The notes under the pieces: model-generated | Databases searched by the model: none | Told to the model about the DNA's origin: nothing | What the model saw: the letters and a program-made list of their open reading frames with translations, nothing else | Shown here: positions 1 to 64,000 of the stretch, in pieces | Layout: the number at the start of each line of letters is the position of its first letter | How positions within the stretch are numbered: the first letter of the stretch is position 1 | Program-made: the position numbers and the translations under genes | IMG/VR virus record: IMGVR_UViG_3300048625_000299 | Location: 1-64,000 of that record | Length of the DNA stretch: 64,000 bases | Reading direction: 5' to 3' (one strand) | Source of the DNA: a virus

Positions 1-2
1 AC

Positions 3-1520
3 GACGATGGCGCAGTTGTAGTAGCTGCGGGTGGCTCCTATGGGACAGTTGTTGATCTAGAGGGTGCAGCGAAAAACGAAGGCGAGCTTGTTACCAAGTA
101 TCGTGAGATGGTTTTGCACCCGGAAGTCGACTCAGCAGTCGATGATATTGTCAATGAAACAATCGTAGTTGATGATAAAGACGAAACTATTGCAATTACG
201 TTAGAAGGCCTCCGCGACCTTCCAGATAACGTCAAAAAGGCGATAGACACAGAATTTGAAAATATACTAACCCTACTAGACTTTGAACACCAAGGATATG
301 ATGTGTTCAAGCGTTGGTATGTTGATGGTCGTTTGTATTACCACGCGATCATCGATAAGAAGAATCCCAAGGACGGGATTCAAGAATTGCGTTATATCGA
401 TCCACGCAAGATCAAAAAGATCAGAGAAAATAAGCGCAAGAAGATCACAAATACTCCGGTAGGCGGAGATGCTACAGTTCCAGTTGCAGGACAAGAATAC
501 TTCCTCTACAACGATAAGGGATTTGGCGGCAAGCCGGCTGTTGGTGGAATGTCGACGCCTGTTACGACAGGGATGAAGATTGCTAAGGATAGCATCATTC
601 ATTGTACGTCCGGTCTGCTCGACAAAACAAACTCGCTGATCATTTCTCACCTACACAAAGCAATCAAGCCACTCAATCAGCTGAGAGCGCTCGAAGATGC
701 TACTGTCATCTACCGTATTTCGCGCGCGCCAGAACGTAAGATTTTTTATATCGACGTTGGTAACCTTCCAAAGATGAAGGCTGAGCAGTATTTGCGTGAC
801 ATGATGACTCGCTATAAGAACAAAGTTGTCTACGATGCATCAAGTGGCGAAATCCGCGACGATCGCAAGTTCATGACGATGTTGGAGGATTACTGGTTAC
901 CACGTCGCGAAGGTAACAGAGGAACTCAAATCGAGACGTTGCCAGGAGGACAAAACCTCGGCGAAATGACTGATGTCGAATACTTCCAAAAAGGATTGTA
1001 TCGTTCTCTCAACGTTCCTGTTGGACGTATGCAGAGCGATCAGACATTCGGTATTGGTCGTGCGACAGAGATCTCTAGAGATGAGGTTAAGTTTTCTAAG
1101 TTCATTAGTCGCCTCCGCAACCGATTCAATCACCTATTCATCAAGACGCTCGAAAAGCAATTGGTGTTGAAGCAGATCATCACACAAGATGACTGGAAAG
1201 AGATTGCTCCAAAAATTAAGTTCAAGTATGCAAAGGACAACTTCTTTGCAGAGCTTAAAGACAATGAAATATTGAATGATAAGCTAACAACTTATCAGAA
1301 CCTATTGAACACGAATGTGATTGGCAGATACTATTCACACAAATGGGCACGTTCATACATCTTCGGACAAGACGAAGAGATGATGGAGCGTATGGATAAA
1401 GAGATCAGAGAAGAGTCTAATGATCCTATCCTCAATCCACCAGTGATGCCAGATGGCACACCAGTTCCACATGGCGGTGTAGTTCCACCACCAGTGCCTG
1501 ATGTTCCACAACAAAATTGA
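3..1520 (+). CDS. 20: Portal vertex protein gp20, 5'-truncated by window edge
   Basis: Forms the dodecameric portal through which DNA is packaged and to which the neck attaches. The frame is open from base 3, and the residues before the first internal ATG (108) already look like T4 gp20 (AAGGSYGTVVDLE, then KYREMVLHPEVDSAVDDIV), so the true start lies outside the window. About 505 residues are visible against 524 in T4. It heads the head cluster 20-67-68-21-22-23, in T4 order. Family assignment is firm; the exact N-terminus is not visible. Confidence 0.93.
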   Translation, partial: DDGAVVVAAGGSYGTVVDLEGAAKNEGELVTKYREMVLHPEVDSAVDDIVNETIVVDDKDETIAITLEGLRDLPDNVKKAIDTEFENILTLLDFEHQGYDVFKRWYVDGRLYYHAIIDKKNPKDGIQELRYIDPRKIKKIRENKRKKITNTPVGGDATVPVAGQEYFLYNDKGFGGKPAVGGMSTPVTTGMKIAKDSIIHCTSGLLDKTNSLIISHLHKAIKPLNQLRALEDATVIYRISRAPERKIFYIDVGNLPKMKAEQYLRDMMTRYKNKVVYDASSGEIRDDRKFMTMLEDYWLPRREGNRGTQIETLPGGQNLGEMTDVEYFQKGLYRSLNVPVGRMQSDQTFGIGRATEISRDEVKFSKFISRLRNRFNHLFIKTLEKQLVLKQIITQDDWKEIAPKIKFKYAKDNFFAELKDNEILNDKLTTYQNLLNTNVIGRYYSHKWARSYIFGQDEEMMERMDKEIREESNDPILNPPVMPDGTPVPHGGVVPPPVPDVPQQN

Positions 1521-1524
1521 AATG

Positions 1525-1532
1525 TATAAATA
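1525..1532 (+). promoter_or_regulatory. T4-type late promoter TATAAATA
   Basis: Exact match to the T4 late promoter box, between the portal stop and the gp67-like start. Late promoters of this type are read by RNA polymerase carrying gp55, which is encoded at 8828. Confidence 0.75.
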
Positions 1533-1544
1533 ATGGAGAGAAAT

Positions 1545-1838
1545 ATGACAACACCAACTTTTACCCCTGCAGACATCGTCCAATTTGCTATCAATAAGGA
1601 CGCAGTCAACACAACAGCAGCATTCGATCAGTTGTTAGGCCAACGCGTTGCAGATGCAATTCAAAACCGCAAGGTCGAGATTGCACAGACGATGTTCAAT
1701 GAACCTGAAGAACAACTCGAAGTCGAAGATCCATCAAGCGACGAAGTCGAAGCTGGATCAGCTGAGGAAGTATCTGCTGAGGAAGAGGATAACAAAGAGT
1801 CCGAGGAATCACATGAAAACGCTGAACAATCTGCTTGA
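1545..1838 (+). CDS. 67: Prohead core protein, gp67-like
   Basis: Small acidic protein of 97 residues whose C-terminal half is almost entirely Glu/Asp/Ser, like T4 gp67, an internal scaffold component degraded during head maturation. The start at 1545 is preferred over the upstream in-frame ATG at 1533 because GGAGAG lies just before 1545 and the earlier ATG overlaps that ribosome site. Position between portal and protease fits the T4 order. Sequence identity itself is low-complexity, so the call rests largely on context. Confidence 0.75.
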   Translation: MTTPTFTPADIVQFAINKDAVNTTAAFDQLLGQRVADAIQNRKVEIAQTMFNEPEEQLEVEDPSSDEVEAGSAEEVSAEEEDNKESEESHENAEQSA

Positions 1839-2463
1839 AGGATTAAAAGGCTTCCAGGGTCCGAAGCACGATCAAGGCTCACGTAAGCCTGGCGAGATCG
1901 GCCCTAAGAAAGTATACAAAGACAATACAGTCACGTCCGAAAAGGGTGGCCCATCTGCAGCTACGCTAGGCTCGCAAGAATTTATCGATGACCATGAGGT
2001 CGAGAAAACGACAGATGCTAATGGCAATGATGATAAATTGTTCAAGGCTTCTAATATCAAGACAGTGGAACGTAAGAATACTCGCCACGGATATGATGCA
2101 AAGCAAAGCGAAGATGTGAACGAAAAGCATCTCTCGAATGCTGAATTGCTCAAGCGCAAAGAAATTGCAGATGCAATCAAGCGCGACCATCCAGAATACA
2201 GTGACGCTAAAAAAATGGCAATTGCTACAGCAAAAGCTAAACAAGTCGCAGAAGAAGAACAATTTGATAACATCCTCGATGCTATGCTAGCTGAACAAGC
2301 CGAGCAAGAAGTCGAAGCAATTACGACAATGCTCGAAGCAGTTTATGAAAGTTTAGAGGACGACGAGTCTCGCGAACAGTTTGTAGAGATGCTCGAGTCA
2401 GATGAACAATTTGAGCAGTTGCTTCAGATGGTTCAAAACGTACTGAATGAGAGCGAGGAGTAA
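1813..2463 (+). CDS. 68: Prohead core protein, gp68-like
   Basis: 216 residues starting MKTLNNLLEGL, overlapping the end of the gp67-like gene by 26 bases in another frame, with GAGGAATC as ribosome site. Polar and lysine-rich in the first half (around residues 10-100), then a predicted helical Glu/Gln-rich C-terminus. T4 gp68 is a head-core component encoded at the same place. I assign it by position, size range and composition; it is longer than T4 gp68 (141 residues), so an additional domain or a different core protein is possible. Confidence 0.6.
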   Translation: MKTLNNLLEGLKGFQGPKHDQGSRKPGEIGPKKVYKDNTVTSEKGGPSAATLGSQEFIDDHEVEKTTDANGNDDKLFKASNIKTVERKNTRHGYDAKQSEDVNEKHLSNAELLKRKEIADAIKRDHPEYSDAKKMAIATAKAKQVAEEEQFDNILDAMLAEQAEQEVEAITTMLEAVYESLEDDESREQFVEMLESDEQFEQLLQMVQNVLNESEE

Positions 2464-2465
2464 TC

Positions 2466-2735
2466 ATGTCGGATAATATTAAACTTCTAGCTAATACAAT
2501 CACACTAACAACAGCCAACGCTGTGAGTAATGCAAAGGTTGTTCGCGTAGTTAATACTGGCGCAACACCGGCACTGGTTACACAGAAGTATGCTAACGGC
2601 ACAACTGTAGGTACGCTAGTTCTAGGTGCTACTGGGTGCAACTTCGATAGCGAGTCGGTTCTTAAGCAACCAACAGATACGCTCGAAAGTAATTCAGCTT
2701 CAGCAGTATTCGCTGTATCGATCGGATACTTTTAA
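2466..2735 (+). CDS. Small hypothetical head-cluster protein
   Basis: 89 residues, rich in Thr, Ala, Val and Asn, with alternating polar and hydrophobic residues that suggest a beta-rich fold and no catalytic motif. It lies 2 bases after the gp68-like gene and before the prohead protease, so it is probably expressed with head genes. It could be a small capsid-associated or decoration protein. I do not recognise the family. Confidence 0.7.
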   Translation: MSDNIKLLANTITLTTANAVSNAKVVRVVNTGATPALVTQKYANGTTVGTLVLGATGCNFDSESVLKQPTDTLESNSASAVFAVSIGYF

Positions 2736-2746
2736 AAGAGACTAAC

Positions 2747-3400
2747 ATGAAACTATTCACAGAATTAGTAGAAGATGTTCAATACGTAGTAGAGGAACGC
2801 GGCGGCAAGAAGGACTTGTTTATTGTCGGTCCTTTCATGCAAGCAGAACAACAAAACCGCAATGGCCGTATCTACCGCAAAAGCATCCTTGAGCGCGAAG
2901 TAGAGCGTTACTCAAACGACTACATCAAGACAAACCGTGCGCTAGGCGAACTAGGCCACCCAAACGGCCCAGCAATTAACCTTGACCGTGTGTGTATCAA
3001 GATTGTTGAGTTAAAACAAAATGGCAATGATTTCATGGGCAAGGCTAAGATCCTTGGCACACCGATGGGAGACATTGCAAGAAATCTATTAGAGAGTGGC
3101 GTTCAGTTGGGCGTTTCTACACGCGGCATGGGCTCTTTAAAAGAAGTTAATGGCATCATGGAAGTCCAGGACGACTTCTTCTTGGCTACTGCAGCTGACG
3201 TTGTGGCTGATCCATCAGCTCCGGATGCATTCGTTCAAGGGATTATGGAAGGCGTTGATTGGGTGTGGGATAACGGCGTTATCAAAGCCCGACAAGTTGA
3301 GCAAATCAAAGAGTCTATCGTAAAAGCAAGCGCAAAAGACTTGCAAGAAGCTAAGATTGCTGCGTTCCAACAATACTTAAAATTCCTTACTACTAAATAG
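2747..3400 (+). CDS. 21: Prohead core protease gp21
   Basis: Serine protease that cleaves scaffold and capsid proteins during maturation. The catalytic His (in GELGHP, about residue 68) and Ser (in GVSTRG, about 126) are both present, in the spacing of the herpes-type assemblin fold shared by T4 gp21. Length 217 against 212 in T4. Lies directly upstream of the scaffold and capsid genes, its substrates. Confidence 0.93.
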   Translation: MKLFTELVEDVQYVVEERGGKKDLFIVGPFMQAEQQNRNGRIYRKSILEREVERYSNDYIKTNRALGELGHPNGPAINLDRVCIKIVELKQNGNDFMGKAKILGTPMGDIARNLLESGVQLGVSTRGMGSLKEVNGIMEVQDDFFLATAADVVADPSAPDAFVQGIMEGVDWVWDNGVIKARQVEQIKESIVKASAKDLQEAKIAAFQQYLKFLTTK

Positions 3401-3403
3401 TTT

Positions 3404-3411
3404 TATAAATA
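3404..3411 (+). promoter_or_regulatory. T4-type late promoter TATAAATA
   Basis: Exact late-promoter box 23 bases before the scaffold gene start, followed by an AGGAG ribosome site. Confidence 0.75.
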
Positions 3412-3433
3412 ATTACCATAACAGGAGAATTAC

Positions 3434-4447
3434 ATGTCCAAAAAAGAATTGTTAGAGAAGGCATCTGACCAAGTGGGCGGTGGTGTAACAGGCGGCTCTA
3501 AGTCGGCTGACCCAGTCGCTACTGGCAATGCTCATGCTAACCGTGGTGCTGATAAGAGTCAAGGCGAAACAGCTTCGAAGAAACTCGAAGGCGAAGTTCA
3601 GACTACAGACAGCGATAACAACACCGCTCCAACAGGCGACACAGCTGCTAAAAATAAGGCATCTGTTGCTGCTAAGCCATCCGCAGCTTCTTCTACAATG
3701 AAAGAAGAAATCGACGGATTGTTTGGAGATGATCTATCCGAAGAATTCAAAGACAAAGCATCGATCATTTTCGAAGCAGCTGTTGCAAGCCGTATCGCTG
3801 AAGAGCGTACAGCATTGGAAGAAGAATTTGCTGCTAAGCAAACTGAACTCGAAGAATCTTTCGAAGCAGCTAAGGCTGAGTTGACAGAAGAATTGTCAGA
3901 GCAAGTTTCCGACTATCTCGACTATGTCGTTGAACAATGGATGGAAACAAACGAAGTCGCTATCGAATCTTCATTGAATGCAATGATCGCAGAAGAATTC
4001 ATCGAGAAGCTAAAAGGCTTGTTCGAAGAATCTTACATTACAGTTCCAGCTGAAAAGATGGACCTAGTTGCTGAAATGGCAGAACGCGTTCAAGAACTCG
4101 AAGAAGCACTGAATACATCTATCGATGAGAATATCGAATTGAGCAAAATCGTTGAAGCAGCTTCACAAAAAGAAGTGTTCGACGAAGTCTCCGAAGGCCT
4201 TGCAATGACGCAAGTTGAAAAGCTCCGCACTCTTGCTGAAGGCGTTGAGTTTGATTCTGCTGATACATACCGTGCAAAGCTCGAAATCGTTAAAGAACAA
4301 TACTTTGGTGAAAAGAAAACAGTTGCAGCCAAGCTGATCGAAGAAAACGAAATCGTTGAACTCGATGAATCTGTTGTTACGCCAACTAAAGCAGCTGGAC
4401 AAGTTGCTGGATATGTTTCTGCTATCGCAAGAACAGTCAAAAAGTAA
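3434..4447 (+). CDS. 22: Prohead scaffolding protein gp22
   Basis: 337 residues. The first 95 are Ala/Ser/Gly/Lys-rich and look disordered; from about residue 100 the chain is acidic and strongly heptad-like (many EEL, EEF and EAK segments), as expected for the helical T4 gp22 scaffold that fills the prohead and is destroyed by gp21. It sits between protease and capsid genes. Numerous Glu-containing sites could serve as gp21 cleavage sites. Confidence 0.88.
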   Translation: MSKKELLEKASDQVGGGVTGGSKSADPVATGNAHANRGADKSQGETASKKLEGEVQTTDSDNNTAPTGDTAAKNKASVAAKPSAASSTMKEEIDGLFGDDLSEEFKDKASIIFEAAVASRIAEERTALEEEFAAKQTELEESFEAAKAELTEELSEQVSDYLDYVVEQWMETNEVAIESSLNAMIAEEFIEKLKGLFEESYITVPAEKMDLVAEMAERVQELEEALNTSIDENIELSKIVEAASQKEVFDEVSEGLAMTQVEKLRTLAEGVEFDSADTYRAKLEIVKEQYFGEKKTVAAKLIEENEIVELDESVVTPTKAAGQVAGYVSAIARTVKK

Positions 4448-4453
4448 AAGTTT

Positions 4454-4461
4454 TATAAATA
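4454..4461 (+). promoter_or_regulatory. T4-type late promoter TATAAATA
   Basis: Late-promoter box 39 bases before the capsid gene; the leader then contains an A/T-rich run and GGGG ribosome site. Confidence 0.75.
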
Positions 4462-4499
4462 AGTTTAGTCAATAATTTTTTTTAAAAAAAGGGGAAAAA

Positions 4500-5813
4500 A
4501 TGTACTTAACCGAAGACATCCAAAACAAGTGGGCTCCAGTCATTGAGCATACTGATCTTCCAAAGATCGAAAATGCTCATAAGCGTGGCGTTACAGCTGT
4601 GCTTTTGGAAAACACAGAACGTGCTTTGCGCGAGTCTGGTTCACGTGGCTCACAAAGCCTGTTGAGCGAGGCTACACACGTTAACCAAACTGGCAGCGAG
4701 ATCGACAACTTCGATCCAGTGTTGATCAGCTTGGTCCGTCGTGCAATGCCAAACCTGATTGCTTACGACATTTGCGGTGTGCAACCGATGACTGGCCCAA
4801 CTGGCTTGATCTTCGCAATGCGTGCTCGCTATGCTAACCAAACTGGTACAGAAGCATTCTACAACGAAGTCGACACATCGTTCTCTTCAATCACATCTGG
4901 TGCTAACACATTGGGTCAAAAGCACGTTGGTGGCGTTCCTGGCGTCGCAAACAACGCTGAAGCAGGCGCATACAACTTTGGTTCTGGCATGGGTACAGCT
5001 AACGCTGAAGCCATCGGTATCACTGGTGGTACTGCTATTCCAGAAATGGCTTTCTCTATCGAGAAGGTTTCTGTTACTGCAAAGTCACGCGCTTTGAAGG
5101 CAGAATACACAATGGAACTTGCACAAGACTTGAAGGCTATCCACGGTCTTGACGCTGAAACAGAGTTGTCAAACATCTTGACAACTGAAATCTTGGCTGA
5201 AATCAACCGCGAAGTCGTTCGTACGATCGCTGTTACAGCTACTCAAGGCGCTTCTGCTGGTACAACAACTGCAGGTCGTTTCGACTTGGACGTTGATGCT
5301 AACGGTCGTTGGTCTGTTGAAAAGTTCAAGGGCTTGATGTTCCAAGTTGAACGCGAAGCTAACGCTATTGCCAAGGCTACACGTCGTGGTAAGGGTAACA
5401 TCATCATCTGTTCTTCGGACGTCGCTTCCGCATTGCAGATGGCTGGTGTTTTGGACTACGCTCCAGCATTGAACAGCAACAACTTGCAAGTTGATGACAC
5501 TGGCAACACATTTGCTGGTGTATTGAACGGTCGCATCAAGGTCTATATCGACCCATATGCAACTGGCAACTACATGGTTGTTGGCTACAAGGGTGCTTCT
5601 GCATTCGACGCTGGTCTGTTCTACTGCCCATACGTTCCATTGCAAATGGTCCGCGCTGTCGATCAAGGTTCTTTCCAACCTAAGATCGGCTTCAAGACTC
5701 GTTACGGCATGGTTGCAAACCCATTCGCTGGTGGCGAAACAGCAGGTCTTGGTGCTCTCACTAAAGACAGCAACGTGTACTACCGTCGCGTGTTGGTTGA
5801 CAACATCCTCTAA
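4500..5813 (+). CDS. 23: Major capsid protein gp23
   Basis: 437 residues with typical T4-gp23 segments: N-terminal propeptide, LISLVRRAMPNLIAYDICGV near residue 77, the GPTGLIFAMR segment, and a C-terminus ending in RRVLVDNIL. HK97-fold capsid subunit, cleaved by gp21 and assembled around the gp22 scaffold. Codon use is regular and T-poor, as for a highly expressed gene. It has its own late promoter and a strong terminator immediately downstream. Confidence 0.96.
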   Translation: MYLTEDIQNKWAPVIEHTDLPKIENAHKRGVTAVLLENTERALRESGSRGSQSLLSEATHVNQTGSEIDNFDPVLISLVRRAMPNLIAYDICGVQPMTGPTGLIFAMRARYANQTGTEAFYNEVDTSFSSITSGANTLGQKHVGGVPGVANNAEAGAYNFGSGMGTANAEAIGITGGTAIPEMAFSIEKVSVTAKSRALKAEYTMELAQDLKAIHGLDAETELSNILTTEILAEINREVVRTIAVTATQGASAGTTTAGRFDLDVDANGRWSVEKFKGLMFQVEREANAIAKATRRGKGNIIICSSDVASALQMAGVLDYAPALNSNNLQVDDTGNTFAGVLNGRIKVYIDPYATGNYMVVGYKGASAFDAGLFYCPYVPLQMVRAVDQGSFQPKIGFKTRYGMVANPFAGGETAGLGALTKDSNVYYRRVLVDNIL

Positions 5814-5855
5814 TAAGAGAGTTGACCAAGTCCACGAAGATGGACATTTTACAGG

Positions 5856-5883
5856 AGGCCTCGAAAGAGGCCTTCTTTTTTTT
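5856..5883 (+). terminator. Rho-independent terminator after gp23
   Basis: AGGCCTC-GAAA-GAGGCCT hairpin (7 bp, GNRA loop) followed by a T-rich tract of about ten bases. Confidence 0.92.
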
Positions 5884-5909
5884 ATGCCTAAATAGTTCAG
5901 GAGGCACTA

Positions 5910-6407
5910 ATGTCATACATAACAGACGAACCATCTAATAAGAACTTCCTCTCACCATTAGGGTTCAAGTTTTCAATCAAGAAGACCCCACACGTCAATT
6001 ACTTCGTACAGAACGTCAATCTTCCTGGCGTGTCTCTAGGGTCTGCTAGTATACCTACGCCCTTCGTAAAGGTGCCTTTAGCCGGTGATCATATTGGATA
6101 TGGGGATCTGCAGATTACGTTCAAGGTCGATGAGGATATGGCGAACTACCTTGAAATCTTCAACTGGATTAAAACAATCGGTTTCCCTGATTCATACTCC
6201 CAATACAATCCCGCAGAAGTATACTCGGATGCCACACTTACAGTATTGTCTAGTGCTATGAACCCAAAGTTTGATATCACGTTCGTTGACCTGTATCCTA
6301 TGGACTTGGGCGGGTTCATGTTCAACTCTACTGCAGCCGATGTCGACTACATCGAGACTGTCGCTACATTCAGATTCCGTACCTTCAACATCACTCCGTT
6401 GACCTGA
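5910..6407 (+). CDS. 19: Tail tube protein gp19
   Basis: 165 residues, the size of T4 gp19 (163). The segment with FVQNVNLPGVSLGS and later YLEIFNWIKTIGFP is characteristic of myovirus tail-tube monomers; hexamers stack to form the inner tube. A CCTAAATA sequence at 5887 resembles a variant late promoter. In T4 this gene is upstream of gp20, so gene order here is rearranged relative to T4. Confidence 0.9.
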   Translation: MSYITDEPSNKNFLSPLGFKFSIKKTPHVNYFVQNVNLPGVSLGSASIPTPFVKVPLAGDHIGYGDLQITFKVDEDMANYLEIFNWIKTIGFPDSYSQYNPAEVYSDATLTVLSSAMNPKFDITFVDLYPMDLGGFMFNSTAADVDYIETVATFRFRTFNITPLT

Positions 6408-6469
6408 CATGCTGAACACATTATAGTCAGCCTTGTTGCTGTGAATATATTATTAGCTATTACTTTATT

Positions 6470-6904
6470 ATGAAATTAGAAGAAATCCAAAACCTATGGG
6501 ATGTAGATTCCCAAATTGATCGTTCTGAGTTGGGAGATGAATCATTGCGCATTGCTAGGATGCACGCAAAGTACTTCAAAATCTTTTCACAAGAGCGGTT
6601 AATGCTGCGCAAGATGGAAGCAAACTTTAAGGAATTATACCGGGATAAATATGAGTGGTACAACGGTACTCTTGCAAAGGAAGTAATGGATCGCTATGGC
6701 TGGCAGCCAAACCCGCTAAAGATCCTAAGAACAGATATTGCGATGTACCTTGAATCGGATGCTTCTATGAGGGAAGCACAACTGAAAGTGGACCTGCAAC
6801 AAGAAAAGGTAAACTTCCTCGAATCGATTATCAAGACACTCGGCACCCTAGGGTTCAATATAAAGAATGCCATCGAATGGAGTAAGTTTCAAAATGGAAT
6901 ATGA
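6470..6904 (+). CDS. uvsY: Recombination mediator UvsY
   Basis: 144 residues, mostly helical, close to T4 UvsY length (137). The pattern of YFKIFSQERLMLRKMEAN followed by a basic/aromatic segment matches UvsY, which loads UvsX recombinase onto gp32-coated single-stranded DNA. It overlaps the start of the UvsW-like helicase by 4 bases; in T4 uvsW and uvsY are also adjacent. The call is based on size, pattern and neighbour. Confidence 0.8.
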   Translation: MKLEEIQNLWDVDSQIDRSELGDESLRIARMHAKYFKIFSQERLMLRKMEANFKELYRDKYEWYNGTLAKEVMDRYGWQPNPLKILRTDIAMYLESDASMREAQLKVDLQQEKVNFLESIIKTLGTLGFNIKNAIEWSKFQNGI

Positions 6905-8355
6905 CCGACATTATTATAGAGAAATTCAATTCGATATCAAACAAGATACATTGTGAGCCAGCAATTGGCCAAGAATTGAATGACTACTTTACGTTCCAAT
7001 CTCCAGGAGCAAAGTACCATCCCCTAGTGAAAGCAAGAAAGTGGGATGGCAAGATACGGTTATATCATGCAGCCACGCAGCTAATATATGGTGGCCTCAA
7101 TCACTACATTGAGACGTTCGCAGAGGAACGCAATTACACAGTAGGACACCTTTCAGATTTTGAAGATGATGAGTTCTCATTCGAAGATGCTAAAGCATTC
7201 TGCGGTAAGCTAGAACTGACAATGGAGATACGTGACTATCAGCTAAAGACATTTGTCCATGCTGTTAGGAAGAAGAGAGTGTTGTTTTTGTCGCCGACAT
7301 CTTCTGGTAAGTCGTTTATGATTTTCCTGACACTGATGTATACGTTGATGAAGACGAGTAGTAGAGCACTTGTTGTTGTTCCTACCACGTCTCTCGTCCA
7401 CCAAATGGTATCGGACTTCCAGTCATACACTAGGATCGATCTTAGCAGTATGTGTCAGAAGATCATGGAAGGGTATTCTACCGACGTCAAAGCACGAATT
7501 GTTGTATCGACCTGGCAATCAATATATAAGATGCCACGCAAATGGTATGAACCATTCAAAGTCGTAGTAGGAGACGAGGCACACAACTTCAAAGCAAAGA
7601 GCCTAACAACTATCCTTAGTAAGATGACAGAATGCGACTATCGATATGGTTATACAGGTACGCTTGATGGTACACACACGCATAGACTTGTATTAGAGGG
7701 TGTATTCGGCCCTGTAGTTAAGTTTATCACTACTGCTGAACTGATAGAGCAGGGGTATGCTTCTAAGTTGAACATCAACTGTATTGTGTTGAAGCATACA
7801 GATGAGCATCGTCAGCTAATGAAGAAAGCTCAATATAGAGACGAGATTGCATGGATTGTTCAAAACAATGCAAGAAATATATTCATCCGCAATCTCGCAT
7901 TGAACCTCAAGGGCAATACATTAATATTATTTCAATTCGTTGAAAAGCACGGCAATGTCCTGTATGATTTGCTTAAAGATCAACCGAATGTGTACTATGT
8001 TCATGGTAAGGTCGATGTTGAAATACGCGAAGAGGTGAGAGCGATTGTTGAAAAGCAATCCGACGCGATCATCATTGCATCGTATGGAACATTCTCTACT
8101 GGTATCAACATTAAGAACCTACATAACATAGTATTTGCAAGTCCTTCTAAATCACGCGTACGTACGCTACAGTCCATTGGACGGAGCTTGCGTAAGAGTG
8201 ATACAAAGTCTGAAGCAACACTATATGACATTGCTGATGACTTGACATGGAAGGCTTGGAAGAACCATACAATTAAACACTTCGCTGAACGTGTGAAGAT
8301 CTATGGTGAAGAGAAGTTTGATTATAAGATACACATGATTCCGCTGAAAGGGTAA
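6901..8355 (+). CDS. uvsW: ATP-dependent helicase UvsW
   Basis: Superfamily 2 helicase that remodels recombination intermediates and R-loops. Walker A SPTSSGKSF at about residues 130-138, motif II GDEAH near 223, motif III YTGT near 252, and helicase C-terminal motifs including QSIGRSLRK near 425. 484 residues against 503 in T4. N-terminal 100 residues resemble the small double-helix DNA-binding domain of UvsW. Confidence 0.94.
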   Translation: MTDIIIEKFNSISNKIHCEPAIGQELNDYFTFQSPGAKYHPLVKARKWDGKIRLYHAATQLIYGGLNHYIETFAEERNYTVGHLSDFEDDEFSFEDAKAFCGKLELTMEIRDYQLKTFVHAVRKKRVLFLSPTSSGKSFMIFLTLMYTLMKTSSRALVVVPTTSLVHQMVSDFQSYTRIDLSSMCQKIMEGYSTDVKARIVVSTWQSIYKMPRKWYEPFKVVVGDEAHNFKAKSLTTILSKMTECDYRYGYTGTLDGTHTHRLVLEGVFGPVVKFITTAELIEQGYASKLNINCIVLKHTDEHRQLMKKAQYRDEIAWIVQNNARNIFIRNLALNLKGNTLILFQFVEKHGNVLYDLLKDQPNVYYVHGKVDVEIREEVRAIVEKQSDAIIIASYGTFSTGINIKNLHNIVFASPSKSRVRTLQSIGRSLRKSDTKSEATLYDIADDLTWKAWKNHTIKHFAERVKIYGEEKFDYKIHMIPLKG

Positions 8356-8356
8356 G

Positions 8357-8758
8357 ATGGCAATATCACTTGTTAAACTCAACAATGGCACAGAGCTGCT
8401 AGGGGACGTAAAGAAAACTACGTCCGGTCTTAGTATCACTGACCCATTGCAGATAAACTACAAGTTCGTATCATTCCAGCCGATGCCTACAGTTAGCGTT
8501 AGCCGGTACATGCCATTTGCAGCCGATCCGACGTTCATGTTCTTCCTAGATCAGGTAGTGCATGTTGTCGAGCCGAAACAAACGATGATCGAATACTACA
8601 CTCACGCATTGTCGAACTACCAAGATGAAATAGATGCACACATTGACAGTGAGTTGATGGGTGTAGTAGGTAGATCGTCGATCAAAAGCTCCGCCAATAA
8701 AGAAGAGCTCTATACTGCATTATTGGAGCGGTTGGAAGTAGAAGGCCCAGCAAACTAA
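8357..8758 (+). CDS. Conserved phage protein, possibly Sm-like fold
   Basis: 133 residues. The start ISLVKLNNGTELLGDV resembles the LKLxxGxEIxG strand pair of Sm/LSm barrels, and a second gene at 41725 begins in the same way (ICLKMTSGEELIGTL). The C-terminal 45 residues are helical and polar. Function unknown; Sm-like RNA binding is an inference from the N-terminal strand pattern only. Confidence 0.7.
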   Translation: MAISLVKLNNGTELLGDVKKTTSGLSITDPLQINYKFVSFQPMPTVSVSRYMPFAADPTFMFFLDQVVHVVEPKQTMIEYYTHALSNYQDEIDAHIDSELMGVVGRSSIKSSANKEELYTALLERLEVEGPAN

Positions 8759-8768
8759 CACTTTTTTG

Positions 8769-8797
8769 TTGACCCTATCCTTATAGGTCCGTATACT
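8769..8797 (+). promoter_or_regulatory. Sigma70-type promoter upstream of gp55
   Basis: TTGACC, 17-base spacer, TATACT, placed about 30 bases before the gp55 start. An early/middle promoter here would switch on the late sigma factor. Confidence 0.75.
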
Positions 8798-8827
8798 GGT
8801 ACTCTGGTATGGAACATAGGAGAAATA

Positions 8828-9451
8828 ATGGCTACCCATTATGTTGACAATAAAGAATTATATCGAGTGATGGTCGAATTTAGACAGGGATCACTCGATG
8901 CAAAAGCAAATGGAACGGAACGTCCGCGTATTCCGAACTATGTCGGTGAGTGTATTCTAATGATTGCGAAGCGGCTATCGACGAAGCCGAACTTTGTTAA
9001 TTATTCGTATAGAGAAGAGATGATATCGGATGGCATAGAAAACTGTATATGCTACATCGACAACTTTGACCCATTAAAATCGACCAACCCATTTGCATAT
9101 TTTACGCAAATCATTTATTATGCTTTCCTTCGCAGGATCCTGAAGGAAAAGAAACAGACATACATCAAGCATAAGACGCTTGAGAATTCTATGCTGTTAA
9201 ACGAATTGTTCGAGCAAGGTGAATTTAGTGAGCAAGAATTCACACCAACTCATATAGACCTCGACAATGACAATATGTTCGACTTCATTAAGTCGTTCGA
9301 AGACAACCTCATTTCAAAGAAAAAGAAGCGTGCTAAGAAGGGTGTGGAGAAATTCATTGAAGAAGATGTTATGTCGGAGGATGAGGTCGGACGTGAAGTG
9401 GATGACATGACTCCAGATGTTGATAATGATATTGATAAACTAGACGAATAA
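8828..9451 (+). CDS. 55: Late sigma factor gp55
   Basis: 207 residues (T4: 185). Region-2-like sequence with YREEMISDGIENC and PFAYFTQIIYYAFLRRI matches gp55, which binds host core RNA polymerase and recognises TATAAATA promoters, exact copies of which occur in this window. The acidic C-terminal tail would carry the clamp-binding motif. It stands behind its own sigma70-type promoter, consistent with expression before late genes. Confidence 0.93.
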   Translation: MATHYVDNKELYRVMVEFRQGSLDAKANGTERPRIPNYVGECILMIAKRLSTKPNFVNYSYREEMISDGIENCICYIDNFDPLKSTNPFAYFTQIIYYAFLRRILKEKKQTYIKHKTLENSMLLNELFEQGEFSEQEFTPTHIDLDNDNMFDFIKSFEDNLISKKKKRAKKGVEKFIEEDVMSEDEVGREVDDMTPDVDNDIDKLDE

Positions 9452-9452
9452 T

Positions 9453-10508
9453 ATGAAGATAGCCCTGCTAGGTGACACGCATATTGGTGCGCGTAACGAC
9501 AACCTGAATTTCCATGAGTTCTTCAAGAAGTTTTACGACGAAGTATTCTTTCCATACCTCCATGAACATAAGATCGACCATGTGATTCAGCTTGGCGATA
9601 TGTTCGATCGTCGAAAATATATCAACTTTCAATCGTTGAAACATGGTCGTGAGTATTTGTTGAATCCGTTAAATGATCTCAACGCTTGGGCCTTGGTCGG
9701 CAATCACGACACCTACTACAAGAATACGAACGACGTCAATTCGTTGGAGCTGTTGCTTGATGGGTACAAAAACATCAACGTAATCAACACACCTACAGAG
9801 ATCCACTTCGAAGACAAGTTGTTCCTGCTGATGCCATGGATATGTCCAGAGAATGAGCGAGAGTGTATCGACGCAATAACAAACACCAAAGCAGATGTTG
9901 TTATCGGACATTTTGAAATCACCGGATTTGAAATGTATAGAGGAACTGTGTGTGATGAGGGATTGGATGTTAGCATCTTCCGTCGACCACCAATGGTGTT
10001 GTCTGGACACTTTCACCACAGATCGCAGAATGGAAATATCCACTATCTCGGAACACCATATGAAATGACATGGTCCGATCATGGAGACATCAAGGGATTC
10101 CACATCTACGACACTGACACTGGCGAGCTCGAATTCATCCCCAACCCTCATGTCATGTTCCATAAGATCCTGTATGATGATCAGGAGAAGACGATGGAAG
10201 AAGTCACAAGCATCGATTATGAGAAGTATAGTGGAACCATTGTCAAGCTGATTGTCAGGACCAAGAATAACCCAGCATGGTTCGATCTTATGATCGATAA
10301 GCTAGAGAAGGCTGGTGTTAGTGATATCCAAGTCGTTGAGGATCATTTCCACCTAGATGTGGAAACGGATGATGAAATCATTAACGAAGCTGAAGATACG
10401 CTAACCATCTTGACGAAGTACATCGACGGGCTGCAGATACAAGGTGACAGACAACGTCTTGATTCGCTAATGCAGAACTTATATCACGAAGCATTGAGTA
10501 CAGAATAA
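9453..10508 (+). CDS. 47: Recombination endonuclease subunit gp47 (SbcD/Mre11-like)
   Basis: 351 residues (T4: 339). Metallophosphoesterase motifs in order: GDTHIG at 7, QLGDMFDRR near 48, GNHDTY near 86, and GHF/SGHFHHR further on, all metal ligands present. With gp46 it resects DNA ends for recombination-dependent replication and host DNA degradation. Unlike T4, gp46 is not the immediately next gene: an epimerase gene lies between. Confidence 0.94.
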   Translation: MKIALLGDTHIGARNDNLNFHEFFKKFYDEVFFPYLHEHKIDHVIQLGDMFDRRKYINFQSLKHGREYLLNPLNDLNAWALVGNHDTYYKNTNDVNSLELLLDGYKNINVINTPTEIHFEDKLFLLMPWICPENERECIDAITNTKADVVIGHFEITGFEMYRGTVCDEGLDVSIFRRPPMVLSGHFHHRSQNGNIHYLGTPYEMTWSDHGDIKGFHIYDTDTGELEFIPNPHVMFHKILYDDQEKTMEEVTSIDYEKYSGTIVKLIVRTKNNPAWFDLMIDKLEKAGVSDIQVVEDHFHLDVETDDEIINEAEDTLTILTKYIDGLQIQGDRQRLDSLMQNLYHEALSTE

Positions 10509-11227
10509 TGAGATTCTTGATCACAGGACATGAGGGGTTTATTGGCCGCCATGTATTCGAATACTACTCATCTAAGTATGATTGTGTAGGACTGGATATC
10601 AAATCCGGCAACGATATTACCGAGTGTGTGTTGCCAGAATGTGATGTCATCATCCACCTTGCTGGGTTGCCTGGTGTAAGGCGTAGCAAGGAGTTTCCAG
10701 AAGACTATTGGCACGCCAATGTGATTGGTAGTCAGAGGGTATTTGAACATGCTGAACGCATTGGAGCAAGGCTGTTGTATGCGTCTAGTTCGTCCGTAAA
10801 GGGGTGGTACAACAATCCATATGCCACGACCAAGAAGGTGGTGGAAATGATTGCTCCTCCACGTTCATTGGGAATGAGATTCCATACTGTATATGGCCGC
10901 GATTCTCGACCCGACATGATGTATGATATGTTGATCGGCCATCGTGCAAGGTACATTACCAACCACATGCGAGACTTTACACACGTTGATGATGTTGTAA
11001 CAGCTATAGACGTACTGTATAATAATGGGGTTTGTGGTATTGTTGACATAGGATCTAACAATCCAGTATCTGTAATTGAGCTATCGCAGGCAGCAGGCCA
11101 ATCACTACCAATAATGCAAGTGGGTGGAGAGGCCCACATTACGTGCGCCAATACCACATTATTAACTTCGCTTGGTTGGAAGCCAACGAAGCATGTATTA
11201 ACTGAAATGCGTAATGATATACTTTAA
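10508..11227 (+). CDS. NAD-dependent sugar-nucleotide epimerase/dehydratase (extended SDR)
   Basis: 239 residues with the Rossmann motif GHEGFIG (residues 8-14), the segment VIIHLAGLPGVRRS, a Ser-rich ASSSSV strand and the catalytic YATTK (Tyr and Lys). Close to UDP-glucuronate/UDP-glucose 4-epimerase-like enzymes but shorter than the usual 310-340 residues, so the substrate domain is reduced. It shares one base with the gp47 stop and overlaps gp46 by 14 bases, so it is translated as part of the 47-46 operon. Substrate unknown. Confidence 0.85.
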   Translation: MRFLITGHEGFIGRHVFEYYSSKYDCVGLDIKSGNDITECVLPECDVIIHLAGLPGVRRSKEFPEDYWHANVIGSQRVFEHAERIGARLLYASSSSVKGWYNNPYATTKKVVEMIAPPRSLGMRFHTVYGRDSRPDMMYDMLIGHRARYITNHMRDFTHVDDVVTAIDVLYNNGVCGIVDIGSNNPVSVIELSQAAGQSLPIMQVGGEAHITCANTTLLTSLGWKPTKHVLTEMRNDIL

Positions 11228-12929
11228 GACTATACGATGGAAGAACTTGCTCAGCACAGGCAATGTCTTTACGGAAATTCAATTCGACAAACATAAGACC
11301 ACATTGATTGTGGGTGAGAATGGTGCTGGTAAGTCGACGATGCTTGATGCGTTGTCATTTGCGATGTATGGCAAGCCGTTCCGCAATATCAAGAAGAACC
11401 AATTGATCAATACAGTCAATGGTAAGGGTGCTACAGTTGAGCTTGAATTCTCTATCGGCAAAAAAGAGTACAAGATTGTACGTGGAATTAAACCAAACGT
11501 GTTTGATATCTTCGTCGATGGCAATTTGATTGATCAGAATGCCGATGCAAAAGAGTATCAAGCGATGCTCGAGACTCAGATTCTGAAATTGAACCAGAAG
11601 TCGTTTGCTCAGATCGTCATCTTAGGCAGCGCATCATTCGTACCCTTCATGCAGTTGCAAACGGCTCACAGAAGAGAGATTATTGAAGATCTTTTGGACA
11701 TCGGCATCTTCTCGACGATGAATAGCCTGCTGAAGGATAAGGTCGCTCTGAATAAGATCAAGATGTCTGATGCTGATAATGCGATTCGTTCGAATGCTGA
11801 CAAGATCGAGATGTACAACAAGCACATCCAAATATTGAAACAGAATAACGATGAGCTGATTGAACAGAAGCGCCAACAATCGTCCAAGCTGTTGGACGAT
11901 ATCGATAATGCTAACAGCAGTATCACGAGGATCAATGGTGAGATTGAGACACTCAATGGAAGCATTACAGACCAAGACAAGGTACGGAAGAAGCTAGAGA
12001 CGATCCGAACAATGTCGGGGAAGGTGGATCATCGTCTTGAAAAGATCAAAAAGGATATTGAATTCTTTAATGCCCATGATGACTGTCCGACATGCCGACA
12101 AGGAATTGCACACGAACATAAGGCTGAGATTCTAGAAAAGAACAATGCCCAGGTTTCTGAAATCGAACAAGGTAAGAGCCAGATTACAGAAGAGCTTGAA
12201 AGTATCAACACTAGACTTACCGAGATCTCCAGCGTATCATCTTCAATCTCTACTAAAAACAGAGAAGTGTCAGACCTACTCGTTCAAGTCCGCACTTGGT
12301 CCAACTTCGTAAGAGGGATCGAGCAAGAGATTGAGAAGCTGAATAACAATACGAAGCAGATCGACACTAACGATCAAGAGATCAACACATATAAAGAAGC
12401 ATTGAAATTGGCCATTGCTTCCAAAGAAGAGTTGACGAAGGACAAGTCTACGTTCGATGTTGCAAGCATCTTGTTAAAGGATACTGGTATCAAGACGAAA
12501 ATCATCAAGCAGTATGTACCCGTGATCAATAAGCTGATTAACAAATACTTGGCAGCGATGGACTTCTTTGTTAATTTTGAATTAAATGAGAGTTTTGAAG
12601 AAACAATTAAGTCGAGGTTCCGCGATGAATTTACATACGACTCCTTCAGTGAGGGAGAAAAGAGCCGTATTGATTTGGCTTTGTTATTCGCTTGGCGCGC
12701 TGTGGCTAAGTTGCGCAATAGCGCAAGTACCAATTTGCTGATTATGGATGAGGTATTCGATAGCTCACTCGATGTGCAGGGCGGTGATGAATTGATTAAG
12801 ATTATCCAAAGCATTGTCGGCGATTCTAATGTATTCGTGATCAGCCACAAGACAGACCAACTGATGGATAAGTTTGAGCATGTAATCAAATTCCAGAAGG
12901 TAAAGAACTTCAGCCAAATAGCAACATAA
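11214..12929 (+). CDS. 46: Recombination endonuclease subunit gp46 (SbcC/Rad50-like)
   Basis: 571 residues (T4: 560). Walker A GENGAGKS at about 33-40, long coiled-coil arms, a zinc hook CPTC near residue 290, ABC signature FSEGEKSRIDLALLF near 480 and Walker B LLIMDEVFD near 507. ATP-driven partner of gp47. Starts inside the end of the epimerase gene. Confidence 0.95.
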   Translation: MIYFKTIRWKNLLSTGNVFTEIQFDKHKTTLIVGENGAGKSTMLDALSFAMYGKPFRNIKKNQLINTVNGKGATVELEFSIGKKEYKIVRGIKPNVFDIFVDGNLIDQNADAKEYQAMLETQILKLNQKSFAQIVILGSASFVPFMQLQTAHRREIIEDLLDIGIFSTMNSLLKDKVALNKIKMSDADNAIRSNADKIEMYNKHIQILKQNNDELIEQKRQQSSKLLDDIDNANSSITRINGEIETLNGSITDQDKVRKKLETIRTMSGKVDHRLEKIKKDIEFFNAHDDCPTCRQGIAHEHKAEILEKNNAQVSEIEQGKSQITEELESINTRLTEISSVSSSISTKNREVSDLLVQVRTWSNFVRGIEQEIEKLNNNTKQIDTNDQEINTYKEALKLAIASKEELTKDKSTFDVASILLKDTGIKTKIIKQYVPVINKLINKYLAAMDFFVNFELNESFEETIKSRFRDEFTYDSFSEGEKSRIDLALLFAWRAVAKLRNSASTNLLIMDEVFDSSLDVQGGDELIKIIQSIVGDSNVFVISHKTDQLMDKFEHVIKFQKVKNFSQIAT

Positions 12930-12937
12930 GGAAAAAT

Positions 12938-13534
12938 ATGATTTTAAATTTAGTAGACACAGGCAATCCGCTGCTGTATAAAGAATTGGAAGAGTTTGAT
13001 TTTGCAAACCCACCTTGCGACCCAGTCGAGTTAGCAAACAACCTAATCGAAACGATGGCTCATCATCGCGGTCTGGGGTTGTCATCCAACCAGTGTGGAT
13101 TGCCATATCGAGTGTTTGCGTTGTGGTCGGAGCAACCGCTTGTTGTATTTAATCCACGTATTATCGACCAGTCCTCAGAATTCGTCCAATTGGAAGAAGG
13201 CTGCTTGACTTTTCCAAATCTTTTTATTAAAATAAAGCGTCCGAAGATTATCAAGGTTCGTTTCCAAGATGTCACAGGTGCTACTCATACTGAAAAGTTT
13301 ATCGGCATGACTGCTCGTGGCTTCCTCCACGAGATGGATCATTTGGACGGCATCATTTATCAGAAGCGCGCTTCTGTACCGCAGTTGAACAAATCTGTGA
13401 ATCAGCGCAAGATGCTAGAGCGTAGGTTGAAGCGTGGTGAGGTGTATTATAAGCCAGCCGAAGTACCAGGTGTTGTATCCACAGACGGTACCATCACATT
13501 CAACACACGTACTGATACAATTACAAACGGTTAA
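12938..13534 (+). CDS. def: Peptide deformylase
   Basis: 198 residues with all three deformylase motifs: GLGLSSNQ (motif I), EEGCLTF (motif II, metal Cys) and HEMDH (motif III, two metal His plus catalytic Glu). It removes the N-formyl group from new proteins; phage versions often lack the C-terminal helix, but this one retains a roughly 45-residue tail. It lies between gp46 and the deazaguanine genes. Confidence 0.92.
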   Translation: MILNLVDTGNPLLYKELEEFDFANPPCDPVELANNLIETMAHHRGLGLSSNQCGLPYRVFALWSEQPLVVFNPRIIDQSSEFVQLEEGCLTFPNLFIKIKRPKIIKVRFQDVTGATHTEKFIGMTARGFLHEMDHLDGIIYQKRASVPQLNKSVNQRKMLERRLKRGEVYYKPAEVPGVVSTDGTITFNTRTDTITNG

Positions 13535-13542
13535 GGAATTAC

Positions 13543-14376
13543 ATGGCAAAATTAAAAGTAGCAGAGTTATTTTACAGCGTCCAAGGTGAAGGACGTTACA
13601 TGGGCGTGCCGTCCGTGTTCCTCCGCATCTTCGGATGCAACTTCAAATGTGAAGGCTTCGGATTGCCTAAAGGAGAATTGAGTAATGAAAGAAACCTCGT
13701 CGATGCTGACTCAATCAAGAACTACAAAGACCTCCCACTCGTTAGCACCGGATGTGACTCTTATGCGTCTTGGGATCCTCGTTTTAAGCATCTTAGTCCT
13801 GTTCTTAGCACCGATAGCGTTGCCGATGCTATTATGGATATGCTTCCGTTTGGTGAGTGGAAAGAAGAGCACTTAGTTATTACAGGCGGCGAGCCGTTGC
13901 TCGGCTGGCAACGTGCATACCCAGACCTGCTTAAGCATCCTAAGATGTTGGCATTGAAGGAACTGACATTCGAGACGAATGGTACACAAGAGCTGACCAA
14001 AGAGTTTGCGGACTTCTTAAAGGAGTCATTTGAGTATGACCAGCTGACATTCTCTGTTAGTCCTAAGCTCAGCGTCAGTGGCGAGAAATGGGAAGAGGCG
14101 ATCTGCCCTCAAATCGTCGCTGAGTACAACAAGATCGGATACACATACTTGAAGTTCGTGGTCGCATCTGAGGAAGATGTCCAAGAAGCTGTTAAGGCTA
14201 CTGCAGAATATCGTGCAGCTGGTTTTGATGGGCCGGTGTATTTGATGCCGGTTGGTGGTGTAGAGAGCGTGTACACCATGAACGCTAAAAACGTAGCAAT
14301 CGCTGCTATGAATCTAGGTTACCGCTACAGCGATCGTTTGCAGGTACCTCTTTTTAAGAATGAGTGGGGCACATGA
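13543..14376 (+). CDS. queE: 7-carboxy-7-deazaguanine synthase QueE
   Basis: Radical-SAM enzyme converting 6-carboxytetrahydropterin to 7-carboxy-7-deazaguanine. Begins with YSVQGEGRYMGVPSVFLR, then GCNFKC supplies two cluster cysteines (near residues 30 and 34). The canonical third cysteine, normally three residues on, is displaced; a candidate is the Cys in TGCDSYASWDP near residue 69, a variant I know from other phage and bacterial QueE proteins. 277 residues. Overlaps the next gene by 4 bases (ATGA). Confidence 0.9.
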   Translation: MAKLKVAELFYSVQGEGRYMGVPSVFLRIFGCNFKCEGFGLPKGELSNERNLVDADSIKNYKDLPLVSTGCDSYASWDPRFKHLSPVLSTDSVADAIMDMLPFGEWKEEHLVITGGEPLLGWQRAYPDLLKHPKMLALKELTFETNGTQELTKEFADFLKESFEYDQLTFSVSPKLSVSGEKWEEAICPQIVAEYNKIGYTYLKFVVASEEDVQEAVKATAEYRAAGFDGPVYLMPVGGVESVYTMNAKNVAIAAMNLGYRYSDRLQVPLFKNEWGT

Positions 14377-14825
14377 TCAATTACTCTAATACAGAATTTG
14401 TAGATGACATCGACAAACTAACACACCAGATCATTGGGTCTGGTAAGCATTACGATTACATCGTTGGCGTGGTTCGTGGAGGAGCGATCCCAGCAGTATG
14501 CCTTTCGCATAGATTAGGTCTCCCGATGAAATGTGTGTCGTGGTCAACATTTCATGGAGATCAGATGCGAGAGTCTGCATGGGACATTGCAGAAGACATC
14601 CATGACGGCAAGAAGGTACTTTTAGTAGACGACATCCTCGACTCTGGACGAACGATCAAAGAATTGTTTGAAGATTGGGATGTGCAAAAGGAACAAGTTG
14701 ATGTTGCAGTGTTGATCTATAACACCGATCAGTCTATAGTACCAGAATACTATGGCAGAAAAGTAAACAAAGGTGTCGATCCGAGTTGGATCACCTTTTG
14801 GTGGGAAACAGAGGATGAGGAATAA
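14373..14825 (+). CDS. Purine phosphoribosyltransferase, Gpt-like
   Basis: 150 residues. PRPP-binding motif VLLVDDILDSGRT near residue 85, upstream VVRGGAIPA loop and a C-terminal aromatic-rich WITFWWE that resembles the end of xanthine-guanine phosphoribosyltransferase. It sits between queE and queD. One idea is that it salvages guanine released when DpdA swaps deazaguanine into DNA; this is inference from context. Start chosen at 14373 because it overlaps the queE stop; GTG at 14364 is an alternative. Confidence 0.8.
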   Translation: MINYSNTEFVDDIDKLTHQIIGSGKHYDYIVGVVRGGAIPAVCLSHRLGLPMKCVSWSTFHGDQMRESAWDIAEDIHDGKKVLLVDDILDSGRTIKELFEDWDVQKEQVDVAVLIYNTDQSIVPEYYGRKVNKGVDPSWITFWWETEDEE

Positions 14826-14827
14826 TA

Positions 14828-15331
14828 ATGAGTAAACCAGTCGTACAGTACAAATATACAAGTACTAAAGAGTATCATAATGCGTTTCCGGTTGCATACC
14901 GCCAATGGCGTGCCGATTCGCATTGCAACTTGATTCATGGCTATGCATTCAGCATGAAGTTCTATTTTGGGACAGATGACTTGGATGTTCGCAACTGGGC
15001 AGCAGACTATGGCGGTCTGAAGGAATTGAAAAACGTGCTCGAAAGTCAATTTGACCACACGCTCCTTGTAGCAGAAGATGATCCAGAGCTTGATTTCTAT
15101 AAAGAGATGGAAAAGCGTAAGTTGGCTAAACTTACCATCCTACCAAAGCTAGGGTGTGAAGGCCTTTCGGATCAATTATACAAGTACGTGAATGGTGTAT
15201 ACATTCCAGATATGTGGGGTCCTGCAGAAGCAGCTCGTCTGTGGTGTTACAGAGTTGAAGTACGTGAGACTCAAAGTAACATGGCCTTCCGTGAAGGACA
15301 TCGTGAATGGAATGAGGACTTGTTCGCATAA
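14828..15331 (+). CDS. queD: 6-carboxytetrahydropterin synthase QueD-like
   Basis: 167 residues of the PTPS/QueD T-fold family. Recognisable blocks: FPVAYRQWRADSHCNLIHGY (residues 20-39), a central FDHTLL and a C-terminal VEVRET with the substrate-binding Glu. Compared with typical QueD (FxxAHxL...C...HGH), two zinc-ligand positions read Tyr instead of His, while His37 is kept and another His (32) precedes the Cys. Converts dihydroneopterin triphosphate in the deazaguanine route. Confidence 0.85.
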   Translation: MSKPVVQYKYTSTKEYHNAFPVAYRQWRADSHCNLIHGYAFSMKFYFGTDDLDVRNWAADYGGLKELKNVLESQFDHTLLVAEDDPELDFYKEMEKRKLAKLTILPKLGCEGLSDQLYKYVNGVYIPDMWGPAEAARLWCYRVEVRETQSNMAFREGHREWNEDLFA

Positions 15332-15549
15332 TGGCATTCAAGCAATTTGCATGGGTCCCAGATGGGACTTATGATTATAGAGAATACCTAGTACGCTACG
15401 TTCTGAAGGACGGCAATGCTACTACAGTTCTTTCAAAGATGTGGGTTGACTCTGGCCCACCTGATGAACTATCATCAGAGTTAAAGCAACCATGGGGAGC
15501 GTTTCCAGACTTCCCTCCTAAACCACCAAAGAAAGTAGAACAGAAATGA
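15331..15549 (+). CDS. Small hypothetical protein between queD and folE
   Basis: 72 residues, proline-rich C-terminus (FPDFPPKPPKK). Its ATG overlaps the queD stop and its own stop overlaps the folE start, so it is translationally coupled in the deazaguanine operon. No family recognised. Confidence 0.65.
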   Translation: MAFKQFAWVPDGTYDYREYLVRYVLKDGNATTVLSKMWVDSGPPDELSSELKQPWGAFPDFPPKPPKKVEQK

Positions 15550-16295
15550 TCGCAGAAGGATTTGACGATAAAGGAAAAGCAGCTTCTAAGAAGAAAGCTG
15601 ATGTAGAGGGTACGTACTTGGTATCCGCCACAGTACGCAATCGACTGAAGCAAGCTAATAAGCGCTTCAATGCAAACGACAATATCTCTGAGTTCCTGAA
15701 AGAGGACGAAATTCCTAAGCTGGTTGACGAGGTCGCTGGGAAGTTCCAAGGCGTGTTGGAGAGCTTGGTTATTGACGTTGAAAACGACCCAAATTCCCAT
15801 GACACAGCTCGCCGCTTGGCGAAGATGTACGTGTATGAATTGATGGCTGGTCGCTATGAGAAGCCACCAAAAGTAACTGCGTTCCCCAACACAGGACCAG
15901 AACGATTCGAAGGCATGTTAGTTGTACGTGCTGAATTGATCTCTATGTGTTCGCACCACCACCAGCCAGTTAAGGGTACTGCTATTATTGGCATCATCCC
16001 TACAGGCGAAGTTATTGGGCTATCGAAGTATGCTCGTATTGCTCAGTGGTGTGCTCGTCGTGGTACGTTGCAAGAAGACCTCGCGAATCAAATCGCTAAG
16101 GAAATTATGAATGCAACAGACACAGAGAATTGCGCAGTGTATATCCAAGCAACTCATGGTTGTATGGAAAACCGAGGTGTGATGGCTCACTCGAGCTTGA
16201 CACAGACAAGCGTGGTCCATGGCTTATTCCACAACGATTCAGTTAAGGCTGAGTTCATGTCGAATGTGAAGTTGCAATTCGCAACAGCACGCTAA
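15546..16295 (+). CDS. folE: GTP cyclohydrolase I FolE
   Basis: 249 residues. Zinc and catalytic motifs CSHHHQP (near residue 134), GLSKYAR and the C-terminal HGCMENRGV with the second zinc Cys are present. Makes dihydroneopterin triphosphate from GTP, the first step to 7-deazaguanines (and folate). The first 70 residues are a polar extension not needed for the core fold. Part of the queE-queD-folE-dpdA block. Confidence 0.93.
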   Translation: MIAEGFDDKGKAASKKKADVEGTYLVSATVRNRLKQANKRFNANDNISEFLKEDEIPKLVDEVAGKFQGVLESLVIDVENDPNSHDTARRLAKMYVYELMAGRYEKPPKVTAFPNTGPERFEGMLVVRAELISMCSHHHQPVKGTAIIGIIPTGEVIGLSKYARIAQWCARRGTLQEDLANQIAKEIMNATDTENCAVYIQATHGCMENRGVMAHSSLTQTSVVHGLFHNDSVKAEFMSNVKLQFATAR

Positions 16296-16322
16296 TTATT
16301 TTATTATAGGAGTGATTATATT

Positions 16323-16547
16323 ATGACACAAAAAAAGCGTATCCTTACATCATTATCATCTGGCAAAGAGTTGTCTGCAAAACAACTGACATCTTTGTAT
16401 AAGATCGCATCCCCAACAAAGGTGATCTCTACCCTCCGTGCAGAGGGTCATAAGATCCAATTGAAGAAGCACACCGACCGTTCTGGTCGCACTACATCCA
16501 AATATCATTTGGTATCTAAGTCAACTCGCAAAACAGCTACAGCTTAA
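16323..16547 (+). CDS. Small winged-helix-like basic protein
   Basis: 74 residues, basic. The order helix (GKELSAKQLTSLYKI), helix (PTKVISTLRAEG) and strand pair (HKIQLKKH...KYHLV) resembles a winged-helix DNA-binding domain. It could be a phage repressor or transcription accessory protein. A short hairpin follows. Confidence 0.7.
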   Translation: MTQKKRILTSLSSGKELSAKQLTSLYKIASPTKVISTLRAEGHKIQLKKHTDRSGRTTSKYHLVSKSTRKTATA

Positions 16548-16553
16548 TGCAAT

Positions 16554-16573
16554 ACCCGCCTAGTGCGGGTTTC
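16554..16573 (+). terminator. Hairpin after the winged-helix gene
   Basis: ACCCGC-CTAGT-GCGGGT hairpin with only a three-base T run, so a weak terminator or mRNA-stabilising stem. Confidence 0.5.
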
Positions 16574-16590
16574 ACATTGAAAGGTGTAGC

Positions 16591-17121
16591 ATGATTGTTA
16601 CCACATATGAGTTGGGCGATCTTGCTAATGGTGGATTTAAAAAGTCGAAGCTGGCTGAGGAAGCATTACTTAAATTAGTTGCCAGTAAGAAGAGATTGTC
16701 GTATAGTGTAGACTTGACTGAGGGAAAGAATACAGATTGGGATGGTATGTTAGGTACTGACCCAATCGAAATTAAGTTCTCAGCCAAGATGTTTACTGGC
16801 GAAAACCGATTCGGCAATTTCTTCGAGACGCATTATAAGAGCGGAAAACCATCTGCTCTTCTATTAACAAAAGCCACGAAATATATTACAGTAAGCCCTG
16901 GTTGGTCAAATAAGTACGCATCCGTTACAGGCAAAGTGCGTATGTGGAATGTAAATGAGCTATTGAATGTAATGGATAATCCATACCCTGTAGTCGAGTT
17001 TGATTATGGTGAAAAAGGATTCTTTGTACCAAACAAGTCTTCCCTAGTTAATCACGAATGGGTTGGCGACGTTTCGTTCGATCAAGAAAAGCGTAGTTAC
17101 AATATTTCAAATTGGATATAA
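16591..17121 (+). CDS. Hypothetical protein, possible PD-(D/E)xK nuclease fold
   Basis: 176 residues. The segment TDWDGML followed closely by PIEIKFSAK (residues about 48-66) has the Asp...Glu-x-Lys spacing of restriction-enzyme-like nucleases. No other motif is visible. It is within the deazaguanine/nucleotide block. Nuclease function is an inference from one local motif. Confidence 0.7.
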   Translation: MIVTTYELGDLANGGFKKSKLAEEALLKLVASKKRLSYSVDLTEGKNTDWDGMLGTDPIEIKFSAKMFTGENRFGNFFETHYKSGKPSALLLTKATKYITVSPGWSNKYASVTGKVRMWNVNELLNVMDNPYPVVEFDYGEKGFFVPNKSSLVNHEWVGDVSFDQEKRSYNISNWI

Positions 17122-17125
17122 GATA

Positions 17126-17566
17126 ATGAATACTATTAATGTGACGGGGGATTCGGTAGTGACTATCAACACCCCACCTAAGTCATACATCTGGGTTACC
17201 TTCCAGAAAGAAGGAATCCACAAATACCCAGCAGCAGCGACTGATCCCAAACTGGCAACAGGCGATTGGCTTGATGTTAGCTTCCTAGGTGTACCGCATC
17301 GCCATATTTTCCACTTCCGTGTGGAGATGGAAGTGTTCCACGATGACCGTGATGTTGAATTTATCCAAGCAAAGCGCTGGATGGAGAGCTGGTATCAGGA
17401 CGGAACATTGGCACTCGACTTCAAGTCTTGCGAGATGATGGCTAAAGAATTGTATGCGAAATGCATCAAGCAATGGCCAGATCGTGATTATGTAGTCCAA
17501 GTATCGGAGGACGGCGAAAACGGCTGCCGCATTGTGTTCGATAAACCGAAGGTGTATGGTCAATGA
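17126..17566 (+). CDS. Conserved hypothetical protein upstream of dpdA
   Basis: 146 residues. A central strand-rich block with HRHIFHFRVEMEV and a helix with FKSCEMMAKELYAKC. The paired His residues recall metal sites of T-fold enzymes (QueD/FolE family) but the rest does not let me assign it. Start at ATG 17126, five bases after the previous stop; it overlaps dpdA by 4 bases, suggesting a linked role. Confidence 0.7.
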   Translation: MNTINVTGDSVVTINTPPKSYIWVTFQKEGIHKYPAAATDPKLATGDWLDVSFLGVPHRHIFHFRVEMEVFHDDRDVEFIQAKRWMESWYQDGTLALDFKSCEMMAKELYAKCIKQWPDRDYVVQVSEDGENGCRIVFDKPKVYGQ

Positions 17567-18408
17567 TTAACTTCTGCCACATTTCCCCAACCAAGTACCT
17601 AGAGCAGTTCACAGAGCAGAATGGCGCTCATTTGATTCTGGCTCACCTAGTCGAGACTGATCCTGACTACTGCGAATTCTATGCAAACCTAGAAGATGGC
17701 AAGTATAAGATCATGGACAACTCTGCATTCGAGATGTTCAAGCTTGGCCGTCCGATGTATGACTCTGATAAGCTGATCGAAATGGCAAAGGCATGTAAAG
17801 CTGATTGCGTCGTGATGTCTGATTATCCTAAGATGCATTCATCACATACAGTTAACGCTGCTGTCAAGATGATTCCTGAATTGAAGGGTGCAGGATTCGA
17901 TACATTCTTCTGCCCACAAAGTGAACTCGGCGACATTGAAGATCTGATGTCTACGATGGCATGGGCACTGAACAATCCAAACATCGATTTGATTGGTATG
18001 TCCATCCTAGCATGTCCTATTGCAATGGGCGTGAATGAAAGCACGTTCAATGATGGCAAGCGTTCTGATTCTTATAAGATGCAACGATTCACATCGCGCT
18101 TTGCTGTATTTGATGAAATGCAACGTCGTGGCCTATTGAACGACTTGGCAATGAAGCGTTTCCATTGTTTGGGGATGGTTGATGGCCCTAAAGAGATTCG
18201 CTTGCTTAAGCAATTCGAACAATACATCTTCTCATGGGATTCAAGTGCTGCTGTATGGGCTGGCATTCACGGTCTCCAGTTCGACGGATCTCCTACTGGT
18301 CTGACGAACGGTAAGTTTGAGAAGGAAGTGGAATTTGACTACGTCGGCGAAGTGAATACACAATCAGTACAATACAATATCAATTATATCAGCGGACTTC
18401 TTAAATGA
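17563..18408 (+). CDS. dpdA: DpdA-like DNA 7-deazaguanine transglycosylase
   Basis: 281 residues. A TGT-like (queuine tRNA-ribosyltransferase related) barrel protein: IMDNSAFEM near residue 50 holds the likely nucleophile-side Asp, then MSDYPKMHSS, a LIGMSILACP strand and a FHCLGMVDGPKE block. Phage DpdA proteins exchange guanine in DNA for a 7-deazaguanine; clustering with FolE, QueD and QueE supports DNA rather than tRNA as substrate. No queC is seen in this window, so either preQ0 is completed elsewhere or an earlier intermediate is used. Confidence 0.75.
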   Translation: MINFCHISPTKYLEQFTEQNGAHLILAHLVETDPDYCEFYANLEDGKYKIMDNSAFEMFKLGRPMYDSDKLIEMAKACKADCVVMSDYPKMHSSHTVNAAVKMIPELKGAGFDTFFCPQSELGDIEDLMSTMAWALNNPNIDLIGMSILACPIAMGVNESTFNDGKRSDSYKMQRFTSRFAVFDEMQRRGLLNDLAMKRFHCLGMVDGPKEIRLLKQFEQYIFSWDSSAAVWAGIHGLQFDGSPTGLTNGKFEKEVEFDYVGEVNTQSVQYNINYISGLLK

Positions 18409-18962
18409 GTTTCAAGATAATCGCCCTGACAGGGCCGAAGGGCAGCGGGAAGGATACAGTTGGTCAGTTGATCTCTGATGCGATTCCTAATGCCCAGACG
18501 ATCGCTTTTGCTGACCCCATCAAGCAAGTGATCGTCGACATATTCAAGCTGGATGGTATTAGTGATTATGATTTGTTTAAGCGTACAGTCGTTGACTACA
18601 AACTCGACTATGTGCCAAAGCATCTTGCTGGCAGACACGTAGTTCGTGAAATTGGTATGTTGATGCGCAACTATGACGATAAACAATTCAACAACTATAT
18701 CCGCACACGTGTGGAGTCTGATCCCCACAAGGTATGGATTGTTACTGATCTAAGATTTGATAATGAGTACACGTTCCTGAGGTCGCTGGGTGCTAAAATT
18801 GTTAAAATTACACGCCCGTCATATACATATGATGGCCATATTACTGAACGTGAATTCAACGACTCGCTTGTAGACCATACCATTATGAATGATGGGTCGT
18901 TAGAATACTTGAAGATTAGAACTGAAATTGTTATGAAGAATATTATACAGGAGTGGGCATGA
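18405..18962 (+). CDS. 1: Deoxynucleoside monophosphate kinase (T4 gp1-like)
   Basis: 185 residues with P-loop GPKGSGKD at 9-16 and the segment ADPIKQVIVDIF typical of phage dNMP kinases; a later DLRFDNEY supplies a lid-region Asp/Arg pair. Phosphorylates dNMPs for phage DNA synthesis. Shorter than T4 gp1 (241). Overlaps both neighbours by 4 bases. Confidence 0.85.
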   Translation: MSFKIIALTGPKGSGKDTVGQLISDAIPNAQTIAFADPIKQVIVDIFKLDGISDYDLFKRTVVDYKLDYVPKHLAGRHVVREIGMLMRNYDDKQFNNYIRTRVESDPHKVWIVTDLRFDNEYTFLRSLGAKIVKITRPSYTYDGHITEREFNDSLVDHTIMNDGSLEYLKIRTEIVMKNIIQEWA

Positions 18963-19459
18963 AGCACATTATGAGCACACATTCGAAGTCTACACTTTCG
19001 AATGTATTGAATGAAGACGTTCAGCCGAACGCAGTAGATCTTAGACTGGGTCAAGTCTTTAAGATCAAGGAAGATCTGTTTGAGATCTCTAATGAACACA
19101 AGAAGCATCGCGGCACCGACTATGAACTCAAGGTGGACCCAGAAGGATACTTCAACCTTGAGCCAGGTCATTATGAGGTGGTGATGGAAAATATTATCCG
19201 TGTGGGTGAAGGTGAAGCAGGCTGGGTGATTACCCGTTCGACACTAAACCGCAATGGTCTGTTCCTTACATCTGGATTATATGATAGCGGATATCATGGA
19301 GTGATGGCTGGTGTATTGCATGTTACTATCGGTAACGCAAGAATCAAAAAGGGCACACGCGTTGGACAATATCTCAGTTTTGAAGCTGAGGCATTGAGCA
19401 GCTACGACGGTGACTATGGATTGGGTAAAGAGCATGACAATAAATATGGAGTTAAATAA
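18959..19459 (+). CDS. dCTP deaminase / dUTPase superfamily protein
   Basis: 166 residues. The trimeric dUTPase/Dcd fold is visible from VQPNAVDLRLG (start), VITRSTLNRNGLF, and SGLYDSGYHGVMAGVLHV with the substrate-site Asp and Tyr. Whether it deaminates dCTP or hydrolyses dUTP cannot be decided; the middle RST and the missing Dcd Glu signature make a deoxynucleotide hydrolase/regulator also possible. Start ATG 18959 overlaps the previous stop and follows AGGAG. Confidence 0.8.
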   Translation: MKHIMSTHSKSTLSNVLNEDVQPNAVDLRLGQVFKIKEDLFEISNEHKKHRGTDYELKVDPEGYFNLEPGHYEVVMENIIRVGEGEAGWVITRSTLNRNGLFLTSGLYDSGYHGVMAGVLHVTIGNARIKKGTRVGQYLSFEAEALSSYDGDYGLGKEHDNKYGVK

Positions 19460-20313
19460 TGGAAATCAAAGCTGAAATTGCAGACTTGCAAAAAAAGAAA
19501 CTGTTCGTAGCGACGCCGATGTACGGTGGTGCTTGTGCAGGCATGTATACAAGATCTATCGCAGACTTGTCTGCTATCTGCGCAAAATACCAAATTCCGT
19601 TGCAATTGTACTTCTTGTTCAATGAGTCATTGATCACCCGTGCTCGTAACTATTGCGTTGATGAATTCCTGCGCAGTGGTGCAACTCATTTGATGTTCAT
19701 CGACTCTGACATTGGCTTTAATCCAAATGATGTCTTGGCGCTGCTGGCATTGATGTCTGATGATAGTCCTTATGACGTCATGGGCGGTCCATACCCTAAG
19801 AAGTGCATCTCTTGGGAAAAGATCAAGATGGCTGTCGATAAAGGAGTTGCGGACGAAGATCCAAACGTACTCGAGAAGTTCGTTGGCGACTATGTGTTCA
19901 ACCCTAAAGGCAATCAACGTGAGATTCCATTGGGCGCTCCAGTTGAAGTTATGGAGATCGGCACTGGGTTTATGATGGTACGTCGTAAGACGTTCGAGGA
20001 TTACGCAAAAGCATATCCACACCAGTCTTACAAGCCAGATCATGTCCGTACCGAGCACTTCGATGGAACACGTGAAATCATCGCTTATTTCGATTGTATC
20101 ATCGACCCACAAAGCAAGCGCTACTTGTCAGAAGACTACATGTTCTGTTACAACGTAGAGAAGATGGGTGGTCGTGTGTGGTTCTGTCCATGGATGCAAC
20201 TACAACACGTTGGTAGTTATGTGTTTGGCGGAAGCTTAGCTGATTTGGCATCGATCGGTGCATCAGCAACAGCGGATGTTAATAAACTTGGCGGCAAGCC
20301 AAAAGCTAAGTGA
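19459..20313 (+). CDS. Glycosyltransferase, GT-A fold
   Basis: 284 residues. FVATPMYGGACAG start, then ATHLMFIDSDIGF near residue 75 with the DxD-type motif that binds the nucleotide-sugar metal, and a later EDYMFCYNVEK block with the acceptor-side Glu/Asp. Such phage enzymes can modify DNA bases, capsid or cell wall; the closeness to the deazaguanine genes makes base modification worth testing. Acceptor and sugar are unknown. Confidence 0.85.
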   Translation: MEIKAEIADLQKKKLFVATPMYGGACAGMYTRSIADLSAICAKYQIPLQLYFLFNESLITRARNYCVDEFLRSGATHLMFIDSDIGFNPNDVLALLALMSDDSPYDVMGGPYPKKCISWEKIKMAVDKGVADEDPNVLEKFVGDYVFNPKGNQREIPLGAPVEVMEIGTGFMMVRRKTFEDYAKAYPHQSYKPDHVRTEHFDGTREIIAYFDCIIDPQSKRYLSEDYMFCYNVEKMGGRVWFCPWMQLQHVGSYVFGGSLADLASIGASATADVNKLGGKPKAK

Positions 20314-20320
20314 GGACTGA

Positions 20321-20977
20321 ATGAAACTTGAAGGACGCACAATTTCGATATTGAAAAACTTTGCGAGCATTAATCCTTCCATCATGTTTAAGCCAGGTCA
20401 GACTTTGAGGACGATGAGTCCTCAGAAGACGATCTTGGCTCAAGCAGTGATTAAAGAAGAGATGCCGAGTGAGTTTGCGATTTATGACCTAAGTCGTTTC
20501 CTGAGTGTGATGAGCTTGTTCCAACAACCATCACTTACGTGCCACGACAAGTATGCAGTAATTAGCGATGGGTCTCAGAAGGTGAACTATACGTTCGCCG
20601 ACCCAACAATGATCGTACTGCCTTCTGATAAGACGCCGAAGTTTGAGGCTGATGTCAGCTTTCAGCTATCGGCAGATGTGCTGAATAAGGTTCAGAAAGC
20701 TATGGGCGTATTGAATATGCCAGAACTTGCGGTTGTTGGTGACGGCAACAGTATCATGGTTCAAGCAATCGACTCAAAGAATCCATCCGGCGATAGCTTT
20801 GCTATTGAAGTTGGTGAAACAGAACACACATTCAGAATGATTTTTAGAGCCGAGAATATGAAGATTATTCAGGCTGATTATGATGTCGCCATCTCTTTTA
20901 AAGGCATCTCGCATTTCAAATGTGAAGATGTTGAATACTGGATCGCGACTGAATCTTACTCTACCCAAGGAAAATAA
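20321..20977 (+). CDS. 45: Sliding clamp gp45
   Basis: 218 residues (T4: 228). Pattern of repeated beta-alpha-beta domains with the start KLEGRTISILKNFASINPSIMFKPG and SQKVNYTFADPTMIVLP typical of T4 gp45. Trimeric processivity factor for polymerase gp43 and coactivator of late transcription with gp55. It heads the replication-factor operon 45-44-62-regA. Confidence 0.92.
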   Translation: MKLEGRTISILKNFASINPSIMFKPGQTLRTMSPQKTILAQAVIKEEMPSEFAIYDLSRFLSVMSLFQQPSLTCHDKYAVISDGSQKVNYTFADPTMIVLPSDKTPKFEADVSFQLSADVLNKVQKAMGVLNMPELAVVGDGNSIMVQAIDSKNPSGDSFAIEVGETEHTFRMIFRAENMKIIQADYDVAISFKGISHFKCEDVEYWIATESYSTQGK

Positions 20978-21150
20978 TGAAACCTACATCTAATTTCAGA
21001 CTCAGCAAATCTTTCAAGAACCTTCTTGGAAATGGCAAGTTTAAAGACGCACATGAGCGTGGCCATTTCAAGCGTATGTTGATTGATGCCCAACTGTCAG
21101 CAGAGCAGGCTAGCCGCGCAAAGCTTGACAAGAGCGCAAGAGAAGAGTAA
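20977..21150 (+). CDS. Small basic protein downstream of clamp gene
   Basis: 57 residues, ATG overlapping the gp45 stop (TAATG). Basic, helical: FRLSKSFKNLLGNGKFKDA then HFKRMLIDAQLSAEQ. T4 has RpbA, an RNA-polymerase-binding protein, at this position but I see no clear similarity. Translationally coupled to gp45. Confidence 0.7.
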   Translation: MKPTSNFRLSKSFKNLLGNGKFKDAHERGHFKRMLIDAQLSAEQASRAKLDKSAREE

Positions 21151-21151
21151 A

Positions 21152-21295
21152 ATGCAACGTAGCGTGATAGATGACTTGATCGCTGAGCTTGAAGAAGCTA
21201 TTGCTAGTCTCCAAAACAGACCTGGCAATAGCGATGTTATAGCACAATTACAAACGCAGATTGATAGTCTGCGTCAACGTTATACAGAAGAGTGA
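21152..21295 (+). CDS. Small coiled-coil protein
   Basis: 47 residues starting MQRSVIDDLIAELEEAI; heptad-rich, likely a short coiled coil. Start at 21152 follows GAAGAG directly after the previous stop. Function unknown. Confidence 0.65.
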   Translation: MQRSVIDDLIAELEEAIASLQNRPGNSDVIAQLQTQIDSLRQRYTEE

Positions 21296-21302
21296 ATATA
21301 TT

Positions 21303-21563
21303 ATGATTGAAGTTGATAAGAAAGCCCTCCGTGGCTACCTAGATGAAATGTCTGCCAGCATGTTCCGTGCTGGAGGTGAACGAGATTTTCAACGCGAAGC
21401 AACCAAGGATGCTGCTGAGAAATTTGAAATGAAACCAAAGACTTTAAAGAAACTTGCTCGCGTATACCATAAGCAAAACTTCACTGATGAAATTGCCGAT
21501 GCAGCAGAATTCCAAAAGCTGTATGAGGATACCGTATTGACTGCTCCTTCGATTGCGGAGTAA
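21303..21563 (+). CDS. dsbA: DsbA-like double-stranded DNA binding protein
   Basis: 86 residues, same size as T4 DsbA (89). The segment KTLKKLARVYHKQNFTDEI then FQKLYEDTVL matches the T4 pattern FNRLLALYHKDN...ELYDTVF. T4 DsbA binds late promoters and modulates late transcription. Its position between gp45 and gp44 differs from T4. Confidence 0.8.
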   Translation: MIEVDKKALRGYLDEMSASMFRAGGERDFQREATKDAAEKFEMKPKTLKKLARVYHKQNFTDEIADAAEFQKLYEDTVLTAPSIAE

Positions 21564-21565
21564 AT

Positions 21566-22510
21566 ATGCGTGACGATTTCCTGTGGGTGGAAAAGTACCG
21601 CCCTCGTACCGTGGCTGACGCAGTACTGCCGGCCGAGCTGAAAGAGACATTCCAACAGTTTGTCAATGATGGTGTCGTTCCTAACTTGATCCTTACTGGC
21701 AGAGCTGGTACGGGTAAGACTACCGTTGCACGCGCCATGCTCGAAGAGCTCGAATGTGATTACATCGTAGTCAACGGCAGCTTGAATGGCAACATCGATA
21801 CGCTGCGCTATGAGATCCAGCAGTTTGCGTCGAGCATGTCGCTTTCTGGTGGCCGCAAGTATGTTATCCTCGATGAGGCAGACTACTTGAATGCAAATTC
21901 TACACAACCAGCTCTTCGCAACTTCATGGAAGAGTTCTCAAAGAATTGTGGATTCATTCTTACTTGCAACTATCCAAACCGAATTATTAAAGAGCTGCAT
22001 AGCCGTTGTAGCGTTATCAACTTTAAGATCCCATCTGCAGAGAAGCCAAAGCTAGCTGCTGGATTTTACCGCCGTGTAGTGGATATCCTTGGTCAAGAAG
22101 GTATTGCCTTCGAAGCAAAAGCAGTTGCTGCAGTCGTCGAGAAGCACTTCCCAGATTTTAGACGTACTCTGAACGAGCTGCAACGATACTCGTCCAACTC
22201 AAATAAGACGATCGATGTTGGTGTCCTAGCAAACGTCCAAGAAGAGTCGATCAAGCAATTAGTTGCTTCGATGAGGAATAAAGACTTTTCGGGCGTACGC
22301 AAGTGGGTAGTCGAACATATCGATATGGAGCCAAGCGTTCTGTTCAGACAGTTTTATGACTATTCGCACGAATACTTCTCCCCATCTGGTGTTGCTCAGC
22401 TTGTGCTGATCCTGGCCCAATACCAATATAAGCAAGCGTTCGTCGTTGATACGGAAATCAACCTCGTTGCATGTATGACCGAAATTATGATTGATTGTGA
22501 GTTTAAATAA
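21566..22510 (+). CDS. 44: Clamp loader ATPase gp44
   Basis: AAA+ ATPase of 314 residues (T4: 319). Walker A GRAGTGKTT near 44-52, Walker B ILDEADY near 100, sensor 1 and the SRC motif (LHSRCSVI) near 150. Loads gp45 with gp62. Start two bases after dsbA stop. Confidence 0.95.
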   Translation: MRDDFLWVEKYRPRTVADAVLPAELKETFQQFVNDGVVPNLILTGRAGTGKTTVARAMLEELECDYIVVNGSLNGNIDTLRYEIQQFASSMSLSGGRKYVILDEADYLNANSTQPALRNFMEEFSKNCGFILTCNYPNRIIKELHSRCSVINFKIPSAEKPKLAAGFYRRVVDILGQEGIAFEAKAVAAVVEKHFPDFRRTLNELQRYSSNSNKTIDVGVLANVQEESIKQLVASMRNKDFSGVRKWVVEHIDMEPSVLFRQFYDYSHEYFSPSGVAQLVLILAQYQYKQAFVVDTEINLVACMTEIMIDCEFK

Positions 22511-22695
22511 TGTTCAAGTTTGGAAACTTTAATCCTGATCCAGTGTGGCACCGCCACATTAGCTTTGCTAAGAGCGCAGTTCGCATTGCAGCTGGTGCTG
22601 CGTTGATGTTGGTCGACTACAGCATGTGGGCGACAGTATCGGGAGCTTTATTCATTGCAGCAGAAGTACTTGGCATCATTGAAGAGATCGTATAA
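22510..22695 (+). CDS. Small membrane protein
   Basis: 61 residues with one or two hydrophobic helices (AVRIAAGAALMLVDY and ATVSGALFIAAEVLGII). ATG overlaps the gp44 stop and its stop overlaps the next ATG, so it is part of the clamp-loader operon. Function unknown. Confidence 0.7.
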   Translation: MFKFGNFNPDPVWHRHISFAKSAVRIAAGAALMLVDYSMWATVSGALFIAAEVLGIIEEIV

Positions 22696-22982
22696 TGTTC
22701 GATCTTCTTGCCCCGACATTTGATTGGATTAAGAATGACTGGAAAAGCAATCGATTTCGTTTTTGTGTTGAGGTCTTTGCTTGGGTTCTTAGTGTTAGCT
22801 GCGCTCTCACTATGGCACTCACCGTTCCAAACCCACCTCTCAAGTTTCTATACATTCCTTGGGTTACCAGTACTATTGTATATGCTGGGTGCGCTTATAG
22901 TCGGCGTTCCTTTGGCATGCTTGCTAATTACACCCTTCTTGCCATCATCGACGGCATCGCACTAATCAAGTGGTGGGCATAA
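22695..22982 (+). CDS. Membrane protein with three predicted helices
   Basis: 95 residues; hydrophobic segments around residues 25-44, 52-68 and 73-92 separated by short basic loops. It resembles the small nucleoside-transporter-like (PnuC-type) proteins sometimes found in phages, but is too short to assign. Overlaps the previous gene by one base. Confidence 0.65.
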   Translation: MFDLLAPTFDWIKNDWKSNRFRFCVEVFAWVLSVSCALTMALTVPNPPLKFLYIPWVTSTIVYAGCAYSRRSFGMLANYTLLAIIDGIALIKWWA

Positions 22983-22984
22983 CC

Positions 22985-23386
22985 ATGACTCCATTTGATT
23001 TTGTAAACGCTATTAATATGTCCAAGAAGGACCTGATGACAGGTTCTGAGGACGACGTCCAAGCTGAAAAGGACTACGTCCCATTCGTCGTTAACCGCTC
23101 ATTGTCGTATTTTCCAGATACACTGATGTATGCAAATGAGATTAACCAGTATGGCGACCTCGACAAAAAGCTTCAATTCCACTTCCTGCTAAATAGTATT
23201 CGACCGGGAAAACGTTTTTCGAAATGGGTAAAAAAGGAAGAAAGTGCAGATCTAGAACTTGTTATGCAACACTTTAAGTATGGCATCGACAAGGCCAAGC
23301 AAGCGCTACCATTATTATCTGATGAACAACTATCCATTATAAGAACTATACAAACAAGTGGAGTTGAAAATGACAAATATACTTGA
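22985..23386 (+). CDS. 62: Clamp loader small subunit gp62
   Basis: 133 residues, shorter than T4 gp62 (187). The blocks VNRSLSYFPDTLMYANEIN and FHFLLNSIRPGKRFSKW correspond to T4 NALSQFP...NYLMAAVPRGKRYGKW. Partner of gp44. Start ATG 22985 after the membrane-protein genes; end overlaps regA by 17 bases. Confidence 0.88.
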   Translation: MTPFDFVNAINMSKKDLMTGSEDDVQAEKDYVPFVVNRSLSYFPDTLMYANEINQYGDLDKKLQFHFLLNSIRPGKRFSKWVKKEESADLELVMQHFKYGIDKAKQALPLLSDEQLSIIRTIQTSGVENDKYT

Positions 23387-23768
23387 CTCATTAGTCGAGG
23401 TGAGGCTTGCAAAAGAAGATGATTTTTTAAAAGTACGTGAAACATTAACGCGAATCGGAGTCGCATCGAAGAAAGATAGAATTCTATTTCAATCGTGTCA
23501 CATTCTGCATAAGCAGGGAAAATACTACATCGTTCACTTTAAAGAACTCTTTGCTTTGGACGGTAAGCCAACAAATATCTCAGACGATGATTTATCAAGA
23601 CGCAATACAATTGCAAATCTAATTGCTGAGTGGGGATTGGTGACATTGGTAGATGAACTGAAATCGAAAGACCCAGTTTCACCACTATCACAAATAAAGG
23701 TACTTCCATTCAAAGAAAAGAATGAATGGGAATTGGTAGCCAAATACAACATTGGTCATAAAAAATAA
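23370..23768 (+). CDS. regA: Translational repressor RegA
   Basis: 132 residues (T4: 122). EDDFLKVRETLTRIGVASKK and FQSCHILHKQGKYYIVHFKE are near-identical in pattern to T4 RegA, which binds ribosome sites of early mRNAs. Starts inside the gp62 gene; ATG 23370 chosen over the in-frame start at 23358 because a GGAG site (23360-23363) precedes it. Confidence 0.95.
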   Translation: MTNILDSLVEVRLAKEDDFLKVRETLTRIGVASKKDRILFQSCHILHKQGKYYIVHFKELFALDGKPTNISDDDLSRRNTIANLIAEWGLVTLVDELKSKDPVSPLSQIKVLPFKEKNEWELVAKYNIGHKK

Positions 23769-23787
23769 TTGATATAGGGTTTTGGTT

Positions 23788-24240
23788 ATGAGAGGTAAAT
23801 GGCATACACGATTTTTTGATCTTGCAACTCATGTTGCACAATGGTCGAAGGATCCAAGCACAAAAGTTGGAGCATGTATTGTGAATGCAGACAACCAGGT
23901 GCTTAGTTTAGGGTTTAATGGGTTCCCGCGCGGGATATTCGATTTCGCAAAGAGATACGACGACAAGGAAACTAAGTACTTGTTTGTATCTCATGCTGAA
24001 CGCAATGCATTAGACAATGCGTTTGGAGATACACGAGGAGCGACGTTGTATACAACATTGTTCCCATGTAATGAGTGCACGAAGGGTATCATCCAAAAGG
24101 GAATACGGACGATCGTCACGCCTAGACCAGATACAACCAGAACACATAATCACTACGACATAACATTAGCAATGTTGCGCGAGGCTGAGATACAAGTTTT
24201 GTTCATTGAGCAGTTCGCTGAATTCGAAGAACAAAAATAA
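23788..24240 (+). CDS. cd: dCMP deaminase
   Basis: 150 residues. Zinc motif HAERNAL near 63 and PCNECTKG near 90 with the catalytic Glu. Makes dUMP from dCMP, feeding ThyX (62601). Shorter than T4 gpcd (193). A TTG at 23782 is an alternative start. Last protein gene before the tRNA array. Confidence 0.93.
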   Translation: MRGKWHTRFFDLATHVAQWSKDPSTKVGACIVNADNQVLSLGFNGFPRGIFDFAKRYDDKETKYLFVSHAERNALDNAFGDTRGATLYTTLFPCNECTKGIIQKGIRTIVTPRPDTTRTHNHYDITLAMLREAEIQVLFIEQFAEFEEQK

Positions 24241-24253
24241 TTTACAAAAACTG

Positions 24254-24283
24254 TTGACTAGAGATATAATTTAGATATATACT
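24254..24283 (+). promoter_or_regulatory. Sigma70-type promoter at head of tRNA array
   Basis: TTGACT, 18-base spacer, TATACT, inside the context CTGTTGAC that recurs in the next promoters. Confidence 0.8.
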
Positions 24284-24289
24284 AGACAA

Positions 24290-24495
24290 ATATTAATCTT
24301 ACTTAAAAGAAACAAATGTTCTCCATAGTCGTATCCACAACAAAACATGAGCAACCGAGCTATCTCAGCTTGGCCGCACGCTCATGCTTTATTGGTAATG
24401 GACGCGATTGGGCTAGCCGGGGAACCATGTAACTGTCACTGTAAGTAACTAGAAACAAGGAACCCCAGGCATCGAAAGATCCTGGGGTTTTTTAT
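24290..24495 (+). ncRNA. Candidate small RNA with own promoter and terminator
   Basis: No reading frame of note. The stretch lies between the promoter at 24254 and the terminator at 24461. It holds a closed stem CATGAGC/GCTCATG (24346-24386) enclosing AGCT repeats, and a GGCTAGCC palindrome near 24410. It could be a free-standing phage small RNA or a leader attenuator for the tRNA operon. Confidence 0.55.
24461..24494 (+). terminator. Rho-independent terminator
   Basis: AACCCCAGG / CCTGGGGTT stem of 9 bp with 11-base loop, then TTTTTT. Confidence 0.92.
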
Positions 24496-24513
24496 TTGTG
24501 GTTATCCAGACTG

Positions 24514-24542
24514 TTGACCAGAATGATGTTCTGGAATATAGT
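24514..24542 (+). promoter_or_regulatory. Sigma70-type promoter, tandem copy 2
   Basis: TTGACC, 17-base spacer, TATAGT, just after the terminator. Confidence 0.75.
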
Positions 24543-24578
24543 TTACGAATCGACTGAATTAATTTTTGATCGATCATG

Positions 24579-24607
24579 TTGATAAGATTGTTGTTCTGTA
24601 TTACAAT
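24579..24607 (+). promoter_or_regulatory. Sigma70-type promoter, tandem copy 3
   Basis: TTGATA, 17-base spacer, TACAAT. Confidence 0.65.
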
Positions 24608-24654
24608 CGAGTCTTCGGCAGATGAGTTAGTTGAAAAATTAATTACAAATGCTG

Positions 24655-24683
24655 TTGACTTTGATCTTGTATTGAACTACAAT
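24655..24683 (+). promoter_or_regulatory. Sigma70-type promoter, tandem copy 4
   Basis: TTGACT, 17-base spacer, TACAAT. Drives the tRNA array; about 230 bases of leader follow. Confidence 0.75.
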
Positions 24684-24921
24684 TGAGTCTGAGATAATTT
24701 TGCATTAGAGATCATCGAGTCTCTTAGCAGTAAAGGTTCTTTCACAATTTGTGGATGGTGGTTTCTGTAAGGGCTTGTTCTCTTACAGAGGCCATACCAA
24801 AATATGCTTACGCACATACTGCCGCAATTAGAGCGGTTGTTATCTGCGGTGGTTCTGACAGACTGCAAAAAGTCGACGGGTCAGCGTTGATGAACGTATG
24901 AGCATGTTTTGATATGGCTAT
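24684..24921 (+). other. Structured leader before first tRNA
   Basis: No gene seen. The clearest structure is a CTGTAAG/CTTACAG hairpin near 24764-24787, whose arms extend with imperfect pairing (GGTGG side to CCATACC side). The rest holds GCGG-rich segments without a recognisable RNA family. Confidence 0.5.
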
Positions 24922-24997
24922 GGTGTGTTCGTCTATCGGTTTAGGACGCTGCCCTTTCAAGGCGGAAAGACGAGTTCGATTCTCGTACGCACTACCA
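24922..24997 (+). tRNA. tRNA-Glu(UUC)
   Basis: Acceptor GGTGTGT/ACGCACT, anticodon loop CTTTCAA, T-loop TTCGATT, encoded CCA. First tRNA of the array. Confidence 0.93.
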
Positions 24998-25119
24998 TTA
25001 ATTAAAATCTCTGTAAGCTCGGAGGCACAGTACATGCGTTATGTAACTATACTAATACGCCGTAATCGATCGTAAAGCGGTTGAGGTATAGCAAATAGTG
25101 CAGAGATTTTAATTAATGG
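24995..25119 (+). ncRNA. CCA-anchored hairpin element S1
   Basis: 19-bp perfect inverted repeat CCATTAATTAAAATCTCTG / its complement, whose 5' strand begins in the CCA of tRNA-Glu. It encloses 87 bases without a reading frame or tRNA arms. One of five such elements in the array (also 26129, 30022, 31308, 34486). Confidence 0.6.
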
Positions 25120-25123
25120 AAAT

Positions 25124-25200
25124 GCTTCGTTAGCTCAGTTGGTTAGAGCGCATGCCTGTCACGCATGAGGCCGTCGGTTCGAGCCCGATACGGGGCGCCA
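25124..25200 (+). tRNA. tRNA-Asp(GUC)
   Basis: Acceptor GCTTCGT/ACGGGGC with wobble pairs, anticodon loop CTGTCAC, G73 as expected for Asp, CCA encoded. Confidence 0.93.
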
Positions 25201-25209
25201 AGTTATTTT

Positions 25210-25283
25210 ACCCGGATAGTTAAATGGTATAACGTGCGCTTGATAAGCGCTTATCGCAAGTTCGATTCTTGCTCTGGGTACCA
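25210..25283 (+). tRNA. tRNA-Ile(GAU)
   Basis: Acceptor ACCCGGA/TCTGGGT, anticodon loop TTGATAA, T-arm GCAAG/CTTGC, CCA encoded. Confidence 0.92.
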
Positions 25284-25291
25284 AGTTTTAT

Positions 25292-25367
25292 ACCGTAGAG
25301 ATCCTCTGATGGGGATACCTCACTGTCTATGAGGATGTGGCGGGTTTGATTCCCGTCTACGGTGCCA
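25292..25367 (+). tRNA. tRNA, anticodon GUC (second Asp), U37
   Basis: Acceptor ACCGTAG/CTACGGT, anticodon stem CCTCA/TGAGG perfect, loop CTGTCTA gives GUC but with an unusual U at position 37. G73 and CCA. Identity Asp by anticodon; the loop is atypical. Confidence 0.8.
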
Positions 25368-25373
25368 GTTTTA

Positions 25374-25443
25374 GAATAGTTACAGCAACACACAAAGAAC
25401 ACCAAACTTTTAATTTGACATGTTCGTCAACGCTATTCTGTTA
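25374..25443 (+). repeat. Box-pair element R1 (5' box ... 3' box)
   Basis: Stem GAATAG/CTATTC; CAGCA three bases after the 5' strand and TGTTA right after the 3' strand. Loop of about 50 bases with a TTGAC/GTCAA hairpin and no tRNA arms. Follows the tRNA CCA by six bases. Same design as R2-R13. Confidence 0.6.
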
Positions 25444-25448
25444 TATTT

Positions 25449-25523
25449 GGGGACAGTAGTGGGCTACGGTTCTCCCTTGCAAGGAGGATGTCTAGAAGGA
25501 TTCGATTTCCTCGGTCTCCACCA
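25449..25523 (+). tRNA. tRNA-Ala(UGC)
   Basis: Anticodon loop CTTGCAA; acceptor contains the G3:U70 pair that identifies alanine tRNAs; CCA encoded. Confidence 0.92.
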
Positions 25524-25532
25524 ATTTTTTAT

Positions 25533-25607
25533 ACTGCGTTCGACTTCAGGTGAGGTCATCACCCTTTCAAGGTGACTAGACGGGTTCGATACCCGTACGC
25601 AGTACCA
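25533..25607 (+). tRNA. tRNA-Glu(UUC), second copy
   Basis: Acceptor ACTGCGT/ACGCAGT, anticodon stem TCACC/GGTGA, loop CTTTCAA, CCA encoded. Differs in body from the first tRNA-Glu. Confidence 0.93.
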
Positions 25608-25612
25608 GTTTT

Positions 25613-25687
25613 CGGTTGTAAGCTTTGATGGCGAAGTACCCGGCTCTTACCCGGATTAACGGAGTTCGATTCTCCGACGACCGACCA
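25613..25687 (+). tRNA. tRNA-Lys(CUU)
   Basis: Acceptor CGGTTGT/ACGACCG, anticodon loop CTCTTAC, T-arm CGGAG/CTCCG, CCA encoded. Confidence 0.9.
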
Positions 25688-25693
25688 GTTTTA

Positions 25694-25814
25694 GGATACT
25701 TGCAGCAATGACTTAAAAGTCAGTAGGTTCGATTCCTACATTTGGAGCTTTCCAAATCCGTCGTAAGGTACGACAAACGATTGAAACTCGTTCAACTAAA
25801 AAGGTATCCTGTTG
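25694..25814 (+). tRNA. Circularly permuted tRNA-Phe(GAA) candidate, element R2
   Basis: Order of parts: box stem GGATAC and CAGCA; T-arm GTAGG/CCTAC with loop TTCGATT (25723-25739); 3' acceptor strand ATTTGGA (25740); four-base loop; 5' acceptor strand TCCAAAT (25751), 7 perfect pairs; D-arm GTCG/CGAC with GG loop; anticodon arm AACGA/TCGTT with loop TTGAAAC; closing box GTATCC then TGTTG. A normal-order tRNA-Phe exists at 30250. No CCA is encoded. Maturation would need a join in the variable loop. Confidence 0.7.
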
Positions 25815-25821
25815 TATTTGT

Positions 25822-25896
25822 AGGGGGCTTGTCGTCTGGTGATGACACTACGCTTTGACCGTAGGAAGATGAGTTCGATCCTCATGCCCCCCGCCA
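25822..25896 (+). tRNA. tRNA-Gln(UUG)
   Basis: Anticodon arm CTACG/CGTAG with loop CTTTGAC; G-rich acceptor against GCCCCCC, weak first pair as usual for Gln; CCA encoded. Confidence 0.9.
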
Positions 25897-25929
25897 GTTT
25901 TTGTTTAACTAATTTAATGGAGGCAGTCT

Positions 25930-26064
25930 ATGAAAAAGACGAAACCGATCGTGCGCGAACGTAACTGCTTCGTTCGATTAGCACTATTCCGTAAAGCAGG
26001 ATCGCACCGCAAGTCTAACAAGGCATTGCGTAAAGCGATCAACCAATCATCGTTGGGTTTATAG
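25930..26064 (+). CDS. Small basic protein inside tRNA array
   Basis: 44 residues starting MKKTKPIVRERN, about one third Arg/Lys/His, preceded by GGAGG. Strongly basic small proteins with a V-R-E/D-R-N start occur in many phages; function unknown, nucleic-acid binding is plausible. The last ten bases overlap the 5' end of tRNA-Lys(UUU). Confidence 0.7.
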   Translation: MKKTKPIVRERNCFVRLALFRKAGSHRKSNKALRKAINQSSLGL

Positions 26065-26131
26065 TTTAACGGCAAAAACATCTGGCTTTTAACCAGTAAG
26101 AGTCTCGGTTCGAATCCGAGTAGACCCACCA
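26055..26131 (+). tRNA. tRNA-Lys(UUU)
   Basis: Acceptor GGGTTTA/TAGACCC, loop CTTTTAA, T-arm CTCGG/CCGAG, CCA encoded. Its first ten bases are also the end of the small basic protein gene. Confidence 0.93.
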
Positions 26132-26210
26132 TATGAAAGCATACTACCGAAGTTGGTTCGGTTAGACAGGGAGATCCAATTGCCTATGTCGTTAGTGTGT
26201 TTTTATATGG
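26129..26210 (+). ncRNA. CCA-anchored hairpin element S2
   Basis: 13-bp stem (with G:U) from CCATATGAAAGCA, starting in the CCA of tRNA-Lys, to TGTTTTTATATGG. Inside is a CCGAA/TTCGG hairpin. No reading frame. Confidence 0.55.
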
Positions 26211-26273
26211 TACGTAATTTGAGTACAATGGTCACACGCCCTTGCTTAGATTACAAACGCCATAATAATTTAT

Positions 26274-26349
26274 TCCATCTTAGTATTCTCGGTGAGTACG
26301 CCCGGCTGTTAACCGGAGAAGGTTGGTTCGAATCCAACAGATGGAGCCA
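26274..26349 (+). tRNA. tRNA-Asn(GUU)
   Basis: Acceptor TCCATCT/AGATGGA, anticodon CCGG/CCGG with loop CTGTTAA, G73, CCA encoded. Confidence 0.93.
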
Positions 26350-26354
26350 GTTAT

Positions 26355-26413
26355 GGGGCAAAAAGCGGATTCTGTCCAATGAATCTTTTGCAGCACACTG
26401 TAATGCCCCGCCA
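26355..26413 (+). repeat. Box-pair element R3, linear order, inside a mini acceptor stem
   Basis: GGGGCA/TGCCCC stem ending in G-CCA, like a tRNA end without a body. It encloses the boxes in the order A-rich AAAAAGC + GGATTC, short loop, GAATC + CAGCA, with CAAAA/TTTTG extending the stem. Linear order is shared with the insertion in tRNA-Asp (30789). Confidence 0.55.
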
Positions 26414-26419
26414 AATTTA

Positions 26420-26482
26420 GGATCCTTTCAGCAAAACTTATACTTTCACTTTTGGCTGTGAAAAGCAAAGCGGATCCTGTTG
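26420..26482 (+). repeat. Box-pair element R4
   Basis: Stem GGATCC/GGATCC, CAGCA after 3 bases, TGTTG after the 3' strand; loop of about 30 bases contains TTTCAC/GTGAAA hairpin. Follows a CCA by six bases and ends six bases before tRNA-Leu. Confidence 0.6.
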
Positions 26483-26487
26483 AACAT

Positions 26488-26565
26488 GCCCACGTAGTGC
26501 AATTGGTAGGAGACAACGGTCTTAGAAGCCGAACAGTGTCGGTTCGAATCCGACCGTGGGCACCA
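26488..26565 (+). tRNA. tRNA-Leu(UAG), short variable loop
   Basis: Acceptor GCCCACG/CGTGGGC, anticodon loop CTTAGAA, A73, CCA. The variable region is only about 6 nt, although bacterial leucine tRNAs normally have a long variable arm (as tRNA-Leu(GAG) at 30147 does). Confidence 0.85.
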
Positions 26566-26568
26566 AAT

Positions 26569-26637
26569 TTATACACAGATGTTGGTTCGATTCCAACCCT
26601 GATGAAGAGTAGCATAATATGGCAATGCAGTGTATAA
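26569..26637 (+). other. Degenerate permuted tRNA-like element
   Basis: Outer stem TTATACAC/GTGTATAA. Inside, a perfect T-arm (GTTGG TTCGATT CCAAC) is followed 13 bases later by a D-arm-like GCAT/ATGC with GG in its loop. The T-then-D order is that of the permuted tRNAs, but an acceptor stem is not formed. Possibly a remnant. Confidence 0.45.
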
Positions 26638-26697
26638 TCCAAGCCTCGCGCTGACTTGTCGCGTATAATGAGATAAATTACAAGTCACTTTTCTAGA

Positions 26698-26782
26698 GCA
26701 TATCGCGGCTGAGGCTAGGCCGTTATGTGGATCATAGCTGGGCCTTTCGGCTTGGTCGCCAGTTCAATTCTGGTAGATGTGT
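26698..26782 (+). tRNA. tRNA-Ser(GGA)-like, no CCA, inside an extra stem
   Basis: GCATATC/GATGTGT acceptor, D-stem GGC/GCC, anticodon stem GTTAT/ATAGC with loop GTGGATC (GGA), a GGGCC-type variable arm and T-arm GCCAG/CTGGT. Surrounded by TTTTCTAG/CTAGAAAA. Loop position 37 is U and CCA is absent, so it may be a pseudo-tRNA. Confidence 0.45.
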
Positions 26783-26795
26783 TCTAGAAAAGTTT

Positions 26796-26870
26796 GGGCT
26801 GATAGTGATAATGGGAGCACAGTGGCTTTGCAAGCCTCGGGTCGGGGTTCGATCCCCCGTCGGTCCACCA
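26796..26870 (+). tRNA. tRNA-Ala(UGC), second copy
   Basis: GGGCTGA/TCGGTCC acceptor with G3:U70, loop TTTGCAA, CCA encoded. Confidence 0.9.
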
Positions 26871-26879
26871 AATTTTAAT

Positions 26880-26956
26880 CCGTCCGTAGCACAATTGGAG
26901 AATGTTCCGTCCTACGAAGTCGAGAGGTGGGGGTTCGAATCCCTCCGGACGGACCA
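26880..26956 (+). tRNA. tRNA-Arg(ACG)
   Basis: Perfect acceptor CCGTCCG/CGGACGG, anticodon loop CTACGAA (stem has one U:U mismatch), A73, CCA. Confidence 0.85.
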
Positions 26957-27072
26957 TACTATAGTGTATTCTTCGTCATATGCGGGGTTTCAGGTTCCAC
27001 GTCAAATGTGCCAGAATGAGAATAGTCCTGCAGGTTAATGCTCAGGGTAACACATTAATACTTACAGACAGG

Positions 27073-27101
27073 TTGACACTTGTTTGGGAATGCATTATAA
27101 T
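27073..27101 (+). promoter_or_regulatory. Strong internal promoter before tRNA-Gly
   Basis: Perfect TTGACA, 17-base spacer, perfect TATAAT; tRNA-Gly begins 10 bases after the -10 box, so the transcript would start almost at the tRNA 5' end. Confidence 0.88.
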
Positions 27102-27110
27102 ATGGTTTAT

Positions 27111-27181
27111 GCGGGGTTAGTTTAGTGGTAAAACACTTTCCTTCCAAGTAAGAGTTGCGGGTTCGATTCCCGCACCCCGCT
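27111..27181 (+). tRNA. tRNA-Gly(UCC), CCA replaced by CCC
   Basis: GCGGGGT/ACCCCGC, loop CTTCCAA. After U73 the sequence is CCC, then the leader shared by both GIY-YIG genes. Confidence 0.9.
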
Positions 27182-27210
27182 CCCTTGAGTCGATGTCAAG
27201 ACTCGAAACT

Positions 27211-27218
27211 TATAAATA
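27211..27218 (+). promoter_or_regulatory. Late promoter TATAAATA before GIY-YIG gene 1
   Basis: Exact late box, 6 bases before the ATG; the same box recurs before the second GIY-YIG and the HNH gene. Confidence 0.7.
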
Positions 27219-27223
27219 AAAGT

Positions 27224-27763
27224 ATGGAAAAAACATACTATACAATTTATAAGATAACGAATCGGATTAATGGCAAGATCTATATTGGATCGCATAAGAC
27301 CAAAAATCTGAATGACAACTATATGGGTTCTGGAAAATACTTAAAGTATGCCCAAGACAAATATGGTATTGAAAAGTTTGAAAAAGAAATATTGTTCGTA
27401 TTTGATACGGCGCAAGAGATGTACGCTAAGGAAGCGGAAATTGTCAATGTTGAGTTCTTAGCTGAGCATAACACTTACAACATTAAAGTTGGAGGGTTTG
27501 GCGGTTGGGATCACATTAATAATGATGTAGAATTTCGTACGCAGAAAAATCAGCTAGCAAGGGCACGAGCTCAAGCTGCAGGGGCTTCGGATAAAGCAAA
27601 GTTATACAACACTGAACGGAGACGTCAGTATGATCTGAATCCAGCACGATGCGCTTCATGTAGCCAACCGCTTGATTTTTTAAAGCGCAAGAATAAATTC
27701 TGTGGGCATAGTTGTTCAGCTAAGTTGACCAACACCACTAGAGTTCGCAAATCGAACAAGTAA
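27224..27763 (+). CDS. GIY-YIG homing endonuclease 1
   Basis: 179 residues of the T4 Seg family. GIY-YIG module at the start (YTIYKITNRINGKIYIGSHK), Glu of the active site near residue 70, and a C-terminal CASCSQPL...FCGHSC zinc-finger-like segment for DNA binding. Inserted directly after tRNA-Gly. N-terminal 80 residues are closely similar to the gene at 28733. Confidence 0.93.
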   Translation: MEKTYYTIYKITNRINGKIYIGSHKTKNLNDNYMGSGKYLKYAQDKYGIEKFEKEILFVFDTAQEMYAKEAEIVNVEFLAEHNTYNIKVGGFGGWDHINNDVEFRTQKNQLARARAQAAGASDKAKLYNTERRRQYDLNPARCASCSQPLDFLKRKNKFCGHSCSAKLTNTTRVRKSNK

Positions 27764-27769
27764 GTTTTA

Positions 27770-27830
27770 GGATAGTTACCGCAATCAAAAAGCTAACTAT
27801 GGTTGTCTAGCGACAAAAGCTATCCTGTTG
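27770..27830 (+). repeat. Box-pair element R5
   Basis: GGATAG/CTATCC stem, CCGCA (variant of CAGCA) and TGTTG; small loop with TTGTC/GACAA hairpin. Seven bases before tRNA-Tyr. Confidence 0.6.
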
Positions 27831-27836
27831 ATTAAT

Positions 27837-27918
27837 GGATGAGATGCTCTAATGGTAGGGCAGCGGGCTGTAACCCCGTGGCTTCGGCAAGTAGGTTCGA
27901 TCCCTACCTCATCCACCA
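27837..27918 (+). tRNA. tRNA-Tyr(GUA)
   Basis: Acceptor GGATGAG/CTCATCC, loop CTGTAAC, long variable arm, CCA encoded. Confidence 0.93.
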
Positions 27919-28104
27919 TTTAAGTGACCAGTTTCCGTAACAACTAGAGATGACTGGATCCATCATGATGAACAGTTACGGACGAAGCGTGGGAGTGGAA
28001 GAAGGTCTTGTTGTGTCTCCCGAAAATAAATGACGAAAGTCTTAGCGACAACGAGTAATATCAGTATAACCTAAGGGCGATGGCAAGCCTCTGATAGCCT
28101 TTAT
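27919..28104 (+). other. Structured spacer between two tRNA-Tyr genes
   Basis: No gene. Contains TCCGTAAC/GTTACGGA (27934/27975), GGGAG/CTCCC and GAC-GAAA-GTC hairpins and a GGC-AA-GCC-type stem near the end. It looks like a folded RNA; family unknown. Confidence 0.5.
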
Positions 28105-28191
28105 GGACGTGTAGGAAAATTGGTAACCCCAGGAGACTGTAAATCTTCCGCCCGCAAGGCACTACTGGTTCGACTCCAGTCGCGTCCACCA
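28105..28191 (+). tRNA. tRNA-Tyr(GUA), second copy
   Basis: GGACGTG acceptor, stem GGAGA/TCTTC, loop CTGTAAA, long variable arm, CCA. Confidence 0.9.
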
Positions 28192-28193
28192 AA

Positions 28194-28376
28194 TTAATCG
28201 AATACAAATCTACAGTTGATTTGTTTTAACTGTCCGTCGAGTTTGAATTCAGTTTCGACTTTCGGATAGCAATCGGCAAATGTGCCAACGCAAGTAGACG
28301 TTTTAGTCTCTTTGTAAGGTTGACCATCAGCTAGCTTGTAAAGCAGTTTGAGGTTGTATTCATCATCATATGCCAT
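28194..28376 (-). CDS. Only minus-strand candidate gene: 60-residue protein
   Basis: Reads MAYDDEYNLKLLYKLADG onward, with GGAGA about 13 bases before the ATG. Two Cys. It exactly fills the gap between tRNA-Tyr and tRNA-Pro, which supports a real gene, but everything else in the window is on the plus strand. No family recognised. Confidence 0.45.
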   Translation of the reverse strand: MAYDDEYNLKLLYKLADGQPYKETKTSTCVGTFADCYPKVETEFKLDGQLKQINCRFVFD

Positions 28377-28388
28377 AGAAATATTTAT

Positions 28389-28466
28389 CTCCGATTCGCC
28401 TAGTCTGGTATGGCACTTCGTTTGGGACGAAGAATAACGGGAGTTCAAATCTCTCATCGGAGACCA
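28389..28466 (+). tRNA. tRNA-Pro(UGG)
   Basis: CTCCGAT/ATCGGAG acceptor, stem CTTCG/CGAAG, loop TTTGGGA, CCA encoded. Confidence 0.9.
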
Positions 28467-28618
28467 AGAATTAGTCGGAAAGCAAGAGCCGAAAAGTAAA
28501 TAGTAGGCGACCTAGCCACCTCGGTCGTCTTTGTAGTGTATACTGCGTCAGGGAGCCTGGAAGGGTAACTTGAGAAACACTGGGGTAAGAATCCCAATTG
28601 ATGGTGAGCGCAAATTTC
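28467..28618 (+). other. Structured spacer between two tRNA-Pro genes
   Basis: No gene. Shows GCGACC/GGTCGT pairing (28519-28540) and further GC-rich arms; similar in style to the spacer between the tRNA-Tyr pair. Confidence 0.4.
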
Positions 28619-28692
28619 CAGGGGGTATGATAGTGGTAGTCGCCGAGGTTTGGAACCTTGTAGTGGGAGTTCGATTCTCCCTCCCCTGACCC
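28619..28692 (+). tRNA. tRNA-Pro(UGG), second copy, CCA replaced by CCC
   Basis: CAGGGGG/TCCCCTG acceptor, loop TTTGGAA. Ends A-CCC followed by the same leader as after tRNA-Gly. Confidence 0.88.
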
Positions 28693-28719
28693 TTGAGTCG
28701 ATGTCAAGACTCGAACGAT

Positions 28720-28727
28720 TATAAATA
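28720..28727 (+). promoter_or_regulatory. Late promoter TATAAATA before GIY-YIG gene 2
   Basis: Exact late box overlapping the first possible ATG (28727); transcription from it would make the next ATG (28733) the natural start. Confidence 0.65.
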
Positions 28728-28732
28728 TGTGT

Positions 28733-29389
28733 ATGTATTACACTGTTTATAAAACGACGAATAAGATTAATGGCAAGATCTATATTGGATCACATAAGAC
28801 CAAAAATCTTAATGATAATTACCTGGGTTCAGGTAAGTATTTGAAGCGTGCCATAGAAAAGTATGGAGTAGATTCTTTCACTAGGGAAATACTGTTCATA
28901 TTTGAAACAGCAGAGGAAATGTATGCTAAAGAGGCGGAGCTTGTGAACGCAGAGTTCCTAACTGAAGAAAATACATACAACCTCAAGGTTGGAGGTTTTG
29001 GTGGGTTTGACTATATAAATTCCAACCCCGAAAAATACCTAACGCCCAAGAGGCTTGCAGCGCTGATGCCTGGACATGAGTTGCAAAGGCGGCTGTGGGA
29101 AAAATATTATTCCGATCCTGCGTTTAGAGCCAAGCGCCAAGAGCAATCTAGACATGCTCTAAACGTAGCTAGAACAAAATCGCGTGCTCCCTTCAAAGGA
29201 CGCAAGCATTCGGATGTTGTAAAACAAAAAATAGCTGCAAAGGCTAGAGAAAGATCTGCAGATAATCCACAAGGAAACTCCCAGTATGGGACGATATGGA
29301 TTACAGATGGTGTTGAAAATAAGAAGATTAATAAAACTGATGTCTTACCAGATGGTTGGTATAGGGGCAGAGTTTTTAAAAAAGTATAA
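28733..29389 (+). CDS. GIY-YIG homing endonuclease 2
   Basis: 218 residues from ATG 28733 (220 from ATG 28727). GIY-YIG module (YTVYKTTNKINGKIYIGSHK), then after residue 110 a different C-terminus with an NUMOD-like KGRKHSDVVKQKIAAK block for DNA binding. Seg-family mobile gene inserted between tRNA-Pro and tRNA-Cys. Confidence 0.93.
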   Translation: MYYTVYKTTNKINGKIYIGSHKTKNLNDNYLGSGKYLKRAIEKYGVDSFTREILFIFETAEEMYAKEAELVNAEFLTEENTYNLKVGGFGGFDYINSNPEKYLTPKRLAALMPGHELQRRLWEKYYSDPAFRAKRQEQSRHALNVARTKSRAPFKGRKHSDVVKQKIAAKARERSADNPQGNSQYGTIWITDGVENKKINKTDVLPDGWYRGRVFKKV

Positions 29390-29390
29390 T

Positions 29391-29468
29391 GTCTGGGTGG
29401 CAGAGCGGCCCATTGCAACGGATTGCAAATCCGTAAAGTCGTCGGTTCAAATCCGACCCCAGATTCCA
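29391..29468 (+). tRNA. tRNA-Cys(GCA)
   Basis: GTCTGGG/CCCAGAT acceptor, loop TTGCAAA, U73 as required for Cys, CCA encoded. Starts two bases after the homing-gene stop. Confidence 0.93.
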
Positions 29469-29476
29469 ATTTTAAT

Positions 29477-29550
29477 GCGTGGTTAGTTTAATGGTAAAAT
29501 CAGACGTTGCCAACGTTTAGTTAAGGGTTCGATTCCCTTACCCCGCACCA
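29477..29550 (+). tRNA. tRNA-Gly(GCC)
   Basis: GCGTGGT/ACCCCGC (one mismatch), loop TTGCCAA, CCA encoded. Confidence 0.9.
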
Positions 29551-29556
29551 GTTTAT

Positions 29557-29632
29557 GCTCCTTTCGTATAGTGATTTATTACATCGGTTTTGTAGTCCGA
29601 GAACAGCAGTTTGATTCTGCTAGGGAGCTCCA
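29557..29632 (+). tRNA. tRNA-Thr(UGU)
   Basis: GCTCCTT/AGGGAGC, anticodon loop TTTGTAG, CCA encoded. Confidence 0.88.
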
Positions 29633-29640
29633 GTTTATTT

Positions 29641-29716
29641 GCTCGCGAAGTATTAGTTGGTGGTATGCCGCTTTCGTAATGCGGAGGATCGGGTTCGAGG
29701 CCTGACGTGAGCACCA
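29641..29716 (+). tRNA. tRNA-Thr(CGU)
   Basis: GCTCGCG/CGTGAGC, loop TTCGTAA, CCA encoded. Confidence 0.87.
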
Positions 29717-29720
29717 AAGT

Positions 29721-29940
29721 TTTGTAAGTGTCAGCAAGTGCAGTCACGCTAGTGATGGTAAGTTCGAACTACCTAACTAGTAAAAGGGGACGGGTTCAAC
29801 TCCCGGCTGATCGGAAGATCGGTGCAGATTGGTTGCTAACTGGACAGGTACCCAAGTGATATCCATCGCGTGACGGGGTCAGGCTAGGCGGCCGGTAGGT
29901 CCTGACTAAATCTACGATAAACGTGACGTAGGCTTACAAA
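29721..29940 (+). tRNA. Candidate permuted class II tRNA, element R6
   Basis: Stem TTTGTAAG/CTTACAAA with CAGCA after the 5' strand (3' TGTTG box absent). Inside: T-arm-like CGGG TTCAACT CCCG, then GCTGATC-GGAA-GATCGGT, a 7-bp acceptor hairpin with four-base loop, then a D-arm-like CAG/CTG with 12-base loop. I cannot place the anticodon arm. About 80 further bases carry GC-rich hairpins. Confidence 0.45.
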
Positions 29941-29949
29941 TTTAATTAT

Positions 29950-30024
29950 GGAGTAGTTAGTTTAGTGGCAAAACCGCGGGTTGTGATTCCGCTATCACGG
30001 GTTCGATTCCCGTACTTCTCCCCA
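29950..30024 (+). tRNA. tRNA-His(GUG)
   Basis: Anticodon loop TTGTGAT. An extra G at -1 pairs with C73, the histidine identity element; CCA encoded. Confidence 0.92.
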
Positions 30025-30141
30025 TATGAAAGTATTCTTGGTATAAGTCAAAGCGGAAGAAGAGACCCACGTGGATGCATACGCAACGGTCTCAGAGCTC
30101 AGTCTCCTTCTAGGCCTGCATTCGAGAGTGCTTTTATATGG
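30022..30141 (+). ncRNA. CCA-anchored hairpin element S3
   Basis: 16 consecutive pairs between CCATATGAAAGTATTC, beginning in the CCA of tRNA-His, and GAGTGCTTTTATATGG. Inside GAGACC/GGTCTC and GAAG/CTTC arms. Same start (CCATATGAAAG) as S2. Confidence 0.6.
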
Positions 30142-30146
30142 CATAT

Positions 30147-30234
30147 GCCTCGGTGTTGGAATTTGGTAGACAAGCTAGAATGAGAGTCTAGTATCCGAAA
30201 GGATGTGTGGGTTCGATTCCCATCTGAGGCACCA
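30147..30234 (+). tRNA. tRNA-Leu(GAG)
   Basis: GCCTCGG/CTGAGGC, stem CTAGA/TCTAG, loop ATGAGAG, long variable arm TATCC-GAAA-GGATG, A73, CCA. A classical class II leucine tRNA. Confidence 0.92.
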
Positions 30235-30249
30235 ATTAAAAAGTACATT

Positions 30250-30325
30250 GCCTGTGTAGCTCCAATGGTAGAGCAGTGGATTGAAAATCCATGTGTTGCT
30301 GGTTCGAGTCCAGCCATAGGCACCA
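30250..30325 (+). tRNA. tRNA-Phe(GAA)
   Basis: GCCTGTG/CATAGGC, stem GTGGA/TCCAT, loop TTGAAAA, CCA encoded. Confidence 0.93.
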
Positions 30326-30338
30326 AGTTTGACCATTA

Positions 30339-30457
30339 GGTTCATTTCAGCAATCAAAATAATCTTTCTTAGAAAAAGAGGGTCTGGGTTCGAATCCCAG
30401 CGCGGAGTTGGTCTTCCGTGTGGTGTAAGGGTAGCACGAAAAAAGTTGAACCTGTTA
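30339..30457 (+). tRNA. Circularly permuted tRNA, anticodon UAG, element R7
   Basis: Order: box stem GGTTCA and CAGCA; anticodon arm TCTTT/AAAGA with loop CTTAGAA (30363-30379); T-arm CTGGG/CCCAG; 3' acceptor CGCGGAG (30401); six-base loop; 5' acceptor TTCCGTG (30414), 7 pairs; D-arm GTGT/GCAC with GG loop; nt 26; A-rich stretch; TGAACC then TGTTA. Break point lies between nt 26 and 27, exactly where the insertion of tRNA-Asp 30764 sits. Anticodon reads leucine CUA but the variable loop is short. Confidence 0.72.
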
Positions 30458-30470
30458 AAATAAATGCAAT

Positions 30471-30547
30471 GGCTCAGTAGTTCCAATTGGCAGAACGGCG
30501 GATTCCAAATCCGCGTGTTGGAGGTTCGAATCCTTCCTGGGTCGCCA
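30471..30547 (+). tRNA. tRNA-Trp(CCA)
   Basis: GGCTCAG/CTGGGTC, stem GCGGA/TCCGC, loop TTCCAAA, G73, CCA encoded. Reads UGG only; no UCA anticodon is seen in the array. Confidence 0.93.
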
Positions 30548-30556
30548 AAAGTTTTA

Positions 30557-30657
30557 GGATAGTTACAGCAAAACAAAACGCTTGTCATTGGTTGACAATT
30601 TGCCTTCTAAGCAAACCTAGCAGGTTCAATTCCTGCAGCAAAACAACTATCCTGTTG
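30557..30657 (+). tRNA. tRNA-Arg(UCU)-like body in box-pair element R8
   Basis: GGATAGTT/AACTATCC closes the unit; CAGCA and TGTTG present. Inside, in normal order: D-arm TTGTC/GACAA with GG, anticodon arm TTTGC/GCAAA with loop CTTCTAA, T-arm GCAGG/CCTGC. The acceptor is only GCT/AGC plus an internal loop up to the box stem, so it is not a normal tRNA. CAGCAAAAC occurs on both sides. Confidence 0.5.
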
Positions 30658-30665
30658 ATTATCAC

Positions 30666-30756
30666 GGAGAGCGAAGCAGACAGGCGCGCTGCCACCGCCT
30701 TGAAAGCGGCTGGATCCTGAAAGGGATTGGATTTCGAGTATACCCGCTCTCCGCCA
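30666..30756 (+). tRNA. tRNA-Ser(UGA)
   Basis: GGAGAGC/GCTCTCC perfect acceptor, loop CTTGAAA, long variable arm, G73, CCA. T-stem is weak. Confidence 0.88.
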
Positions 30757-30763
30757 AAATTAT

Positions 30764-30876
30764 GTCGCGATGGTGTAATGGTAGCACGCTATAAAAGGTG
30801 ATCCTGATTAGGATACGTGCAGCATACATTTTCCACTGTCAATGGAGATGCCCAGGTTCGATTCCTGGTCGCGACG
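30764..30876 (+). tRNA. tRNA-Asp(GUC) with 42-nt insertion
   Basis: GTCGCGA/TCGCGAC perfect acceptor, D-arm GTGT/GCAC, anticodon loop CTGTCAA, T-arm CCAGG/CCTGG, G73 followed by CCT instead of CCA. Bases 30789-30830 are extra, placed between nt 26 and 27: A-rich, then ATCCT-GATT-AGGAT hairpin, then CAGCA. If CT upstream is joined to CCA downstream the anticodon stem becomes CTCCA/TGGAG, five Watson-Crick pairs. Confidence 0.85.
30789..30830 (+). repeat. Box-pair element R9, linear intron-like insertion
   Basis: Linear version of the box pair inside tRNA-Asp: AAAAGG box, stem ATCCT/AGGAT, CAGCA box. Shows what the permuted versions would look like unpermuted. Confidence 0.65.
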
Positions 30877-30885
30877 CCTCTTTTA

Positions 30886-30990
30886 GGATGAATGCAGCAA
30901 CATAAAAACTCTTCCACCATTCAGGGAGGCCGGCCCGCAGGGGGCATGTCGTTGGGTTCGAGTCCCGGTCTTAGACACATCATCCTGTTA
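30886..30990 (+). repeat. Box-pair element R10 with T-arm
   Basis: GGATGA/TCATCC, CAGCA, TGTTA. Contains a T-arm-like TTGGG TTCGAGT CCCGG and GC-rich arms, but no acceptor or clear anticodon. Confidence 0.5.
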
Positions 30991-30998
30991 TTCAATGT

Positions 30999-31074
30999 TC
31001 CCTCTTCGCCAAGTTGGTAAGGCATCGGATTTTGATTCCGACATTCGGTGGTTCGAGTCCATCAGGGGGAGCCA
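30999..31074 (+). tRNA. tRNA-Gln(UUG), second copy
   Basis: TCCCTCT/AGGGGGA, stem TCGGA/TCCGA, loop TTTTGAT, G73, CCA. Confidence 0.92.
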
Positions 31075-31077
31075 AGT

Positions 31078-31216
31078 TTTTGCAGTCTTAGCCTGGAGCT
31101 AGGGTAAAGGGTGTTGCGGGTGGCATCGAGACTCTACGGAGATTCGAGCGTTAAAGTTATCACCGATAAACATCGTAGCGCAACTTCAATCAATATGTGG
31201 AGCCTGCTGCAGAATT
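31078..31216 (+). other. Structured spacer closed by TTTTGCAG/CTGCAGAA
   Basis: No gene. An 8-pair closing stem plus GTTGCG/CGCAAC inside; similar in placement to the box-pair elements but lacks their boxes. Confidence 0.4.
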
Positions 31217-31221
31217 AATAT

Positions 31222-31310
31222 GGAAGATACAGCTGTGTGGTCACAGCATCCGCCTGGAACGCGGACGGTTGGTTCTGCTGGCCGGAGTTCGACTCTCCTA
31301 TCTTCCTCCA
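31222..31310 (+). tRNA. tRNA-Ser(GGA)
   Basis: GGAAGAT/ATCTTCC, D-arm GCTG/CAGC, stem TCCGC/GCGGA, loop CTGGAAC, long variable arm, CCA encoded. Confidence 0.92.
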
Positions 31311-31434
31311 TATAAAAGCTCTTTGAGCAGCTACACTGGAGTTCATCAAGTAACCGCCAAGTCGACTACGCGGTAAACGTTGCCAGGAAGTAGGGCTGCC
31401 ATGGATTCAAGTACCGCAGAGAGCCTCTATATGG
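31308..31434 (+). ncRNA. CCA-anchored hairpin element S5
   Basis: Stem from CCATATAAAAGCTCT (starting in the tRNA-Ser CCA) to AGAGCCTCTATATGG, two A:C mismatches; its last bases are the first bases of the next tRNA. Confidence 0.5.
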
Positions 31435-31520
31435 ACGATTACCTAGTCAGGGACTAGCACTGATTCGAAACCAGTTGGATTCAGAAATGGGTTGGGGTTC
31501 GATACCTCAGTCGTCCGCCA
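31433..31520 (+). tRNA. tRNA-Ser(CGA)
   Basis: GGACGAT/GTCGTCC, loop TTCGAAA, long variable arm, G73, CCA encoded. Confidence 0.9.
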
Positions 31521-31542
31521 TTCACAAATTAAGGGGATACCG

Positions 31543-31677
31543 ATGAAACGAAAAGATGTATTCGATAAGGCATATGGTAGTGTCCCCCATGAAGTTGGCT
31601 TCAATGTCGACCTAGATATTAATGTATTCAGAGGATTCAGGTATTATTACTTGAAGATGATACGTTTCTTTAGATAG
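31543..31677 (+). CDS. Small hypothetical protein
   Basis: 44 residues starting MKRKDVFDKAYGSVPH, ending in a basic aromatic stretch (RYYYLKMIRFFR). GGGG ribosome site upstream. No family recognised. Confidence 0.6.
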   Translation: MKRKDVFDKAYGSVPHEVGFNVDLDINVFRGFRYYYLKMIRFFR

Positions 31678-31684
31678 GAGCATT

Positions 31685-31933
31685 ATGTCAAATGAGCAAC
31701 ACAAAGAACAACATTCCAAACGTCTGCATCAAAAAGAGACGCATGTTGCAAAGCAAGTAAAGATCGCTAAGGCGTATGGCATATCTGTTAAAGAGCCACA
31801 CAAGCTAGCAAAGCATAATGCAATGAATTGTGGAGATCCAAACTGCTTGATGTGTATGAATCCCCGCAAAGCATTTAATGAGAAGACGATTCAAGAACGT
31901 CGATTTGATCAGCCTTTAGCTCAAGGAGAGTAA
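31685..31933 (+). CDS. Small CxxC protein
   Basis: 82 residues, Lys/His-rich, with HNAMNCGDPNCLMCMNPRK near residue 45 (three Cys), a short treble-clef-like pattern seen in other phage small proteins. GGAG site before the ATG. It precedes the release-factor gene by one base. Function unknown. Confidence 0.75.
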   Translation: MSNEQHKEQHSKRLHQKETHVAKQVKIAKAYGISVKEPHKLAKHNAMNCGDPNCLMCMNPRKAFNEKTIQERRFDQPLAQGE

Positions 31934-31934
31934 A

Positions 31935-37933: not shown

Positions 37934-37989
37934 GGTTAAGTTCCGCACAACAATTTCTATTCATAAAAGAGAAAAAGTTTAACCTGTTG
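37934..37989 (+). repeat. Box-pair element R13 in the Ro60-like gene leader
   Basis: GGTTAA/TTAACC, CCGCA and TGTTG; 19 bases before the ATG at 38008, so it could also act on translation. Confidence 0.55.
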
Positions 37990-38007
37990 ATTGAAAAGGA
38001 GTTCATT

Positions 38008-39441
38008 ATGTCAACATTCGCTGAAGCTGTAGTAAACCAAGAAGCCCGTACCACGAATGGTATGGTGGCACGCAAGTCCACTGCAAATGCGTGCGTCGAT
38101 TTATTCTTCAAGATCGGTGCTTCCCGCGGTAAGGACATCACGAAGGATTTCGTGGCCGCATACGCTGAGAACAAAGATGTCGCGTTGCGCATCGCTCAAT
38201 GGGTCCGTGATGCTCGTGGTGGGGCAGGCGAACGTGATCTGTACCGCCAGATCTTGAAGTATCTCGAAAAGCACGATAAGGACGCTGCTGCAGCTTTGCT
38301 GTTGAAGACTCCTGAAATCGGTCGCTGGGATGATATCTTCGTGTTCGAAGACAAAGATTTGAAGGCTAAGGCTTTCACGATGTTGGGAGATGCTCTCCGC
38401 GTACGTAACGGTCTCGCTGCAAAGTGGACGCCACGTCAAGGTAAGCTCGCTGCTGAAATCCGGTCATTCTTCGGAATGTCCCCAAAGTTCTATCGTAAGT
38501 CGTTGGTTGAATTGACCAACGTTGTGGAACAACAAATGTGTGCAAAAGAATGGGATGCAATCAACTTCTCGCATGTGCCGTCCGTGGCTGCTGCTCGTTA
38601 CAAGAAAGCATTCAGCCGTAACACACAAGAGTATACCAAGTACGTTGCTGAGTTGATGAAGGATCCAAAGGATCGTAAAGTCAACGTCAAGATCAACGCT
38701 GGCGCTGTGTTTCCATATGATGTGTTGAAGGGCGTTATCGGTGCATACCGCAACAACTACAGCGCAACTGAACTCGGAGCATTGCAAGCTCAATGGGATG
38801 CGATGGAAAACTTCATCGGCGACGCAAACGTCTTGCCGTTGGTAGACGTGTCTGGTTCGATGTCATGTCGTGCTGGTGGTTCTGCTTCCCAAAGCACGAC
38901 TACTTGTATGGATGTCGCAGTGTCGCTAGGTTTGTACCTTGCTGACAAGAACAAGGGTAAGTTCAAGGATACGTTCTTGACATTCTCAGGTTCACCAGAG
39001 TTGCTGAACCTGAAGGGCAACATTGTTCAGAAAGTCCAACAAATGTCATCCTCTAACTGGGGTATGAACACAGACTTGGTGAAGGCGATGGATAAGATCT
39101 TGAGCACAGCCAAGAACGGCAATGTTCCTCAAGAAGAAATGCCAGACATGCTGTTGATTCTTTCAGACATGCAATTCGATCAATGCGCTCGTTTCGACGA
39201 CTCTGCAATGAAGATGATTGCACGTAAGTTCGAAGAAGCAGGCTACGAATTGCCAAAGATCGTATTCTGGAACCTGAACGCTGCGGACAATGTCCCAGTT
39301 AAGTACGACACTCGTGGTGTTGCTTTGGTGTCTGGCTTCTCGCCAGCTATCATGACGGCAGTACTCGGTGGCGATGCTGATAAGTTCACACCAGAAGCTA
39401 TGATGCTGAAGGCAGTGATGCTTCCACGTTACGATCTGTAA
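38008..39441 (+). CDS. Ro60-like protein (DUF2828: TROVE-type repeats plus vWA)
   Basis: 477 residues. N-terminal two thirds helical with AQWVRDARGGAGERDLYRQ near residue 65 and GRWDDIFVFED near 107, the signature of DUF2828/TROVE-related ring proteins; C-terminal von Willebrand A domain with MIDAS start PLVDVSGSMS near residue 277 and SDMQF later. Ro60 proteins bind misfolded RNAs and Y RNAs. The position beside a tRNA array full of unusual RNAs suggests the same role. AAGGAG site; start 38008. Confidence 0.88.
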   Translation: MSTFAEAVVNQEARTTNGMVARKSTANACVDLFFKIGASRGKDITKDFVAAYAENKDVALRIAQWVRDARGGAGERDLYRQILKYLEKHDKDAAAALLLKTPEIGRWDDIFVFEDKDLKAKAFTMLGDALRVRNGLAAKWTPRQGKLAAEIRSFFGMSPKFYRKSLVELTNVVEQQMCAKEWDAINFSHVPSVAAARYKKAFSRNTQEYTKYVAELMKDPKDRKVNVKINAGAVFPYDVLKGVIGAYRNNYSATELGALQAQWDAMENFIGDANVLPLVDVSGSMSCRAGGSASQSTTTCMDVAVSLGLYLADKNKGKFKDTFLTFSGSPELLNLKGNIVQKVQQMSSSNWGMNTDLVKAMDKILSTAKNGNVPQEEMPDMLLILSDMQFDQCARFDDSAMKMIARKFEEAGYELPKIVFWNLNAADNVPVKYDTRGVALVSGFSPAIMTAVLGGDADKFTPEAMMLKAVMLPRYDL

Positions 39442-39454
39442 GACGTAACACCCA

Positions 39455-39478
39455 GCCAAGGCTTCGGCCTTGGCGTTT
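39455..39478 (+). terminator. Hairpin terminator after Ro60-like gene
   Basis: GCCAAGGC-TTCG-GCCTTGGC, 8 bp with UUCG loop, followed by a short T run. Confidence 0.85.
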
Positions 39479-39495
39479 AAAAATTGAGGTGTACC

Positions 39496-39993
39496 ATGAA
39501 GAAAATTGATCTTGCTGAAGTGAAAAGATTCATCGAAGCACAATCTGAAGATACCAAAATCTATATCGGCGCCGATTCGACGCGATTCAAGATGGAGGGC
39601 AGATGGTATGCTGACTACACTCTTGCAGTTGTAGTCCACATCGACGGTAACCATGGTTGCAAAATCTTTGGTGAAGTACAACGTGAACTAGACTACGACC
39701 AAAAGAAGTCGAAGCCAGCAATGCGTCTGATGAACGAAGTGTATAAGGTTTCGGAACTATTCCAAAATCTTTCGGAAGTGTTAGAGGACCGTTATGTCGA
39801 AGTTCACTTGGACATTAACCCTAACATGATGTATGGCTCCTCGTGCGTCGTACAACAAGCTATCGGATACATCAAGGGTACGTGTAACGTCACGCCAATG
39901 GTGAAGCCACAAGCGTTCGCAGCTTCGTATGCAGCTGACAGACTGAAAGAAGTCTTGGCATCCGACAAGATGAAAGCAGTAGCGACAGCATAA
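39496..39993 (+). CDS. RNase H-like YkuK/DUF458 family protein
   Basis: 165 residues. IYIGADSTR near residue 21 gives the first acidic residue of an RNase H fold, followed by VVVHIDGNHGCKIF and a VHLDINPN strand. Matches the DUF458 (YkuK) family. Nuclease activity is expected from the fold but not proven for the family. Flanked by two terminators, so it is a single-gene unit. Confidence 0.82.
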   Translation: MKKIDLAEVKRFIEAQSEDTKIYIGADSTRFKMEGRWYADYTLAVVVHIDGNHGCKIFGEVQRELDYDQKKSKPAMRLMNEVYKVSELFQNLSEVLEDRYVEVHLDINPNMMYGSSCVVQQAIGYIKGTCNVTPMVKPQAFAASYAADRLKEVLASDKMKAVATA

Positions 39994-39994
39994 G

Positions 39995-40020
39995 AAAGGA
40001 CCTTCGGGTCCTTTTTTTTT
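39995..40020 (+). terminator. Rho-independent terminator
   Basis: AAAGGACC-TTCG-GGTCCTTT then a long T run. Confidence 0.93.
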
Positions 40021-40034
40021 GTTCCATTCAATGG

Positions 40035-40063
40035 TTGATTTTACCCATTGGAGAGAATATAAT
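40035..40063 (+). promoter_or_regulatory. Sigma70-type promoter
   Basis: TTGATT, 17-base spacer, TATAAT, directly after the terminator. Confidence 0.78.
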
Positions 40064-40069
40064 AGATAA

Positions 40070-40165
40070 ATACCCCATCTCATCGGGATGGGAACTAGGC
40101 TGGTATCCTAGTCAATATCTACCTCTAATGCCTTCGGGGTTAGACTTTTTAAACTCGCTTATTTA
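40070..40165 (+). promoter_or_regulatory. Structured 5' leader, possible attenuator
   Basis: Three consecutive hairpins: CCCAT/ATGGG, ACTAGG/CCTAGT and TCTAA-TTCG-loop-TTAGA followed by CTTTTT. The third looks like a weak terminator upstream of the phasin-like and Hsp20 genes. Not a riboswitch class I recognise. Confidence 0.55.
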
Positions 40166-40176
40166 AGGAGCACAAT

Positions 40177-40389
40177 ATGACTTTTTTCGCAGACACAGCT
40201 ATTGACGCAGTTCAAGACGCTAAGGCCACATTCGTTAAAACTTTCGTTAAAGACGAAAAGCTGGCAACTCCACTCCAATCATTTGTAGAATCGCAACGCG
40301 CATTTGCTAAGCAAGTCGCAAAGACGACAGGCGATATCTTCACAGCTTCGTATGATGCTGCTCAGAAGTTTGCATACCCTGCTAAGTGA
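40177..40389 (+). CDS. Small phasin-like helical protein
   Basis: 70 residues. FVESQRAFAKQVAKTTGDIF resembles the core helix of phasins; phasin family members are longer. AAGGAG site. Upstream of Hsp20 by 12 bases, same transcript. Confidence 0.65.
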   Translation: MTFFADTAIDAVQDAKATFVKTFVKDEKLATPLQSFVESQRAFAKQVAKTTGDIFTASYDAAQKFAYPAK

Positions 40390-40401
40390 TAGGAGACAGC
40401 C

Positions 40402-40863
40402 ATGACAATACTCACAACATTTAAGGACTTCGATAAGTTCTTCGTTGGTTTCGATGATCAGTTTAATCGTCTCGCAAAGATGCATGACGACCTGACAAAG
40501 AACATCCCTAATTACCCACCTTACAACATCAAGAAGACAGGCGATACGACGTATGTCATCGAACTCGCTGTTGCTGGCTTTGCCAAGCAAGACATCGAAA
40601 TCGATCTTGAGGATAATAAGATGATCATCAAGGGCAACGTCCAAAATGACGAAGGCAACGACAACTTTCTATTCAAGGGAATCGCTACACGTAACTTCAC
40701 ACGCACATTCGCATTGGATGACCAAGTGGAAGTTAAAAACGCTGAGATGTTGAATGGTATGCTTCAGGTGTTCTTGGAACGAATCATTCCAGAACACAAG
40801 AAGCCAAAGAAGATCGAAGTTAAGGAATCCAAAGCTAAGGCTCTTTTAACAGACAAGGCTTAA
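40402..40863 (+). CDS. Small heat shock protein Hsp20
   Basis: 153 residues with an alpha-crystallin domain: YNIKKTGDTTYVIELAVAGF, DIEIDLEDNKMIIKG, and ARTF-type strand (RNFTRTFALDD) followed by GMLQVFLER. IbpA-like. Holdase chaperone; phage copies may aid protein folding during lysis cycle. Confidence 0.92.
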   Translation: MTILTTFKDFDKFFVGFDDQFNRLAKMHDDLTKNIPNYPPYNIKKTGDTTYVIELAVAGFAKQDIEIDLEDNKMIIKGNVQNDEGNDNFLFKGIATRNFTRTFALDDQVEVKNAEMLNGMLQVFLERIIPEHKKPKKIEVKESKAKALLTDKA

Positions 40864-40872
40864 CATACCTTC

Positions 40873-40904
40873 GCCGACTCTCACAAGGGGTCGGCTTTTA
40901 TTTT
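40873..40904 (+). terminator. Terminator after Hsp20
   Basis: GCCGAC/GTCGGC stem with T-rich tail TTTTATTTTG. Confidence 0.85.
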
Positions 40905-40929
40905 GTCCAAAAGACATATGGGTAGAACC

Positions 40930-41070
40930 ATGCACATACTTTCTAAAATCGTTGGATACTTTTTCAACAATACGCGCCGCCTAGACATAGACTCATACCT
41001 CGCCGAGAGTCAAGACATATTCGATCTCGAACAGCGGATCAATTTGTTAGCACGTAAAGGCATATTATGA
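40930..41070 (+). CDS. DUF3563-like small protein
   Basis: 46 residues: short hydrophobic start (ILSKIVGYFF) then RRLDIDSYLAESQDIFDLEQR, the DUF3563 pattern (YLA-S-D-DLE-R). That family is common in betaproteobacteria. Overlaps the acetyltransferase start by 4 bases. An upstream in-frame ATG at 40918 is an alternative. Confidence 0.75.
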   Translation: MHILSKIVGYFFNNTRRLDIDSYLAESQDIFDLEQRINLLARKGIL

Positions 41071-41627
41071 TCCCCCATCGCTTATTCCGTTCGTTTCATA
41101 TTGCAATGGTGATTGAACATTTGAAGCGATTAAAAGAAACTGATCGGCGACTGCGCTTTGGTGCAATGTTGCCGGACGATGCAATCGAAGATTATGTGTC
41201 TCGCAGCTGGAGCGATAATGATGTTTGGTTTGGTGTAGTGCAGGACGGTGAAGTGATCGCTGCAGTACACGTTGCTCAGGAAGACACCCATACGCGTGCC
41301 GAGTTGGGATTGTCTGTTGATCCTGAGTGGCGCGGCAATAAGCTAGGACAGTCGCTATTTGAACGAGCTGTCATTGCTCTAAAGGCTAGAAACATCCGTG
41401 ACGTGTATATGCATTGCCTAGCAGAGAATGCAGTCATCAAACACATCGCTCGTAAGAATAAAATGGTGATGGTCACTGAGTATGGTGAAACGGACGCCGA
41501 CCTCATCCTAACGGAAAGCACGCCAGCTGATATAAGCACAAACATAGCATTTGAGCAGCTCGCACTATACGATTCGTTGATTAGAAACACTAGCGGTGCA
41601 TGGAAGAAAATATATGAAAACAATTAA
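41067..41627 (+). CDS. GNAT-family acetyltransferase
   Basis: 186 residues. Acetyl-CoA binding loop ELGLSVDPEWRGNKLGQSLF near residues 88-110 (R-G-x-K-x-G), later MHCLAENAVIKHIARKN. Substrate unknown. Confidence 0.88.
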   Translation: MIPHRLFRSFHIAMVIEHLKRLKETDRRLRFGAMLPDDAIEDYVSRSWSDNDVWFGVVQDGEVIAAVHVAQEDTHTRAELGLSVDPEWRGNKLGQSLFERAVIALKARNIRDVYMHCLAENAVIKHIARKNKMVMVTEYGETDADLILTESTPADISTNIAFEQLALYDSLIRNTSGAWKKIYENN

Positions 41628-41709
41628 ACAAATAGTCGTTGCCTTTGTCGAGGCAATCCAGGAAAGTAGACAAGCTAAAGCACGCCGCTATCTAATCGGC
41701 GGTTATTAA
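41614..41709 (+). CDS. Very small protein
   Basis: 31 residues (MKTIKQIVVAFVEAIQESRQ then AKARRYLIGGY), overlapping the acetyltransferase end by 14 bases. Amphipathic helix with basic C-terminus. Function unknown. Confidence 0.5.
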   Translation: MKTIKQIVVAFVEAIQESRQAKARRYLIGGY

Positions 41710-41724
41710 TTAAAGGAATATATT

Positions 41725-42021
41725 ATGAGCGTTATCTGTTTGAAAATGACAAGCGGTGAAGAATTGATCGGCACATTAGTTAAAGATACTGAACAGGCAT
41801 TTCAGATTAAGGAAGTGTCTGCAGTAATGATGATGCAAGGCGAAGTTCCAGGCCAATTCCGTATGGGATTGATGCCGTTCCTTCCATACTCTGATACAGA
41901 AGAATTCACAATTGCCAAACATGCAGTGGTGACGAGCTTTGCACCGAGCCTCGAAATGATCAACAACTACAACCGCAAGCATGGTGCAGGCATTCAAGTT
42001 GTTCAGTCGCTGAACGGTTGA
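41725..42021 (+). CDS. Conserved phage protein, possibly Sm-like
   Basis: 98 residues, beginning ICLKMTSGEELIGTLVKD, like the gene at 8357. Strand-rich first 50 residues, then a hydrophobic FRMGLMPFLPY loop. Could bind RNA like Hfq/LSm; inference only. Confidence 0.7.
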   Translation: MSVICLKMTSGEELIGTLVKDTEQAFQIKEVSAVMMMQGEVPGQFRMGLMPFLPYSDTEEFTIAKHAVVTSFAPSLEMINNYNRKHGAGIQVVQSLNG

Positions 42022-42046
42022 CCTCCCATCAAATAAGTAGTATAAT
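42018..42046 (+). promoter_or_regulatory. Sigma70-type promoter
   Basis: TTGACC, 17-base spacer, TATAAT, overlapping the previous stop and 20 bases before the phosphoesterase. Confidence 0.8.
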
Positions 42047-42066
42047 ATACTGTTAATGGAGTTGCT

Positions 42067-42987
42067 ATGAAACTTGCTTTATGTTCTGATCTGCATTTGG
42101 AATTCGGTCCTATCTCTTTGGAGAATACTGAAGGTGCAGACGTGTTGATTTTGTCTGGCGATATTTGTATCGCCAAAGAAGTGATGGACCACGATCCATA
42201 TGGATTAGTTCCAAACACTCGCAGCTCCATGTTCCACACATTCTTCCAAGAATGTAGCGCTCGTTTTCCTCATGTGATTTACATTGCAGGCAACCATGAG
42301 CACTATCATGGCGACTACGCCAAATCGCTTCCGAACCTTAAAGAACGACTCGCGTACCTGAAGAACGTCCATGTATTGGATAAAGAAGTGCGAGCCATCG
42401 GCGACGTCATCTTTATCGGTGGTACATTGTGGACAGACATGAACAAAGAAGACCCAAACACTTTGTTCACGATCAAAGGGTACATGAACGACTACAAGAT
42501 CATCGAAGATAGTAGTGAGGTAGTTCATTATAAGGTGTACCATGATAAGATGAAGAGTGTTGGCATGACTGATGAGGAGTGGGTCGCTCTTCCACCAGAA
42601 GAGCGTGTGTATGTTGAATTTAAGACACGCCCTGCCAAATTTTCACCCGAAAAGTCGGTAGAAGATCACAAGAAGATGCTGGAGTTTATTCGCACTACCA
42701 TCGCGACGAACCCGTTCAGCAAGTTTGTGATAGTCGGACATCACGCTCCATGCAAGATGTCTACAAAGCCGCAGTATGAAAAGGACGTAGTCGTTAATGG
42801 TGCGTATAGTTCTGATTTATCGGAGTTCATCTTGGACCATCCACAAATCAAGTTGTGGACGCATGGACATACCCATGATGTGTACGACTACCTAGTCGGC
42901 ACAACTCGAGTTGTATGTAATCCTCGCGGGTATATTGCATATGAAGATCGAGCAGACCGATTCGAACTCAAGTTCCTAGACGTTTGA
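42067..42987 (+). CDS. Calcineurin-like metallophosphoesterase
   Basis: 306 residues. CSDLHLEF (7-13), LSGDI near 34, AGNHEHYHGDY near 76, VGHHAP near 224 and THGHTHD near 260: all five metal motifs. Distinct from gp47. Similar phage proteins act on nucleotides or nucleic-acid ends; substrate unknown. Confidence 0.9.
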   Translation: MKLALCSDLHLEFGPISLENTEGADVLILSGDICIAKEVMDHDPYGLVPNTRSSMFHTFFQECSARFPHVIYIAGNHEHYHGDYAKSLPNLKERLAYLKNVHVLDKEVRAIGDVIFIGGTLWTDMNKEDPNTLFTIKGYMNDYKIIEDSSEVVHYKVYHDKMKSVGMTDEEWVALPPEERVYVEFKTRPAKFSPEKSVEDHKKMLEFIRTTIATNPFSKFVIVGHHAPCKMSTKPQYEKDVVVNGAYSSDLSEFILDHPQIKLWTHGHTHDVYDYLVGTTRVVCNPRGYIAYEDRADRFELKFLDV

Positions 42988-42992
42988 TTGTT

Positions 42993-43035
42993 GCCCCAGC
43001 GTATAATATCTCCGATAATGCGCTGGGGCCTTTTT
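42993..43035 (+). terminator. Terminator with TATAAT in its loop
   Basis: GCCCCAGCG/CGCTGGGGC 9-bp stem, 19-base loop that includes TATAAT, then CTTTTT. Confidence 0.85.
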
Positions 43036-43048
43036 ATTGGAGCTTGTT

Positions 43049-43339
43049 ATGGAAAAAGAGTGGGTATTAGTCGAGACCATTAGCCAATTTCGTATGCGCT
43101 ACATGGTTCAGGTGCCAAAGGGTAGAGATACATGGGCATTAGACACCGTCACCCTAAACGAAGCAAAAGAATTCTCACAGCAACACTTGGGTGAGACTAT
43201 CGTTTCTCATCGCGTGCTGACTGAGAAAGCAGCACTGATCCAGTGCGATATTGATAATGATTATGTCTATGGCAAATGGACAGATGAACAAAAGATGAAT
43301 GCCTTCTTCACAGAAGAAGGTTATAAACCGGAAGACTAA
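43049..43339 (+). CDS. Hypothetical protein upstream of DNA polymerase
   Basis: 96 residues: strand-rich EWVLVETISQFRMRYMVQVP then an acidic helix. ATG 43049 with GGAG before it; stop adjoins the gp43 start. Conserved small genes occur at this place in T4-like phages; function unknown. Confidence 0.7.
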   Translation: MEKEWVLVETISQFRMRYMVQVPKGRDTWALDTVTLNEAKEFSQQHLGETIVSHRVLTEKAALIQCDIDNDYVYGKWTDEQKMNAFFTEEGYKPED

Positions 43340-45853
43340 ATGAAATTTTACACGAACGTACACTTATACCGCAATGAAATCTTATTGAGAGGGTATGAGG
43401 ACGGTCAGCGTGTACAAAGATCTATAGCATATCAGCCGTATCTATTTGAACCAAATAAAGTATACCGAGAACGGGGCGTAGAGACCCCATATCGCACATT
43501 GCGTGGCGAGCCTCTCTACAAGCGAGATTTTGATTCAATGCGCGATGCGCGTGATTATGTTAAAGAGTATCGTGAGATAACAAACAAACAGATCTATGGG
43601 CTGACCAACTACCAATACGCATTTATCAACGACTCATATCCTGGCGCGATCGATTATGATCCGAAGATGATCTCTGTCGTTACACTCGACATTGAGACGT
43701 CCACACAGGGCGGATTCCCAGATATTGAGACAGCAAACCAATCAATCACAGCTATCACTGTTCGTAAGAACGGAATGTCGTTAGTACTTGGGTTGAGACC
43801 ATATACACCTAAGCTCGATGGTGTCAAATACTTCCACTGTAAGAGTGAAGAAGACCTGCTCGAAAAGTTTCTGACTATTTGGCAATCGAAGGAATTCTCA
43901 CCCGACGTTGTTACTGGATGGAACGTTGAGTTCTTCGATATTCCATACCTCGTCAATCGTATCCGTAGACAGCTTGGCGACAAGTCTGCTAAGCGTCTAT
44001 CGCCTTGGGGTATCTTGGAAGAACGTCAGCTTGAGATCATGGGTCGGATGTATACATGCTACATTCCTGTTGGCATCAGTATCCTCGACTACTTGCAAGC
44101 GTACAAGAAGTTCTCATTCTCACAACAAGAATCATTCAAGCTCGACCACATTGCATTCGTTGAACTCGGTGAGCGTAAGTTGGATTACTCTGAGTATGAA
44201 TCGATGCATGAGTTCTATGAGAAGGACTTCGAGAAGTACATCGACTATAACATCCATGACGTTATCTTGGTAGATAAGCTCGAAGACAAGCTGAAGTTCC
44301 TTGAACAGATCTTTGCTATTGCATATGACGGCCATGTCAACTTTGTCGATGCGTTCACGTCTGTGCGTATGTGGGATATTATTATCCACAACTACCTGCT
44401 ATCTCAAGGGATCGCTATTCCTATGACCAGCCGTCAAGAGAAGGACGGCCAGATCGTTGGTGCTTATGTTAAGGATCCGCAAGTCGGCATGCACGACTGG
44501 ACAGTATCATTTGACTTGAACAGTTTGTACCCACACTTGATCATGCAGTACAACATCTCACCTGAGACGTATGTCGGTCAGCTGCAAGGTTTGTCGATCG
44601 AGTCAATCCTCGATGGGGCATTAGATGAGCACCAAGAATATATGATCCAACAGAACGTTGCAGTTGCAGCTTCTGGGTGCATGTTCGATCGTGATCGTCA
44701 AGGGTTCCTGCCAGCACTGATGTTGAAGATGTATAACGATCGTGTGTTGTATAAGAAGCAGATGATTGCAGCCAAACAACAATATGAAAAGACGCCAACA
44801 TACGAGCTCGAGAAGGAAATCGCTCGCTGTCATAATATGCAGCTTGCTAAGAAGATTCAATTGAACTCAGCTTATGGTGCTCTCTCGAACGTATACTTCC
44901 GTTGGTTTGATATCGATCTCGCCGAGTCGATCACGAAGTCTGGTCAGCTGTCTATTCGTTGGATGGAACGTCACATCAACCAATACCTCAACAAGACGTT
45001 GAACACGACTGGCGTCGATTATGTGATTGCTTGTGACACGGACTCGATGTATTTGAAGCTCGGCAAGCTCGTCGAGCAAACATGCCAAGGTAAGTCGACA
45101 GACGAGATTGTTAAGTTCCTCGATAACGCATGCGAAAAGATATTCGAGCCATACATCGACAAGACGTATCAGAAACTCGCCGACTATGTTAATGCATATG
45201 ATCAGAAGATGAAGATGAAGCGTGAAGCTATCGCTGATAAGGGCATCTGGACTGCGAAGAAGCGTTATATCTTGAACGTGTATAATAACGAAGGTGTGCA
45301 GTACGCTGAGCCTAAGTTGAAGTTGTCTGGGATTGAAGCTGTTCGTTCATCTACGCCATCCGCTTGCCGTGATAACATTAAGGAAGCGCTGAAGGTTATT
45401 ATGAATGGAAAGGAAAGCGAGCTCGTTGACTTCGTACAGAATTTCAAAGAGCAGTATCAAAATCTACCATTTGAAGAGATTGCGTTTCCGCGTTCAGTTC
45501 GTGGATTGTCGAAGTATATCGACAGCACAACGATCTATCGTAAGTCGACTCCGATTCACGTTAAGGGTGCTTTGATATACAACCACATCCTAAGAGTGCG
45601 TGGGCTATCAAATAAATATCCTGTAATCGGTGAGGGTGAGAAGATTAAATTCTGCCATCTACGTCAGCCGAACCCAACAACAGCTACGGTGATAGGAGCT
45701 CCTGGTTCCATTCCACCCGAACTCAACCTCGAGCAATACATCGACCGAGAGGTACAGTTCAACAAATCTTTCGTTGAACCAATTAAGACAATCACGGATG
45801 CTATCGGCTGGAGTATTGAGGGTAAGCGTAATACGATCGAAGACTTTTTCTAA
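43340..45853 (+). CDS. 43: DNA polymerase gp43
   Basis: Family B polymerase, 837 residues (T4: 898). Exonuclease motifs VTLDIETST near 114 and NIHDV near 316; polymerase motif A FDLNSLYPHLIMQYN near 391, motif B QLNSAYGAL near 507, motif C CDTDSMY near 564. Works with gp45, gp44/62. Ends with the clamp-binding-like IEDFF. Confidence 0.97.
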   Translation: MKFYTNVHLYRNEILLRGYEDGQRVQRSIAYQPYLFEPNKVYRERGVETPYRTLRGEPLYKRDFDSMRDARDYVKEYREITNKQIYGLTNYQYAFINDSYPGAIDYDPKMISVVTLDIETSTQGGFPDIETANQSITAITVRKNGMSLVLGLRPYTPKLDGVKYFHCKSEEDLLEKFLTIWQSKEFSPDVVTGWNVEFFDIPYLVNRIRRQLGDKSAKRLSPWGILEERQLEIMGRMYTCYIPVGISILDYLQAYKKFSFSQQESFKLDHIAFVELGERKLDYSEYESMHEFYEKDFEKYIDYNIHDVILVDKLEDKLKFLEQIFAIAYDGHVNFVDAFTSVRMWDIIIHNYLLSQGIAIPMTSRQEKDGQIVGAYVKDPQVGMHDWTVSFDLNSLYPHLIMQYNISPETYVGQLQGLSIESILDGALDEHQEYMIQQNVAVAASGCMFDRDRQGFLPALMLKMYNDRVLYKKQMIAAKQQYEKTPTYELEKEIARCHNMQLAKKIQLNSAYGALSNVYFRWFDIDLAESITKSGQLSIRWMERHINQYLNKTLNTTGVDYVIACDTDSMYLKLGKLVEQTCQGKSTDEIVKFLDNACEKIFEPYIDKTYQKLADYVNAYDQKMKMKREAIADKGIWTAKKRYILNVYNNEGVQYAEPKLKLSGIEAVRSSTPSACRDNIKEALKVIMNGKESELVDFVQNFKEQYQNLPFEEIAFPRSVRGLSKYIDSTTIYRKSTPIHVKGALIYNHILRVRGLSNKYPVIGEGEKIKFCHLRQPNPTTATVIGAPGSIPPELNLEQYIDREVQFNKSFVEPIKTITDAIGWSIEGKRNTIEDFF

Positions 45854-45861
45854 GGACACAA

Positions 45862-46149
45862 ATGGCTACAACTAATCTAGGTGATTTTGATTTCGGATTC
45901 ACCGCAGTTTCTGAGACAGAGCTGAAAGCAAAAGAGGCTCAACTACAACAAACTGTACAAGAGAAGAGCGCTGAGCTAGAAGAAGTATCTCGCACATATG
46001 AAGAGAAGCTCAATACATTATACAAGATGGTGATGCCTTTGCTGAAAAACTTAGCAAAGGATAGCGACAAGGACTACATCTTTTGGCCCGACCGTCAAAA
46101 GAAGATGGTTGACTTCATCGCTAAAGTCAACACACTAATGGAAAAGTGA
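45862..46149 (+). CDS. Coiled-coil protein
   Basis: 95 residues; residues 20-65 are a heptad-rich helix (LKAKEAQLQQTVQEKSAELE). Eight bases after gp43. Similar small genes follow polymerase genes in cyanophage-like T4 relatives. Function unknown. Confidence 0.7.
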   Translation: MATTNLGDFDFGFTAVSETELKAKEAQLQQTVQEKSAELEEVSRTYEEKLNTLYKMVMPLLKNLAKDSDKDYIFWPDRQKKMVDFIAKVNTLMEK

Positions 46150-46150
46150 A

Positions 46151-47050
46151 ATGCTGAATTATCTCATGTTGCTGGTAGCATTAGCGCTATCTGCAGTTGC
46201 TGCATATTATTCGATTGCTGGATTGGTTGTGCTGTTCGCAGCCGCAGCTATCCCAGTGATGGTTATGGCATCGACTCTAGAGCTTGCTAAGGTCGTCGCA
46301 ACGTCATGGGTGTACCGTAACTGGCACACCGCCCCAAGAATAATCAAGTACTATCTCGTGATTGCTATCTTCATTCTGATGGCAATCACATCGATGGGTA
46401 TTTTTGGTTTCTTGAGTAAGGCTCATTTAGATCAAGCGATTCCTAGTGGCGACGTCGCTGCCAAGATCGGAATATATGATGAGAAGGTGAAGATCTCGAA
46501 GGACAATATAGATGCAAACCGCAAAGCTCTTAAACAACTTGATGAAGCGGTCGATCAGGTTATGGGCAGATCGACAGACGAAAAGGGTGCCGATAAAGCG
46601 GTGGCAATACGTCGATCGCAAAACAAAGACCGAGCAAGGCTCTTATTGGAGATCCAAACCGAACAGGCAACTATTAGTAAGATCATGGAAGAGTCGGCTC
46701 CACTTCGCGCAGAGGCTCGCAAGGTCGCTATCGAAGTTGGTCCAATAAAGTATGTTGCTGAATTGTTCTATGGCAGCTCTGATGCAGAGATCGTAGATAA
46801 GGCGGTGCGTTGGGTGATCGTTATGATTGTCGCTGTGTTTGATCCGATGGCGATCATTCTGCTAGTAGCAGCAAACCATTCACTAACGAATCCAATGGTG
46901 CCAGGCGCGCAACAACAAAATAAACTTGTCAAGGCCAAAATGCCGGATTGGTTGAGAACGGCCACCCGCGCAAAGCGTATGAAGAGGATTCACGAGAATC
47001 GCCGTAAGAATACAATCGAGATTGACAAGGCATCTATCTTTAAAATGTAA
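46151..47050 (+). CDS. Membrane protein with four predicted helices
   Basis: 299 residues. Hydrophobic segments near 5-30, 33-55, 72-95 and 212-238, with a long charged coiled coil (about 110-195) between the third and fourth, then a basic tail. Could anchor replication or recombination machinery to the membrane, or cause superinfection exclusion; neither is shown. Confidence 0.75.
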   Translation: MLNYLMLLVALALSAVAAYYSIAGLVVLFAAAAIPVMVMASTLELAKVVATSWVYRNWHTAPRIIKYYLVIAIFILMAITSMGIFGFLSKAHLDQAIPSGDVAAKIGIYDEKVKISKDNIDANRKALKQLDEAVDQVMGRSTDEKGADKAVAIRRSQNKDRARLLLEIQTEQATISKIMEESAPLRAEARKVAIEVGPIKYVAELFYGSSDAEIVDKAVRWVIVMIVAVFDPMAIILLVAANHSLTNPMVPGAQQQNKLVKAKMPDWLRTATRAKRMKRIHENRRKNTIEIDKASIFKM

Positions 47051-47364
47051 TGTCGCCAGAGAAGTTAGCATCGCTTAATCGTGAGGTGGTTCAAGCGGGA
47101 ATATACATACAACCCAAGCTTCCGCCCTTAGCCAGCCATCCTAATGGACGAAATGGAATAGCTCACGTATATTCCGTCATCCAAATGGTGATGGGTGTGC
47201 CAATGAAGGAATGTAGAGATTGCCGATACCTCGATATCTCAAGTATCATAACATCACTGTACGCTGTTGCAGATGGGCACCTAACATTGAATGAAGCGGT
47301 TGAACGGTTGAAGCTTGAGAGAGAGCCCTACTGTGAGCCTGCAACGCTCGAAAAGTTTATATGA
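47050..47364 (+). CDS. Hypothetical protein
   Basis: 104 residues overlapping the membrane protein stop by one base (TAATG). Contains CRDCRYLD, two Cys. No family recognised. Confidence 0.65.
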   Translation: MSPEKLASLNREVVQAGIYIQPKLPPLASHPNGRNGIAHVYSVIQMVMGVPMKECRDCRYLDISSIITSLYAVADGHLTLNEAVERLKLEREPYCEPATLEKFI

Positions 47365-47365
47365 G

Positions 47366-47394
47366 TTGACTATAGCTAGTTAGCGTAGTATAGT
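47366..47394 (+). promoter_or_regulatory. Sigma70-type promoter before uvsX cluster
   Basis: TTGACT, 17-base spacer, TATAGT (a TATAAT follows five bases on). Confidence 0.75.
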
Positions 47395-47409
47395 ATAATG
47401 GAGTTTATT

Positions 47410-47625
47410 ATGAAAATAGTTTTGGGATTACCCATTGCTCTAATGATGTACATCTTATTACAGGTCACATCTTTGCTAGCAAGGGGAATGGCGGTACTGT
47501 CTGTCGCTGTAGCAGCTGTCACTGTCAATATAATATTATGGACTGGATCACAATGGTTGATAGACCGAGTGTTAACTAGAATGTTGAATACAGATACAAA
47601 CGATAATACGAAGGAAATACAATGA
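47410..47625 (+). CDS. Small membrane protein upstream of uvsX
   Basis: 71 residues with two hydrophobic helices (residues about 3-20 and 28-50). The start at 47410 is preferred to 47398 because the latter contains the GGAG ribosome site. Overlaps uvsX by 4 bases. Confidence 0.65.
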   Translation: MKIVLGLPIALMMYILLQVTSLLARGMAVLSVAVAAVTVNIILWTGSQWLIDRVLTRMLNTDTNDNTKEIQ

Positions 47626-48689
47626 GCTTATTAGATAAAATACGCAAGAATACAACGATCAAAGACACCGACATACTAGCAAAATCTAAGTTCTTCACTA
47701 AGAAGGACATGATCCCAACAGCAATCCCAGCAATCAATGTGGCACTTAGCGGCCGCTTGGATGGTGGATTGACACCAGGCCTCACAATGTGGGCAGGCCC
47801 ATCAAAACACTTTAAGACTGCATTCAGCTTGCTGATGGCTAAGTCATATATGGACAAGTACCCAGAATCGGTCATGTTGTTCTATGACTCAGAATTCGGT
47901 ACACCGCAAGCATACTTCGATTCTTTCGGTATCGATACAGGACGTGTTGTCCACACTCCAATCACCGATGTTGAGCAATTGAAGTTCGACATCATGCAGC
48001 AATTGAACAACATCGAACGCAATGAGCGCGTGATCATCATCATCGACTCCATCGGCAACTTGGCTTCCAAGAAAGAAGTTGAAGATGCATTGGAAGGTAA
48101 GTCTGTTGGCGATATGTCTCGTGCCAAGCAAATCAAATCATTGTTCCGTATGGTTACACCACACTTGACAATGAAGGATATTCCGATGGTTGTCGTCAAC
48201 CACACATACAAGACTTTGGAATTATATTCTAAGGACGTCGTTGGTGGCGGTACTGGTTCATACTACTCTGCAGACAACATCTTCATCTTGGGTCGTCAGC
48301 AAGAAAAAGAAGGTACAGAAGTCGTTGGTTACAACTTCATTATCAACGTCGAGAAGTCGCGCCACGTACGTGAGAAGTCAAAGATCCCAGTTACAGTCAA
48401 GCATGATGGTGGTATCTCCACGTGGTCTGGCTTGCTCGACATGGCTCTTGAGTCTGGACACGTTGTTAAACCATCAAATGGTTGGTATAGCCGAGTCGAT
48501 GAAGATGGCGTCGTGGAAGATAAGAAGTGGCGTATCAAAGACACCGACTCTAAAGAGTTCTGGAGTCAGCTGATCACCGCTAAAGGCTTCCAAGAAGCTA
48601 TCAAGAACAAGTACCAAGTTGCTCACGGATCGATCATGTCGACTGAAGAGAGCATTGACGAAGAATTGAAAGCAATCCTAGAAGAATGA
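47622..48689 (+). CDS. uvsX: RecA-like recombinase UvsX
   Basis: 355 residues (T4: 391). Walker A GPSKHFKT near 57-64, Walker B VIIIIDSIGNL near 138, and T4-type MVVVNHTYKTLELYSKDVVG loop. Strand exchange with UvsY and gp32. Confidence 0.95.
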   Translation: MSLLDKIRKNTTIKDTDILAKSKFFTKKDMIPTAIPAINVALSGRLDGGLTPGLTMWAGPSKHFKTAFSLLMAKSYMDKYPESVMLFYDSEFGTPQAYFDSFGIDTGRVVHTPITDVEQLKFDIMQQLNNIERNERVIIIIDSIGNLASKKEVEDALEGKSVGDMSRAKQIKSLFRMVTPHLTMKDIPMVVVNHTYKTLELYSKDVVGGGTGSYYSADNIFILGRQQEKEGTEVVGYNFIINVEKSRHVREKSKIPVTVKHDGGISTWSGLLDMALESGHVVKPSNGWYSRVDEDGVVEDKKWRIKDTDSKEFWSQLITAKGFQEAIKNKYQVAHGSIMSTEESIDEELKAILEE

Positions 48690-48694
48690 TACTA

Positions 48695-48862
48695 ATGGCA
48701 CACACTACAGGAACACCCGCAAAACTGGTAACTAAGAAACCTAAGAAACCAAAGCAGGAGAAAGCTCCTGTAGTTGCTGTGTCTTTAGAGGATTATTACA
48801 GCACGACGCCGATACGACGCGATGAAATGAAGTGCTACCTACTGACGAAACCGAAAAAATAA
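48695..48862 (+). CDS. Small Lys/Pro-rich protein
   Basis: 55 residues: Lys/Pro-rich first half (VTKKPKKPKQEKAPVV), then EDYYSTTPIRRDEMKCYLL. Between uvsX and gp41. Disordered linker-like; function unknown. Confidence 0.6.
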   Translation: MAHTTGTPAKLVTKKPKKPKQEKAPVVAVSLEDYYSTTPIRRDEMKCYLLTKPKK

Positions 48863-48865
48863 TAT

Positions 48866-50251
48866 ATGATTGAACAGGTGATTTTCGCCAACCTAGTTGG
48901 TAATGAAGAGTTTGCAAGAAAAGCCCTGCCATTCATCAAGACTGAATACTTCAAGAACCGACTAGACAAGGTCCTCTATGATATTATTCAGAAGTTCGTT
49001 GTCAATTACAATCAGCTGCCAACAAAGGCAGCATTGATTGTTGAAGCTGACAACCAAACTTCTTTGAACGACGATGAGTGCTCTAAACTAAAAGACCAGA
49101 TTGCTGCAATAGAGACCAGCAAAGTAGACCTACAATGGTTGTTGGATGAGACTGAAAAGTTCTGCCAAGACAAGGCGATCTACAACGCCATCTTTAAGAG
49201 CATCAGCATCATTGACGGAAAGAGCGACGATTCAAAAGGGTCGATCCCGCAAATCCTATCTGAAGCCTTGGCGATATCGTTCGACTCACACATCGGTCAC
49301 GATTTCTTAGAGGACTCAGAATCTCGCTATGACTTCTACCACAAGAAAGAGAAGCGTGTCGCGTTCGACATCGACTTCCTCAACCGAGTGACGAAGGGCG
49401 GCGTCCCAAACAAAACACTAAACATCATCCTTGCTGGTACTGGCGTTGGTAAGTCGTTGGCTATGTGTCACATGGCGGCTGCCAACCTAACCAAGGGATT
49501 GAATGTCCTCTACATTACAATGGAAATGGCAGAGGAAAGAATTGCTGAGCGTATCGATGCTAATTTACTAAATACGTCGTTAGATGAGTTAGAGATCATG
49601 CCGCGCGATGCCTATCAGAAAAAGATGGAACGCGTAAAGCAAACAACGAAAGGTAAACTGATCGTCAAAGAGTACCCAACCTCTTCTGCCGGATCAGCAA
49701 ACTTTCGCCACCTGTTGAACGAATTGAAGCTGAAGCGCAATTTTAAGCCTGATATCATCTATATCGACTACTTAAATATCTGTGCTTCATCAAGGATCAA
49801 ACATGGCGCGAACGTCAACTCGTACACTTACATTAAAGCAATTGCGGAGGAGTTACGTGGTTTGGCGGTCGAGTTCGATGTACCGATTTGGAGTGCGACT
49901 CAAACTACTCGCTCTGGATTTTCAAGTTCAGACGTTGGCCTCGAAGATACAAGTGAATCGTTCGGACTCCCAGCAACCGCCGACTTTATGATTGCATTGA
50001 TCTCTACGGAAGAATTGGCTGAACTGAACCAGATCCTGATCAAACAGCTGAAAAACCGTTATGCAGATCCTGGCAACTACCGTAAGTTCATTGTCGGCGT
50101 AGATCGTTCCAAAATGAAGCTATACGACGTCGAACAACATGCTCAAGACGACTTGGTTGATTCGGGACCTGCGTTCGACAACACAGATTCTGGTAAACGA
50201 GTGGGCCAAGAACGCAAGTTTGACAAAGACAAATTCAAAGGGTTCAATTGA
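48866..50251 (+). CDS. 41: Replicative helicase gp41 (DnaB family)
   Basis: 461 residues (T4: 475). Walker A LAGTGVGKS near 190, Walker B DIIYIDYLNI near 297, and the arginine-finger region KQLKNRYADPGNYRKF near 395. Unwinds the fork with primase gp61 (61392). Confidence 0.95.
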   Translation: MIEQVIFANLVGNEEFARKALPFIKTEYFKNRLDKVLYDIIQKFVVNYNQLPTKAALIVEADNQTSLNDDECSKLKDQIAAIETSKVDLQWLLDETEKFCQDKAIYNAIFKSISIIDGKSDDSKGSIPQILSEALAISFDSHIGHDFLEDSESRYDFYHKKEKRVAFDIDFLNRVTKGGVPNKTLNIILAGTGVGKSLAMCHMAAANLTKGLNVLYITMEMAEERIAERIDANLLNTSLDELEIMPRDAYQKKMERVKQTTKGKLIVKEYPTSSAGSANFRHLLNELKLKRNFKPDIIYIDYLNICASSRIKHGANVNSYTYIKAIAEELRGLAVEFDVPIWSATQTTRSGFSSSDVGLEDTSESFGLPATADFMIALISTEELAELNQILIKQLKNRYADPGNYRKFIVGVDRSKMKLYDVEQHAQDDLVDSGPAFDNTDSGKRVGQERKFDKDKFKGFN

Positions 50252-50403
50252 GATTCCTAACATTATTAGGTGCGTGGGTGGTGATTTTCCCGATAAAACT
50301 GCTAGTTTTGTTGTTTGAGATCGCCTGCCTCACAATAGAATTACCGGCTCAAGTGTGGAGTGATTTGGAAGAGATCCTAGATGATATACATAGAAGTGGG
50401 TAG
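50248..50403 (+). CDS. Small membrane protein with TTG start
   Basis: 51 residues, hydrophobic segment residues 4-28, acidic tail LEEILDDIHRSG. The only start is TTG overlapping the gp41 stop (TTGA), implying coupling. Function unknown. Confidence 0.45.
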   Translation: MRFLTLLGAWVVIFPIKLLVLLFEIACLTIELPAQVWSDLEEILDDIHRSG

Positions 50404-50428
50404 TTCAGCAACTCACTGATAGGTACGT

Positions 50429-50923
50429 ATGAGAAGATGTAGGAAGCCTAAAATGGATCTCGAAATAACAGGAATCAAGTCCAAACGCGAGCAGGTAATC
50501 ATAGAAGACGCAATGACGTTTTACCTATGCAAACTCCTTCCCCATAGGATTACTAAGTCCCTAATCATAGACCTAGCTTTCAGCAAAAAGCTGGATGATG
50601 ATGCAGACGGATACTGCATGGTTACTGGGTATAATACCAAGAAACGCGCTCGTGAGTTTGAAATCGATGTCCAAAATAACCCGTCGATGAGGTATAAACT
50701 GATGACGCTTGCGCACGAATGTGTGCATCTCAAGCAATATGCGCTTGGCGAAATCGATGAAAAAATGAACACCTGGAAGGGTGTTAGAATATCTAATTCG
50801 GTGGATTACTGGGATTCTCCATGGGAAATCGAAGCACATGGCCGTGAGCGCGGCCTTTATATACGTTTTTGTGAAGCATATGGCCTCAAATTCCCAATCA
50901 CCCAAAAAGAACGCGACGCGTAA
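50429..50923 (+). CDS. Zinc metallopeptidase-like protein (HExxH)
   Basis: 164 residues. LAHECVHLKQYALGE near residue 98 is an HExxH zinc site, followed downstream by SPWEIEAHGRE with the likely third ligand. SprT-like or related phage peptidase. ATG at 50453 is an alternative start. Confidence 0.78.
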   Translation: MRRCRKPKMDLEITGIKSKREQVIIEDAMTFYLCKLLPHRITKSLIIDLAFSKKLDDDADGYCMVTGYNTKKRAREFEIDVQNNPSMRYKLMTLAHECVHLKQYALGEIDEKMNTWKGVRISNSVDYWDSPWEIEAHGRERGLYIRFCEAYGLKFPITQKERDA

Positions 50924-51134
50924 GACGTTCAGGTTGGTATCGCTGGAACCCATTCATATGAATGGGTGGATAGTGCAATCCAACGTGCTTAACAACGTAA
51001 CCATCTGTATTATGCTATACAATACAGTCACATTCGAATGCCTCATTAGGTATTTCCGAGATGAGGTGGAAGCACATATGTTCTTTACAGATGTGGTTCA
51101 TGGAAGCGGTGATCCGCTATCAGACGAATATTAA
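50880..51134 (+). CDS. Hypothetical protein overlapping the metallopeptidase
   Basis: 84 residues from ATG 50880, overlapping the previous gene by 44 bases. The first dozen residues are Ser/Lys-rich, then strand-rich. The longer in-frame start at 50781 lies deep in the upstream gene and is less likely. Confidence 0.6.
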   Translation: MASNSQSPKKNATRKTFRLVSLEPIHMNGWIVQSNVLNNVTICIMLYNTVTFECLIRYFRDEVEAHMFFTDVVHGSGDPLSDEY

Positions 51135-51139
51135 GTGAT

Positions 51140-51147
51140 TATAAATA
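51140..51147 (+). promoter_or_regulatory. Late promoter TATAAATA before virion cluster
   Basis: Exact late box 46 bases before the first virion-cluster gene. Confidence 0.75.
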
Positions 51148-51192
51148 GATTACTATCAGTATAGGCTAAGGCAAACCTGAACAGGAATCACA

Positions 51193-52227
51193 ATGAAGAA
51201 AACGAAATCCCAACCAGGGAAGCAAAAAGCTGCCCCTGCGTCCAAGACAACCAAGCAAAAGGCCGGCACTACGCTGCTCGGAACCCCTGCTGATCTGGTT
51301 GTAGTTAACCCCGAAGATAAAAGATTAAACGAAAAAGTTGTCAACATGACAACTCGCATGCATCGTGCCGTCAGTGCAAGAAAGAATAAATCACGTCTTT
51401 CTCGTGCTCGCGAACTTGCGCGCCACCGCCTAGCTAAAGCACCAGCTCTTTCACGCCGGTCGATGAAAAGAGCGAAGAACATCCTTCGCAACCGTCTTGC
51501 TGGCCAAGCTGGCAAGAATTATAGCACCCTCACAGTATCGCAAAAGATTGCTATTGATAAGATGGTCGACCGTAAAAAGGGTGCAATCAAGAAAATTGCA
51601 TTGAAGATTGCACCTAGAATCAAGGGTGACGAAATGCGTAGATTGCAAGCTGCAACGGCAGGCAAGAGCTATAAGACATCAACACTCGTCGTATCATCAT
51701 TCCAACAACTCGCGGCTAATATGCTGACTGAGAAAGAACAGCGAGCGATCATCGAGAAAGCAGAAGCGTCTGGTTTCAATTACGAAACGTTGCTATCAGT
51801 ATTCAATCGTGGCAAGACGGCTTTCAATAAAACAAACACAGCACCAGGCAAAACGCCAAGCCAATATGCGTTTGATAGATTGAATTCATATATCAAGGGC
51901 GGCAAAGCCTTTAAAGAGGATGTAGATTTGCACGAACAAGTCAAACCGACGATCAGAGATATACTTGCAAAGGGCATGCATACAGCCCGTAATATCGAAA
52001 CAATCGATACAAAGAACATCAAACCAGTTCAACCGGCTGCACAACATGCAGCTCACATCAAGGACACTAACGACGATCCTGAAGATGTAAAGAAGAGAAA
52101 GCGTGCAAACATCATTAGACGCAAAACGACTGAGTATGTGCGTAAGGTAGTTGAGGCACGTGGCGTGAGAGACACAACTAGCCCATCTCTTTCCGAATCA
52201 GTTGCAGCTCTAGTAAAGGTAAAATAA
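51193..52227 (+). CDS. Virion-associated basic protein
   Basis: 344 residues, strongly basic. A Lys/Ala disordered start, then helical repeats (RARELARHRLAKAPALSRRS, RAKNILRNRLAGQ), a block NYSTLTVSQKIAIDKMVDRKK with IALKIAPRIK, and YETLLSVFNRGKTAFNK...TPSQYAFDRLNSYIKGG. This block order is shared by virion genes of marine T4-like phages. Late promoter upstream. Exact virion site unknown. Confidence 0.75.
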   Translation: MKKTKSQPGKQKAAPASKTTKQKAGTTLLGTPADLVVVNPEDKRLNEKVVNMTTRMHRAVSARKNKSRLSRARELARHRLAKAPALSRRSMKRAKNILRNRLAGQAGKNYSTLTVSQKIAIDKMVDRKKGAIKKIALKIAPRIKGDEMRRLQAATAGKSYKTSTLVVSSFQQLAANMLTEKEQRAIIEKAEASGFNYETLLSVFNRGKTAFNKTNTAPGKTPSQYAFDRLNSYIKGGKAFKEDVDLHEQVKPTIRDILAKGMHTARNIETIDTKNIKPVQPAAQHAAHIKDTNDDPEDVKKRKRANIIRRKTTEYVRKVVEARGVRDTTSPSLSESVAALVKVK

Positions 52228-52772
52228 TGGAACAACTAATCATCAAAATGAATGAACTGCAGGCCACGACGTTTGCGTTCTACCTCAAAGCACATAACTT
52301 CCATTGGAATGTCCGTGGAAAAGATTTCAGCCAGCTCCATGAATTCTTCGGTGACCTGTACGCCGAAGTGTGGGGTGCTGTAGACACGACTGCTGAACAA
52401 ATTAGAGCACTAGGCTCCCCTGTTGCAGGTGCACTAGGCGTATATCAAAGCCAATCGCGCATCAACGATGAAATGGGTGTCCCATCCGCTGCAGCTATGA
52501 TATTCTCACTCTACTACGACAACAATACTGTAATCGATGTCCTCAACGAAGCACACGAACTAGCAACAATTAATAAGCAATATGGTCTTATTAATTTCAT
52601 CGAAGGCCGTCTTGATACACATAAGAAGCATGGTTGGATGTTGAGCGCCAGCATGGATACTCCTGTTGCCGAGCAAGCTGAGTCTAGCACTGCTGTAGTC
52701 GAAGAAAATATCCAAGAAATAGAATCACTGACGGAAGAAGTGAAAACATACTTCCTGAATCCAGAACAATAA
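52227..52772 (+). CDS. dps: Dps / ferritin-like DNA protection protein
   Basis: 181 residues. KAHNFHWNVRGKDFSQLHEFFGDLY near residue 22 contains the His/His/Asp/Glu ferroxidase pattern of Dps (H-x-H-W...D/E). The 35-residue acidic C-terminal tail is an addition. Bound iron would protect DNA in the late phase; found among virion genes, so packaging is possible. Shares one base with the previous gene. Confidence 0.85.
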   Translation: MEQLIIKMNELQATTFAFYLKAHNFHWNVRGKDFSQLHEFFGDLYAEVWGAVDTTAEQIRALGSPVAGALGVYQSQSRINDEMGVPSAAAMIFSLYYDNNTVIDVLNEAHELATINKQYGLINFIEGRLDTHKKHGWMLSASMDTPVAEQAESSTAVVEENIQEIESLTEEVKTYFLNPEQ

Positions 52773-52805
52773 ATAATACAACATTTTAATTAACTAAGGA
52801 ACAAA

Positions 52806-54359
52806 ATGAACCACTTCAATCTACCAAAAGGCCTTCTCGACTCCGTCAGCAAAGTGATGAAAGAAACGAAAGTCGACAACACACCTTTGCAAGAGAAACT
52901 TATTCAAGGCAACCAAGCTGCTGTTAAATCTACGACAGATTTCGACAACGCTGTTGCTTCCGTCGTTGCAGAAGGTCGTAAAAAGGCTGCTGCTGATCAA
53001 GCTAGATTCTTCGAAGCTTCTGTCGCTGCACATAAGGGTATGGGCAAGTCGATTGCTGAAAGCAATGTTGCTAAAGAAGAAGCGACTGTTGATTGTATCA
53101 TCGCTGAAAGCGCATTTGTAGAGATTGCTACTCGCATGAAGAATGTTGGTGTTGCTCGTCGCATGCAAAATGTGACAGAACAAAAAGAAACAATCGCTCA
53201 AATGGCACGCACATTCGCTGCTTCGTTTGACCAAGTGGTCGAATCTAATCTGTCAGCCGAGCTTCGTAGTGAGGAAGCTATCCAAGAAGCATTGCAAGCT
53301 GTTAAGGCTGAAATCCGCACTCAAATGTTGAATGCTGTCAATGTTGCTAATGCAGCACGTGTCGTCGACGAAGCATATAAGATTGTTGCTTTGTTGTCTG
53401 TTCAAGAGGCATTGAAGGGCAAGCAAAAGAAGCTCGATGCTAACAAGAATGGCAAGATCGATGCAAATGATTTTGAAGTATTGAAGTCACGCCATGCTAA
53501 GACAGGTTCTGATGCTGTTGACGAAGGCAAAGTCCTTGATACGCTGAAGAAGGTCGGCAAGAAAGCACTCGAAACTCTCGGCCACGGCTCCGATGAAGAT
53601 CTGAGAAAAGATCTCCAAAAGAAGATGGGTGCTAAGCCAGAACAACAAACTGGCAAGAAAAGCATGGCTACGTACAACGAAGATGTTGAGCAAGTTGATG
53701 AATTGAAGAAGTCTACACTAGCATCCTATGTCGATAAAGCAGCTCAATCTGCTGTTGGTAGCGGTATGGCTGCAGGCGATAAGCACACATTTACGGACAA
53801 CGCTCGCGCTAAGAATTTCAACAGCGCATTGACTCGCTTGTCTAACATCAAGAAGGCCACAAAACGTCTGGCCAAAGAAGAAGTAGAAATAGGAGAAGAT
53901 GTGGAATTGACGTTGGAAGATTTTACATTGGAAGAGTTGCAAGACTTCATCATCTCTGAAGATTTCCAACAATTGGACGAACTTGGCCGTGCAACATTGA
54001 CTAACTATATCACAAAGGTTGCTAACCAACGTGGCGCTCAAGCTGGTTCACGTACAGCTGGTTTGATGGCTGCTGCTAAGAGACTTCGTGCAATGAAGAA
54101 GAAGCCAGCTATGGCTGAGGAAGTCGAACAAGTCGAAGAAGATCGTTCAACTGGTACAGTGTTTGATGCCAAGGTTGCAGCTCAATTCAAGAAGAAGAAG
54201 CCAGGCGAAAGTGCTGGATTTGATTCTAAGAAGACTTCCACAGGCACTGTGTATAATAGAAAGCCAAAGAAGGACGAAGAAGACGATGTGAAGGAATCTG
54301 TGTTGTCTTCTGAAGAAGCAGATCGCATCGCCCAAATTGCTAAAGATCTGGGGCTGTAA
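52806..54359 (+). CDS. Large virion protein with repeated modules and EF-hand-like loop
   Basis: 517 residues. N-terminal 200 helical, Ala/Glu-rich. A DANKNGKIDANDF segment near residue 220 is an EF-hand/dockerin-type calcium loop. Then module repeats: KKSTLASYVDKAAQS near 300 and GRATLTNYITKVANQ near 395, motifs also found in the next two genes. C-terminus charged. Probably an inner-head or whisker-type protein. Confidence 0.72.
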   Translation: MNHFNLPKGLLDSVSKVMKETKVDNTPLQEKLIQGNQAAVKSTTDFDNAVASVVAEGRKKAAADQARFFEASVAAHKGMGKSIAESNVAKEEATVDCIIAESAFVEIATRMKNVGVARRMQNVTEQKETIAQMARTFAASFDQVVESNLSAELRSEEAIQEALQAVKAEIRTQMLNAVNVANAARVVDEAYKIVALLSVQEALKGKQKKLDANKNGKIDANDFEVLKSRHAKTGSDAVDEGKVLDTLKKVGKKALETLGHGSDEDLRKDLQKKMGAKPEQQTGKKSMATYNEDVEQVDELKKSTLASYVDKAAQSAVGSGMAAGDKHTFTDNARAKNFNSALTRLSNIKKATKRLAKEEVEIGEDVELTLEDFTLEELQDFIISEDFQQLDELGRATLTNYITKVANQRGAQAGSRTAGLMAAAKRLRAMKKKPAMAEEVEQVEEDRSTGTVFDAKVAAQFKKKKPGESAGFDSKKTSTGTVYNRKPKKDEEDDVKESVLSSEEADRIAQIAKDLGL

Positions 54360-54360
54360 T

Positions 54361-55611
54361 ATGAAGAAGTTCATCCAACTGGTCAATGAGATCAAGATGA
54401 GCGACAGCGAGGAAGCGCGTAGTGTTGCATATAGTGGCAAACGCGCTACTAATCTTCTCAAGCACTCATGGGCACAACATGATGTCAGCAAAGAGAAGAA
54501 GACAGCCGGCGATGTAGAGGGTGCAGCGAAGGCTGCGTCTACTGGCAGCCGCGCCCACAAGCTGTATTTGAAAGCTCAGAAACAACATCAGGCCCGTACG
54601 CCAGAGCAACACAATGCTCGCGCATCACAAATGATGTCTGGCGCATCGCAAGACTATAAAGACCAAGAAAAGAAGCGTGGTGTTGGTCACGTTCGTGATT
54701 CTGTAGAATTGAGTGGCCCAGCAATCAATGAGATTAGTAAGCAGCTAAGAGATCGCTACGTGGAACGTGCTGTAACCGCCCATGGCGGTTATAATATGGC
54801 TCGTCGCAACACGACAGGTAAGGACCAAGAGTACTTTGCTCGTAAAGAAGCCAATACTAAGAAGGGCATCGCCCGTGCCCTCAGCGATCACCGCCTTGCT
54901 AAAGAAGAAGTCGAACAGGTCAATGAAATCTCTAAAGAGCTTGCAAACCGGTACATGCATTCGGCCATTGCTGATCGCAGAAATATTGACCGTAAGACGT
55001 TAAAGTTGCAGGCCAAGCAAAGTGGTGGAGATAAGTTTTTTGTAAATCACAAGAAAATTTCAAAGTTGCTAGCAAAGAGTGATAAGCGCACTACTGGTAT
55101 TAGTCGCGCCCTGTCTACAATTACTAAAGAAGAAAGCGACGTTTGCCACGTATGCGGTCAGACGCCTTGTAACTGTACTCATATCGCCGAAGTATCTAAG
55201 AAGGCATTGGGTTCATATATCGAAAAGGCAGTTGCTGACAAAGAAACTGCAGCTACTGCATCATCGTTTGTCGCAGGACGTCATGGTAAACAAGTGTATA
55301 ATGATGCTAGTGAATCGCCACGCGAACAAAAGCGTGCCGTAGGAATCAAAAAAGCATTGACACGTCTTACTAAAGAAGAAAATGAACTACAGTCCAAGGA
55401 AAATATCAACGAGTTGAAAGTTTCTACGTTACTGCGTTATACTACGAAAGCCAACAGATCTGCAACCAAACTTGGCGGGGATGCTGCGCGCGCAAGAGAC
55501 AGCGGCGATATGGAATCATGGGCTAAGAAAGCAAATAAGGCCGATGTCCGCGAAAAGGGTATCCGTGTTGCTACTTTCAAAATGCATAAACAATTAAACA
55601 AGGGTAAGTGA
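54361..55611 (+). CDS. Virion protein with four Y-x-x-KA modules
   Basis: 416 residues, basic. Modules begin at ISKQLRDRYVERAV, ISKELANRYMHSAI, VSKKALGSYIEKAV and LKVSTLLRYTTKAN, each followed by a basic RALS/RALT segment. A VCHVCGQTPCNC stretch near residue 260 may bind zinc. Starts one base after the previous stop; ATG 54361 is preferred over 54337. Confidence 0.7.
   Translation: MKKFIQLVNEIKMSDSEEARSVAYSGKRATNLLKHSWAQHDVSKEKKTAGDVEGAAKAASTGSRAHKLYLKAQKQHQARTPEQHNARASQMMSGASQDYKDQEKKRGVGHVRDSVELSGPAINEISKQLRDRYVERAVTAHGGYNMARRNTTGKDQEYFARKEANTKKGIARALSDHRLAKEEVEQVNEISKELANRYMHSAIADRRNIDRKTLKLQAKQSGGDKFFVNHKKISKLLAKSDKRTTGISRALSTITKEESDVCHVCGQTPCNCTHIAEVSKKALGSYIEKAVADKETAATASSFVAGRHGKQVYNDASESPREQKRAVGIKKALTRLTKEENELQSKENINELKVSTLLRYTTKANRSATKLGGDAARARDSGDMESWAKKANKADVREKGIRVATFKMHKQLNKGK

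Positions 55612-64000: not shown

What the first reader, a model, noticed from the sequence alone, without database searches (positions are those of the whole stretch)
30764..30876. tRNA-Asp carries a 42-nt insertion between nt 26 and 27 made of the two boxes
Removing 30789-30830 leaves a canonical tRNA-Asp. Choosing the junction CT|CCA gives anticodon stem CTCCA/TGGAG with five Watson-Crick pairs. The permuted tRNA at 30339 is broken at exactly this site, with the same boxes in rotated order. The pair links the linear and permuted forms and suggests one insertion site used by one RNA element. Position 26/27 is not the usual nuclear or archaeal intron site (37/38).
Basis: partly seen in the sequence, partly recalled or inferred. 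Interest (0 to 1): 0.78.

Follow-up and report, generated by a model that had tools for sequence, protein, structure and literature searches.

The report
Phage Ro60-linked RNAs that mimic tRNAs
The odd insert in this phage tRNA is one of many copies of a conserved RNA clip that sits beside a gene for a Ro60-like RNA-binding protein and holds up imitation tRNAs or bare anticodon loops; they are probably baits for enzymes that attack tRNAs rather than genes needing splicing.

Summary
tRNA-Asp (30764-30876) carries a 42-nt insert built from the same two boxes that flank a permuted tRNA at 30338. It is probably not an intron. The boxes are the two strands of one RNA element: a 7-bp stem, N3, CAGCAA, then content, then an A-rich strand. 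The window has ten permuted-order copies plus the Asp copy, and phage contigs have hundreds. The variable stem bases are complementary in 147/153 cases (chance 9.6). Rfam does not recognise the element. Contents are anticodon stem-loops (61 of 231 short elements have CUNNNAA loops; shuffles give 0.6) or permuted tRNAs whose acceptor stem is capped by a short loop with no CCA. Two interrupted linear homologues have no anticodon arm at all. An element ends within 90 nt upstream of 71/79 genes for one protein. That protein's predicted fold matches Ro60 (eight top PDB hits), and cultured phages chosen only for this gene also carry the element. Best reading: a phage Ro60/Y-RNA-like RNP family presenting tRNA and anticodon mimics, probably as decoys for anticodon-loop enzymes. 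Identity is well supported. Ro60 binding and decoy function are inferred.

The parts
30764..30876 (+). tRNA-Asp-like RNA (anticodon GUC) with the element inserted in the 5' strand of the anticodon stem; ends GCCU, no CCA
30791..30832 (+). the 42-nt insert (junction CU|CCA; 30789-30830 equivalent): AUAAAAGGUG-AUCCU-GAUU-AGGAU-ACGUG-CAGCA-UACAUUUU, linear (box1-box2) form of the element
   Evidence: close homologue in L192 at 5208
30338..30454 (+). permuted tRNA-like element: stem AGGUUCA/UGAACCU, CAGCAA, intact anticodon arm (loop CUUAGAA), T arm, acceptor stem capped by UUGGUC, D arm
25693..25811 (+). permuted tRNA-like element: stem AGGAUAC/GUAUCCU, extra hairpin, T arm, acceptor stem capped by GCUU, D arm, anticodon arm (loop UUGAAAC)
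   Evidence: predicted fold matches, z -4.3
25373..25440 (+). short element AGAAUAG/CUAUUCU holding CAAA-CUUUUAA-UUUG (Lys-type anticodon loop)
   Evidence: the minimum-energy fold does not show this hairpin
26419..26479 (+). short element AGGAUCC/GGAUCCU
27769..27827 (+). short element AGGAUAG/CUAUCCU (CCGCAA variant)
30556..30654 (+). element holding an Arg(UCU)-type anticodon arm plus a T arm, no acceptor or D arm recognised
30885..30987 (+). element AGGAUGA/UCAUCCU with about 80 nt of content of unclear fold
33099..33298 (+). element AGGAUCC/GGAUCCU with permuted tRNA-like content; same start of the 3' half in L006, L069, L076
37690..37924 (+). element AGAGUAG/CUACUCU with about 200 nt of non-tRNA content; relatives in L006, L014, L142
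37933..37986 (+). short element AGGUUAA/UUAACCU in the 5' leader of the Ro60-like gene
38008..39441 (+). Ro60-like protein, 477 aa (DUF2828/DUF7788, phrog_850; vWA MIDAS DVSGSM)

Best explanation
The insert is one copy of a phage RNA element: a 7-bp stem, then N3-CAGCAA on the 5' side and an A-rich strand (AAAA) on the 3' side, that clamps a variable module. It most likely is the binding site for the Ro60-like protein encoded next to the array, making a Y-RNA-like RNP. The module is a whole tRNA mimic with a capped acceptor stem, a bare anticodon stem-loop, or another hairpin. In most copies the RNA ends lie at the clamp (permuted order). In Asp-type copies the clamp itself is the closed hairpin and the ends lie at the acceptor stem. 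These are two rotations of one shape, so no splicing is needed. Function (inference): the RNPs present anticodon loops or tRNA bodies as decoys or competitive inhibitors of host enzymes that bind or cleave anticodon arms during infection, next to the phage's own tRNAs and RNA-repair enzymes. Shown: element, conservation, covariation, module types, Ro60 fold, synteny. Inferred: Ro60 binding, processing, decoy role.
For: Element: 551 matches against 36 in a Markov control; variable stem bases complementary in 147/153 (chance 9.6) and 71/71 in new contigs; CAGCAA-type motif in about 95% of 133 elements not matching the search pattern. Modules: 53 permuted tRNAs, 0 in shuffles; capped acceptors, CCA in 5/53 against 1990/2082; CUNNNAA 7-nt loops in 61/231 short elements (shuffles 0.6), replicated 33/98 against 0.5. 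L140 and L179 lack an anticodon arm. Ro60: eight top PDB fold hits are Ro60 (E 1e-10, TM 0.63); 71/79 genes have an element ending within 90 nt upstream (chance 3.9%), 16/20 in new loci; gene in 18/21 long contigs from element searches, 0/5 with spurious hits. Cultured phages chosen by the protein alone carry the element on the same strand. Rfam's YrlA consensus, a known Ro60-associated tRNA mimic, has the same order: basal stem, T arm, capped acceptor, D arm. YrlA was proposed as a possible competitive inhibitor of an anticodon nuclease (PMC7790460). The commonest displayed anticodons, Lys UUU and Thr UGU, are the main targets of PARIS AriB (PMC12409363).
Against: No binding, expression or structure data. 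About half of the short elements do not show a clear anticodon loop. Some linear copies (KVP40 Asn, both Cronobacter S13 copies, L014, L122, L140, L160) keep CCA, and removing the insert often restores a perfect anticodon stem, so processing of some linear copies is not excluded. Rfam's YrlA model does not recognise the elements. Munch and Aeh1 have the protein but no element within 5-6 kb, and 8 of 79 genes lack a leader element. Lys/Thr enrichment could partly reflect AU-rich sequence. YrlA itself is not cleaved by the Salmonella nuclease (PMC7790460).
Confidence: 0.62

Rival explanations
1. Tiny intron or permuted-intron system: box1 and box2 are the ends of a small intron removed from linear tRNAs and back-spliced from permuted ones, with phage RNA ligases sealing.
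For: Anticodon stem restored across the boxes in Asp and many relatives; CCA kept in some linear copies; the phage encodes kinase, phosphoesterase and two RNA ligases.
Against: Capped acceptors without CCA in permuted copies; anticodon arm missing in L140 and L179; most contents are not tRNAs; no tRNA_int_endo in 19 phage records; RtcB in only 4/18; no Rfam ribozyme or intron match; intact tRNA-Asp(GUC) elsewhere at 25124-25200.
Confidence: 0.08
2. RNA-processing punctuation: the elements are spacers that guide cleavage of the polycistronic tRNA transcript, and the modules are incidental.
For: Elements sit between tRNAs, often a few nt after a CCA (158/349 have CCA within 14 nt upstream).
Against: Modules are far from random and 71/79 Ro60 genes have a leader element.
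Confidence: 0.1
3. DNA-level element: the complementary boxes are recombination or mobility sites that shuffle tRNA pieces, and permutation is a by-product of circle insertion.
For: Inverted repeats with private variable bases, arrays, permuted gene order.
Against: Nearly all copies lie on one strand relative to Ro60 (38 to 1); conserved internal-loop bases and anticodon hairpins imply RNA function; no linked recombinase was noticed, though this was not searched for systematically.
Confidence: 0.06
4. Ro60-like RNP as in bacteria, but with a tether or regulatory role (e.g. guiding an exonuclease, RNA repair or tRNA modification enzymes) rather than a decoy.
For: Deinococcus Y RNA tethers PNPase and YrlA is a substrate of DusA and TruB (PMC8394870); the rsr-yrlBA-rtcBA operon responds to cleaved tRNAs (PMC7790460); an RtcB-like gene lies near the Ro60-like gene in Listeria LP-125.
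Against: Does not by itself explain many different anticodon loops per phage.
Confidence: 0.3

Closest known systems
YrlA / bacterial Y RNAs bound by Rsr (Ro60)
   Same: RNA ends pair to a basal stem; tRNA module in permuted order (T arm, capped acceptor, D arm; Rfam consensus); Ro60-family gene adjacent; link to damaged tRNA
   Different: Not recognised by RF02553; basal stem has N3-CAGCAA, absent from the Rfam consensus shown; many copies per phage; anticodon arms or bare anticodon loops displayed; linear copies with free acceptor ends
Permuted tRNA genes of Cyanidioschyzon and archaea
   Same: 3' half precedes 5' half
   Different: No CCA or processable linker, acceptor capped; no splicing endonuclease found; flanks form a 7-bp clamp instead of a bulge-helix-bulge (own knowledge)
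Phage group I tRNA introns
   Same: Insert in a phage tRNA gene
   Different: 42 nt, no catalytic core, lies in the anticodon stem rather than the loop, no Rfam match
Theta (HDV-like) ribozymes beside phage tRNAs (PMC10879173)
   Same: Small structured RNAs in phage tRNA arrays
   Different: No HDV-like match in Rfam; contents and Ro60 link differ
Phage nuclease-resistant tRNAs (T5 against PARIS, PMC12409363)
   Same: Lys UUU, Thr UGU and Asn GUU anticodons in phage RNAs
   Different: Those are translating tRNAs; these mostly lack a usable acceptor end

Membership tests
Y RNA / YrlA | RNA ends pair in a basal stem | tested here: met
   147/153 complementary variable bases; 71/71 in new contigs
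Y RNA / YrlA | Ro60-family protein encoded nearby | tested here: met
   Fold hits to Ro60; 71/79 linkage; independent phages
Y RNA / YrlA | tRNA-like module with capped acceptor, permuted order | tested here: met
   53 copies; YrlA consensus. Not true of the short-hairpin copies
Y RNA / YrlA | Match to Rfam YrlA (RF02553, 69 bits) | tested here: not met
   Only 21-28 bits on or around ordinary tRNAs; no hit on elements
Y RNA / YrlA | Physical binding to Ro60 | not testable with these tools
   needs pull-down or CLIP
Spliced or permuted tRNA gene | Functional tRNA after removal or joining | tested here: not met
   Permuted copies capped, no CCA; L140 and L179 lack an anticodon arm. Met on paper for Asp and some linear relatives
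Spliced or permuted tRNA gene | tRNA-splicing endonuclease available | tested here: not met
   PF01974 absent from 19 records; hosts not examined
Group I intron or known ribozyme | Rfam match | tested here: not met
Ro60 / TROVE protein family | HEAT ring plus vWA fold with MIDAS | tested here: met
   Foldseek full-length alignment to 2i91 and 1yvp; DVSGSM; sequence profile alone only weakly reaches TROVE (E 0.26)

The most novel reading that the evidence does not exclude
Large tailed phages carry a Ro60-centred counter-defence system: arrays of small RNAs, each clamped by one conserved motif, that display a repertoire of anticodon stem-loops and tRNA bodies as decoys against anticodon-cleaving host defences such as PrrC or PARIS.
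Probability: 0.35. Interest if true: 0.92.

Novelty: new variant of a known kind. Interest (0 to 1): 0.78.

Why it matters
Ro60-like proteins occur in hundreds of cultured phages (682 records), mostly annotated only as hypothetical or RNA-binding. This work gives a candidate RNA partner that can be scored by sequence, found from Vibrio KVP40 and Felix O1-like E. coli phages to Mycobacterium, Listeria, Campylobacter and Bacillus phages. It explains odd 'pseudo' or 'other' tRNAs in existing annotations (KVP40 tRNA-Pseudo-3, Cronobacter S13). It makes the open question of what phage Ro60 proteins and bacterial Y RNAs do during tRNA attack directly testable in laboratory phages.

Tried and rejected
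Splicing was my first model, because the permuted order resembles a permuted intron-exon design; it was dropped when the acceptor linkers proved to be mostly 2-9-nt caps without CCA and two relatives lacked an anticodon arm. A pseudoknot between CAGCA and UGUUG seen by eye is not supported: the partner varies without compensation. Theta/HDV, group I and other Rfam RNAs: no match. RtcB as the sealing enzyme: absent here, present in 4/18. RNAalifold on the short class recovers only five stem pairs because MAFFT misaligns the variable bases and contents; the pair test was therefore done on anchored sequences. Literature searches found no description of this element; the library lacks most subscription papers and preprints, and the key bacterial Y RNA reviews could not be read.

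Full report
Observation. One search shows GUCGCGA-UG-GUGU-AAUGGUA-GCAC-G-CU, then AUAAAAGGUGAUCCUGAUUAGGAUACGUGCAGCAUACAUUUU, then CCA-CUGUCAA-UGGAG and a normal T arm and acceptor. Rfam's tRNA model spans 30764-30876 with the insert (50.3 bits). The two boxes flank a permuted tRNA at 30338-30454 in the opposite order.

The element. By eye the boxes recur through the 40-tRNA cluster. A box2 pattern matched at least 119 stretches in viral contigs; 152 of 165 matches had the reverse-complementary strand within 600 nt. In a test that fixes only the AGGAT and AUCCUGUU cores, the two variable bases are complementary in 147 of 153 cases (9.6 expected) and in 71 of 71 cases in newly fetched contigs. 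A relaxed scan found 551 elements against 36 in a Markov control, with stems such as AGGUUNN, AGAAUNN and AGAGUNN. In 133 elements not matching the original pattern about 95% keep C[ACU]GCA, though they lie mostly in loci fetched with that pattern. The consensus is UUU-AGGAUNN-NUN-CAGCAA ... AAAA-NNNAUCCU-GUU. Rfam recognises none of it. In 84,980 bacterial and archaeal genomes the strict pattern gives 23 hits, 6 with complementary bases; the only convincing one is a MAG contig that also carries the Ro60-like gene. The element is therefore essentially viral.

What it holds. Contents fall near 40-60, 80-120 and 150-250 nt. Of 226 longer contents, 53 parse as permuted tRNAs (T arm, acceptor pairing of at least 6/7, D arm) and none of 226 shuffles does. 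In 49 of these 53 the acceptor strands are joined by at most 9 nt, such as GAAA, GCUU, UUCAU or UUGGUC, and CCA occurs in 5, against 1990 of 2082 ordinary tRNAs (Fisher p about 1e-54). These molecules are unlikely to yield a charged tRNA. An anticodon arm can be parsed in 39, with U33 in 33. Of 231 short contents, 109 have a 7-nt apical loop and 61 are CUNNNAA, mostly on stems of about five pairs, against 25.6 and 0.6 in shuffles; 33 of 98 in new loci against 0.5. Lys UUU (19) and Thr UGU (11) lead. Predicted folds of the permuted RNAs at 25690 and 30335 show the capped acceptor, T, D and anticodon hairpins inside the clamp; the Asp RNA's predicted optimum keeps the acceptor, T and anticodon arms but pairs the insert differently, and the short window copy at 25370 does not fold clearly.

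Linear copies. Eleven believable interrupted linear tRNAs were found in IMG/VR plus this window, one in KVP40 (annotated tRNA-Pseudo-3) and two in Cronobacter phage S13. Several restore a perfect anticodon stem if the box is skipped. But in L140 and L179 the box stands in place of the anticodon arm, and CCA is missing in 6 of the 11, this Asp copy included (Fisher p 3e-6). The phage has another intact tRNA-Asp(GUC) at 25124. A linear copy is the same shape as a permuted copy with the ends moved from the clamp to the acceptor.

The protein. Right after the last element lies a 477-aa protein (DUF2828/DUF7788, phrog_850 'RNA-binding'). Its AlphaFold model (mean pLDDT 81.9) matches Ro60 over the full length in eight top PDB hits (2i91, 1yvr, 1yvp, 9nfa and others; E down to 1e-10, TM 0.63); it has the vWA MIDAS motif. 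By sequence alone the PDB match is weak. In element loci 71 of 79 such genes have an element ending within 90 nt upstream of the start (3.9% by chance), replicated 16 of 20. The gene is in 18 of 21 long contigs from the element searches and 0 of 5 contigs whose pattern hit was spurious. From the other side, cultured phages picked only by the protein carry elements on the same strand: BUCT-ZZ01, KVP40, DLP_6, S13, the Felix O1-like radambza, LeBron, CP30A, LP-125, ZJGS2, BcoS-136, with lineage-specific stems (AGACCNN, AAGRCAC, TGGNCNC) but constant N3-CAGCAA; 38 matches on the plus strand and 1 on the minus strand. Munch and Aeh1 show none nearby; a stretch of T4, used as a control region, shows none.

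Interpretation. Bacterial YrlA is a Ro60-bound tRNA mimic with a capped acceptor; the Rfam consensus printed has basal stem, T arm, capped acceptor, D arm, the same permuted order. PMC8394870 describes its basal stem as the Ro60 tether and its module as a tRNA mimic modified by tRNA enzymes. PMC7790460 shows that the rsr-yrlBA-rtcBA operon responds to anticodon-cleaved tRNAs and suggests YrlA may competitively inhibit the nuclease. PMC7765460 and PMC7824862 note Ro60/TROVE proteins in jumbo phages. I conclude that the insert is the clamp of a phage Y-RNA-like family. Binding to the Ro60-like protein is inferred from synteny and analogy. The decoy role is inferred from the displayed anticodon loops, the unusable acceptors, the location among tRNAs, the RNA-repair cassette in the same genome (two ligases, a phosphoesterase and a kinase) and the overlap of Lys UUU, Thr UGU and Asn GUU with AriB targets (PMC12409363).

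Limits. Loci were first collected by the motif, so linkage and module statistics describe motif-bearing phages; the protein-first set and the new contigs partly control for this. Half of the short contents and some long ones are unexplained. No expression or binding data exist here.

Noticed in passing
window 31935-32609: Release-factor-like gene (GGQ motif, RF-1 domain) with an in-frame UGA at codon 36, which may be autoregulatory or a recoding site.
   Followed up: partly
window 35792-36090: Two further permuted tRNA-like arrangements (T arm, acceptor strand, 27-nt capping hairpin, complementary acceptor strand, D arm) without the CAGCAA boxes.
   Followed up: partly
G000 about 93.8-98.0 kb (L230 9818-14019), outside the window: RNA repair cassette: RNA ligase PF09414 with PHA02142 OB fold, metallophosphoesterase, AAA_33 kinase, T4 Rnl1-like ligase, next to a nicotinate/nicotinamide phosphoribosyltransferase gene.
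   Followed up: partly
family of permuted tRNAs with upstream UUUGACC.UUAGGUUC (window 30338; L007, L018, L022, L033, L069, L074, L084, L104, L108, L167, L192): One conserved tRNA body carries different anticodons in different phages (UAG, GAA, ACG, GGA, GUA, GCA, AUG), as if the anticodon were under diversifying change.
   Followed up: partly
window 37690-37924; L006 3969, L014 8827, L142 6859: A conserved element of roughly 200-240 nt whose content is not a tRNA; function unknown.
   Followed up: no
KVP40 NC_005083.2 179301-179416; Cronobacter S13 NC_028773.1 132703-132945; Aeh1 NC_005260.1 96384-96505: Public annotations contain over-long tRNAs. Two records hold this element inside a tRNA (KVP40 tRNA-Pseudo-3, S13 tRNA-Ser and tRNA-OTHER); the 122-nt Aeh1 tRNA-Val was not examined.
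   Followed up: partly
window 13543-15331: QueE-like radical SAM gene, with neighbouring genes of uncertain role, possibly a 7-deazaguanine pathway.
   Followed up: no
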